A stretch of DNA of 37,958 nucleotides from an uncultured Bacteroidales bacterium (GTDB taxonomy: Bacteria > Bacteroidota > Bacteroidia > Bacteroidales > Muribaculaceae), in NCBI GenBank assembly GCA_902779125.1, contig CACZAC010000041.1:1-37958 (forward strand), in the 5' to 3' direction. Positions 1 to 37,958 of the stretch are shown here, in pieces; the first letter of the stretch is position 1, and every line of letters starts with the position of its first letter. The notes beneath the pieces are model-generated. The model made no database searches. It was not told where the DNA came from and saw only the letters and a program-made list of their open reading frames with translations. Made by a program: the position numbers and the translations under genes.

Positions 1-735
1 GCCGCTGCCGGGCAGGAAGTTGATGACGCCGTCGGGCAGACCGGCTTCCTTGTAGAGCTGCATCAGGTAGTAGTTGCTCAGCAGGGCGGTGGTGGAGGGC
101 TTCCACAGTGCCACGTTACCCATCAGCACGGGCGTCATGCACAGGTTGCTGGCAATCGAGGTGAAGTTAAACGGGGTAACAGCCAGGATGAAGCCCTCAA
201 GGGGACGATACTCGGTGTGGTTGAGCTGGCCCACGCCGTCCTTGGGCTGCATGGCGTAAATCTTGCTGGCATAGTGCACGTTGTAGCGGAAGAAGTCGAT
301 GGTCTCGCAAGCCGAGTCGATTTCGGCCTGGTAGAAGTTCTTGCTCTGGCCCAGCATCGTGGCAGCATTCATGATGGGACGGTACTTGGTGGCGAGCAGC
401 TCGGCCATCTTCATGACGATAGCGGCGCGGGTGGTCCAGGGAGTGCGGCTCCACTCTTTCCATGCCTTCATGGCAGCGTCAATCGCCATCTTGATTTCTT
501 TCTTGGTCACCTTGTGGTAGGTAGCCAGCACGTGCTTGTGGTCGTGGGGGCAGGTAACGGTACCCGTGTCACCGGTGCGGATTTCCTTGCCGCCGATGAT
601 GATGGGGATGTCAACCACGATTTTGCTCTGGCGCTCGAGTTCGGCCTCGAGAGCAACGCGCTCGGGAGAACCGGGCATATAGGCCTTCACCGGCTCATTA
701 GCGGGAAGGGGAAAATTGATAATAGCGTTATTCAT
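1..735 (-). CDS. pruA: L-glutamate gamma-semialdehyde (1-pyrroline-5-carboxylate) dehydrogenase, N-terminal part
   Basis: An aldehyde-dehydrogenase-superfamily enzyme that oxidises glutamate semialdehyde/P5C to glutamate with NAD+. The 245 codons present run from the ATG at 733-735 to the window edge. They cover the N-terminal NAD-binding half: the segment after residue 75 (KAWKEWSRTPWTTRAAI) is typical of PruA-type enzymes, and TPFNFTSIASNLCM with a following WKPS is the family's cofactor-binding region. The catalytic Cys and Glu lie beyond the edge. It is downstream of and co-oriented with rocD, whose product is its substrate, so together they form an ornithine-to-glutamate route. The 181-bp gap to rocD holds heptamer repeats and a hairpin rather than an obvious promoter. 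Confidence 0.9.
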   Translation of the reverse strand, partial: MNNAIINFPLPANEPVKAYMPGSPERVALEAELERQSKIVVDIPIIIGGKEIRTGDTGTVTCPHDHKHVLATYHKVTKKEIKMAIDAAMKAWKEWSRTPWTTRAAIVMKMAELLATKYRPIMNAATMLGQSKNFYQAEIDSACETIDFFRYNVHYASKIYAMQPKDGVGQLNHTEYRPLEGFILAVTPFNFTSIASNLCMTPVLMGNVALWKPSTTALLSNYYLMQLYKEAGLPDGVINFLPGSG

Positions 736-744
736 TATTTTGAG

Positions 745-786
745 TTTTTAGTTTCTAGCCCCTAGTTTCTAGTTTCTAGATTCTGG
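745..786. repeat. Heptamer tandem repeat tract (TTTCTAG type)
   Basis: Six consecutive 7-base units, mostly TTTCTAG with variants TTTTTAG, CCCCTAG and ATTCTGG, lie just upstream of the pruA start in the pruA-rocD gap. The exact 7-base period with drifting unit sequence is shared with the tracts near 842, 2335, 18604, 18745 and 36169. Confidence 0.8.
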
Positions 787-841
787 TTTTTTGTCTTTTG
801 GTTGAAAATGGTTGATTTGTGGGTAGAGCAAGAGTCAGAGC

Positions 842-870
842 CTCTAAACTCTAAACCCTAAACTCTAAAC
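842..870 (-). repeat. Heptamer tandem repeat tract (TTTAGAG type)
   Basis: Four units, CTCTAAA three times and CCCTAAA once, read as TTTAGAG/TTTAGGG on the minus strand. The tract directly abuts the hairpin at 871-908, at the 3' end of rocD. On the minus strand the order is hairpin, heptamers, then AGAGG, which mirrors the copies at 2335, 18604 and 18745. Confidence 0.85.
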
Positions 871-908
871 TTCAAGTGCCGCAAGCCACATGGGCTTGCG
901 ACACTTGA
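871..908 (-). terminator. Hairpin at the rocD 3' end
   Basis: The arms TTCAAGTG-C-CGCAAGCC and GGCTTGCG-A-CACTTGAA form a stem of about 16 pairs with one mismatch and a short loop near 888-891. It starts 8 bases after the rocD stop codon. No U-run follows on the minus strand (heptamer repeats follow instead), so it may be a 3'-end stabiliser or part of the composite repeat rather than an intrinsic terminator. Confidence 0.55.
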
Positions 909-916
909 ATAATGAC

Positions 917-2197
917 TTATCCGAACATCTGCTCGAAGGTCTTCTTGATGATTTCGATGGCTTCCATGAGCTCTTCCTTGGTGATGCACAAGGGGGGAGC
1001 GAAGCGGATGATGTGGTCGTGGGTGGGCTTGGCGAGCAGGCCGTTGTCACGCAGCTTGAGGCAGATGTCCCATGCGGTCTTGCCCTCGACGGGCTTGGTG
1101 ACGATGGCGTTCAACAGACCACGGCCGCGCACCTGCACGATGAACGGTGAGTGGATTTTCTCGATTTCCTCGCGGAAAATTTTACCCATCTTCTCGGCGT
1201 TCTGGACGAGCTTCTCGTCCTTGACCACCTTCAGAGCCTCGACAGCAACGCGGGCTGCCAGGGGGAAGCCGCCGAAGGTCGAGCCGTGCTCACCGGGCTT
1301 GACGTTGAGCATGATGTCGTCGTCGGCCAAGCAAGCCGATACGGGCAGCACACCACCACCCAGGGCCTTGCCCAGGATGACGATGTCGGGACGGATGCCG
1401 TCGTGCTGTGAGCACAGCATCTTACCCGTGCGGGCGATACCGGTCTGCACCTCGTCGGCGATAAAGAGCACGTTGTGCTCGTGGCACAGGTCGAAGCATT
1501 TCTTCAGGTAGCCATCGTCGGGAACGAATACACCAGCCTCGCCCTGGATGGGCTCAGCGATGAATGCGGCAACCTCCTTGCCATATTTGTTGAGCGCGTC
1601 TTCGAGCGCCTTGGGATCATTGTAGGGGATGCGGATGAAACCGGGGGTCAGGGGACCGTAGTTGGCATAGCTGTCAGGATCATTGCTCATGGTGATGACA
1701 GTGACGGTGCGGCCGTGGAAGTTGCCCTCGCAGCAGATGATTTTCACCTTGTCATTGTCGATACCTTTCTTGACAACACCCCAGCGACGGGCGAGCTTCA
1801 GGGCGGTCTCAACGCCCTCGGCACCGGTGTTCATGGGCAGCACTTTGTCATAACCGAAGTAGGAGTGCATGAACTTCTCATACTCGCAGAAGGCCTCGTT
1901 GTAGAATGCACGCGAGGTCAGACACAGCTTGTTGGTCTGGTCCTTCAAGGCCTTGACGATGCGGGGATGGCAGTGGCCCTGGTTAACGGCGCTGTAGGCC
2001 GACAGGAAGTCGAAGTACTTCTTGCCCTCAACGTCCCACACGTAGATACCTTTACCCTTCTTCAACACGACGGGCAGGGGATGGTAGTTGTGGGCGCCAT
2101 AGCGCTCTTCCATTGCGATGTAACTCTTGGTCTTTGCGCCCAGAGGATTGGGCTTGCTCATGTCCTTCTTAGCTGTTTTAGCTGTTGGTTTCTTCAT
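917..2197 (-). CDS. rocD: Ornithine--oxo-acid aminotransferase
   Basis: A PLP-dependent class III aminotransferase (426 aa, normal for the family apart from a Lys-rich extension of about 25 residues) that converts ornithine and 2-oxoglutarate to glutamate semialdehyde and glutamate. Visible landmarks are [15 protein letters not shown] (residues 123-137), the PLP-contacting FIADEVQTG (245-253) and the Schiff-base Lys277 in LGKALGGG. The ATG at 2197 is preceded by a Bacteroidetes -7 box at 2251-2258. A second Met at residue 13 could be the start if the basic extension is not real. pruA downstream completes the pathway to glutamate. Confidence 0.93.
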
Positions 2198-2250
2198 TGG
2201 TTAAGTTGATTGATATTAAATTGTTAATGTTAAAGATAAAATTCTGCTTG

Positions 2251-2258
2251 CAAATATA
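2251..2258 (-). promoter_or_regulatory. Bacteroidetes-type -7 box for rocD
   Basis: The minus strand reads TATATTTG, a full match to TAnnTTTG, about 53 bases upstream of the rocD ATG. A T-rich stretch at 2271-2276 lies roughly where the -33 element should be. The implied leader is about 45 nt. Confidence 0.6.
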
Positions 2259-2334
2259 ATTTATAAATATGAAAAACCATTGTGGTTTCACAATATTTAA
2301 CGCAAACAAGTTATTAACTGCTCGCGCTGCGGGC

Positions 2335-2369
2335 AGTTAATAGTTTAAAGTTTAGGGTTTAGGGTTTAG
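2335..2369 (+). repeat. Heptamer tract mixing AGTTAAT and GGTTTAG units
   Basis: Five units read AGTTAAT, AGTTTAA, AGTTTAG, GGTTTAG, GGTTTAG and are followed by AGAGGGGCG. The tract is preceded by a GC-rich segment (TGCTCGCGCTGCGGGC, 2319-2334). It contains both the AGTTAAT unit seen in the arms around the four-helix-bundle gene at 36.2 kb and the GTTTAG unit seen near glyA. Confidence 0.85.
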
Positions 2370-2396
2370 AGGGGCGTCCGCGTTGATGCGGGCGTT

Positions 2397-2540
2397 GTAG
2401 GGCCTCGCCTTGGCGTGGCCGTTCCGGGCAGATAGCATATAACGCTTGATTATTTTGCTGTAGTACATGACTTGGAATAATGGCAGCATCAATCGTGTTA
2501 CCATCTGTCGTATTGCGGCCACGCCAAGGCGAGGCCCTAC
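2397..2540. repeat. 144-bp unit with 25-bp perfect inverted terminal repeats (MITE-like)
   Basis: The arm at 2397-2421 (begins GTAGGGCCTCGCC) is exactly reverse-complementary to 2516-2540 (begins CGGCCACGCC). They enclose 94 bases with no ORF. Each arm is itself nearly palindromic around TT (GGCC-T-CGCC against GGCG-T-GGCC). A 23/25-identical arm occurs alone at 23150-23174. No convincing target duplication is visible. The region lies between the divergent rocD upstream region and the rng 3' end. Confidence 0.8.
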
Positions 2541-2547
2541 GGTGTTT

Positions 2548-2590
2548 CAAAAGGTAAGGCCGCCCTGCTGGTATTGTGCAGGGCGGCCTT
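2548..2590 (-). terminator. Intrinsic-like terminator of rng
   Basis: A perfect 13-bp stem (AAGGCCGCCCTGC, 2556-2568, with 2578-2590) encloses a 9-nt loop. On the minus strand it is followed by ACCTTTTG. It lies 44 bases beyond the rng stop. Confidence 0.7.
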
Positions 2591-2633
2591 GGTGTCTGTT
2601 ACAGGATGATGCGTTGTTGTGGGGAGAGTGGCA

Positions 2634-4277
2634 TCAATCCTTGTTCTCGTCGTCGGCAGCGGCTTTGTGCTTGGAGCGGCGCTCCTTTTTGGTGGTTTCG
2701 CTGCTGCTGGTGTCTTTTTCCTCTTTGAGGTCAATTTCGTTATGGTCTTTGTCGATGACCTTATATTCCAGGTAATTGAGCGACTGGTCGGGCAGGATGC
2801 GGAATTTGCGCTTGAATTCTCTGCGCCATTTCCAGTATTCGCTCACGAGTCCTTTCTTGAGATAAGCATCGACAAACGGATGGACATACATAATGAAGCT
2901 GTTCACGTTCAGCGTGTTGACCAGATAATCAATCTTGTCTTTCAGCTTGTCGGTAAAAAGCAGTGATGGCTGTACTTGTCCGGTTCCTCCACATGAGGGA
3001 CAAGTCTCGGCCGTGGCAATGTCGAGGGCCGGTCTCACGCGCTGGCGGGTGATTTGCATCAGTCCGAATTTGCTCAGCGGCAGGATGTTGTGGCGAGCAC
3101 GGTCTTTCTGCATGACTTCGCGCATGTGCTTGTACAACTCGGTGCGGTGCTCGGCTTTGGCCATATCGATGAAGTCGATCACGATGATGCCTCCCATATC
3201 ACGCAGGCGCAGTTGCCTGGCTATCTCGTCGGCGGCAAGCAGGTTCACGTTCAGCGCGTTGCTTTCCTGGTCAGTACTGGTGCGTGAGCGGTTGCCTGAG
3301 TTCACGTCAATCACGTGAAGGGCTTCGGTGCTTTCTATAATTATGTATGCGCCCGACTTAAAGGATACCGTCTTTCCAAACGAAGACTTGATTTGCTTGG
3401 TGATGCCGAACTTGTCAAAAATCGGCATGTCCTCGCTGTACAACTTGACAGTATCGCTGCGATCGGGGGCGATTTGGGTCACATAGTCATGAATCTGTTC
3501 AAACACTTCAGCATTGTTGACATGAATGCTCTCAAAGTCGGGATTGAAGATGTCCCGTATCTCGCCGACGGCACGGCTCTCTTCTTCATACACGAGTGAC
3601 GGCGCTGTAGCGGTCTGGACTTTGGCGATGGTGTCGTCCCAGGCTTTGAGCAATATCTTGAGTTCGTTGTTGAGCTCGGCAGCGCGCTTGTTCTCGGCTG
3701 ATGTGCGAACGATAATCCCGAAGTTCTTGGGTTTCATGCTCTCGATGAGCCTCCTCAGGCGGGTCTTCTCGGCGACGTCCTTGATTTTCTGTGAGACCGA
3801 AATGCGGTCATTGAACGGGGTCAGTACCAGAAAACGACCGGTAAAGGTGATTTCGGTGGTCAGTCGCGGACCCTTGGTCGAGATGGGCTCCTTGGCAATC
3901 TGGACGAGCAGTTCCTGTCCCTGGGTGAGTACGTCGTTCACCGAACCGTGTTTGTTCGTGTCGGGCAGGCTCTTGGTCTTGCTGATGCTCGTCGGGCGTT
4001 TGTTGGGATTCTCGCGCACCGTCTTGATGTATTGAGAAAAAGTGTTGAAATGTGACCCCAAATCAAGGTAATGAAGGAATGCGTCCTTGGGATGCCCCAC
4101 GTTGACAAACGCGGCGTTGAGTCCCGGCATCAACTTCTTCACCTTGGCAAGGTAGAGGTTACCCACGGCATAGGAGGCATCTCTGGTCTCCCGCTGCAAT
4201 GACACGAGGCGGCCGTCTTCGAGCAGCGCTGTCGTCATGTCTTTGGGTGTAACGTCAACTACTAGTTCACTTCTCAT
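2634..4277 (-). CDS. rng: Ribonuclease E/G family endoribonuclease
   Basis: A 547-aa RNase G type single-strand endoribonuclease for rRNA maturation and mRNA turnover. The N-terminal S1-like domain is seen around residues 35-130 (SYAVGNLYLAKVKKLMPGLN, AFVNVG). The metal-binding aspartates are D324 in VIDVNSG and D368 in IVIDFIDM. The Zn-link cysteines C426 and C429 are in CPSCGGTG. The C-terminal 25 residues are Lys/Glu/Ser-rich, and there is no long RNase E scaffold. No TAnnTTTG box precedes the start, so it is probably transcribed from further upstream (HU/mini-protein) through the structured region at 4387-4609. Confidence 0.93.
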   Translation of the reverse strand: MRSELVVDVTPKDMTTALLEDGRLVSLQRETRDASYAVGNLYLAKVKKLMPGLNAAFVNVGHPKDAFLHYLDLGSHFNTFSQYIKTVRENPNKRPTSISKTKSLPDTNKHGSVNDVLTQGQELLVQIAKEPISTKGPRLTTEITFTGRFLVLTPFNDRISVSQKIKDVAEKTRLRRLIESMKPKNFGIIVRTSAENKRAAELNNELKILLKAWDDTIAKVQTATAPSLVYEEESRAVGEIRDIFNPDFESIHVNNAEVFEQIHDYVTQIAPDRSDTVKLYSEDMPIFDKFGITKQIKSSFGKTVSFKSGAYIIIESTEALHVIDVNSGNRSRTSTDQESNALNVNLLAADEIARQLRLRDMGGIIVIDFIDMAKAEHRTELYKHMREVMQKDRARHNILPLSKFGLMQITRQRVRPALDIATAETCPSCGGTGQVQPSLLFTDKLKDKIDYLVNTLNVNSFIMYVHPFVDAYLKKGLVSEYWKWRREFKRKFRILPDQSLNYLEYKVIDKDHNEIDLKEEKDTSSSETTKKERRSKHKAAADDENKD

Positions 4278-4386
4278 CGCAGAAGGTGGGTCTAATACAA
4301 TTTAGTTGATGTAGTAAGTTCAAGAATTTATATATCAGAAATATGTTGGATTGCATATATAAATGGCACAGGATGTGGGCGCTGGA

Positions 4387-4609
4387 GTGTCCCGCTGGAC
4401 ACGGGGCCGCACGTCGGGTGCGAGAGTACGGGGGAGCATCGAGAGACCGGGCGGGTGAGTGAGAGGATGTAGGAGGGAGAATCTGGAGGTCTCTGTCTTG
4501 AAATCAAGGCAGGAACAAACCAATTGACGTGATGTCGTTCGCACTTTTGGAGTGGGGTCTCGTGAACCCCTGGCAAGACGCACATCGGTCGTGACAATTC
4601 GTTTGTTCC
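4387..4609. ncRNA. Candidate structured RNA or long leader between the mini-protein gene and rng
   Basis: The 371 bases between rng and the 30-aa gene hold no credible protein but several stems. These are GTGTCC/GGACAC (4387-4402), AGAGACC/GGTCTCT (4442-4448 with 4488-4494), GGAACAAAC-C-AATTG paired with CAATT-C-GTTTGTTCC (4512-4526 with 4595-4609), and inside that GGGGT/ACCCC (4554-4570). The sequence is GC-rich compared with neighbouring spacers. No match to the RNase P, SRP, tmRNA or 6S signatures I know was seen. It could be a leader controlling rng or a separate RNA; the strand is undetermined. Confidence 0.4.
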
Positions 4610-4648
4610 CGCTATTTCACAGTCGTCACAGTTTTAGACTATACGCAA

Positions 4649-4741
4649 TTACTTCTTGTTTTTGTGACGGTTCTTGCGCAGCCTTTTTTTACGCTTGTGC
4701 GTTGCCATCTTGTGGCCTTTACGTTTTTTTCCGTTTGGCAT
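4649..4741 (-). CDS. AURKAIP1/COX24-domain (mS38/bS22-like) mini-protein
   Basis: A 30-residue, extremely basic protein beginning MPNGKKRKGHKMATHKRKK and ending NRHKNKK; 17 of 30 residues are Lys, Arg or His. I recognise this as the short Bacteroidetes protein class annotated AURKAIP1/COX24 domain-containing, related to mitochondrial ribosomal protein mS38 and mycobacterial bS22 near the 30S decoding region. The ribosomal role here is inferred from that family. It lies 67 bases downstream of HU and upstream of rng, all on the minus strand, which fits a nucleic-acid-handling unit. It is too short for usual ORF cut-offs. Confidence 0.8.
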   Translation of the reverse strand: MPNGKKRKGHKMATHKRKKRLRKNRHKNKK

Positions 4742-4808
4742 GATGATGTAAATTATAAAAGGGTTATATGACTATTTATTTTGTCCTGTCTATCAGTTCC
4801 TGGGAGGA

Positions 4809-5081
4809 TTACTTCACCTGGTCCATGAACACCTTAGCGGGCTTGAAAGCCGGAATCTTGTGCTCGGGGATGATGATGACAGTGTTCTTGCTGATGTTGC
4901 GGGCGGTCTTCTCGGAACGGGTCTTAACGATGAAGCTGCCAAATCCGCGCAGGTAAACATTCTCGCCGTTGGCCAGCGAATCCTTTACGGTGTCCATGAA
5001 TTTTTCAACGGTTTCGAGAACCGATGCTTTGTCAATGCCGGTAGAGCTAGCAATTTCTCTTACGATTTCTGCTTTAGTCAT
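4809..5081 (-). CDS. HU/IHF family DNA-binding protein
   Basis: A 90-aa nucleoid protein. The N-terminal helices (MTKAEIVREIASSTGIDKASVLETVEKF) and the signature LRGFGSFIVKTRSEKTARN (residues 44-62), followed by a beta-arm with IIPEHKIPAFKPAK, are those of HU/IHF. It bends and compacts DNA as a dimer. The 311-bp region up to the divergent DUF59 gene holds AT-rich sequence and only a near-match -7 box (GATATTTG, minus strand, 5228-5235). Confidence 0.93.
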   Translation of the reverse strand: MTKAEIVREIASSTGIDKASVLETVEKFMDTVKDSLANGENVYLRGFGSFIVKTRSEKTARNISKNTVIIIPEHKIPAFKPAKVFMDQVK

Positions 5082-5227
5082 TGTATTCGTTAATTTTATT
5101 GTTTAGTTAAAATATAAAATAAAAATCTGTTGTAAACGCTTGAACGCTAGGTGTTTATGGTTACTTCTTACCGTATAAGCGACAAATAAAAAGTGCCCAT
5201 AAATGAGCCCTTAGCGATTTTGCGCCT

Positions 5228-5235
5228 GCAAATAT
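5228..5235 (-). promoter_or_regulatory. Possible -7 box for HU
   Basis: The minus strand reads GATATTTG, one base off TAnnTTTG, about 147 bases upstream of the HU ATG. This would give a long AT-rich leader. No better candidate lies in the HU-DUF59 spacer on this strand. Confidence 0.3.
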
Positions 5236-5376
5236 CGCACTTTTTTTCCAATTAGATGCTAATAATCAGCATTTTTTATGAAATTTTTTGATTTTCACCA
5301 CTTTCTATATGTTTTGACTTGTCTTGGACGGGATGATTTTTAGTGGCTTTTTGGCGCGATTTGTGAGTTTTTTGAC

Positions 5377-5384
5377 TAACTTTG
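5377..5384 (+). promoter_or_regulatory. -7 box for the DUF59 gene, probably leaderless
   Basis: TAACTTTG is an exact TAnnTTTG match. Only 8 bases separate it from the ATG at 5393, so transcription should start at or next to the start codon. This also rules out the longer reading frame opening at 5324. Confidence 0.65.
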
Positions 5385-5392
5385 CCGCCGAT

Positions 5393-5713
5393 ATGGAACA
5401 AGAACAGAAATTGAAAATCGAGGAAGACATCATCAAGATGTTGAAGACGGTCTATGACCCGGAATTGCCCGTCGACGTTTACAGCCTGGGGCTGATTTAT
5501 AAAATCGACCTCAAGGACGATGGCCACGTGGACATCGACATGACGCTCACAGCCCCCAACTGCCCCATTGCCGACTTTATCTTTGAGGACGTCAGGCAGA
5601 AGGTTGAGAGCGTTGACGGCGTGGCCAGCGCTACCGTCAACCTGGTGTTTGAACCCGAGTGGGACCCCCGCATGATGACCGAGGAGGCAAAACTCGAGTT
5701 GGGCATGTTATAG
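5393..5713 (+). CDS. DUF59/MIP18-family iron-sulfur cluster assembly protein (SufT-like)
   Basis: A 106-aa protein. The pattern DPELPVDVYSLGLIYKID and the conserved TLTAPNCPIAD with Cys57 are diagnostic of the DUF59 (PaaD/SufT/MIP18) family, which helps Fe-S cluster assembly or transfer. The start is chosen at ATG 5393 because the family begins near this point and the promoter box ends at 5384. No suf genes are adjacent. The next gene, lpxH, follows after only 22 bases, so the two are probably co-transcribed. Confidence 0.88.
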   Translation: MEQEQKLKIEEDIIKMLKTVYDPELPVDVYSLGLIYKIDLKDDGHVDIDMTLTAPNCPIADFIFEDVRQKVESVDGVASATVNLVFEPEWDPRMMTEEAKLELGML

Positions 5714-5715
5714 GC

Positions 5716-5742
5716 TTTAAACTGAAAATTTTAAACTGAAAA
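5716..5742 (+). repeat. 14-bp tandem repeat overlapping the lpxH start
   Basis: TTTAAACTGAAAA occurs at 5716-5728 and 5730-5742, a 14-base (2 x 7) period. It begins two bases after the DUF59 stop codon. The second copy supplies the CTG that appears to start the next gene. Confidence 0.7.
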
Positions 5743-6500
5743 CTAAGAACACATATTTCATCTCGGATCTGCACCTGGGCGCCAAGTACATGCGTGACCC
5801 GCTGGAACGGGAACGTCGCGTGTGCCGCTTCCTGGACTCTATCAAGGACGATGCCGCCGAGCTGTTCCTGCTGGGCGACATCCTGGACTATTGGTACGAA
5901 TATAAATATGTGGTTCCCCGCGGCTACATCCGTTTCCTGGGCAAACTCGCCGAACTTGCCGACGCGGGCGTGAAAATCACCTGGGTCACCGGCAACCATG
6001 ACGTGTGGCTTTTCGATTACCTGCGCGACCAGATCGGTTTGACGGTCCTCTATGGCCACACCGAGGTCATGGCTGGCGGCAAGCGTGTGCTCATCGCCCA
6101 TGGCGACGACGTGGGCGTGCAGCCCGCGATGTACCGTTTCACGCGCTGGTGTTTCTATAATAAGGTGTGCCAGTGGCTCTATGCCGGCATCCATCCCCGC
6201 TGGACCTATCCCATAGCCACCGGCTGGTCCAACGAGAACCGCACCCGCCGCGACCCCGAGGAGCAACGCGCCATCTCAGAGCGCGCCGCCGCTCATCTGG
6301 TTGACTTCTCGCGCGACTACCACGCCCAGCACCCCGATGTCGAGGCATACATCTACGGCCACATCCACATTGCCCGCCTCAACCGCTATGACGATATGCC
6401 GCCCGTCATCATGCTGGGTGAGTGGATATCGATGTGTTCCTATCTGGTGCTGGACGGTCAGGGCAATTTCTCTCTGAAATACTTTAAGGATCCCCAATGA
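5736..6500 (+). CDS. lpxH: UDP-2,3-diacylglucosamine diphosphatase (LpxH-like metallophosphoesterase)
   Basis: A calcineurin-type phosphoesterase that cleaves UDP-2,3-diacylglucosamine to lipid X in lipid A synthesis. All metal motifs are present: SDLHLG (D11, H13), GDILDYW, TGNHD, HGDD and GHIHIA near the C-terminus. The first ATG in frame (5790) would remove SDLHLG, which is indispensable. The open frame upstream contains no ATG, GTG or TTG, only CTG at 5736, before a stop at 5718-5720. Starting there gives 254 aa (MKTKNTYFISDLHLG), the usual length. The family is firm. The CTG start is inference; a sequencing error is the alternative. Confidence 0.85.
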   Translation: MKTKNTYFISDLHLGAKYMRDPLERERRVCRFLDSIKDDAAELFLLGDILDYWYEYKYVVPRGYIRFLGKLAELADAGVKITWVTGNHDVWLFDYLRDQIGLTVLYGHTEVMAGGKRVLIAHGDDVGVQPAMYRFTRWCFYNKVCQWLYAGIHPRWTYPIATGWSNENRTRRDPEEQRAISERAAAHLVDFSRDYHAQHPDVEAYIYGHIHIARLNRYDDMPPVIMLGEWISMCSYLVLDGQGNFSLKYFKDPQ

Positions 6501-6682
6501 AATTCCGTTAGGATTGTTTAACCAACAAACTTAATAAATGTTAATTTGCGCAATTATCGGGCTGAAATGCAAACGATTGCGTTGATTTTTTTTAAAGCCC
6601 GGATGCCCAAAATAAAGGCCTTGTCCCATGTAATATGCTTTAAAACATATTCTTTTTGTGCACGGGGTCCAGAAATTGGCTA

Positions 6683-6690
6683 TACATTTG
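6683..6690 (+). promoter_or_regulatory. Orphan -7 box
   Basis: TACATTTG is an exact TAnnTTTG match inside the 331-bp gap between lpxH and ispD. No ORF follows before the terminator at 6752-6786. It could drive a small RNA of about 90 nt. A second box closer to ispD (6806) is the better ispD promoter. Confidence 0.5.
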
Positions 6691-6751
6691 CGTCATAAAC
6701 CTGAAACAATCTTTTTTGCCTTAGAAATTTTGCCTATTAGAAACCTAAAGA

Positions 6752-6786
6752 GGAATTTTAAGCCACCAGCTTAAAGTTCCTTTTTA
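6752..6786 (+). terminator. Rho-independent terminator
   Basis: GGAATTTTAAGC pairs with GCTTAAAGTTCC (12 pairs, one G-U) around the loop CACCA, and five T follow at once. It could end lpxH transcripts or a short transcript from the box at 6683. Confidence 0.8.
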
Positions 6787-6805
6787 AATTCCTCGATTTT
6801 TTCAT

Positions 6806-6813
6806 TAACTTTG
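6806..6813 (+). promoter_or_regulatory. -7 box for ispD-recG
   Basis: TAACTTTG, 18 bases upstream of the ispD ATG, matches the Bacteroidetes consensus exactly. Confidence 0.6.
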
Positions 6814-6831
6814 CAGTCATAAAAATAATGT

Positions 6832-7506
6832 ATGATGAGGACGATTGCGATTATAGTGGCTGGGGGCAGCGGGACGCGGTTTGGCGCTGAGTTGCCTAAG
6901 CAGTTCCTGGAACTGGGCGGTAGGCCTGTCCTGATGCGCACCATCAGCGCCTTTGGGGGCGGTTTTTTTGATGTCATTGTGACGTTGCCTGAGGGGCAGA
7001 TGGCGCTCTGGCGGGAACTGTGTGAGCGTTATGGCTTTGCCGTGCCGCATCGTGTTGTGGCTGGTGGCGAGACGCGCTGGCACAGCGTGAAGAACGCCCT
7101 GGACAGCATCGGCGACATCAGTGACGTTGACATTATCGCTGTGCATGACGGCGTGCGCCCCTTGGTGACCGCCGAAGTCATCGGCCGCACGGTTGAAGCC
7201 GCCCGACGCGATGGTGCCGCTATCCCTGTGGTGATGCTCAATGACTCGGTGCGTCAGGTGGAGAAGGGTGCCAGCCATGCGCTGGACCGCTCGACGCTGC
7301 GTGCTGTTCAGACGCCACAGGTGTTTGATGCCCGTGTGCTGATGGCTGCTTACGGACAGCCCTTTGAATCGACGTTCACCGACGATGCCTCGGTTGTGGA
7401 GCGTGCGGGCCACAGCGTGACGCTTGTCGAGGGAGACCCGCAAAACCTGAAGATTACGCGTCCAATGGACCTGGCACTTGCCGAATACCTGCTGAACAAT
7501 GCCTGA
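6832..7506 (+). CDS. ispD: 2-C-methyl-D-erythritol 4-phosphate cytidylyltransferase
   Basis: Transfers CMP to MEP in the non-mevalonate isoprenoid pathway. The 224-aa product has the nucleotide-binding GGSGTRFGAELPKQF (residues 11-25), HDGVRPLV around residue 105 and the C-terminal GDPQNLKITRPMDLALAE, all diagnostic. Two adjacent ATGs (6832 and 6835) can serve as start. Its end overlaps the recG start by 8 bases, indicating translational coupling. Confidence 0.95.
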   Translation: MMRTIAIIVAGGSGTRFGAELPKQFLELGGRPVLMRTISAFGGGFFDVIVTLPEGQMALWRELCERYGFAVPHRVVAGGETRWHSVKNALDSIGDISDVDIIAVHDGVRPLVTAEVIGRTVEAARRDGAAIPVVMLNDSVRQVEKGASHALDRSTLRAVQTPQVFDARVLMAAYGQPFESTFTDDASVVERAGHSVTLVEGDPQNLKITRPMDLALAEYLLNNA

Positions 7507-9598
7507 CCTGCGCCACACCGACATACAGTATCTGCACGGTGTGGGACCCAAGCGTGCCGAGTTGCTCAAGAAGGAATTGGGCATCTCGACCTACTATGAC
7601 CTGTTGTATTATTTCCCGTTCCGCTACATCGACCGCAGCGTCATCAACCATGTGAATGAGATGCATGGCGACGAGGTGGCTGTGCAACTGAGCGGGCGTT
7701 TCCTCACTTTCAACACGGTGGGCGAGGGCCGCAAGCGACGTCTGCAGGCTTTGTTCACCGATGGGACAGGCACCATCGAGGTGGTTTGGTTCAATCGGGT
7801 GGCGTCAATCCAGAAGTCTTATAATACCAACACACAATATATCCTCTACGGCAAGCCATCGTTGTTCAATGGCCACATGAACATCGTTCACCCCGAGATA
7901 GACCTCGCCAACGGGGAGCACGTCACTCAGGGCCTGCAGGGCGTGTACAACCTGACCGAGGTGTTGCGCAACCGCTCGTTCACCTCGCGTGCTATCCACA
8001 AGCTCGTGGTGAATATCCTCAACACCCCGGCAGTGCAATATATCCCCGAGACCTTGCCGCCCGAACTGATGCAGCGTTACCACCTCATGCCCCTCGCCGA
8101 AGCCTTGCGCAACATCCACCTGCCCAGCGACCAGCAGGCATTGCAACGCGCCCAGTTGCGTCTCAAGTTCGAGGAACTCTTCTTTTTGGAACTCAATATC
8201 CTGCATTATATAAAAGGTAGCAGCCGCCGCTTGGTGGGACACAAGTTTGCCCATGTGGGCTACTACTTCAACAATTTCTACCACAATTTCCTGCAGTTTC
8301 CGCTCACTGGGGCACAGAAGCGTGTCATTCGCGAGATACGCCACGACATGGGCAGCGGCAAGCAGATGAACCGCTTGTTGCAGGGCGATGTGGGCAGCGG
8401 CAAGACGATTGTGGCCTTCTTGACGGCGCTGATTGCCCTGGACAACGGCTACCAGGCCTGCATAATGGCACCGACCGAGATTCTTGCCGGGCAGCACCTC
8501 GAATCCATCAAGCCACTGGCCGAGGCCATCGGCGTGAAAGTGGCGTTGCTCACGGGTTCGACGCGCAAAAAGGAGCGTACCGACATCCACGAGTCGCTGA
8601 TGAGCGGCGAATTGCAGATTCTCATCGGCACCCATGCCCTCATCGAGGACACCGTGCAGTTCCACAACCTGGGACTGGCCATCATCGACGAACAGCACCG
8701 CTTCGGCGTGGCTCAGCGTGCCCGCCTGTGGAGCAAGAACCGTGTGGCGCCGCCCCATGTGCTGGTGATGACTGCTACGCCTATCCCGCGCACGCTGGCG
8801 ATGACCGTATATGGCGACCTCGACGTGTCCATTATCGACGAGCTGCCGCCGGGCCGCAAACCCGTGACCACGGTGCTCAAGCATGAGCCCGACCGCTTCA
8901 AGATGTACCAGTTCGTGGGCTCGCAGCTGCGGCAGGGACGTCAGGCCTACATCGTCTATCCCCTCATCGAGGAGAACGAGAAACTAGACCTTCATGCCCT
9001 GGAGCAGGGCTATGAGCAGGTCAAGGACGTGTTCCCGCATTACAGCGTGGCGATGGTACACGGGCGCATGAAGCCCGCCGAGAAAGACTACCAGATGATG
9101 CTCTTTGCCAGCGGGCGGGCCCATATCCTCGTGGCGACCACTGTCATCGAGGTGGGCGTCAACGTGCCCAATGCCTCGGTCATGGTCATCGAGGACGCCG
9201 AGCGGTTCGGCCTGTCGCAACTGCACCAGTTGAGGGGCAGGGTGGGGCGCGGCGCCGACCAGAGCTACTGTATCCTGATGGCCCGCAGTGACCTGGGGCG
9301 TGACACGCGGCACCGCCTGCAGGTGATGACGCAGACCAACGACGGCTTTGTCGTTGCCGAGGAGGACATGAAGTTGCGCGGCCCCGGTGACATGGAGGGC
9401 ACCCAGCAGAGTGGCATCGCCTTCAACCTGCACATTGCCAACCTTGCCCAGGACGGTCAGATTATTCAGATGGCGCGTATTGCCGCCGAGGATTACCTGC
9501 GTGAAGACCCTCAGTTGGAAAGCCCTTGGGGCCGCAAGATGGCTGCCCATATCCGCGACATTTTCGACAAACAGCAGAACTGGGGACTCATCTCTTGA
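7499..9598 (+). CDS. recG: ATP-dependent DNA helicase RecG
   Basis: A 699-aa branch-migration helicase that remodels stalled forks and Holliday junctions. The N-terminal wedge/OB part contains LHGVGPKRAELLKKELGI and ISTYYDLLYYFPFRYIDR. The helicase part shows Walker A GDVGSGKT, the RecG-specific DEQHRFG box, TATPIPRT, ATTVIEVGVNVPNA and QLRGRVGRG. Length and motif order are complete. It overlaps ispD by 8 bases and shares its transcript. Confidence 0.96.
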   Translation: MPDLRHTDIQYLHGVGPKRAELLKKELGISTYYDLLYYFPFRYIDRSVINHVNEMHGDEVAVQLSGRFLTFNTVGEGRKRRLQALFTDGTGTIEVVWFNRVASIQKSYNTNTQYILYGKPSLFNGHMNIVHPEIDLANGEHVTQGLQGVYNLTEVLRNRSFTSRAIHKLVVNILNTPAVQYIPETLPPELMQRYHLMPLAEALRNIHLPSDQQALQRAQLRLKFEELFFLELNILHYIKGSSRRLVGHKFAHVGYYFNNFYHNFLQFPLTGAQKRVIREIRHDMGSGKQMNRLLQGDVGSGKTIVAFLTALIALDNGYQACIMAPTEILAGQHLESIKPLAEAIGVKVALLTGSTRKKERTDIHESLMSGELQILIGTHALIEDTVQFHNLGLAIIDEQHRFGVAQRARLWSKNRVAPPHVLVMTATPIPRTLAMTVYGDLDVSIIDELPPGRKPVTTVLKHEPDRFKMYQFVGSQLRQGRQAYIVYPLIEENEKLDLHALEQGYEQVKDVFPHYSVAMVHGRMKPAEKDYQMMLFASGRAHILVATTVIEVGVNVPNASVMVIEDAERFGLSQLHQLRGRVGRGADQSYCILMARSDLGRDTRHRLQVMTQTNDGFVVAEEDMKLRGPGDMEGTQQSGIAFNLHIANLAQDGQIIQMARIAAEDYLREDPQLESPWGRKMAAHIRDIFDKQQNWGLIS

Positions 9599-9744
9599 CT
9601 ACTAATTTCGGTTTTGAAACTGTTTGCATTTGTGAATTTTTTATTAAACTGATTTTCAGTGCTTTGTCTTGCTTTATTTAGAGAACGAAACCAAACTTTA
9701 CACTTTTTAGCACACTAAATATCCCTCCTTACAAAATAAATGAG

Positions 9745-9752
9745 TAATTTTG
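9745..9752 (+). promoter_or_regulatory. -7 box for the M23 peptidase gene
   Basis: TAATTTTG is 38 bases upstream of the ATG at 9791 in an AT-rich spacer after recG. Confidence 0.5.
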
Positions 9753-9790
9753 GGCGTTCTTAAAAACAAAGACTTAGAAAATAACCTGAA

Positions 9791-10810
9791 ATGAATATAA
9801 AACGATTATCTTTCGCCTTGATGGCGATGACCCTTTTTGCGCTTGGCATATCAGCTCAGAATATGCAATCAGCTTCTAGTTTTAGCAAGAAGCACAGCGA
9901 CCTCCTCGCCAAGCAGAGCCGCGTGAAAGACCAAATCCAGGTCAAGGAGGCCCAAAAGTATGCCGCCGATCTCTATGAAGAGTGTGAACCCGAACCCGAT
10001 ATCTACACCGAGGGTTGGGAGAGCAATCTCGTTAACTGCTATAAAGACGCCAACGTACCCAACACCAAGGTGCTTGACGTCCGCCACTATGTGATGCCCA
10101 TCAAGGGTAACTATGTGACCAGCCACTATGGCTACCGTCCCCAGTTCGGTCGCACCCACAAGGGTATCGACCTGCGTGCTGCAGTCGGTGACACCGTTTA
10201 CTCGGCATTCTCGGGTCGCGTGCGTCTGACGCGCTTCGAGCGTGGTGGTTACGGTTTCTATGTAATCGTGCGTCATGAGAACGGTCTGGAGACTGTTTAT
10301 GGCCACCTGTCACGCTTCCTGGTGAAGCCCGACCAGTATGTCAAGGCCGGTCAGCCCATCGCACTGAGTGGCAACACGGGTCGCAGCACGGGACCGCATC
10401 TGCACTTCGAGACCCGCTTCATGGGCTATGCTATCAACCCTGAGGCCATCTTCGACTTTGCTAACCGTTGCACCCACACCGACAGCTACACCTTCTCTAA
10501 GGCCAATTATACCAAGGCCCGCGATTATGCGCCCAGCAAGCGCTACAATCAGGCCAAGAAATCGGCTGCTGAAGAGAAAGAAACCGCTAATAAGAAGAAT
10601 AACAACAAGAAGGAACAGTCCACTGTTGCCAGCACCAAAAAGTCAACCAAGGAGAGCCGCAAGGATAGCCGCTCGACCTACCAGGTGCGCGCGGGTGACA
10701 ACCTGACCAAGATTGCCCAGAACAACGGCATGACCGTGGCGCAGCTCAAGAAACTCAACGGACTTACCAGTGACAATGTCGTTGAGGGCAAGGTACTGAG
10801 ACTGAAATAA
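9791..10810 (+). CDS. Secreted M23 (LytM-type) peptidoglycan endopeptidase with C-terminal LysM
   Basis: A 339-aa exported protein. Residues 1-22 form a signal peptide (ending ALGISAQ). The M23 domain spans about 110-215, with zinc ligands in HKGID and the HLHFE box. A Lys/Glu/Ser-rich linker follows, then a LysM repeat over the last 45 residues (YQVRAGDNLTKIAQNNG, ending VVEGKVLRLK) for peptidoglycan binding. It probably cleaves peptide cross-links in the periplasm. It stands alone between its own promoter box and a strong terminator. Confidence 0.9.
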   Translation: MNIKRLSFALMAMTLFALGISAQNMQSASSFSKKHSDLLAKQSRVKDQIQVKEAQKYAADLYEECEPEPDIYTEGWESNLVNCYKDANVPNTKVLDVRHYVMPIKGNYVTSHYGYRPQFGRTHKGIDLRAAVGDTVYSAFSGRVRLTRFERGGYGFYVIVRHENGLETVYGHLSRFLVKPDQYVKAGQPIALSGNTGRSTGPHLHFETRFMGYAINPEAIFDFANRCTHTDSYTFSKANYTKARDYAPSKRYNQAKKSAAEEKETANKKNNNKKEQSTVASTKKSTKESRKDSRSTYQVRAGDNLTKIAQNNGMTVAQLKKLNGLTSDNVVEGKVLRLK

Positions 10811-10841
10811 TCAATTTTTCATATAGTAATAGCACAAGCAG

Positions 10842-10878
10842 AGCAGCCAAGGCATTATGCCCTGGCTGCTTTGTTTTC
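10842..10878 (+). terminator. Terminator after the M23 peptidase gene
   Basis: AGCAGCCA and TGGCTGCT, with inner GGC/GCC, form a hairpin (loop ATTAT) with one mismatch, followed by TTGTTTTC. It lies 31 bases after the stop. Confidence 0.75.
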
Positions 10879-10958
10879 GTTAGTTATCATTGGTGCCCTT
10901 CGAGGGACAAAGAAAACGTAAGGTGGGTGTTGCAAAACTACACTTGACCTAATTTTAA

Positions 10959-10988
10959 TCGGCCTAACGGCCGAGAAATCAAATAAAA
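10959..10988. repeat. Hairpin with conserved flank, copy 1
   Basis: TCGGCC/GGCCGA around TAAC is followed by GAAATCAAATAAAA. Another hairpin with a different stem but nearly the same flank lies at 15827-15855. The surrounding 10879-11319 (441 bp) has no gene and is otherwise made of short hairpins. Confidence 0.65.
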
Positions 10989-11079
10989 ACATTAGTGTCT
11001 AGTGAAGATGCTTAATATCGGCATAATACACTATATATGAGCCGAATAATCATTTCTGCTGAATCATGGTTTGGCTTTT

Positions 11080-11202
11080 GCCTCGAAGAGGCATGTCGGG
11101 TCGAAGACTCGACTTTTATGGAAAACACCATGCAAGCTCATCGAAGATGAGCGCAGCTTGGTGGCTGCCATAACAAGTGGAAAGTGCGTCGTAGACGAAC
11201 TT
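11080..11202. repeat. Row of four triloop hairpins
   Basis: In 123 bases there are four small perfect or near-perfect stems closed by three-base loops. They are GCCTC-GAA-GAGGC (11080-11092), GTCGGGTC-GAA-GACTCGAC (11095-11113), GCTCATC-GAA-GATGAGC (11136-11152) and AAGTGCGTC-GTA-GACGAACTT (11182-11202). No ORF accounts for them. Confidence 0.6.
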
Positions 11203-11319
11203 CTACATTCTCACTCAGTACGCAGCACGGATTCCTCGACTGGAACTGGAATTATGACAAGGTCCCCCTATGCTCTTGCCGCTCGTGATGGAGCTGTTTG
11301 TGAACATGATTGTCGGTTT

Positions 11320-11856
11320 TCAGTTTTCCACGAGATACTTGTATAAGGAGGAGAACAGTCGTCTGAAGCGGTCCTGGAATTTGTCCAGTTTGTGGTCAAA
11401 GGTGTTGTCTCCTGCCTGAGCCGACAGCTTGGTCACACGGTTGCGGCTGATGCGTTGCACGTCATAGGTGCTCATCGGATAATGGCAGGTCACATAGTAG
11501 TTGTTGTGGGTGCGGAAATGGCGCTTGACGATGTCGGCACGGGTCACGTCACGGTCGGTCTTGAGAATAATGCGGTCGCCGCCACGCAACACGAGCGTGA
11601 GGCTGTCGCCCTGAGACACGTGCAGCAGTCCCTCGTCATAGGTCACTTCGAGCGAGAACGCCATCATCCCCCCGGCAACTACTGTCGCCGAGACGGCAAA
11701 ACGCGCGGCGTGGATGAAATCGTCATAGAGAACTTCTTGTTGGGAACACACGTAGCGTGTGCCGTCTTCCAAGTAGAAGTCGGCGCTCACCTGTGCCGTC
11801 ATTGGCATGGCGGCGGTCAGCACCATGACTCCAATCCATATCGCGCGTTTGAACAT
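11320..11856 (-). CDS. Secreted protein of unknown function, partner of the C10 protease gene
   Basis: 178 aa with a clear signal peptide (MFKRAIWIGVMVLTAAMPMTAQ). The mature part looks beta-rich, including LTLVLRGGDRIILKTDRDVT and YYVTCHYPM, and ends in a basic, helix-like tail. I do not recognise a named family. It starts 33 bases after the C10 protease stop on the same strand, so it is probably co-expressed and co-exported. C10 proteases in streptococci and Bacteroides are often encoded with a small inhibitor; that role is possible here but only by position. Confidence 0.75.
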   Translation of the reverse strand: MFKRAIWIGVMVLTAAMPMTAQVSADFYLEDGTRYVCSQQEVLYDDFIHAARFAVSATVVAGGMMAFSLEVTYDEGLLHVSQGDSLTLVLRGGDRIILKTDRDVTRADIVKRHFRTHNNYYVTCHYPMSTYDVQRISRNRVTKLSAQAGDNTFDHKLDKFQDRFRRLFSSLYKYLVEN

Positions 11857-11889
11857 CTGCTCCTTATCGGCTATCTGATAGCGCGGCGC

Positions 11890-14244
11890 TTAACGCCCGG
11901 TGATAGTGCGGATAACGTCATTGATGTCGGCGATGTTGATTTCTTTGTCTCCATTCACATCGCTGACAGTGAGCACGCTGTTGGTGGTGATACCCTGAAT
12001 GATGTAGTTGATGACGAGGTTCACGTCGGTAATATTGACTTCACCGTCGTGGTTCACATCGCCCCTGTTCCAGGCAACCATTACGCGGTTGCGGTTGCTC
12101 CAATCCGAGAGGGTCCCGTCGGTGTAAAGGGCCTGGACGCGCAGTCCGTACCATCCCGATTTCATGTTGTTGACCACATGGGACATCGTGGAGATGCCTT
12201 CCAAATAGGTGGCTTTGCTCAAATCGACAGGGGAATAGTCATCACCGGCATAGGCCGAGAAGCCCTTGAGGACGACACGCTTGCCGACGATGCTTGTGAG
12301 CCTTACCTTGGCTTGGTCGCTCGACGGGCAGGGCAGCAGCACGCAGTGCTCTTCCTCGCTGTCGTCAACGGTGATGGTGGTGTCGCAGTCACCACAGGAA
12401 ATCTTGAGCGGCGCACTCGAATCGTTGTTGGTACTGGTGGCCTTGACCTTGACAGTCACCAGGCCGTTGTTGCCTATCATGTCGAGGGCGGGAGTCTCAA
12501 TCCACCCTTTGGCTTTAGCAGTGCCCAGCAGCAGGTCATTGTTGCTGCGGTAAATTTTGTTGCCGGTCCAGCCTGGGGTGTTGGTGATTTCGTCCAGCTT
12601 CGACGACCAGTCACTCGTGCTGGTGCCTGAGTACTCACTCTTGTCAAATGTCTCGTTCAAGCGCAGCTCAAAGAACGGCACAGGGGCGATTTCCAGGTTG
12701 TAGCTCACCACGTTGTAGCTGGGGGTGGCATCCTCCCACTGCACGGTGAAGGAGTCCCCGGTCACGTCGCTGACGTCGAGTAAAACGGGGTCGTATGTCT
12801 CGAGCCGGCAAGTGCCGTACACGGTGATGACCTTGTCGGCAGCACCCTCGCTGCTCAAGGTAACCGTTGCGGTGTAGGCGCCGGGAGTGTTGGACTTGAA
12901 AATGACGTGAACAGACTTGCCCTGTTGCAGTTGGTCCACACTGATTTGCTCGGTGTCGATTCTGAAGTAGCCACTGTCGTCATTGAGCGTCAATGTCACG
13001 TCGCTGGTGAGCAGGGCGCCCTTGACCATGAACGATGCTGCAGCGGTCTTGTCAACATAGGCTGTCGTGAACAATCGCGATGACCAAGCCTTGATGGTGG
13101 GCACCGTGGGAGGTGGCTCGATGCCAAGAATCAGTTGCTGGCCCACGTTGAAGAGCATGCCTGAGGCATGGAAGGCGTTCAGTGCACAGAAGGCGTTGCC
13201 ATTGCCGCTCCATCCCCAGTTAATGTGGTAGGTGTCGTCGGTGGCGTCATAGCCGTCGATGTCAAACGCGTGACCAGACCAGGTGGGGGTGTAGGCACAC
13301 ATGAGAATCGGGCGGTGCTCGAAGAGCTCATCCTGGATGATGGCAGCCCATTCCTCGTCGCTGTAGCTTTCGCCAGTCCACCAACTCTCCTTAGAGACAA
13401 CGTGTACATCATTGTCATAGCCGAAGCGCCTGACGGTATTGAGGATGTCATAGGTGCCGGTTCCGCTGCTCTCGGGGGAATAGTCCATCCTCTCGGACTG
13501 TCCCAGGTAGCGCATCAGGTGAGCCACGGCAGAGGCTTGCACGTCGTTGTAGCCGCCGCGGTATTCGTCGAGCATGTTGTCCCAGTCAAACGTCGTTGAG
13601 GGCAGGCTGGGAACCGACAGGTTCATGCTCTCGGTCGTATAGCCGGGCACCATCGATGTGGGCTCGGTGGGGTATCTCCAGTGGTGGAAAATCATTGCCA
13701 GTGAAGTGGCGCCGCAGCCCGTCACGCACAACGAAGTGCCGGTGCTGGGGCATTCGCGGTTATAGGGCTCGCCCTGGTCCCATAAGGCTGTCAGTAGCGG
13801 TTCAACGTTAAAGATGCTCGCTGCCGGAGCCCTGCGGATGGCGGGTTGCTCAACTACCAGGTCAGGGTGTGACAACAGGTAGTCCAGCTGTTCCTGATAG
13901 CCCATGAGCCACAGTTGCATATTGCAGGGGATGTTGTTGATGTCCAGTGGACGGTCGCCATAGGCGAGCACCTCGCGGGCACGGTCGTCGCCCGAGACGA
14001 TGATATAGCTGTCGCTGGTGTTGAAAATGTAAAAGGCAGCTTGGCTTGCGTCTGCTTTGCTGGCTTGGGTGAGCACCAGTCTGATGTCACTGGCCATGGC
14101 GGGAGCCTTGTGGCGGCCGTCACTGGCGATACGGGTAATAAACTGGCTTGCCTTGGCGCGTGCCGTCTGGGCATCGACAGGAGCCGCTGCCATCTGTACC
14201 GCAGCGAGTAATACGACTGCGGCAAAAACTAGTGATTTCTTCAT
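11890..14244 (-). CDS. Secreted C10 (streptopain-like) cysteine protease with dockerin-like C-terminus
   Basis: 784 aa: signal peptide (1-25), a Spi-type pro-region (about 26-140), then the peptidase. The catalytic Cys is C177 in VTGCGATSLAMIFHHWRYP, and the catalytic His is H325 in SGHAFDIDGYD. These are followed by the conserved HINWGWSGNGNAF, as in SpeB and interpain. Long beta-sandwich-like regions follow. Two EF-hand-like repeats end the protein (GDVNHDGEVNITDVNLVINY and DVNGDKEINIADINDVI, from about residue 727), resembling type I dockerin. It begins 25 bases after a deoxynucleoside kinase gene with no promoter box visible, so transcript sharing is likely. Confidence 0.92.
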   Translation of the reverse strand: MKKSLVFAAVVLLAAVQMAAAPVDAQTARAKASQFITRIASDGRHKAPAMASDIRLVLTQASKADASQAAFYIFNTSDSYIIVSGDDRAREVLAYGDRPLDINNIPCNMQLWLMGYQEQLDYLLSHPDLVVEQPAIRRAPAASIFNVEPLLTALWDQGEPYNRECPSTGTSLCVTGCGATSLAMIFHHWRYPTEPTSMVPGYTTESMNLSVPSLPSTTFDWDNMLDEYRGGYNDVQASAVAHLMRYLGQSERMDYSPESSGTGTYDILNTVRRFGYDNDVHVVSKESWWTGESYSDEEWAAIIQDELFEHRPILMCAYTPTWSGHAFDIDGYDATDDTYHINWGWSGNGNAFCALNAFHASGMLFNVGQQLILGIEPPPTVPTIKAWSSRLFTTAYVDKTAAASFMVKGALLTSDVTLTLNDDSGYFRIDTEQISVDQLQQGKSVHVIFKSNTPGAYTATVTLSSEGAADKVITVYGTCRLETYDPVLLDVSDVTGDSFTVQWEDATPSYNVVSYNLEIAPVPFFELRLNETFDKSEYSGTSTSDWSSKLDEITNTPGWTGNKIYRSNNDLLLGTAKAKGWIETPALDMIGNNGLVTVKVKATSTNNDSSAPLKISCGDCDTTITVDDSEEEHCVLLPCPSSDQAKVRLTSIVGKRVVLKGFSAYAGDDYSPVDLSKATYLEGISTMSHVVNNMKSGWYGLRVQALYTDGTLSDWSNRNRVMVAWNRGDVNHDGEVNITDVNLVINYIIQGITTNSVLTVSDVNGDKEINIADINDVIRTITGR

Positions 14245-14269
14245 TTATATACTGTTGAAAATTGGTTGT

Positions 14270-14902
14270 TTAGCGTTGTTGGTTGAAGGGCGAGAAGATA
14301 CCATAGAGGTTGGCGTCGATTTTGTCGCACACCATTTGGAAATCCTCAGGACGGTCGCCGAACTTAATCTCGTCACCATCGATGACCACCAGGTTGCCCT
14401 TGTAATCGGCAATCCAGTCCTCATAGCGCTTGTTCAGTCCTTCCAGGTAGTCGAGACGCATGGTCTGCTCGTAGTCACGGCCGCGTTTCTGAATCTGCTG
14501 GACCAGGTTGGGAATGGTCGAGCGGATGTAAATCATCAGGTCGGGCATCTTGACCAGTGACATCATCAGCTCGAACAGGTCCTTGTAGTTGTTGAAGTCG
14601 CGGTCGCTCATCAGACCCTGGCCGTGAAGGTTGGGTGCGAAGATGCAGGCGTCCTCATAGATGGTACGGTCCTGGATGATGTCAATGTCGCTCTGAGAGA
14701 TTTCGACCACCTCCTTGAAGCGCTTGTTCAGGAAGTAAATCTGCAGATTGAATGACCAGCGCGACATGTTGGCATAGAAATCCTCCAGATAGGGATTGTT
14801 GTCCACGGGCTCAAACCTAGGGCTCCACCCGTAATGCTTGGCGAGCAGCTTGGTCAAGGTGGTCTTGCCGCTGCCGATGTTTCCTGCTACTGCTATATGC
14901 AT
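14270..14902 (-). CDS. Deoxynucleoside kinase (second of a tandem pair)
   Basis: A 210-aa dNK-family enzyme that phosphorylates deoxyribonucleosides for salvage. P-loop GNIGSGKTTL is at residues 7-16, the DR-S/T type motif is in IIQDRTIYED, and lid arginines are in KRGRDYEQTMRLDYLE. It is paralogous to the next gene upstream (14967-15593). The two differ in substrate-pocket segments such as DACIFAPNLHGQGLM versus GVYIFTANNHDMGNM, so they may differ in base preference. The C10 protease gene follows after 25 bases. Confidence 0.9.
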   Translation of the reverse strand: MHIAVAGNIGSGKTTLTKLLAKHYGWSPRFEPVDNNPYLEDFYANMSRWSFNLQIYFLNKRFKEVVEISQSDIDIIQDRTIYEDACIFAPNLHGQGLMSDRDFNNYKDLFELMMSLVKMPDLMIYIRSTIPNLVQQIQKRGRDYEQTMRLDYLEGLNKRYEDWIADYKGNLVVIDGDEIKFGDRPEDFQMVCDKIDANLYGIFSPFNQQR

Positions 14903-14921
14903 GTTATTTAGTTTTAAGTTG

Positions 14922-14970
14922 TTGTCAATTGTCAGTTGAGTGCGGATGCCAACTATTATCTGTTAACTAG
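14922..14970. repeat. Degenerate heptamer sequence at the 3' end of the first kinase
   Basis: TTGTCAA and TTGTCAG sit in tandem (14922-14935). They are followed at 14950-14970 by CAACTATTATCTGTTAACTAG, which resembles the AACTATT heptamers of the inverted repeats at 36.2-36.7 kb. The kinase stop codon (14967-14969) lies inside this sequence. Confidence 0.4.
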
Positions 14971-15593
14971 TCAAGCGGTCCGAAGATGCCGAACATCGTG
15001 GCGTCGATTTTGTCGACGATAGCGGCAAAGTCCTCAGGGTTGTTCTTGTAGTCCATGTCGTCCACGTCGATGACGAGTTTGCGGCCCTTGTAGGTGTTCA
15101 TCACAAACTCCTCGTAGCGTTCGTTGAGGTTCGACAGGTATTTCAGCGGCATCGTCTGCTCGTAGTCGCGCCCGCGCTTGTGGATGTTGTCCACGAGATG
15201 AGGTACGCTGGAGCGCAGGTAAATCATCAAGTCGGGCAGACGCACGATAGTCATCATCTGCTCGAATAGTTCCATATAGGTCTCAAAATCGCGGTCATCC
15301 ATGTTGCCCATGTCGTGGTTGTTGGCCGTGAAGATGTACACGCCCTCAAAGATGCTGCGGTCCTGGATGATGGTCTTGTCGCTGGCATTGATGCCCAGGA
15401 TGTCCTTGAAACGCTGTTTCAGGAAGAACACCTCGAGTGCAAATGACCAGCGCTTAATATCCTTGTAATAGTCACTCAGGTAAGGGTTGTCCACGACGGG
15501 TTCCATAAACGGTTCCCACCCGTAATGCTTTGCAAGCATCTCGGCCAGAGTGGATTTCCCGCTCCCGATATTTCCTGCTATAACGATGTGCAC
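14967..15593 (-). CDS. Deoxynucleoside kinase (first of a tandem pair)
   Basis: 208 aa, same fold as its neighbour: P-loop GNIGSGKSTL, IIQDRSIFEGVY, and the lid KRGRDYEQTMPLKYLS. In some Firmicutes, adjacent dNK genes encode subunits of a heteromeric deoxyadenosine/deoxyguanosine or deoxycytidine kinase, so a heteromer is conceivable but not shown. A promoter embedded in a repeated sequence lies 35 bases upstream. Confidence 0.9.
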   Translation of the reverse strand: MHIVIAGNIGSGKSTLAEMLAKHYGWEPFMEPVVDNPYLSDYYKDIKRWSFALEVFFLKQRFKDILGINASDKTIIQDRSIFEGVYIFTANNHDMGNMDDRDFETYMELFEQMMTIVRLPDLMIYLRSSVPHLVDNIHKRGRDYEQTMPLKYLSNLNERYEEFVMNTYKGRKLVIDVDDMDYKNNPEDFAAIVDKIDATMFGIFGPLD

Positions 15594-15627
15594 GGTTCAG
15601 TTAACTGATAGGTTGTTTTACAAACCA

Positions 15628-15659
15628 CAAAGATAGTGCAAGTTGAGCGGAGTGCCAAA
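15628..15659 (-). promoter_or_regulatory. Complete Bacteroidetes promoter inside a repeat, driving the kinase genes
   Basis: The minus strand reads TTTG (15659-15656), 20 bases, then TATCTTTG (15635-15628). Both elements fit the sigma-ABfr consensus, and the start codon is 34 bases downstream. All but the last base of the -7 box lies within repeat copy 1. Confidence 0.7.
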
Positions 15660-15789
15660 TAAAAAAAGATTTTTATTTTCAATCCCGAGACGCAGCCTAT
15701 CTTCGCTGAAAGCAAAGATAGTGCAAAAGATAGTGCAAGTTGAGCGGAGTGCCAAATAAAAAGGGACTTTTATTTGCAATCCCGAAACG
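15629..15789. repeat. 64-bp direct repeat, two copies 97 bp apart
   Basis: Copies at 15629-15692 and 15726-15789 share AAAGATAGTGCAAG, then TTGAGCGGAGTGCC, an AAATAAAA...TTTTATTT hairpin with changed loop bases, and AATCCCGA-ACG. Between them is CTATCTT-C-GCT-GAA-AGC-A-AAGATAG, another triloop hairpin. This is the start of the gene-free stretch that continues to 16658. Confidence 0.85.
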
Positions 15790-15826
15790 ATTAGGGTATA
15801 TCGTCATTCGTTCGTCACAATTAGAA

Positions 15827-15855
15827 TCGCGCTTTGCGCGAGAAATCAAACAAAA
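15827..15855. repeat. Hairpin with conserved flank, copy 2
   Basis: TCGCGC/GCGCGA around TTT is followed by GAAATCAAACAAAA. Compared with 10959-10988 the stem has changed on both sides while keeping pairing, and the downstream 14 bases are conserved at 13 positions. Confidence 0.65.
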
Positions 15856-15958
15856 TTTTAATTTAACCCGTTAACGGAATTAATTGTATAAGTAGAGTGT
15901 TCGCGAAAATGCCTAGGTGACTATGGCAAAAACGCCCAAAGGGCGGTCATTTGAGTAA

Positions 15959-16012
15959 CCGTGGGTAATGCAAGCCGCTTAGCGACAGCGAAGTGGTTTG
16001 CATCACCCACGG
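15959..16012. repeat. Long imperfect hairpin
   Basis: The arm CCGTGGGTAATGCAAGCC (15959-15976) pairs with GGTTTGCATCACCCACGG (15995-16012) with one mismatch and one G-U. The apex continues as CGCTT/AAGTG. It is non-coding. Confidence 0.75.
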
Positions 16013-16030
16013 AAGTGCAACACTATCCTC

Positions 16031-16088
16031 GTCGCTGAAAGCGACCCCATTCAATCTAGCCCATGTTGAAGGGGTCGCCTTCAGCGAC
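16031..16088. repeat. Long hairpin with alternative internal triloop
   Basis: The arm starting GTCGCTGAAAGCGACCCC (16031-16054) is nearly the full reverse complement of 16066-16088, with one substitution and one indel. The left arm can also fold alone as GTCGCT-GAA-AGCGAC, so two exclusive structures are possible. Confidence 0.75.
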
Positions 16089-16105
16089 AGGTCGTGGTTC
16101 ATTAC

Positions 16106-16160
16106 ACCCCCGATGAATCAGGCACCTTCGCTCTGCTCAGCTGCCTGATTCATCGGGGGT
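16106..16160. repeat. Perfect 19-bp inverted repeat hairpin
   Basis: ACCCCCGATGAATCAGGCA (16106-16124) and its exact complement (16142-16160) surround a 17-base loop. A small CACCC-TTC-GGGTG triloop hairpin follows at 16172-16184. No T-run adjoins, so it is not an obvious intrinsic terminator. Confidence 0.8.
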
Positions 16161-16428
16161 TACACAAAGGCCACCCTTCGGGTGTCAATTGACTGGCAAA
16201 TAAATTGATTCTATAATTCTGCCAAAGGGTTATTAAATAGGGATTACAAAAATAATTATTTCAAAAATTTTATCGCTTAATTCTCTACATCATCATCATT
16301 TTTCCAATTCTACGCGATCGTGTTTGAAAAGAAAGATGCTCACTTTTTCTTTAATTACCCTGCCACATCAATGCTCAGAAAGAAATACTGAGAACTGAAT
16401 CTAAAAAAGAGATAAGTTGCAAGGGTTT

Positions 16429-16475
16429 TGGAAAATTTCTACCACGAAACGGTAAAATTCTGGAAAATTTCTACC
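16429..16475 (+). repeat. 15-bp direct repeat
   Basis: TGGAAAATTTCTACC occurs at 16429-16443 and 16461-16475, 32 bases apart. It lies just before the coding remnant ending at 16575. Confidence 0.7.
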
Positions 16476-16575
16476 CAGTTCTCACATCAAGGGCGATGAT
16501 TTTAACGCGGTGCGTGATTATCTTGAACAATGCAATGCGTTCAAGAATGATGACGAGGACGTGTTAAGGTTTTGA
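16456..16575 (+). pseudogene. Possible C-terminal remnant of a protein gene
   Basis: A frame open from the TAA at 16453 to the TGA at 16573 reads protein-like at its end (KGDDFNAVRDYLEQ, then CNAFKNDDEDVLRF). It has no start codon in a sensible place. Acidic and helix-like composition suggests the tail of a degraded gene, but I do not recognise it and chance is not excluded. Confidence 0.25.
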
Positions 16576-16626
16576 CGGCAAATGAAAATTAGGGGACGGG
16601 ATGTTGCGTGGATAGATTTTTTGCAC

Positions 16627-16634
16627 TACCTTTG
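16627..16634 (+). promoter_or_regulatory. -7 box for the flavin reductase gene
   Basis: TACCTTTG matches TAnnTTTG and lies 24 bases before the ATG at 16659. It therefore decides against the longer frame opening at 16608. Confidence 0.6.
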
Positions 16635-16658
16635 CCCGCAAAATGCAGAACCGTTAAC

Positions 16659-17234
16659 ATGAAGCAAAACTGGAGACCTGGAACCATGATATACCCGCTG
16701 CCCGCGCTGCTGGTCAGCTGCGGGTCCTCGCCCGAGGAATACAACGTGTTCACGGCGGCGTGGACGGGTACCATCTGCAGCGATCCGGCATTGTGTTATG
16801 TTTCTATCAGGCCCGAGCGACACAGTCATGGCATTGTGGAGCGCAACATGGCTTTCACCCTCAACCTCACCAACCGCGACCTGGCGCGTGCCACCGACTG
16901 GTGCGGCGTGCGTTCGGGGCGTGACTATGACAAGTGGCGCGAGATGGGCTTGACACCCGTCAAGGGCGAGACCGTGGCTGCCCCTTACATCCAGGAGGCG
17001 CCCGTGAGTGTCGAGTGCCGAGTGCGCGACATCATGCGTCTGGGCACCCACGACATGTTCATCGGCGAGGTGATGAACGTCATCGCCGACGACCGTTACA
17101 TCGACCCCGAGACCGGCGCCCTCGACCTCAAGGCTGCCGACCTGATTACCTATTGCCACGGCCATTACTACGGGCTGGGCGAGGAGTTGGGGCACTTCGG
17201 CTGGTCGGTGCGCAAGAAACCGAAAAGAGACTAA
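16659..17234 (+). CDS. Flavin reductase-like (DIM6/NTAB family) FMN-binding protein
   Basis: 191 aa. The split-barrel flavin reductase pattern is clear: [25 protein letters not shown], then [19 protein letters not shown] and [18 protein letters not shown], with a later HDMFIGEV strand. Such proteins bind FMN and reduce it or electron acceptors with NAD(P)H; the physiological partner is unknown. ATG 16659 fits both the promoter box and the family's N-terminus. It is 71 bases upstream of glyA with no separate glyA promoter box visible. Confidence 0.85.
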
Positions 17235-17256
17235 ATAACTTTAATACTAACAAACC

Positions 17257-17278
17257 GAGACGCAAGATTTTGCATCTC
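17257..17278. repeat. Degenerate copy of the GAGACGC palindrome
   Basis: GAGACGCAAGATTTTGCATC followed by TC is a mutated version of the perfect palindromes at 18686 and 23071. It lies in the flavin reductase-glyA spacer. Confidence 0.65.
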
Positions 17279-17305
17279 TACAAAAAAACTAAAAACAAAA
17301 AATCA

Positions 17306-18586
17306 ATGGAACGAGACAAAGTGATTTTTGACATCATCGAGCGTGAACATCAGCGTCAGCAACACGGCATTGAACTCATCGCCAGTGAGAACTTCGTGAG
17401 CGACCAGGTGATGCAGGCCATGGGCAGCTGCCTGACCAACAAGTATGCCGAGGGTTATCCCGGCCACCGCTACTATGGCGGTTGCCAGTGCGTTGACGAG
17501 AGCGAGAACGTCGCCATCGAGCGTCTGAAACAGATCTTTGATGCCGAGTACGTTAACGTGCAGCCCCACTCGGGTGCCCAGGCCAATATGGCCGTATTCA
17601 TGGCTTGCCTCAAGCCCGGCGACAAGTTCATGGGTCTGAACCTGGCTCATGGCGGTCACCTGTCACACGGTAGCCCCGTTAACTTCTCTGGCTTGATGTT
17701 CCAGGCTTGTGAATATAACGTAACCCCCGACACCAACCTGGTTGACTATGACCAGATGGAAGAGGTGGCACAGCGTGAGCGTCCCAAGCTGATCGTTGGT
17801 GGCGCCAGCGCCTACAGCCGCGAGTGGGACTACGAGCGCATGCGCAAGATTGCCGACAGCGTGGGCGCACTGCTCATGATTGACATGGCACACCCCGCCG
17901 GCCTCATCGCTGCAGGTCTGCTGAACAACCCCTTGAAGTATGCCCACATCGTGACCAGTACCACCCACAAGACCCTGCGCGGTCCCCGTGGCGGTATCAT
18001 CCTGCTGGGTAAGGACTTCGACAACCCCTGGGGCAAGACCACCAAGAAGGGTGTCATCCGCAAGATGTCGTCGCTGCTCGACAGCGCCGTCTTCCCCGGC
18101 GTACAGGGCGGTCCCCTCGAGCACGTGATTGCCGCTAAGGCTGTCTCCTTCGGTGAGATTCTGCAACCTTCCTTCAAGGACTACGCCATCCAGGTGCGCA
18201 CCAACGCCGCCGCTATGGCCCAGGCCCTGATGGACAAGGGTTACAAGATCTGCTCGGGCGGAACCGACAACCACTGCATGCTGGTTGACTTGCGCACCAA
18301 GTATCCCGAGTTGACCGGTAAGGTTGCCGAGGCTGCCCTCGTTGCTGCCGACATCACCGTCAACAAGAACATGGTTCCCTTCGATGACCGCAGCGCCTTC
18401 CAGACCAGCGGTCTGCGTCTGGGCACTCCCGCTATCACCACCCGTGGCCTGAAGGAGGACAAGATGGGCGACATCGTCGAGCTCATCGATACCGTGCTCC
18501 GCGCTCCCGAGGACGAGGCAGTTATCGCCGCCGTTCGTGGCAAGGTCAACGAGATGATGAAGGAATATCCCATGTTCGCATGGTAA
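17306..18586 (+). CDS. glyA: Serine hydroxymethyltransferase
   Basis: Interconverts serine and glycine with tetrahydrofolate, the main one-carbon source. It is 426 aa with no gaps. Landmarks are the family-wide [10 protein letters not shown] (residues 23-32), [15 protein letters not shown] (45-59), [13 protein letters not shown] (192-204) and the PLP lysine K222 in [12 protein letters not shown]. The ATG at 17306 is chosen because the upstream reading frame is not protein-like. folD at the far end of the window uses the same folate pool. A palindrome/T-run terminator is at 18686. Confidence 0.97.
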
Positions 18587-18598
18587 ATGCTCGCTGCG

Positions 18599-18633
18599 CT
18601 CGCAGTTTAGAGTTTAGTGTTTAGAGTTTAGAG
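18599..18633 (+). repeat. Heptamer composite repeat, copy after glyA
   Basis: CTCGCAG leads into AGTTTAG, AGTTTAG, TGTTTAG, AGTTTAG (18604-18631). These 35 bases are identical to 18740-18774. Both copies are preceded by GC-rich GCTCGC/GAGCGC sequence and followed by a -CCGCGCTCT- and -GCCCCACGCTAAG- segment. It starts 13 bases after the glyA stop. The gene-free stretch 18587-19001 consists mainly of these repeats. Confidence 0.9.
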
Positions 18634-18685
18634 AGCATCCGCGCTCTCTTGCCCCACGCTAAGCCGCTAAGGCGCAAAGAAATGT

Positions 18686-18714
18686 AGAGACGCAAAATTT
18701 TGCGTCTCTTTTTT
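18686..18714 (+). terminator. Perfect palindrome plus T-run, likely glyA terminator
   Basis: AGAGACGCAAAA meets its exact mirror complement (18686-18709, 24 bp) and a run of T follows directly. The same 24-bp palindrome recurs at 23071-23094. Confidence 0.75.
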
Positions 18715-18739
18715 GTCAATCAACAGAATGCGAGCGCTG

Positions 18740-18777
18740 CTCGCAGTTTAGAGTTTAGTGTTTAGAGTTTAGAGGGG
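18740..18777 (+). repeat. Heptamer composite repeat, second copy
   Basis: The same 35 bases as at 18599-18633, here preceded by GCGAGCGCTGCTCGC (a palindrome-like stem) and followed by AGGGGCAACCGCGCTC, closer to the 2335 copy (AGGGGCGTCCGCG). Confidence 0.9.
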
Positions 18778-18796
18778 CAACCGCGCTCTTTTAGCC

Positions 18797-18955
18797 CCAC
18801 GCTAAGGCGCAAAGGCGCTAAGATTTTTGAATTATGGCATCTGCAGGTCTTTACTGTCGGCAAATTTAGCGAATTAAACTAATGATGACCGCACTCCTGT
18901 CAATGGGGTGCGGTTGACTTTTTGTTGCCATTGGCGGCTTTGCGCTTTAGCGTGG
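18797..18955. repeat. 18-bp inverted repeat (CCACGCTAAGGCGCAAAG)
   Basis: CCACGCTAAGGCGCAAAG (18797-18814) is matched at 17 of 18 positions by the reverse complement of 18938-18955. Fragments of the same motif follow the heptamer copy at 18655-18679. No gene lies between the arms. Confidence 0.7.
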
Positions 18956-19001
18956 TAATCTGCATCTTGGCGTGTAATTTGGCAGTTTCGACAAATATGA
19001 C

Positions 19002-19009
19002 TAATTTTG
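19002..19009 (+). promoter_or_regulatory. -7 box for fabG
   Basis: TAATTTTG, an exact match, is 56 bases before the fabG ATG at 19066. A TTTCG at 18986-18990 could be part of the -33 region. Confidence 0.6.
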
Positions 19010-19065
19010 CAGGCCAATTGTTTGAAGAAAACAACATTAATAACCATATTAATCAGAAACGACAA

Positions 19066-19812
19066 ATGAAAATGTTAGAAGGAAAAGTGGCGCTCATCAC
19101 TGGAGCCGCCAGGGGCATCGGCAAGGCCATCGCCCTGAAGTTTGCTGCCGAGGGTGCCGATATCGCATTCACCGACCTCGTCATTGATGAAAACGGCAAG
19201 CAGACCGAACAGGAAATCGCTGCCCTGGGCGTGAGGGCCAAGGGTTATGCCAGCAACGCTGCTAACTTTGAGGAGACCGAGGCCGTTGTGAAGCAGATTC
19301 ACGAGGACTTCGGCCACATTGACATCCTGGTCAACAACGCCGGCATCACCAAGGACGGCATCATGCTGCGCATGACCGAGCAGCAATGGGACGCTGTCAT
19401 CGCCGTGAACCTGAAGAGCGCATTCAACTTCATCCACGCCCTGGTGCCCATCATGATGCGCCAGCGCGCCGGTTCCATCATCAACATGGCATCGGTAGTG
19501 GGTGTACACGGTAATGCCGGTCAGGCCAACTATGCTGCCAGCAAGGCAGGCCTCATCGCTCTTGCCAAGAGTATCGCTCAGGAGATGGGTAGCCGCGGCA
19601 TCCGTGCCAACGCCATCGCTCCGGGCTTTATCGATACCGCTATGACCCAGCAACTGAGCGAAGAGGTCCGCAAGGAGTGGTGCCAGCGCATCCCCCTGCG
19701 CCGTGGCGGCACCGTCGAGGATATTGCCAACGTGGCTACGTTCCTCGCCAGCGACATGTCGAGCTACGTCACCGGTCAGGTCATCCAGGTCGATGGCGGC
19801 ATGAACATGTAA
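19066..19812 (+). CDS. fabG: 3-oxoacyl-[acyl-carrier-protein] reductase
   Basis: A 248-aa short-chain dehydrogenase for the first reduction of fatty-acid elongation (NADPH). It has the cofactor motif TGAARGIG (12-19), NNAG (90-93) and the catalytic tetrad N115, S143, Y156, K160 (YAASK). The C-terminal VTGQVIQVDGGMNM is typical of FabG. The start is ATG 19066; the longer upstream frame would run into the promoter region. It is monocistronic here, away from other fab genes. Confidence 0.92.
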   Translation: MKMLEGKVALITGAARGIGKAIALKFAAEGADIAFTDLVIDENGKQTEQEIAALGVRAKGYASNAANFEETEAVVKQIHEDFGHIDILVNNAGITKDGIMLRMTEQQWDAVIAVNLKSAFNFIHALVPIMMRQRAGSIINMASVVGVHGNAGQANYAASKAGLIALAKSIAQEMGSRGIRANAIAPGFIDTAMTQQLSEEVRKEWCQRIPLRRGGTVEDIANVATFLASDMSSYVTGQVIQVDGGMNM

Positions 19813-19891
19813 TTTCTTTCCAGAAATACTATCATTTAAAGGTAGGGGCGCTGTTTGTTGATATGCGCTCCTGCTTTTTTTTGCCTTTTTG

Positions 19892-19922
19892 TTTGATTAT
19901 TAGAATATTATGATTATATTTG
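19892..19922 (+). promoter_or_regulatory. Promoter of the secreted dockerin-tailed protein
   Basis: TTTG (19892-19895), a 19-base spacer and TATATTTG (19915-19922) match the full Bacteroidetes consensus. The leader is about 55 nt. Confidence 0.75.
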
Positions 19923-19984
19923 CGGTCTGGATGAAATTGAATCCTAAAAATCAAACGTATTATTAATTTTTATAACATCTGAAC

Positions 19985-21730
19985 ATGGACAAGAAATATT
20001 TACTTATCGTTATCGCTTTGATTATGGGGTTGAGTGCGTTGGCCCAGTCTGTCGGGCCTGAAGCAGCCCCCGAGTCAATCACCAGTTCTCCGCTCGATGC
20101 CCGGTACAATCGTCCGGCGGGAGCCTATTATTGCCACATCACATCGGTGAATGGCGTTGCTGAATACAATTCTGTCAGTAATGAATTCATCATGTTGAAG
20201 CCCAACAGTGATTACACGTTCCATGCGCTCGGCGATATCCGTCCCGAGACGCAGTTCCGCTGGCAGTGCATCAATGAAAATGGAATGGTGTTTTATGAGA
20301 GCTATACGCGTGACCTCACAGTGAATAATGAGGAGTGCTGGCAACGGACGCCCAAGCTTCGCATTAGTAATGGGAATTCCAGCAGTGAATATTCATGGTA
20401 TAATCCTTCAAATGGTATGTTGCAGATTATCTGCCCGATTAAGATGTTGACGGCTGTAAATCCCTCGCAGGTATCAGCCCAGGATGATGACATTGAATAT
20501 CTGCTGTCGAGCAAGTCGCCTGTTCCCCACGGTCGTAATGATGACGGGCTCTTCTGTTCTTTCGATGGCCTGTTGCCTTATGGCAGCAATGGCCAAGGCT
20601 GGTGGCTAGGCAAGAATGCTAGCCACGTTGACGGTATAGCACAGGCCTTTGAGAAACCGACTCACCCTTATCTGCTCAAGAAGGTCTGCCTCATGATTAA
20701 TAACGATGCTGTCATCACCGGAGACGTGACTTTGACCTGCAAGGTGTATCGCCTCGACAGGATTCCTGCCTATCGAGCCCAAGAATCGGTGTGCTTGCCC
20801 GAAGTGCCCGGCGAACTGATTGCCCTTGGCAAGGGAACGGTGACACCCGGGACGATTACCGAGAAAAACGGTCTTGTGGAGTTCAGCCTGTACAAGAGTG
20901 ACCAGGCCAACCTTGATTATGTTCAAGAATGCCAGCTGACTGTAGATGCTCCCATTCTTGTGGTTATCGACGGCTACAATGAGCCTGAAGCTGCCCATCT
21001 CGTGGACTTTACGGCCAGGGCCAGCACCAATATAATGAGTGACGAGGGCTTTGGCGAGTTGGCCTACGTGAAATGCCCTGTAGAGGACAATGAGGGCTAT
21101 TTCTCGGGCGACTATGAATGGCGCGGACTTAATCACCTGTTGTACGACGGCATGACGATGATGACGGGCCTCTCTATCTATATCGTAGCCGAGCACCCGT
21201 ATCTCCAGTTCCTGATTGCGGGGGACGGTGAATATGAGTTTGGTGCCAGAGGTGGCTTGTTGCGGCGCGAGTATGGCAACCAGATAATCGACGGCATCAA
21301 ATTTCTGGCATGGGCCCCGAGCGAGAGCGGCGAGTGGACAATGGTGTGCAACGGTAAGGAAGACTTGCCTGATTGGCTTGATATTGAACTGGTTGACAGT
21401 AAGTTGCAAGGCGAGTTCAACCACACTGTCACTGCCCAGGTGACCGCCGAACCGCTGCCAGTGTGGCTTGATTCCCGCGAGGCGGTAGTCAGGTTTGGAT
21501 TCCCCGGCACTTATCTGGACTACAAGTTCATTCAGCAACGGGCTCCCGGCGACTACGTTGATCCTGATGACCCTCCCATCGTTATCATCAATAAACTCAT
21601 AGAAATCCTCATCTATGGAAAACCGACCATTGAAGGTATGAAGCACTACGATATCAACAAGGATGGAGAACTCACCATCGCCGATGTCGATGCCTGCATC
21701 AAGATTCATTTTCACCCCGAAGAAGAATAA
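19985..21730 (+). CDS. Large secreted protein with C-terminal dockerin-like repeat, function unknown
   Basis: 581 aa with a signal peptide (MDKKYLLIVIALIMGLSALAQ). The body has no motif I can name. A stretch near 495-525 (SREAVVRFGFPGTYLDYKFIQQ) resembles the last strands of BACON-type beta-sandwiches. The end carries an EF-like calcium loop, YDINKDGELTIADVDACI, and a second degenerate partner upstream (VIINKLIEILIYGKPTIEG), comparable to the tail of the C10 protease. It is probably an outer-surface or secreted protein. It has its own promoter and terminator. Confidence 0.8.
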   Translation: MDKKYLLIVIALIMGLSALAQSVGPEAAPESITSSPLDARYNRPAGAYYCHITSVNGVAEYNSVSNEFIMLKPNSDYTFHALGDIRPETQFRWQCINENGMVFYESYTRDLTVNNEECWQRTPKLRISNGNSSSEYSWYNPSNGMLQIICPIKMLTAVNPSQVSAQDDDIEYLLSSKSPVPHGRNDDGLFCSFDGLLPYGSNGQGWWLGKNASHVDGIAQAFEKPTHPYLLKKVCLMINNDAVITGDVTLTCKVYRLDRIPAYRAQESVCLPEVPGELIALGKGTVTPGTITEKNGLVEFSLYKSDQANLDYVQECQLTVDAPILVVIDGYNEPEAAHLVDFTARASTNIMSDEGFGELAYVKCPVEDNEGYFSGDYEWRGLNHLLYDGMTMMTGLSIYIVAEHPYLQFLIAGDGEYEFGARGGLLRREYGNQIIDGIKFLAWAPSESGEWTMVCNGKEDLPDWLDIELVDSKLQGEFNHTVTAQVTAEPLPVWLDSREAVVRFGFPGTYLDYKFIQQRAPGDYVDPDDPPIVIINKLIEILIYGKPTIEGMKHYDINKDGELTIADVDACIKIHFHPEEE

Positions 21731-21751
21731 ATTCTCAATACTCCTTCATCA

Positions 21752-21791
21752 ACGCCGATTTAATCGTGGTAACGCTCGATTAAATCGGCGT
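21752..21791 (+). terminator. Hairpin after the dockerin-tailed gene
   Basis: ACGCCGATTTAATCG and its perfect complement (15 bp) surround a 10-base loop, 21 bases after the stop. A weak CTATATG follows rather than a T-run. Confidence 0.6.
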
Positions 21792-21863
21792 CTATATGAG
21801 TTTTGTAGCGGCCTTCTCTCAAAAAACATCATGCATAAGTATTGAAAACTGCTTTTTTTTCTC

Positions 21864-21871
21864 TATTTTTG
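21864..21871 (+). promoter_or_regulatory. -7 box for the TIR-SUMF1 gene
   Basis: TATTTTTG fits TAnnTTTG and lies 25 bases before the ATG at 21897. The alternative ATG at 21876 would sit at the transcription start and is less likely. Confidence 0.55.
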
Positions 21872-21896
21872 CACATTGGTTAAAAACGATACCACT

Positions 21897-23066
21897 ATGC
21901 GAGAAGTCTTCATCAGTTACAAGTCCAACGACCCAAAACTCGGCAACAACGACGGGAACGTTGCCAACGAACTCTGTGCAGCCATAGAGGCCGCCGGCAT
22001 TTCATGCTGGATTGCTCCCCGAGACATCGAACCCGGTGTCCGTTATGGTCGCGCCATTATGGAAGCTATCAGCAGTTGCAAAGTCATGGTTGTTGTTTTC
22101 TCAAAGCATGCCGATATCTCAGAACACATTGCCAACGAGGTGGATGCCATCTTCGCCCGTAATATTGATATTATCCCCTTCAATATTGATGGTACAAATC
22201 CTGGTTTGGAATTCGAGTACTATTTGCGCCGAATGCAATGGATTGATGCAAGTGGTGACTATCGCAAAAAGATTCCCGAACTGATTAAGGCTCTGCGTCA
22301 TAAATTGGGGATTACGATCAATCCAGTCAATCAAGGGAATCAGGTAGATAAAGCGCTTGTCCCTGCTGAGCCGCCAATTAAAACCTTTAATGTAAAAGGA
22401 GTGTCATTAAGGATGATTCGTGTTGAGAGCGGCACCTTCATGATGGGTGCGACCCCTGAACAAGGTGATGATGTTGCTAGCAATGAGAAACCTGCTCATC
22501 AAGAGACCGTATCAACTTTTTATATCGGAGAAACACCAGTGACAAATTTGTTGTGGACTACAGTAATGGGCTCTGATTCTGATTCAAAGTCATTTAATGT
22601 AGAATCTATTTCTCATCCAGTAATGTATAAAAGTTGGAACAAATGTCAAAAATTCATTGCAAAGTTAAATGAGTTGACTGGAAAGCAATTCCGCTTGCCT
22701 ACCGAAGCAGAATGGGAGTATGCAGCTCGTGGAGGCAAATTGAGCAAAAGCTATAAGTATTCTGGCAGTAACAATCTAGATGAGGTCGCATGGTACGATA
22801 AAAATTCAGATTTCAAAGTACATGCTGTCGCAACAAAGAAACCCAATGAATTAGGTCTATATGACATGAGTGGGAGTGTTGGGGAATGGTGCCAGGACAA
22901 AGCAGAGAATTATGATATGTTTGGTTTTAGATTCCATCATCGTATCGTCCGTGGAGCGAATGCTTATTTGCCATTAGCTTGGTGTTGTCGAGTATCGTAT
23001 CGTGGCTCTTATGAGGATATTTCAGGGAATGGTGGCCCAGGATTGCGTCTAGCACTTTCTGACTAA
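21897..23066 (+). CDS. TIR domain fused to a SUMF1/formylglycine-generating-enzyme-like domain
   Basis: 389 aa, no signal peptide. Residues 1-140 form a TIR domain: FISYKSND, WIAPRDIEPG (38-47), VVVFSK and the putative NADase glutamate E81 in SEHIANEVDAIF. After a linker (140-165), residues 170-389 are a SUMF1/CLec-fold domain: SGTFMMGAT, RLPTEAEWEYAARGG, ELGLYDMSGSVGEWCQD and the final GLRLAL. The CxxxxC copper-site arrangement of true formylglycine oxidases is not evident (C363-C364 only), so the domain may bind a ligand instead. The 3' half is more AT-rich than its neighbours, suggesting acquisition. It is possibly a signalling or defence effector; no partner gene is adjacent. Confidence 0.85.
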   Translation: MREVFISYKSNDPKLGNNDGNVANELCAAIEAAGISCWIAPRDIEPGVRYGRAIMEAISSCKVMVVVFSKHADISEHIANEVDAIFARNIDIIPFNIDGTNPGLEFEYYLRRMQWIDASGDYRKKIPELIKALRHKLGITINPVNQGNQVDKALVPAEPPIKTFNVKGVSLRMIRVESGTFMMGATPEQGDDVASNEKPAHQETVSTFYIGETPVTNLLWTTVMGSDSDSKSFNVESISHPVMYKSWNKCQKFIAKLNELTGKQFRLPTEAEWEYAARGGKLSKSYKYSGSNNLDEVAWYDKNSDFKVHAVATKKPNELGLYDMSGSVGEWCQDKAENYDMFGFRFHHRIVRGANAYLPLAWCCRVSYRGSYEDISGNGGPGLRLALSD

Positions 23067-23070
23067 AATG

Positions 23071-23094
23071 AGAGACGCAAAATTTTGCGTCTCT
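23071..23094. repeat. 24-bp perfect palindrome (GAGACGC family)
   Basis: Identical to 18686-18709: AGAGACGCAAAA and its mirror complement. It is placed 4 bases after the TIR-SUMF1 stop, where it could terminate transcription; here no T-run follows. Confidence 0.85.
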
Positions 23095-23149
23095 ACATTG
23101 CATCAGCCCTCAAAAAGCCTTTACGACTTAACGTGAGGCCAAGGGCGGT

Positions 23150-23174
23150 CGGCCACGCCAAGGCGAGGTCCTGC
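23150..23174. repeat. Solo copy of the 25-bp inverted-repeat arm
   Basis: Matches 2516-2540 at 23 of 25 bases (CGGCCACGCCAAGGCGAGG shared). No second arm is seen nearby. The spacer 23067-23328 otherwise holds repeats only. Confidence 0.8.
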
Positions 23175-23193
23175 AATGCGGAGCCAAATAATT

Positions 23194-23235
23194 AGTTGTC
23201 TTTGTTGTCTGAGAAGTTGTCCGTGTTGTCTGAAA
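23194..23235. repeat. 21-bp imperfect tandem duplication
   Basis: AGTTGTCTTTGTTGTCTGAG and AGTTGTCCGTGTTGTCTGAA are the first 20 bases of two adjoining 21-base units. 21 is three heptads, but no internal heptamer is clear. Confidence 0.6.
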
Positions 23236-23328
23236 AACTTAGCGGCTTTGTTGCTTCTTAGTGTGAGGCAAAACGTGTGCGGATGCCATTATTCGTTTAA
23301 TTAGCGAAATTCGTAGTTTTAAAGTTGA

Positions 23329-23781
23329 TTAGAGGTCGTCGCCGTCGGCGATTTCGCATTGGCACATTTCGCGGTATTCCTGCCAGTCGGGGTCTTCCTC
23401 GGCCTCGAATTGTAGCGGCAGGGCAGGGAAGGGTGCCATCACCTCGTTGAACTTGCGCTGGAAGATGTGCAGCGAGCGGGTATAGAAGACCCAGTTGCGC
23501 TGCCCGTCGCCGGTATAGATGCCCGTCATCACTGCCACGGGGTCGAGGGCGAAGCAGTCGTTCAGTGCATCGGTGACCTCTTCCATCATCTTGCTGTCGG
23601 CATACACGGGCAGCCCCTTGTCGTCGCCCTCATAGGGCCACGTCACTTCCACGCGGTAGCGGTACAAGCCCGTCTGGATGACGTTGTCCATTGCACGACG
23701 TCCCGTGACCAGGATAAGGCGGCCGCCTTCGCCCTCGGCGGGGGCTGTCCACCAGTCGTCGCTGATTCTGAGTTTTGCCAT
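23329..23781 (-). CDS. DUF695-type cytoplasmic protein
   Basis: 150 aa from the ATG at 23781 (MAKLRISDDWWTAPAEGE). The pattern W-T-A-P-A-E near the start, RNWVFYTRSLHIFQRKFNEV in the middle and LPLQFEAEEDPDWQEYREM at the end is that of DUF695 proteins, whose function is unknown. A longer frame opening at 23832 adds 17 residues with no family support. No promoter box is seen. It lies 102 bases beyond the lipoprotein gene on the same strand and may share its transcript. Confidence 0.75.
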   Translation of the reverse strand: MAKLRISDDWWTAPAEGEGGRLILVTGRRAMDNVIQTGLYRYRVEVTWPYEGDDKGLPVYADSKMMEEVTDALNDCFALDPVAVMTGIYTGDGQRNWVFYTRSLHIFQRKFNEVMAPFPALPLQFEAEEDPDWQEYREMCQCEIADGDDL

Positions 23782-23883
23782 TTTGCTGTGTTCAGTTAGG
23801 GAGAATTTGTCATTTTGTGAAACAAGTGCCACGGCTCTCGAGGGGCACGTTGCACTTGTTCTGTGTCATGATGTGGAAGATGG

Positions 23884-24348
23884 TTAGTTGGGATAAGTGA
23901 ACATCACTGTCTCGGTCTTGACCGTGCGGTCCTCGCCCTGGTAACGAACGACATAGACATAGAAGGCTATTCTAACGGTCACATCCTGGCCATAGGTGCC
24001 TGCTGCCAACGCTCTTCTCACGTCATTATTGAGATAATCCTGGAACAGCTTCAGGAACTTGTTCATCTCCTGGGCTGCTTGGGCGTCTTGCCTGACAAAC
24101 TCTGATGCTGCACCAGTGGTGTAGTTGGCATCAGCAGCATAGCCCATCTCGTTCTCTTTGATCCATTTTTGAATGTCGGTAATCAGTTGCTCGGGGCCTG
24201 AATACTCGGTGTAGCCTGCCGAGATGGCATAGGTTACGCGTGTCGGAAAATCGGGTTCGGGGCTATTGTCCCATTCACAGGACGACAAGGTCATGCCTGC
24301 GAGCAGTAGAATCACAAATAGCAAAGAGAATTTGTGTAATGATTTCAT
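23884..24348 (-). CDS. Small lipoprotein, function unknown
   Basis: 154 aa with a type II signal peptide (MKSLHKFSLLFVILLLAGMTLSSC; lipobox LSSC, Cys24). The mature part has a helical middle (QMNKFLKLFQDYLNNDVRRAL-like segment near 95-115) and a beta C-terminus ending VMFTYPN. I do not recognise the family. The start is firm from the signal peptide and the -7 box at 24383-24390. Confidence 0.8.
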   Translation of the reverse strand: MKSLHKFSLLFVILLLAGMTLSSCEWDNSPEPDFPTRVTYAISAGYTEYSGPEQLITDIQKWIKENEMGYAADANYTTGAASEFVRQDAQAAQEMNKFLKLFQDYLNNDVRRALAAGTYGQDVTVRIAFYVYVVRYQGEDRTVKTETVMFTYPN

Positions 24349-24382
24349 AAGCTTGATGACTAGTAGTATTTTTTACCGACTG

Positions 24383-24402
24383 CAAAATTACATCTAATTT
24401 TG
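24383..24402. promoter_or_regulatory. Back-to-back divergent -7 boxes forming an inverted repeat
   Basis: CAAAATTA (minus-strand TAATTTTG) at 24383-24390 and TAATTTTG at 24395-24402 are separated by CATC. With flanking TG/CA they make a TGCAAAATTA/TAATTTTGCA dyad. The minus box suits the lipoprotein gene. The plus box points at a gap of nearly 400 bases that also holds a better promoter at 24656. Confidence 0.5.
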
Positions 24403-24655
24403 CAATATACAGTCATGTATTCTTAATTTTTTGGCACTGTTGACTGCTTTTTGTCTCGGCTGGGTGATTGGATATCGCAGTGCTACAGGCAGAGCAATCG
24501 GCAGCCAATCTATTCATGAGGTATCATTGTTTATGCTTAAATGCTTAAAAATCAACATCTTGTCAGTTTATGCGAATATCCTGTTGCCTAATGCGAGGAA
24601 TTGTCCTTAACAACTAAAAAAAATGTCAAAAAATAAAAAAAATAGGCAAAAACAC

Positions 24656-24685
24656 TTGTTAATAACTTTATTATTCTTACTTTTG
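24656..24685 (+). promoter_or_regulatory. Promoter of the thioredoxin-like gene
   Basis: TTG (24656-24658), a 19-base spacer and TACTTTTG (24678-24685). The resulting leader of about 105 nt contains AAGGCT/AGCCTT arms (24736-24773) but no ORF. The rest of 24403-24655 shows nothing recognisable. Confidence 0.7.
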
Positions 24686-24798
24686 CAGACCCTATTGAAT
24701 ACCACTAGTGTATCATGGGAAGTCAATAATCGACGCAAGGCTTTGTGGACAGGGCTTACCAGTCATAGCCTTGAGATGTGAAACAATACAACGAATTA

Positions 24799-25281
24799 AT
24801 GAATAAGACTTTTTTGACGATTGCAGTTTTGGCGCTGTTGACACTGTTCACCTCGGCTTATTATTCGGCACCCGCCGATAGCCGAATCGGTTTCAAGGCT
24901 CCATCATTGGTTTTGGGCAACAACAACGGCCTGTCTCCTCTGCAGCAGCACGCTGGCGAGAATATCCTGCTCACTTTCTGGGCTTCGTCGGATGCTGATT
25001 CACGTCTTGATAATATGCGTTATGACAGGATGTCCCGGGCTGAGGGTATGGCTTTTACCCACATCTCGGTGAATATGGACCGCAGTGAGAACGTGTTTGA
25101 CTGTGTCGTTGCCATCGATGACCTGAACCGTTCGTCACAGTTCAATGCTGCCGTGGCTGCACAGGACGAGATTATCAAGCGTTGGCGCTTGGACGATGGC
25201 TACCACTCATTCCTGATTGATGCTCAGGGCAAAATTGTTGCTGTTGACCCTGATGCCAAGTCGTTGGCAGCCATCAAGTAA
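24799..25281 (+). CDS. Exported thioredoxin-fold protein lacking the CxxC active site
   Basis: 160 aa from ATG 24799; a GTG at 24778 in frame is less likely because the signal peptide starts at MNKTFLTIAVLALLTLF. The TlpA/AhpC-TSA-like layout is visible: GFKAPSLVL, ILLTFWASSDADSRLDNM (residues 56-73), then FTHISVNMD and SFLIDAQGKIVAVDP. The place where WCxxC belongs reads SSDAD, and the mature protein has a single Cys. A redox role is therefore unlikely; binding or chaperone function is possible. Convergent with the acyltransferase gene, 16 bases apart. Confidence 0.75.
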   Translation: MNKTFLTIAVLALLTLFTSAYYSAPADSRIGFKAPSLVLGNNNGLSPLQQHAGENILLTFWASSDADSRLDNMRYDRMSRAEGMAFTHISVNMDRSENVFDCVVAIDDLNRSSQFNAAVAAQDEIIKRWRLDDGYHSFLIDAQGKIVAVDPDAKSLAAIK

Positions 25282-25297
25282 GCATCGTCAATTTTTT

Positions 25298-26305
25298 TTA
25301 GGATTTAAGTTCGGGACTCTCGGTTTGTGAGGGTCTCGATTCTTTTTTGGAACGTTTCAGTACCGGCTCGACAGCCCAGGTGAAGATTTTGACCTTGCTC
25401 ATGCCATACAGGGTAATCAGTATCACCAGGGTATAGAGGATGACAAAGGGGAATGTGACGGGCAGGTCATAGCGCTTGATGACGGGCTGCAGCACCATGC
25501 CAATGATGAAATAATGGTACATGTAATGGAACATACTGGTCTTGCCGTAGTAGCGCAGCACAGGGTGGTCCTTGACGAAATGGAAAAGCAGTACCAACAT
25601 GCTGGTAGAGCAGCTCAGCACCAGTATCTTCTCGGGGATATCCTCAACACGATAGTGGTCAGCCCCGTTCATGAAGCCGCCGCAATGGGGAAACAGCCAG
25701 AACAACAGCGGTAGCGTCACGAGAGCAACAATAGCATGCAGGGTAATGTTGTTCCACCAGCGGGCGGGCAATGCTCCCTGACGGAAATAATAGCCGAGCA
25801 GGAAGAAAAAGAAGAAGTTGGCGGACCGTTGTAGTGCAAACGGGTTGCCCAAATAGGAGAGACCAATCAGGATGCTCAAGGCTAGTGCAATGCCCAGATA
25901 GAGTGCAGGTCGCCGCAACAATGGCTTGGGGGTATAGTAGAGTGTTACTCTCCAATAAATGAGGCTCAGCAGATACCATAGCACGCCAAACGGGAAAATC
26001 TTCATGGCTGCCATGAAACTGGCACCGCACAACTCTATGCGCAGGCTGCAGAGGAAGTGGAAGATAATCAGCGTGAAGAAGAGATTGAACGCCCCGCGCC
26101 ACAAATCGCGCGGCGACTGCTGGGACGAGTTCTTGCTCAAGTAACCCGAGATAAAGATGAATAACGGCATATGGAAGGAATAGAGGAATCCCATCACGGC
26201 ATGGTTGACCACGTTTTGGTTGTCAAACGTGGTGATGACGTGTCCCATGATGACCAGGATGATCAAGAGGCCTTTGATTGAGTCTATGCGGTTGTCTCTA
26301 GCCAT
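25298..26305 (-). CDS. Membrane acyltransferase (acyltransferase_3 family)
   Basis: A 335-aa, roughly ten-helix membrane protein that O-acylates surface sugars or similar acceptors. It begins with the family pattern RIDSIKGLLIILVIMGHV (the MGH histidine) and SFHMPLFIFISGYLSKN. The C-terminal 25 residues are charged and cytoplasmic-looking. It is the last of five minus-strand genes with gaps of 32 bases or less; the adjacent glycosyltransferase and GNAT suggest glycan decoration. The exact acceptor is unknown. Confidence 0.88.
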   Translation of the reverse strand: MARDNRIDSIKGLLIILVIMGHVITTFDNQNVVNHAVMGFLYSFHMPLFIFISGYLSKNSSQQSPRDLWRGAFNLFFTLIIFHFLCSLRIELCGASFMAAMKIFPFGVLWYLLSLIYWRVTLYYTPKPLLRRPALYLGIALALSILIGLSYLGNPFALQRSANFFFFFLLGYYFRQGALPARWWNNITLHAIVALVTLPLLFWLFPHCGGFMNGADHYRVEDIPEKILVLSCSTSMLVLLFHFVKDHPVLRYYGKTSMFHYMYHYFIIGMVLQPVIKRYDLPVTFPFVILYTLVILITLYGMSKVKIFTWAVEPVLKRSKKESRPSQTESPELKS

Positions 26306-26311
26306 ATATCG

Positions 26312-26839
26312 TTAAGAAAGAATCATTTGCATAATGGCAACGTCACTATAGACGCCTCCTCGTTTTACCCATGCCTGCAGCACTCCGGCGTGACGGTATC
26401 CGAAGCTCTCGAACAGATTGAGGCATACCTTGTTGTCCAGCGCGATATAGACGTACAGCTGCCGCAGCCCGATGTGGTCGCGTGCGTAGGCCGTCAACCG
26501 TTCCAGCGCTTGTCGTCCCAGCCCCTTGCCGCGGTACTCGTTGGCAATGAACAGTCCCAGTTCGGCACGGTTGTTGAAGGGGTCAAAGTTGAGGAAATCG
26601 ATGGTGCCGATGGGCGTTCCGTCATTGGCCAGTGTGATGATGAGGCGCAGTTGCCGTTGTGAGTAAATATCGCCCGTGTTGGTCTCGAGGTACTGCCACA
26701 ACGCTTCGCGGGAATAGGGGGCAACGGTGTCGCTCACTACCCATAACGCAGTGTCGTTCTCCCACTTGTAGAGAATGTCCAGGTCGGTGGGCTCTAGTGC
26801 CCTCAGGGCTATAGTGTCGTTGCTTAATAACTGATTCAT
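26312..26839 (-). CDS. GNAT-family N-acetyltransferase (RimJ/RimL-like)
   Basis: 175 aa. It has the acetyl-CoA loop motif EYRGKGLGRQALERL (residues about 102-116) preceded by GTIDFLNFDPFNNRAELGLFI, and ends with the LYVYIALDNKVCLNLFESFGYR strand-helix pair. The substrate is not predictable. It overlaps the glycosyltransferase stop by 4 bases (ATGA), so the two are translationally coupled. Six bases separate it from the acyltransferase gene. Confidence 0.88.
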   Translation of the reverse strand: MNQLLSNDTIALRALEPTDLDILYKWENDTALWVVSDTVAPYSREALWQYLETNTGDIYSQRQLRLIITLANDGTPIGTIDFLNFDPFNNRAELGLFIANEYRGKGLGRQALERLTAYARDHIGLRQLYVYIALDNKVCLNLFESFGYRHAGVLQAWVKRGGVYSDVAIMQMILS

Positions 26840-27957
26840 GCCATTTTGGGTGAGATGATGATGCCGTGACGGTCGGCAAAGATGTGGAACGCAAGCCTCT
26901 TGCTGTCGCTGTGGGCCTTAATGAAGTCCACCAGTTGGCTGTAGGTGCGGCAACCGTCATCGATGAGCACGTTGTAGCGGCCGGTGGCGGGAATATCGGT
27001 GAGGAAATCGCTGATAGAAGTGCGCTGTGATACGTTGCCAGGGTCGTCACTGATGATGACCCATGGCCATTGCTCGGTTGTGCCCTTGGTCTTGACGGGC
27101 ATCAACCGCTTGAACAGCCTGCGTGCCATGGCCATGCCTGCACGCACGATGACACCGAGTTTGACGACGGGATAGAAGATGACGTTGAAGCGCGGGAAAT
27201 GCTTACGGTAGAAAATAAGCATGGCATCGTAGAATATGCGCACATAGCGCATCGAGTCCTTGTGGGTGCTCTCGCCCTTGTAGTGAATCATGGGGGTGGG
27301 CAGCATCCAGTTCTGGTACCCGGCCTTGACGATGCGGTAGCTCAAGTCGATGTCCTCGCCGTACATGAAGAAATCCCCGTCAAAACCTCCCAACTGCTGC
27401 AGCACACTGGTGCGGCACAGCATATAGGCGCCCGACAGGATGTCGATACATTGCGGCTTTTCGTCGCTCAGGTAGCGCAGGTGGTACTTGGCAAACCAGG
27501 GCGACCGCGGGAACAGCTTCGAGAGCCCGAAAATCTTGCAGAAGGACACCCAGGGGGTAGGGAAGGAACGCTTGCTCTCGGGCAGGAACACGCCGTTGGC
27601 ATCCATCATCCGGGCACCGATGGCGCCGCATTTGGGGTGTGACTCCATCCACTGGATGCCTTCCTGCAGACAGCGGGGAGTGATGATGGTGTCGGGGTTG
27701 AGAATGAGGGTAAACTCGCCTTGGGCCTGCATGATGGCCTGATTGTTGGCGCGTGCAAAGCCCACGTTCTCCTGGTTCTCGATGTAGGTGACATGGGGAT
27801 GGCGGTCCCTCGAGAATGCGATGCTGTCGTCGCCCGACAGGTTATCGACAACGATGACCTCGCCGGTCATGCCCTGCATGGCCTGCTCCACGGCGCGCAG
27901 CGTCTGCTCCAGCAGATACTTCACGCGGTAGTTGACGATAACAACGGTCAGTTCCAT
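26836..27957 (-). CDS. Family 2 glycosyltransferase (rhamnosyltransferase-like)
   Basis: 373 aa. The GT-A core includes VVIVNYRVKYLLEQTL (5-20), VVDNLSGDDS, ENVGFARANNQA, LNPDTII and the acceptor-side GEDIDLSYRI, as in WbbL-type enzymes. About 75 C-terminal residues (IISDDPGNVS onward) form an extra region unlike the catalytic core. It probably adds a sugar to a cell-surface polysaccharide. It sits in the five-gene minus-strand set, 22 bases after coaW and overlapping the GNAT gene. Confidence 0.88.
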   Translation of the reverse strand: MELTVVIVNYRVKYLLEQTLRAVEQAMQGMTGEVIVVDNLSGDDSIAFSRDRHPHVTYIENQENVGFARANNQAIMQAQGEFTLILNPDTIITPRCLQEGIQWMESHPKCGAIGARMMDANGVFLPESKRSFPTPWVSFCKIFGLSKLFPRSPWFAKYHLRYLSDEKPQCIDILSGAYMLCRTSVLQQLGGFDGDFFMYGEDIDLSYRIVKAGYQNWMLPTPMIHYKGESTHKDSMRYVRIFYDAMLIFYRKHFPRFNVIFYPVVKLGVIVRAGMAMARRLFKRLMPVKTKGTTEQWPWVIISDDPGNVSQRTSISDFLTDIPATGRYNVLIDDGCRTYSQLVDFIKAHSDSKRLAFHIFADRHGIIISPKMA

Positions 27958-27979
27958 TTCTTATAATTTAACGTGAGGG

Positions 27980-28813
27980 TTACTCATTTTTGTATCCGTA
28001 ACTCAAAGCTGCACCAAGCGCAGTGCAATAAGGGGCATACTTGGGGATGTGGAAATGCACGTTATAGAGCCTCTCCATCATGGGGAAGATATATTTGCAC
28101 GAGGTCAGCTCGGTGAGCTTGCCGATGAGCACAAAGTCCTTGAAGCCGCCATTGAGCTGGGACATCACCGCCGCCGACCCGATGGTCTCGAGAACCATGT
28201 GGACGATTCCGGCTGCGATGTCGTTGGCCGATGGCTTGCTCTGACCCGCCTTGGCAAACAGCGAGGCCGTCACTTCGGCAAAAAAGCTGCCGAAATCCTC
28301 TTTGCAGATGTCCTTCATTCTCAGGTTGATGTTGTCGATGTCACCGCCCTCTGAAAGCTGATTCACCTCACCGATGTCGCTGGTGTGAAGCAGGAGCTGC
28401 GACAGCCCCTTCAGCGTGCCGCCGCCCATGCCGATGCCGCCGATGTGGCTAATCTCGTCACCATCGACACGCACCATCGATGTGCCAGTGCCCATCGACA
28501 CGACAATGATGTGGTCCAGCCCGCTGTCGAACCGCGCTCCCAGACCATTGGCCTTGAACTCGTCCACATAGGTGGTGGGGCAATCATGGATAGGCTCGAT
28601 CAGGTTCCTGGCCCCAACACCGGTCAGCATGATGTGTTCGATGCTGTCCAGGGTGGTGTCGTTCTCGTGCAGGTATTTGTCCAGGACTCCAAAGATAGAA
28701 GAGACGGCATCGTTACACGAGATGGACATGGGTGTCATGATGCGCTTCCCGTTCTCGATACCGAGTATCTTGGTAGAACTGATGCCGGCGTCTATGCCGA
28801 TGATTATACTCAT
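27980..28813 (-). CDS. coaW: Type II pantothenate kinase
   Basis: 277 aa. Phosphorylates pantothenate in the first CoA step. It shows the ASKHA phosphate loop GIDAGISSTK (6-15), a candidate catalytic Glu in YVDEFKANGLG, VVSMGTGTSMV and GGIGMGGGTLKGLSQLL, as in staphylococcal and eukaryotic type II enzymes. This is neither CoaA nor the type III CoaX found in many bacteria. It lies 32 bases after yqgE on the same strand. Confidence 0.88.
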   Translation of the reverse strand: MSIIIGIDAGISSTKILGIENGKRIMTPMSISCNDAVSSIFGVLDKYLHENDTTLDSIEHIMLTGVGARNLIEPIHDCPTTYVDEFKANGLGARFDSGLDHIIVVSMGTGTSMVRVDGDEISHIGGIGMGGGTLKGLSQLLLHTSDIGEVNQLSEGGDIDNINLRMKDICKEDFGSFFAEVTASLFAKAGQSKPSANDIAAGIVHMVLETIGSAAVMSQLNGGFKDFVLIGKLTELTSCKYIFPMMERLYNVHFHIPKYAPYCTALGAALSYGYKNE

Positions 28814-28845
28814 TGTCGTTTTTTGTCTGATGGATGGTCTTGCTG

Positions 28846-29451
28846 TTAATTGTAGCTCGGGTCGCTAGGCAGGTTGAGCCACAGACGGTAACGGTCGCCA
28901 AAGCGTGCTACCGCATTGCGCCACTGGTTGTCGTCGCCCTCTCCCATGAGCAGGTCGCGCCCGCAGTTGTCGAGCACAGCCCAGTCATGGCGCTGGAGTT
29001 CGCTGGCAATCTGGCCCTTCTCCCAGCCGCTGTACCCCACGATGAACTTGATGCGTCCTTCGACAGGTGCCCCCAGTTCCACATAACGCTTGATGGCGTC
29101 AAAATCGCCGCCGAACCACACGCCGTCGCCCACTTCGATGGCCTCGGGGACGACTTCGGGTCCTAGCGTGTGCATGTAGAACATCATCTGAGTGCCCACG
29201 GGGCCGCCCAGGAACAAGGGGATTTCCTCGACCGATTCGATTTCGGGCATGATGTCGCGCAGGTTGTAGCCGGTGTAGTGGTTGACCACCACGCCCATGG
29301 CGCCCTCGCCTTCATCGGGGTCCACGATGAGTACCAGCGACCGCTTGAAGAAGAAGTCGCCAACGGTGGGTTTGGCAACCAGCAACGACCCGCGTCGCGG
29401 CAGCGGCTGCTCGTCGTTGAGATGGTATATGTCGTGGTCCCAGTCGTTCAT
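28846..29451 (-). CDS. YqgE/AlgH family protein
   Basis: 201 aa. The conserved N-terminal pattern RGSLLVAKPTVGDFFFKRSLV, then GAMGVVVNH, LFLGGPVG and FIVGYSGWEKGQ identify the YqgE/AlgH family, whose molecular function is unsettled. It is the first gene of the minus-strand group. A -7 box ends 5 bases before the ATG, so the mRNA is probably leaderless. Confidence 0.9.
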   Translation of the reverse strand: MNDWDHDIYHLNDEQPLPRRGSLLVAKPTVGDFFFKRSLVLIVDPDEGEGAMGVVVNHYTGYNLRDIMPEIESVEEIPLFLGGPVGTQMMFYMHTLGPEVVPEAIEVGDGVWFGGDFDAIKRYVELGAPVEGRIKFIVGYSGWEKGQIASELQRHDWAVLDNCGRDLLMGEGDDNQWRNAVARFGDRYRLWLNLPSDPSYN

Positions 29452-29456
29452 CGTTG

Positions 29457-29464
29457 CAAATGTA
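29457..29464 (-). promoter_or_regulatory. -7 box for the yqgE-coaW group, probably leaderless
   Basis: The minus strand reads TACATTTG, followed by CAACG and the ATG. The predicted transcription start falls on the start codon. Confidence 0.65.
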
Positions 29465-29630
29465 CAATAAAATCGGCATATCTGTCATCCAATTGAGGCA
29501 AAATATGCGTTTTTCGGGCTTTTCTCGCCATTCTCGGCAATCGCTGTTATATTTCTCGTGTGATATTTGCTGCCGACTCAATAAATCACGGGTTTTCACG
29601 TTATAAGTATAAACACAATAAGAGATAGCA

Positions 29631-30524
29631 ATGAAAGTGATGAAATTTGGCGGGACTTCGGTCGGTAGCATCGATAGCCTGCTTAATCTTAGGAATATAG
29701 TCAATGCCGAGGCCAAGCCCGTGGTTGTGGTCGTTTCGGCAATGGGTGGATTCACCAACCAGCTGCTGGCTATGTGCGAGCAGGCTCAGCAACGCGATAT
29801 TTCATGCCTGGATACCCTTGAGGCAGCACGCAAGCGTCACCACGATGCCATCGACGCCGTGGTGGTCGAGGCGATGCGCGACGAGGTCCACGCGACCATC
29901 GACCGCTTTATCGACGAGAGTCTCAAGCCCTATTATCTGGCCCTTGCGACCAATCCCCACATGCCTGTTGATGAGATTGAGCGTGTGTGTGACGCTATCG
30001 TCGCCCACGGCGAGATTCTGTCATCGGCGATTGTGACGGGCATGTTCGAGGACGGTGTGCCGCACCTGTCGCTCAACTACATGCGCACGGTGCCCGATTC
30101 CGCAGGTCGTGTCCTTGACTGGGAGGAGACCGGACGGCTTGTCAAGGAGGATTTCGCATCGATGGACGGTGGCGTGCATGTGGCACAGGGCTTTATCTCG
30201 CGCGACAAGAACTCCGGAGCCGTGACCAACCTGGGTCGTGGCGGCAGTGACTACACGGCCGCTATCCTCGCCACGCTGCTCGATGCCGAGGCCTTGGAAA
30301 TCTGGACCGACGTGGATGGCTTCATGACCGCCGACCCACGCACCCATCCCGATGCTACCGTCATTCCACAGATGACCTATGCCCAGGCCCAGGAGATGTG
30401 TGACGCGGGAGCCAAGGTCATCTACCCGCCCACCATTGCCCCCGTGGCGATGAAGCACATCCCCGTGTGGGTGAAGAACACCTTCAATCCCACGGCGCCG
30501 GGCACTGTCATTATCGACGAATAA
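29631..30524 (+). CDS. Aspartate kinase, catalytic domain only
   Basis: Phosphorylates aspartate for the threonine/lysine/methionine branch. At 297 aa it contains the complete kinase: KFGGTSVGS (5-13), VVVVVSAMGGFTNQLL, GEILSS, the nucleotide/aspartate site NLGRGGSDYTAA and EIWTDVDGFMTADPR. It stops at residue 297, where lysC or thrA proteins continue into ACT domains. Nothing ACT- or homoserine-dehydrogenase-like follows in the 33 bases before thrC. It may escape feedback inhibition or depend on a partner. A weak GATATTTG at 29562 is the only box seen upstream. Confidence 0.9.
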   Translation: MKVMKFGGTSVGSIDSLLNLRNIVNAEAKPVVVVVSAMGGFTNQLLAMCEQAQQRDISCLDTLEAARKRHHDAIDAVVVEAMRDEVHATIDRFIDESLKPYYLALATNPHMPVDEIERVCDAIVAHGEILSSAIVTGMFEDGVPHLSLNYMRTVPDSAGRVLDWEETGRLVKEDFASMDGGVHVAQGFISRDKNSGAVTNLGRGGSDYTAAILATLLDAEALEIWTDVDGFMTADPRTHPDATVIPQMTYAQAQEMCDAGAKVIYPPTIAPVAMKHIPVWVKNTFNPTAPGTVIIDE

Positions 30525-30557
30525 TTCTTAACCATCTGATACCATCAGCAACGAAAA

Positions 30558-31865
30558 ATGTTGTATTACAGTACTTCTAACCACCAGTATACTGTTTCGC
30601 TCATGCAGGCGGTAACCAAGGGGCTGGCACCCGACGGGGGCTTGTTCATGCCCGAGAGTCTGCCGCGCTTGCCTCAGGCTTTCCTGCGCAACATGAGTGC
30701 CATGACGTTGCAGGAGATGGCCTATGCTATCGCCTCGTTTGCCCTCAAAGGGGATGTTCCTGCCGATGTGTTGCATGATATCGTCTTTGACTCGCTGTTT
30801 TTTGATATCCCCCTGGTTACAACTGCCGGTGGAAACCATGTGCTTGAGCTCTTTCACGGCCCCACGATGGCGTTTAAGGATGTGGGGACACGCTTCATGG
30901 CCCGTTTGCTCAACTACTATCGCTCGCAGCATCCCGAGTGGACCACGCTCAATGTCCTGGTGCCCACCAGTGGCGACACGGGCAGCGCGGTGGCCAACAG
31001 TTTCTGGCGCATGCCCGGCGTGAACGTCTATGTCCTCTATCCGCGTGGTGCCGTCAACAAGATACAGAAGGCGCAATTTGCCTCCTTGGGCGGTAATGTG
31101 ATGGCCATCGAGGTCAACGGCTCGTTTGATGACTGCAAGTCACTGGTCGAGCAGGCCTTCATGGACGCTGAACTCAACGAGGCCATGCGTCTCACCAGCG
31201 CCATGTCCATCAACTATGCCCGTATCATCCCCCAGATGGTGTACTACTTCTGGGCGTATGCCCAACTGGTGAAGCAGCAGGTAGATGTGAGCAATCTGGT
31301 GTTTGCTGTGCCATGTTCCAATCTGGGCAATCTGACTAGCGGACTGATGGCTCAGGCGATGGGTTTGCCCGTCAAGCGCTTCGTCAGTGTCGAGAACCAG
31401 AACAATATCTTCTTCAACTACGTCAGGACGGGAGTGTTCACGCCCAAGCCCACGCAGTACAGCATTGCACCGGCTCTGGATGCCGGATGCCCCAACAACT
31501 TCGAGCGCATCGTCGATTTGCTGGGTTCCCATGAGAACATCTGCCGCCACATTCATGCCTACAGTTACAATGACAACCAGATTATAGACACCATTCTGCA
31601 CACCTATGATGACGAGGGGTATCTGTTGGATCCTCACAGTGCAGTCGCCTATCGGGCGATGGCCGAGGACTTGCAACCCGGCGAGACTGGTGTGGCTCTC
31701 GCGACAGCCCATCCTGCCAAACTCAAGGACATGATGGAACGCATCATCGAGGAACCTGTCGTCCTGCCGGCACAGCTGTCTCGGTTCTTGAACGGCGACT
31801 TGCATGTCAAGAAGATGAACAACGGTTTTACCGCGTTCAAGCAGTTGCTGCTGTCTAAAGCATGA
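30558..31865 (+). CDS. thrC: Threonine synthase
   Basis: Converts O-phosphohomoserine to threonine. The 435-aa protein starts with the typical MLYYSTSNHQ...VSLMQAVTKGLAPDGGLFMP region and has the PLP lysine K107 in LFHGPTMAFKDVG, VPTSGDTGSAV and NNIFFNYVRTG. The fold-type II enzyme is complete. It lies 33 bases downstream of the aspartate kinase and is almost certainly co-transcribed with it. Homoserine dehydrogenase and homoserine kinase are not in this window. Confidence 0.95.
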   Translation: MLYYSTSNHQYTVSLMQAVTKGLAPDGGLFMPESLPRLPQAFLRNMSAMTLQEMAYAIASFALKGDVPADVLHDIVFDSLFFDIPLVTTAGGNHVLELFHGPTMAFKDVGTRFMARLLNYYRSQHPEWTTLNVLVPTSGDTGSAVANSFWRMPGVNVYVLYPRGAVNKIQKAQFASLGGNVMAIEVNGSFDDCKSLVEQAFMDAELNEAMRLTSAMSINYARIIPQMVYYFWAYAQLVKQQVDVSNLVFAVPCSNLGNLTSGLMAQAMGLPVKRFVSVENQNNIFFNYVRTGVFTPKPTQYSIAPALDAGCPNNFERIVDLLGSHENICRHIHAYSYNDNQIIDTILHTYDDEGYLLDPHSAVAYRAMAEDLQPGETGVALATAHPAKLKDMMERIIEEPVVLPAQLSRFLNGDLHVKKMNNGFTAFKQLLLSKA

Positions 31866-31917
31866 CGCTTGATTGTCTTTTTTCCCGTTTTTAGCGCATT
31901 TTTTATCAATTGGATAT

Positions 31918-31964
31918 AGAATATCTGCTAATTTCTGTATATTTGCAGAAATTATTGATATTCT
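31918..31964 (+). promoter_or_regulatory. -7 box at the centre of a 47-bp inverted repeat
   Basis: TATATTTG (31938-31945) is flanked by AGAATATC...TAATTTCTG on the left and CAGAAATTA...GATATTCT on the right, 17 paired positions in all. The start of the lipoprotein gene is 66 bases downstream. Such a dyad over a promoter suggests an operator, although a 5'-terminal RNA hairpin is also possible. Confidence 0.6.
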
Positions 31965-32011
31965 AATTGTTTATTGTTGTGCCCGACACAAATCCCAGGG
32001 TATTGAGCTTT

Positions 32012-32443
32012 ATGAAGAAATTTTCAATGATTAGTTTGTTTTTGCTGCTGCTGGCAGTGGTGTCAGTGAGCTGCGCCGATCCCACACTCAATGATTATGT
32101 GAATGAGTTCAAGAACAGGCTGCCCGAGGACATGGGCAGCGGTCTTGTGATGACCGATGTGAGCATTGTCGATGACTTCGTTCAGATTGAATGCACGTCG
32201 GATGAGAGCGAACTCAAACTGGACAACCCGCTGATTAAGTCGATTTTGCCTAGTGTGGCTGAACCGATTAAGGCCTCATTCCTGGATACCGCTGACATGA
32301 AGGACTTCATGCAGGCTTGCTCTGACGAGGGTAAGGGTTTCCGCATGATAATGAAAGGCGCTCAGTCGGGTGAGTCGATGGTCATGTTCGAGGTTACACC
32401 CGATGAAGTGAAAGCCAAATTCCCGCCCAGGACAAAAGAGTAG
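32012..32443 (+). CDS. Lipoprotein, function unknown
   Basis: 143 aa from ATG 32012 (MKKFSMISLFLLLLAVVSVSC, lipobox Cys21). The frame opens 15 codons earlier but those residues do not fit a signal peptide. The mature domain is acidic, with alternating beta strands (GLVMTDVSIVDDFVQIECTS) and a helix (ADMKDFMQACSDEGKGF). I know no named family. It has its own promoter and a strong terminator, convergent with the EamA gene. Confidence 0.8.
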   Translation: MKKFSMISLFLLLLAVVSVSCADPTLNDYVNEFKNRLPEDMGSGLVMTDVSIVDDFVQIECTSDESELKLDNPLIKSILPSVAEPIKASFLDTADMKDFMQACSDEGKGFRMIMKGAQSGESMVMFEVTPDEVKAKFPPRTKE

Positions 32444-32462
32444 TTACAAAACAACCTATCAG

Positions 32463-32501
32463 GCCTCCGATTCGCGTCACAGTGAGTCGGAGGCTTTTTT
32501 T
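32463..32501 (+). terminator. Terminator of the lipoprotein gene
   Basis: GCCTCCGA/TCGGAGGC around a 16-base loop, followed by seven T. It lies between convergent genes, 19 bases after the stop. Confidence 0.85.
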
Positions 32502-32518
32502 GTGCTGTAGTGATTACG

Positions 32519-33445
32519 TTAGAGGAGGAAGAAGAGCGAGACGCCGATGACCGAGATGAAGGCACCCAGCAGACTCTTGGCGGTGATGGGTTGCTTGAAA
32601 AGCCACCAGGCGGGCAGGATAATGATAATGGGCGTCAATGCCATCAGGGTGCTGGCGATGCCGGCAGCGGTATATTGCACGGCGAGCAGCGATGCGCCCA
32701 CGCCGACAAAGGGCCCGAATATCGTTGTCGCTATGGCGGCTGCCACGCCCTTGCGGTCCCGCACTCCCTTGCCCAGAGGTGCGAAGCCCTCCCGCACTGC
32801 CATAAGAAAGGCGAAGCCGAGAGTTCCCGCTACACAGCGAAAGAAGTTGGCGTGGAACGGCAGCAGCCATCCCGCCATGTCGGCCGTGAGCGAGGCCTCA
32901 TAGTGGTTCATGCCGATTTTGCTCAGCACCAAGCCAACACCCTGGCACACGGCGGCTCCGATGGCAAACAGCACGCCAGCCAGCGGCAATTTGAGTGTCA
33001 GTTTGTGTCCGTCGCCGCGTCCCATCACGCTGATGGCGATACCCGCCAGCGTGACCGCCATCGCCAGCATTGCCTGCGGACGTATCTGCTGGCCCAGCGT
33101 CAGCCATGCCGTGATAGCAGCGGCAATGGGTGCCATCGTCATGAACAACTGGCCGAACTTGGAACCGATGATGATGTAGCACTGGAACAGGCAGAAGTCG
33201 CCGATGACATAGCCCACGATGCCCGACAGTATCATCCACATGTAGGCTTCGGTGCTCGCGTGGGCGGGCAGGGGAGAACCGCCTGTCACCCAGAAGAGGA
33301 TGCCCGAGAAAACCAGCGTGATGACCATGCGCATGAGGTTCAGCGTGAGGTTGCCCATGCGCTTGCTGCCGAACTCGCTCAACAGCGCTGTTGCTGTCCA
33401 CGAGAACGCCACTCCTATTGAAATCAGTTCACCGACGTATTGCAT
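32519..33445 (-). CDS. EamA-family (drug/metabolite) membrane transporter
   Basis: 308 aa with about ten hydrophobic helices in two EamA repeats (about 1-135 and 155-308). Landmarks are the first helix ISIGVAFSWTATALLSEFG and the second-repeat ending ALTPIIIILPAWWLFKQP, then LGAFISVIGVSLFF. The substrate is not predictable. The ATG at 33445 (MQYVGELIS) is chosen over the frame start at 33463 because the -7 box TAATTTTG occupies 33458-33451, inside the longer frame. Confidence 0.88.
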   Translation of the reverse strand: MQYVGELISIGVAFSWTATALLSEFGSKRMGNLTLNLMRMVITLVFSGILFWVTGGSPLPAHASTEAYMWMILSGIVGYVIGDFCLFQCYIIIGSKFGQLFMTMAPIAAAITAWLTLGQQIRPQAMLAMAVTLAGIAISVMGRGDGHKLTLKLPLAGVLFAIGAAVCQGVGLVLSKIGMNHYEASLTADMAGWLLPFHANFFRCVAGTLGFAFLMAVREGFAPLGKGVRDRKGVAAAIATTIFGPFVGVGASLLAVQYTAAGIASTLMALTPIIIILPAWWLFKQPITAKSLLGAFISVIGVSLFFLL

Positions 33446-33450
33446 GGCTG

Positions 33451-33458
33451 CAAAATTA
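33451..33458 (-). promoter_or_regulatory. -7 box for the EamA gene, probably leaderless
   Basis: The minus strand reads TAATTTTG, then CAGCC and the ATG. The spacing is the same 5 bases as upstream of yqgE. Confidence 0.65.
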
Positions 33459-33621
33459 GTCAATAGTTGATAGATAATTGCCGATAGCGGACGTTTTTTT
33501 GCCTAAATCTTTCTTAGTGACGGTTTTACCGTTTTTTACGGTAGTCTCAAGCCAAAAGCAAAAAACTGAATACAGTCGTTCAAAAACTGTTAATGGCAGA
33601 TGAAAAATTAAAACTTTTAGC

Positions 33622-33629
33622 TATATTTG
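33622..33629 (+). promoter_or_regulatory. -7 box for the PBP1A gene
   Basis: TATATTTG, an exact match, gives a leader of about 77 nt before the ATG at 33714. Confidence 0.6.
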
Positions 33630-33713
33630 CAGTTTGATAAGTGTCGTAATGCCTGCTGATTCGTTTCAACAGGCTGAATGATAATTGATTAAAGTAAATA
33701 ACTATACCAAGAT

Positions 33714-36170
33714 ATGAGCGAAAAGACTACTGGAAAGAAAAACAAGCGTCGCAGCATTGTCCGCAAGATGTGGACAGCGTTTGCCATCTTTGTGGCACTC
33801 GTGACGCTGTTGTTTGTGTTGATTTACAATGGAGTGATTGGCTATATGCCCCCCATCGACCAGCTGAAGAATCCCACCGACAAGTTTGCATCGACCATTT
33901 ACAGTGCCGACGGTGTGGAAATGGGCCGCTATTACCGCAGCCGCAGCAACCGCATCTATGTGGACTTTGACGAGATGTCGCCGCACTTGACCGATGCCTT
34001 GATTGCCACCGAGGACTCCCGTTTTGACGAGCATTCGGGCATCGATGTCAAAGCTATCGGCCGCGCTGTCATCAAGCGCATCCTCATGGGCCAGAAGAGT
34101 GCCGGTGGTGGCAGTACCATCACCCAGCAGCTTGCCAAGCAGCTGTATTCGCCCGAGAGCCACAACATCTTTGAGCGCGCCTTGAAAAAGCCGGTCGAGT
34201 GGGTCATTGCAGTGAAACTCGAGCGCTACTATACCAAGGACGAGATCATCAAAATGTACTTCAACCAGTTTGACTTCCTCAACAACGCTGTCGGCATCAA
34301 GATGGCATCCGAGGTCTATTTTGACAAGGATCCTAAGGACTTGAACATCCAGGAAGCGGCAACGCTGGTGGGCATGTGCAAGAATCCGTCTTATTATAAC
34401 CCTGTGCGCTATGGCGAGCGTACCCGTCAACGACGCAATGTGGTGTTTGAGCAGATGGTCAAGGCTGGCTATCTGAGCGAAACCGAGTGTGAGCAACTCA
34501 AGGCCCTGCCCCTGGTTATCAAGTTCAAGAAACTGGACCACAACGACGGACCGGCTCCCTACTTCCGCGAGGAGTTGCGCCGTGTGATGAGCGCCAAGAA
34601 GCCCAAACGCAGCGATTACCCGTCATGGAACCAGCAGGCGTTTGTCGACGACTCGGTAGCATGGGAGGTGAATCCGCTCTACGGCTGGTGCAACAAGAAC
34701 ACCAAGCCCGACGGTTCACATTATGATATCTACACCGATGGTTTGAAGATTTATACCACCATCGATTCCCGCATGCAGGAATATGCCGAGAAGGCAGTTC
34801 ACAAGCACATGAGCAAGACGCTGCAGCCTGCCTTCCTGCGTGAGCGTGGTGGCACCAAGAATCCTTACACCAACAACAAGAATGAGCTCTCCAGCGCTGG
34901 TAAGCAGGCACTTATCAATGCTGCTATTCGCCACAGCGAGCGCTACCGTGTGCTCAAGAGCCAGGGCAAGAGTGATGCTGAAATCATGGACAACTTCAAG
35001 AAGCCGACCCAGATGCATCTGTTTAACTATGAGGGCGGCTTTGATGCTCAGATGACGCCGCTCGACTCGTTGCTCTATACCAAGTCGTTCCTGCGTTGCG
35101 CCATGATGTCGATGGATCCTGTAACGGGCTTTGTCAAGGCCTATGTGGGTGGTCCCAACTTCCGCTTCTTCAAGTATGACATGGTTTCGACCGGTCGTCG
35201 CCAAATCGGTTCGACCGTGAAACCGTTTGTCTATTCCCAGGCGATTGAGTTTGGTGGCTTGACGCCTTGCTCAACGCGTCCTGGCGGTGCCCCCAACATC
35301 ATCTGGCACAACGAGGTGTATAATCCTGCCAATGAGGGTAGCGGCGGTGGTATGACGCTGAAACAGGCGTTGACCTACTCCAAGAACTGGATTTCGGCCG
35401 GCTTCATGCGCGGTACGCGCGAGAACTGGATTGAGCGCAACGGCTACTATACCATGGCGCCCGACGAGTTGGCGAAGTGGATGCACAGCTTCGGTATCAC
35501 GAGCTACCTTGACCCCGTGCCCGCATTGAGCTTGGGCGCCTGTGAGGTATCGCTGCGTGAGATGGTGGCAGCCTATTCGGCATTTGCCAACGGTGGTATG
35601 CGCGTTGAACCCGTGTATGTGTCACGCATTACCGACAACCGCGGTAACGTGCTCGCCGAGTTCACGGGCAACCAGACCGAGATTATGAGCGAGGACACCT
35701 ACCTGAAGATGCTCTCGATGCTCTTGAATGTTGTCAACGAGGGTACTGGTGCGCGTCTGCGCTATGCCTATGGCATCAATGCTGAAATGGGTGGCAAGAC
35801 CGGTACGACTAACTTCCACAGCGACGGTTGGTTCATGGGCTTCACGCCCGAACTCGTGACCGGCGTGTGGGTAGGCGGCGAGGAGCGCTACATCCACTTC
35901 AACAGCATGGCGATGGGTCAGGGTGCCGAGGCGGCGCTTCCCATCCTGGGCTACTTCATGAAGTGGATATATGACGACAAGAACCTTCCCTACAAGCAGA
36001 GCACCAAGTTTGACTTCCCCAAAGGATTCAATCCCTGTGGTGACGAACTGGGCGGCTACTACGGCGCTGGCGGCGGAAGCTGGTCCGGCGGTGGCGGTGG
36101 CGGCGGCGACGCTGGCGGCGACGGCGGTGGTGGCGGCGACGATGCTGCAACCGAAGGACTGTTTGATTAG
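33714..36170 (+). CDS. Class A penicillin-binding protein (PBP1A)
   Basis: An 818-aa bifunctional peptidoglycan synthase. It has a basic cytoplasmic start, one membrane helix (19-45) and a GT51 glycosyltransferase with catalytic E100 in ATEDSRFDEHSGID plus GGSTITQQLAKQLY. The transpeptidase has S500-xx-K503 (GSTVKPF), SKN at 556-558 and KTGTT at 695-699. The last 40 residues are almost all Gly, Ser, Asp and Ala, an unusual flexible tail. Its TAG stop (36168-36170) overlaps the left terminal repeat of the four-helix-bundle unit by two bases, so that unit borders the gene exactly. Confidence 0.95.
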   Translation: MSEKTTGKKNKRRSIVRKMWTAFAIFVALVTLLFVLIYNGVIGYMPPIDQLKNPTDKFASTIYSADGVEMGRYYRSRSNRIYVDFDEMSPHLTDALIATEDSRFDEHSGIDVKAIGRAVIKRILMGQKSAGGGSTITQQLAKQLYSPESHNIFERALKKPVEWVIAVKLERYYTKDEIIKMYFNQFDFLNNAVGIKMASEVYFDKDPKDLNIQEAATLVGMCKNPSYYNPVRYGERTRQRRNVVFEQMVKAGYLSETECEQLKALPLVIKFKKLDHNDGPAPYFREELRRVMSAKKPKRSDYPSWNQQAFVDDSVAWEVNPLYGWCNKNTKPDGSHYDIYTDGLKIYTTIDSRMQEYAEKAVHKHMSKTLQPAFLRERGGTKNPYTNNKNELSSAGKQALINAAIRHSERYRVLKSQGKSDAEIMDNFKKPTQMHLFNYEGGFDAQMTPLDSLLYTKSFLRCAMMSMDPVTGFVKAYVGGPNFRFFKYDMVSTGRRQIGSTVKPFVYSQAIEFGGLTPCSTRPGGAPNIIWHNEVYNPANEGSGGGMTLKQALTYSKNWISAGFMRGTRENWIERNGYYTMAPDELAKWMHSFGITSYLDPVPALSLGACEVSLREMVAAYSAFANGGMRVEPVYVSRITDNRGNVLAEFTGNQTEIMSEDTYLKMLSMLLNVVNEGTGARLRYAYGINAEMGGKTGTTNFHSDGWFMGFTPELVTGVWVGGEERYIHFNSMAMGQGAEAALPILGYFMKWIYDDKNLPYKQSTKFDFPKGFNPCGDELGGYYGAGGGSWSGGGGGGGDAGGDGGGGGDDAATEGLFD

Positions 36171-36201
36171 TTAATAGTTAATAGAGAATAGTTAATAGTT
36201 G
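36169..36201 (+). repeat. Left 33-bp arm (heptamer-based)
   Basis: Starts AGTTAATAGTTAATAG and ends AGTTAATAGTTG. It is the perfect inverse of 36629-36661. The first two bases are shared with the PBP1A stop codon. Confidence 0.95.
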
Positions 36202-36205
36202 TTTT

Positions 36206-36568
36206 ATGGCAGACAGTTTGACTTTTGATAAGAGCAAGGATTTTGCTATAAGGATAGTCAATCTCTGTAAATACCTGCGTACTGACAAACGCGAGTATAT
36301 CTTGTCTAAACAACTCTTACGCTCTGGAACCTCGATAGGTGCCAACATCTCTGAAGCGTTATATGGCGTCAGCCGTAAAGACTTTCTTGCTAAAGCGTTC
36401 ATCTCGTTAAAAGAATGTGCTGAAACTAAATATTGGCTAGAATTACTGTTCAAGACTGATTATTTATCAGAAAGTGAGTTTAATAGCATCGATAGAGACT
36501 GTACCGAACTACTTAAACTTTTGACCAAAATAGTTAAGACTACAAGGCAAAATGATTCTGATGAATAA
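36206..36568 (+). CDS. Four-helix-bundle protein (S23 / 23S rRNA-intervening-sequence protein family)
   Basis: 120 aa, all helical: FDKSKDFAIRIVNLCKYLR, YILSKQLLRSGTSIGANISEA (residues 31-51, the family's most conserved segment), SRKDFLAKAFISLKECAETKYWL and a last helix. The fold is shared with proteins encoded in 23S rRNA intervening sequences and with the Avd accessory protein of diversity-generating retroelements; the molecular role of stand-alone copies is unknown. It is more AT-rich than PBP1A or folD. Only 35 bases separate it from the PBP1A stop and no promoter box is seen, so read-through expression is likely. Confidence 0.88.
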   Translation: MADSLTFDKSKDFAIRIVNLCKYLRTDKREYILSKQLLRSGTSIGANISEALYGVSRKDFLAKAFISLKECAETKYWLELLFKTDYLSESEFNSIDRDCTELLKLLTKIVKTTRQNDSDE

Positions 36569-36578
36569 ACAAGATAAG

Positions 36579-36620
36579 AAAAGGGACTTTAACAAATCTG
36601 TTAGAGTCCCTTTCTTTATT
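36579..36620 (+). terminator. Terminator inside the four-helix-bundle unit
   Basis: AAAGGGACT/AGTCCCTTT with inner TAACA/TGTTA around AATC, followed by CTTTATTTTT. It is 10 bases after the stop and before the right arm. Confidence 0.85.
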
Positions 36621-36628
36621 TTTAATAG

Positions 36629-36661
36629 CAACTATTAACTATTCTCTATTAACTATTAACT
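36629..36661 (-). repeat. Right 33-bp arm (heptamer-based)
   Basis: Starts CAACTATTAACTATTC; exact reverse complement of the left arm. The last codons of folD (Ser and stop) are read from this arm. Confidence 0.95.
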
Positions 36662-37537
36662 TGAATAAAATTCCTTTTTGGCAGCGGCTAGGGTGTTTTT
36701 CATCAGGGAGCAGATGGTCATGGGGCCAACGCCGCCGGGGACGGGGGTGATGTACTCACACTTGGGAGCCACCTCGTCAAATTTCACGTCGCCATTCAGG
36801 CGGTAGCCGGTCTTGCTGTTGGGGTCGGCAACGCGGGTGGTGCCCACGTCGATGACAACGGCGCCTTCTTTCACCATGTCGGCGGTGACGAAGTCGGGAC
36901 GGCCGATGGCGGCGATGATGATGTCGGCCTGGCGGCACTCCTCCTTCAAGGTTGCCGAGTGGCTGTGGCACACGGTCACCGTCGAGTCGCCGTGATTCTT
37001 CTGGAGCATGAGCTGAGCCATGGGCTTGCCCACGATGTTGCTACGGCCCAGCACCACGCACTTTTTGCCCGAGGTGGGGATGTTGTAGCGCTGCAGCAGC
37101 GTGACGATGCCCAGAGGGGTGGCTGAAATGAAGCTCGGCAGACCCAGCGTCATGCGGCCGGCGTTCATCGGGTGGATGCCGTCAACATCCTTGCGGTAAT
37201 CGATGGCATTGATAACCTTTTGCTCGTTGATGTGCTTGGGCAAGGGCAGTTGCACGATAAAGCCGTCAACGTCGGGGTCTTCGTTCAGTTGCTTGATGCA
37301 AGCCAGCAGATCCTCCTCGGTGGCGTCGGCCTCCATACGGATGAGCGACGACTTGAAACCGCATTTCTCGCAAGCGATGACCTTGTTCTTCACATAGGAT
37401 TCAGAACCACCGTCATGACCCACCAGCACAGCGGCCAGGTGCGGGCGCTTCTGTCCTGCAGCAATCATCTGGTCCACCTCTGCCTTGATCTCTTCCTTGA
37501 TGGTAGCGGCAGTTGTTTTTCCGTCTATCAGTTTCAT
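36656..37537 (-). CDS. folD: Bifunctional methylenetetrahydrofolate dehydrogenase / methenyltetrahydrofolate cyclohydrolase
   Basis: Interconverts 5,10-methylene-, methenyl- and 10-formyl-THF. It is 293 aa. Landmarks are [14 protein letters not shown] with the catalytic Tyr/Lys (about 38-51), [11 protein letters not shown], the NADP site [14 protein letters not shown] and the C-terminal [15 protein letters not shown]. The C-terminal FYSS ends in the heptamer repeat arm: its last Ser and the stop codon lie within 36656-36661. It links to glyA in one-carbon metabolism but stands alone here. Confidence 0.95.
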
Positions 37538-37589
37538 GCTTCTTTGTATATTTTTTTGATTGTTATGTTCTTGTTCTTGAAATCGGCCA

Positions 37590-37597
37590 CAAAATTA
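37590..37597 (-). promoter_or_regulatory. -7 box for folD
   Basis: CAAAATTA on the plus strand reads TAATTTTG on the minus strand, 52 bases upstream of the folD ATG. Confidence 0.5.
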
Positions 37598-37663
37598 CTG
37601 CAAAAAAATCATATATGGAGCACATTAAAGAAACTTTTCCATAATAACCCCTGTTTTATGAGT

Positions 37664-37704
37664 GTTTTAGCAAGACACATGATGAGTGAATTTCTTGCTG
37701 AAAC
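37664..37704. other. Unexplained hairpin in the folD upstream spacer
   Basis: GTTTTAGCAAGA pairs with TCTTGCTGAAAC (12 pairs, one G-U) around 17 bases. The rest of the 316-bp spacer 37538-37853 shows only the two promoters. Confidence 0.5.
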
Positions 37705-37793
37705 CGACGATTAACTGACAAAAAGTCGACTTGCAAGGATGTATTTGATACTACCGATAACGGTTAATAACGCGACTAAATGGTATTGAATTG

Positions 37794-37823
37794 TTGTGAA
37801 ATGATATAAATGTACTATATTTG
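37794..37823 (+). promoter_or_regulatory. Promoter of the last, partial gene
   Basis: TTG (37794-37796), a 19-base spacer and TATATTTG (37816-37823) form a full consensus match, 30 bases before the ATG. Confidence 0.75.
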
Positions 37824-37853
37824 CAAAGTAAACTAACTTTAAATGATTCACTA

Positions 37854-37958
37854 ATGAAGAAAAAAGAATCGTCTATGAAAAATTTCTTAACTCTTCTCTT
37901 TGTTTTGGCATTGGGGGTAATCGGTTATTATGGTTATGAATACTTTGTGGATGGTGAA
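37854..37958 (+). CDS. N-terminus of an exported or membrane protein (cut by window end)
   Basis: 35 codons, MKKKESSMKNFLTLLFVLAL then GVIGYYGYEYFVDGE. A basic start and one hydrophobic stretch indicate a signal peptide or membrane anchor. A second Met at residue 8 is an alternative start. The family cannot be judged from this fragment. Confidence 0.65.
   Translation, partial: MKKKESSMKNFLTLLFVLALGVIGYYGYEYFVDGE

Follow-up and report, generated by a model that had tools for sequence, protein, structure and literature searches.

Among the described systems closest to the locus analysed here are the 23S rRNA intervening sequences of Leptospira and Coxiella, which encode a protein of the same family (S23, or IVP), with the gene placed in a loop and heptamers upstream. 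In the accessible part of the Coxiella paper (PMC4990558), tandem GACAGAT heptamers are described directly upstream of the S23 open reading frame, with a copy number that varies by strain; S23 proteins are stated to have no known function, and older proposals treat the intervening sequences as transposition remnants or as mobile. An S23 structure has been available since 2006 (PDB 2gsc). According to the same part of that literature, the intervening sequences sit within 23S rRNA genes and are excised by RNase III, whereas the present unit lies between two protein genes, PBP1A and folD, with heptamer arrays on both sides; its location thus sets it apart from that class. No rRNA was found near S23 loci in a weak scan of part of the loci with short 23S motifs. 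Another relative is Avd of the diversity-generating retroelements (DGRs; bAvd, PF22296), which shares the S23 fold (PDB 4dwl).

The heptamers themselves also have counterparts. Cyanobacterial heptamer arrays, known as STRR, and the TAACTGA repeats of Beggiatoaceae, cyanobacteria and Bacteroidetes are intergenic 7-bp arrays of the same kind as those described below; read on the other strand, TAACTGA becomes TCAGTTA, one arm unit of the S23 loci L061 and L065. REPIN/RAYT systems also combine small hairpin repeats with a protein of matching type on which the repeats apparently depend, but RAYTs belong to the HUH transposases and have conserved palindromes, whereas S23 is a four-helix bundle with a freely varying unit sequence. 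MITEs and insertion sequences share with the S23 unit inverted ends and a short target duplication, whereas the ends of the S23 unit are variable modular arrays and no transposase was found. In the accessible text of PMC4679880, the TAACTGA arrays figure as direct repeats that may have been passed on horizontally, by no evident mechanism, and the terms “S23” and “four helix” are absent from that text. Subirana and Messeguer's constant-size tandem repeats do not match the arms, as PMC8161180 gives their sizes as 20-21 or 52 nt rather than 7. Within the open-licence literature, with subscription journals outside the scope, we found no link between S23 and heptamer arrays except the heptamers mentioned in passing in the accessible text of PMC4990558.

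The window, a stretch of 37,958 nucleotides from an uncultured Bacteroidales bacterium, contains an element of 493 bp, measured arm to arm, between the genes PBP1A (33714..36170, plus strand) and folD (36656..37537, minus strand). The left arm (36169..36201, plus strand) consists of AGTTAAT-type heptamer units, AGTTAATAGTTAATAGAGAATAGTTAATAGTTG, and the right arm (36629..36661, minus strand) is its exact reverse complement. They enclose the S23 gene (36206..36568, plus strand), which encodes a four-helix-bundle protein of 120 aa, followed by a terminator-like hairpin (36571..36622, plus strand). The arm pair has an ungapped inverted score of 33/33, compared to 8 for a displaced control pairing at the same locus, and TRF assigns a period of 7 to both arms; a chance inverted repeat was rejected by the mispaired and displaced controls. 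A first-pass annotation had described exact 33-bp inverted repeats, built of 7-base units and overlapping the stop codons of both neighbours, around the S23 gene and its terminator. All of these features were confirmed: PBP1A ends with a TAG stop at 36168-36170 that extends into the left arm, and the minus-strand folD stop falls within the right arm at 36656-36658. Directly outside the arms, the unstranded pentamers TGATT (36164..36168) and TGAAT (36662..36666) match at 4/5 bases; this pair is a possible decayed 5-bp target duplication, the match being suggestive only.

No transposase was found between the arms, where S23 is the sole plus-strand open reading frame of at least 90 aa, and by this measure the element is not an insertion sequence. 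One minus-strand open reading frame of 91 aa (36178-36453) overlaps a window arm. Neither the window nor eight loci gave an Rfam match at the gathering threshold, and an Rfam RNA family was rejected as the identity of the unit.

The S23 protein scores 96.3 bits against PF05635 (cut-off 33.8) and 109.6 bits against TIGR02436 (cut-off 24). Its AlphaFold2 model has a mean pLDDT of 93.8, and structural similarity search using Foldseek gave 2rld and 2gsc as the best matches, with Avd 4dwl at an E-value of 0.03 and further similarity to the DGR complex 8ub7. The predicted structure agrees with the four-helix-bundle fold of the solved S23 members; the relatives 2rld and 2gsc have five chains each, an assembly state known from those two structures. 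Invariant S23 residues are Q36, S43, N47, E50 and E73. The window protein gave no bAvd profile match at an E-value of 0.001 and is by this measure not a DGR Avd; six other S23 proteins scored 24-36 bits against PF22296, under the cut-off of 40. A phage gene origin was rejected after tblastn with the S23 protein of L037, from a subfamily other than the window's, gave zero matches in 50,697 phage records.

All three true S23 genes of the source genome are armed, the other two with different heptamer types. Their true flank pairs have inverted scores of 31-33, while mispaired flanks of these loci never reached 14, in 300 draws from only six possible pairings. Matched inverted arms flank 24/30 and 28/30 S23 loci in two genus sets, the second of which contains the window locus again, 50/80 loci in a GTDB-wide sample from many phyla, and 10/30 (ungapped) or 12/30 (gapped) in a phylum sample. 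The flanking inverted heptamers that had been suggested as a search target at S23 genes of this and related genomes are thus present, and the contrary outcome, in which other S23 genes lack arms, is not what the own-genome and GTDB-wide counts show. Some of the failing phylum loci have degenerate 7- or 8-mers visible by eye.

Mispaired flanks passed the threshold in 1.0% of GTDB-wide and 1.3% of phylum pairings. They passed often in the genus sets (17-21%, and 93/400 and 102/400 in a further run) and for folD (134/400), but there loci in both orientations set homologous flanks face to face and raise the scores, which leaves the GTDB-wide and phylum mispairings as the only clean ones. Control loci carried no arms, neither folD (0/26) nor bAvd loci above 58 bits (0/8, a small set selected by bAvd score alone). 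Within the same phylum, the comparison is 0/8 for bAvd against 12/30 for S23 loci, and arms as a general feature of the fold were rejected on this small bAvd set. With short loci excluded, the control comparison kept 28/30 genus, 28/29 window-type and 75/80 GTDB-wide loci, along with 8/10 bAvd, 19/20 weak bAvd and 26/29 folD loci; the first ungapped scoring left out two “solo” and nine folD-locus genes. A period of 7 or 14 was found in 104/173 upstream and 86/173 downstream flanks of S23, whereas control segments had period 7 in 6/331 and other periods in three. The arm units are of 7 bp, sometimes 8 bp, differ between elements and match within one element. They often have an AG core (exceptions are AATGCAY and AATTGAG), a consensus partly built in, since arm phases were chosen so that units would preferably begin with AG or GG.

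Judged by sequence comparison, S23 genes of one clade keep their arm type when they occur at different sites. Among pairs of loci at different sites, 20/22 with an S23 identity of at least 75% share heptamers, compared to 6/711 with an identity below 30%, and 0/500 permutations reached the observed correlation between arm similarity and S23 identity (54/62 loci used, with an arm score of at least 14). From this co-variation we infer that S23 reads the repeated unit and that the heptamer ends of an element are probably recognised by the S23 protein it encodes. The first-pass annotation had guessed that the small protein recognises the arms or their RNA hairpin; the co-variation favours recognition of the arms, as a conclusion drawn from co-variation rather than a binding result.

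Arrays elsewhere in the genomes follow a similar pattern, in associations that are confounded by descent and rest on part of each genome's S23 copies. AGATAAG-armed S23 was seen in three genomes, and these have the most AGATAAG arrays, with 45, 93 and 58 AGATAAR matches against at most 20 in the other 98; the matches overlap and include the arms themselves (14/58 in G070 and 10/45 in G059). AATGCAY arrays occur in 14/14 genomes seen with AATGCAY-armed S23, compared to 21/49 others of that subgroup, and any of three tested array types occurs in 2/10 genomes without a PF05635 match, compared to 71/91 of the rest. G084 departs from this pattern: it has 20 AGATAAR matches, yet the two S23 copies examined in it are armed with AGTTAAC and AGTTAGG units, the latter at L262, where AGATAAG had been expected.

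Comparison of near-identical cyanobacterial plasmids revealed filled and empty alleles, in which the inserted unit is S23 plus both arms. Trichormus variabilis plasmid C and N. linckia differ by an insertion with an exact GTAAT target duplication (423 bp in T. variabilis), and the same insertion, again with exact GTAAT, was found for Scytonema versus Aulosira. Within one strain, Nostoc ATCC 53789, comparison of pNsp_a with pNsp_c gave an insertion with an exact TTCTA duplication, and pNsp_c against Nostoc C052 a duplication of 3 bp exact or 4/5. Relatives of the pNsp_a element at the DNA level (H95-H98; ~420 bp, 78-81% identical) occupy unrelated sites. Exact 5-bp duplications come from two independent sites only (GTAAT and TTCTA); a clean duplication was not found at plasmid comparison sites 2, 3, 4 and 5 or at the PCC 7003/7002 site, and Dolichospermum has a different insert at the Anabaena 90 site. 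These allele comparisons show insertion of the whole unit, S23 with its arms, and give the cyanobacterial relatives, though not the window copy itself, the MITE-like combination of inverted ends and target duplication.

We consider it likely that S23 and its two inverted heptamer arrays belong to a family of minimal mobile DNA elements that is widespread, with own-end recognition by S23. The element ends would be arrays of 7-bp (sometimes 8-bp) units without a fixed terminal sequence, and the whole element would insert with duplication of 5 bp of target, as seen at the two sites. The four-helix bundle most likely reads the heptamer unit in a modular way and brings the two ends together, with either S23 or a recruited enzyme of the host carrying out the cutting and joining. 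Arrays and hairpins lacking S23 may be deletion derivatives, or may have been moved in trans by a type-matched S23. The two arms are probably kept alike via template switching between inverted copies in replication, and both gene orientations at one site could arise via inversion or repeated insertion.

Alternatively, S23 might be a passenger with some other role in MITE-like elements moved wholly in trans, with a transposase of the host or of an IS reading the hairpin or the arms. We judge this unlikely, though it is the strongest competitor: the lack of a transposase among the plus-strand reading frames of at least 90 aa between the window arms, the 5-bp duplications and inverted ends of the clean insertions, and S23-less forms at the same sites (L253, L250) would all fit. 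However, ends without a fixed sequence across clades would hardly be readable by one transposase, yet their type tracks the S23 clade; moreover, the genomic array type tracks the resident S23, and the folD and bAvd sets lack arms.

A route through RNA has a slim chance. The transcript of the unit would form a stem whose loop holds the gene, S23 would act like DGR Avd together with a reverse transcriptase supplied in trans, and insertion would proceed by reverse transcription. RNA folding of the window element indeed places the arms in one stem closing the whole unit (z -8.66 against 100 shuffles), but this is expected of any exact DNA palindrome. The structural resemblance to Avd 4dwl and 8ub7 also speaks for this route; the unarmed bAvd loci above 58 bits (0/8) speak against it. 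Heptamers also precede S23 in the RNase III-excised intervening sequence, according to the accessible text of PMC4990558.

Turning from these routes back to the proposed mobile element with self-recognised ends, the PBP1A-folD site gives its history in the relatives of the source genome. The S23 copies at this site form a single clade in the tree, are 70-97% identical to the window protein and retain arms, but decayed and empty alleles also occur: 15 of the 28 nearest relatives with PBP1A adjoining folD lack both S23 and any obvious array there, the arrays being judged by eye. In the relative L076, the S23 gene and the terminator-like hairpin are inverted together, and both orientations of S23 between arms are found at this one site. 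As read from these sequences, S23 at PBP1A-folD is an old resident of one clade that has been lost in some relatives, has changed its arms and occurs in either orientation. The first-pass annotation had advised looking for empty sites, which exist both here and in the cyanobacterial plasmids, and the opposite case, in which all close relatives carry S23 at the site, does not hold. Its guess of a minimal mobile unit is supported more broadly than it was made, by the empty alleles and the arms elsewhere, except that the window copy is not a recent arrival because the PBP1A-folD copies form one clade.

The retention of arms within this clade could instead point to a resident gene without present mobility, with the arms preserved because they form a stem used in regulation or RNA processing, and translational roles have been proposed for such repeats by MacGregor 2015. 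The insertion alleles, the DNA-level copies at unrelated sites and the decayed and empty alleles at PBP1A-folD make this very improbable. Hardly credible, and rejected, is that pre-existing arrays are genomic target sites where S23 units land: although heptamer arrays without S23 are common in genomes and the cyanobacterial repeat SDR5 reportedly targets heptamers, the empty alleles at plasmid sites 1, 6 and 7 carry no array, and inverted matched arms are not expected from landing in one array.

Beyond the mobile-element reading, we advance tentatively, as plausible but short of probable, that S23 is a new element-encoded recombinase or synapsis protein, lacks any known catalytic fold and reads a modular code of seven bases, that the arrays in cyanobacteria, Bacteroidota and other phyla are its footprints, and that 23S rRNA intervening sequences are members landed in rRNA. 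Such rRNA-resident members are suggested by the heptamers that have been published ahead of S23 in one 23S rRNA intervening sequence. One element family would explain three puzzles, namely the function of S23, the movement of the intervening sequences and the origin of bacterial heptamer arrays, and would make each testable. If so, the ends of this mobile element would be free to drift in sequence while remaining periodic and matched, a logic that we know from no described transposon. Many puzzling seven-letter repeats may then originate from S23 elements. One observation against the mobile-element reading comes from contig C4, where two inverted AGTTAAT arrays lie 1.6 kb apart with a non-S23 gene between them.

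The gene between PBP1A and folD (36206-36568, forward strand) belongs to PF05635/TIGR02436 by profile searches. Re-reading of the sequence bore out the first-pass annotation in that the gene sits between exact 33-bp inverted arms (36169-36201 and 36629-36661), which consist of period-7 tandem repeats and overlap the stop codons of PBP1A and folD. The S23 protein is confidently predicted to fold as a four-helix bundle (mean pLDDT 93.8), with 2rld and 2gsc as the nearest solved structures and Avd (4dwl) at an E-value of 0.03. The eight positions invariant in an alignment of 32 sequences (L33, Q36, S43, I44, N47, I48, E50 and E73) all map to helices 2 and 3 of the predicted model, and could play a structural or functional role.

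PF05635 is present in 91 of the 101 genus genomes searched (81 above the cut-off) and in 232 of 296 sampled phylum genomes. Arms were counted as matched when the 300-nt flanks gave an ungapped inverted score of 14 or more, and on this count they bracket 24/30 and 28/30 genus loci (the second set includes the window again), 10/30 phylum loci and 50/80 GTDB-wide loci of many phyla; none of these sets is a random sample, since the loci of genus and phylum were taken by highest score and the GTDB-wide scan contributes its top 80 out of 570 confirmed relatives. Mispaired flanks reached the threshold in 1.3% (phylum) and 1.0% (GTDB-wide) of cases, and in 17-21% within the genus, whose loci have arm types and flanking genes in common. 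A gapped test detected arms in 23/28 and 27/28 genus, 51/75 GTDB-wide and 12/30 phylum loci, with mispaired flanks at 9/400 (GTDB-wide) and 16/400 (phylum). By the same test, arms were found in 0/26 folD loci and 0/8 loci with bAvd, the Avd of diversity-generating retroelements, above 58 bits, and in 12 of the 19 other loci from the bAvd profile search.

A strong period of 7 or 14 marks 104/173 upstream and 86/173 downstream S23 flanks, against period 7 in 6 and another period in 3 of 331 control segments. The unit consensus of 114 elements is often AG, then T/G/A, then four free bases, the unit phase having been picked in favour of AG at the start; some unit types, such as AATGCAY, lack AG. 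The upstream-arm strand of these elements is C-poor (9.7% C). A minority of elements have period 8 rather than 7, among them L046, L047, L052, L153, L208, L209, L217 and L235 (e.g. ACAAGAAG), the first three of which cluster in the S23 tree. By eye, the arms of one S23 subfamily (loci L036, L042, L043, L055 and L057) finish in a non-heptamer stretch like AAGTANNATTACNNTCGCCTG, which could be a second recognition site. The Coxiella IVS paper (PMC4990558) describes strain-variable tandem heptameric repeats just 5' of the S23 ORF, and cites old proposals of mobility for such sequences. The searched text of MacGregor 2015 (PMC4679880), which treats TAACTGA heptamer repeats of Beggiatoaceae, cyanobacteria and Bacteroidetes, holds no mention of 'S23' or 'four helix', and nothing joining its repeats to the Coxiella heptamers was found in the open-licence literature searched.

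S23 genes lie on 33 plasmid records, the majority cyanobacterial, and inverted arms are clear by eye in 6 of 8 loci inspected; also by eye, the two arrays of Pseudanabaena galeata look direct and the arms of PCC 7003 are doubtful. Among the six, AGGGAGT arms mark the unit in the nrdB-nrdA gap of Nostoc edaphicum, AGGTGAC arms the one in the cas6-cas4 gap of Anabaena 90, and AGGGAAC arms the one next to a TraM-domain gene of Nostoc C052. The first-pass annotation had suspected a mobile unit and suggested looking for empty sites in related genomes; empty sites do exist among close cyanobacterial plasmids compared with filled ones. The empty allele of Nostoc linckia reads AAAAAGTAATTAACAAAT, and the filled allele of Trichormus variabilis plasmid C reads AAAAAGTAAT, arms and S23, then GTAATTAACAAAT; Scytonema, compared with Aulosira, carries the same insertion. 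Between pNsp_a and its sister plasmid pNsp_c of Nostoc ATCC 53789, TTCTA is duplicated exactly, and between pNsp_c and Nostoc C052 the duplication comprises ATG, or 4/5 bases. A clean target duplication was absent at four further filled/empty sites compared, and likewise between PCC 7003 and 7002. Aulosira, Trichormus and Scytonema carry elements similar to that of pNsp_a at sites unrelated to its own; the similarity, at 78-81% identity, is confined to ~420 bp. Allele comparison shows that the unit inserts as one with both its arms, and that its insertion duplicates 5 bp of target at two sites. In addition, Nostoc C052 pC052_E has a broken S23 at a site filled elsewhere, and S23-less heptamer hairpins stand at such sites in Brasilonema and, at the TraM site, in Nostoc ATCC 53789 pNsp_c. 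Some S23 units lie inside CRISPR operons of cyanobacterial plasmids (L238, L242 and L243), in cas6/cas4 and cmr2/cmr3 gaps. At cas6-cas4, the S23-unit site of Anabaena 90, Dolichospermum has another insert, one bounded by GTTGGGTT/AACCCAAC ends (L313, 688-933).

The folD loci of 29 relatives, taken as the top matches among 93 folD-bearing genomes, place PBP1A next to folD in 28. Among these 28, S23 is near-full in 8 (in two frames in L077) and a remnant in 1, S23-less heptamer stretches occur in 4 (by eye), and the site is empty of both in 15 (by eye). Three additional folD-adjacent S23 copies lie outside this set. Since all 11 copies from this site that the tree includes group as a single clade (support 97/94, recovered in 96% of bootstrap trees), S23 seems to have entered the site once and then often been lost. 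Four of the 12 site copies, the window counted, have S23 reversed relative to the window, and these are scattered in the tree with no common group. In L076, the interior including the terminator is reversed between the arms, the gene DNA being 94% identical (340/363) and the 100-nt blocks of folD 79-95% identical to the window's; either inversion or re-insertion would explain this. Comparison shows that the unit can stand either way round at a single site, and that it decays. In one branch (L101, L104 and L106) the arm type has switched on both sides to AGATAAG, versus AGTTAAT-like arms in most others, so the two arms evolve together; they probably stay alike through copying from each other. 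In L084 and L088, CTATAG-based non-heptamer repeats (such as GATGCTATAG) lie between PBP1A and folD.

Among S23 pairs at different sites, arms share 7-mers in 20/22 pairs at a protein identity of at least 75%, 40/142 at 60-75%, 9/299 at 45-60%, 4/129 at 30-45% and 6/711 below 30%. In genome-wide array counts, where matches overlap, the arms themselves are counted and descent is a confounder, AGATAAR is abundant (45, 93 and 58 matches) in no genomes but the three whose PBP1A-folD S23 has AGATAAG arms, with 1-20 matches in 12 of the remaining genomes and none in 86; AATGCAY arrays occur in 14/14 genomes with AATGCAY-armed S23 (arms judged by eye) and 21/49 others of the subgroup (S23 copies there examined in part); and any of three array types occurs in 2/10 genomes without a PF05635 match versus 71/91 others. 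The S23 protein probably recognises the heptamers.

Three S23 genes of the window's own genome (3.35 Mb, 97 contigs) exceed the family cut-off, and all three sit between matched inverted heptamer arrays, each with a different unit (AGTTAAT in the window, AGTTAGG/AGTTAGA in L002, AGTTTAG in L001). Two weak PF05635 matches, L004 (contig C49) and L005 (contig C5), lie in longer frames of 226 and 189 aa, and are perhaps another four-helix family. The TAATAGTTAATAG motif has 35 matches where its reversed control has 2; counted by hand from the list, the 35 fall at 27 separate places, two being the window's arms. Within the fetched loci, which leave out places on contigs C58 and C69, the AGTTAAT-type arrays are mostly intergenic by eye, and often begin at or just past a stop codon. 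Several are followed a short distance further by a second, inverted array of a different unit, in some cases after a GGCATC-like stretch. On contig C4, inverted AGTTAAT arrays 1.6 kb apart enclose a non-S23 gene. Arrays that lack an S23 gene are probably derivatives of S23 elements. Within the window, two AGTTTAG arrays 141 bp apart (18604-18633 and 18745-18774) belong to a longer repeated composite, in the order of array, GCATCCGCGCTC-like stretch and CGCTAAGGCGCAAAG-like stretch, and AGTTTAG units at 2343-2369 precede a GCGTCCGCG stretch. An AGTTTCT-type array at 743-789 is followed by an inverted CTCTAAA array at 842-871, so that different unit types face each other with the S23 gene absent.
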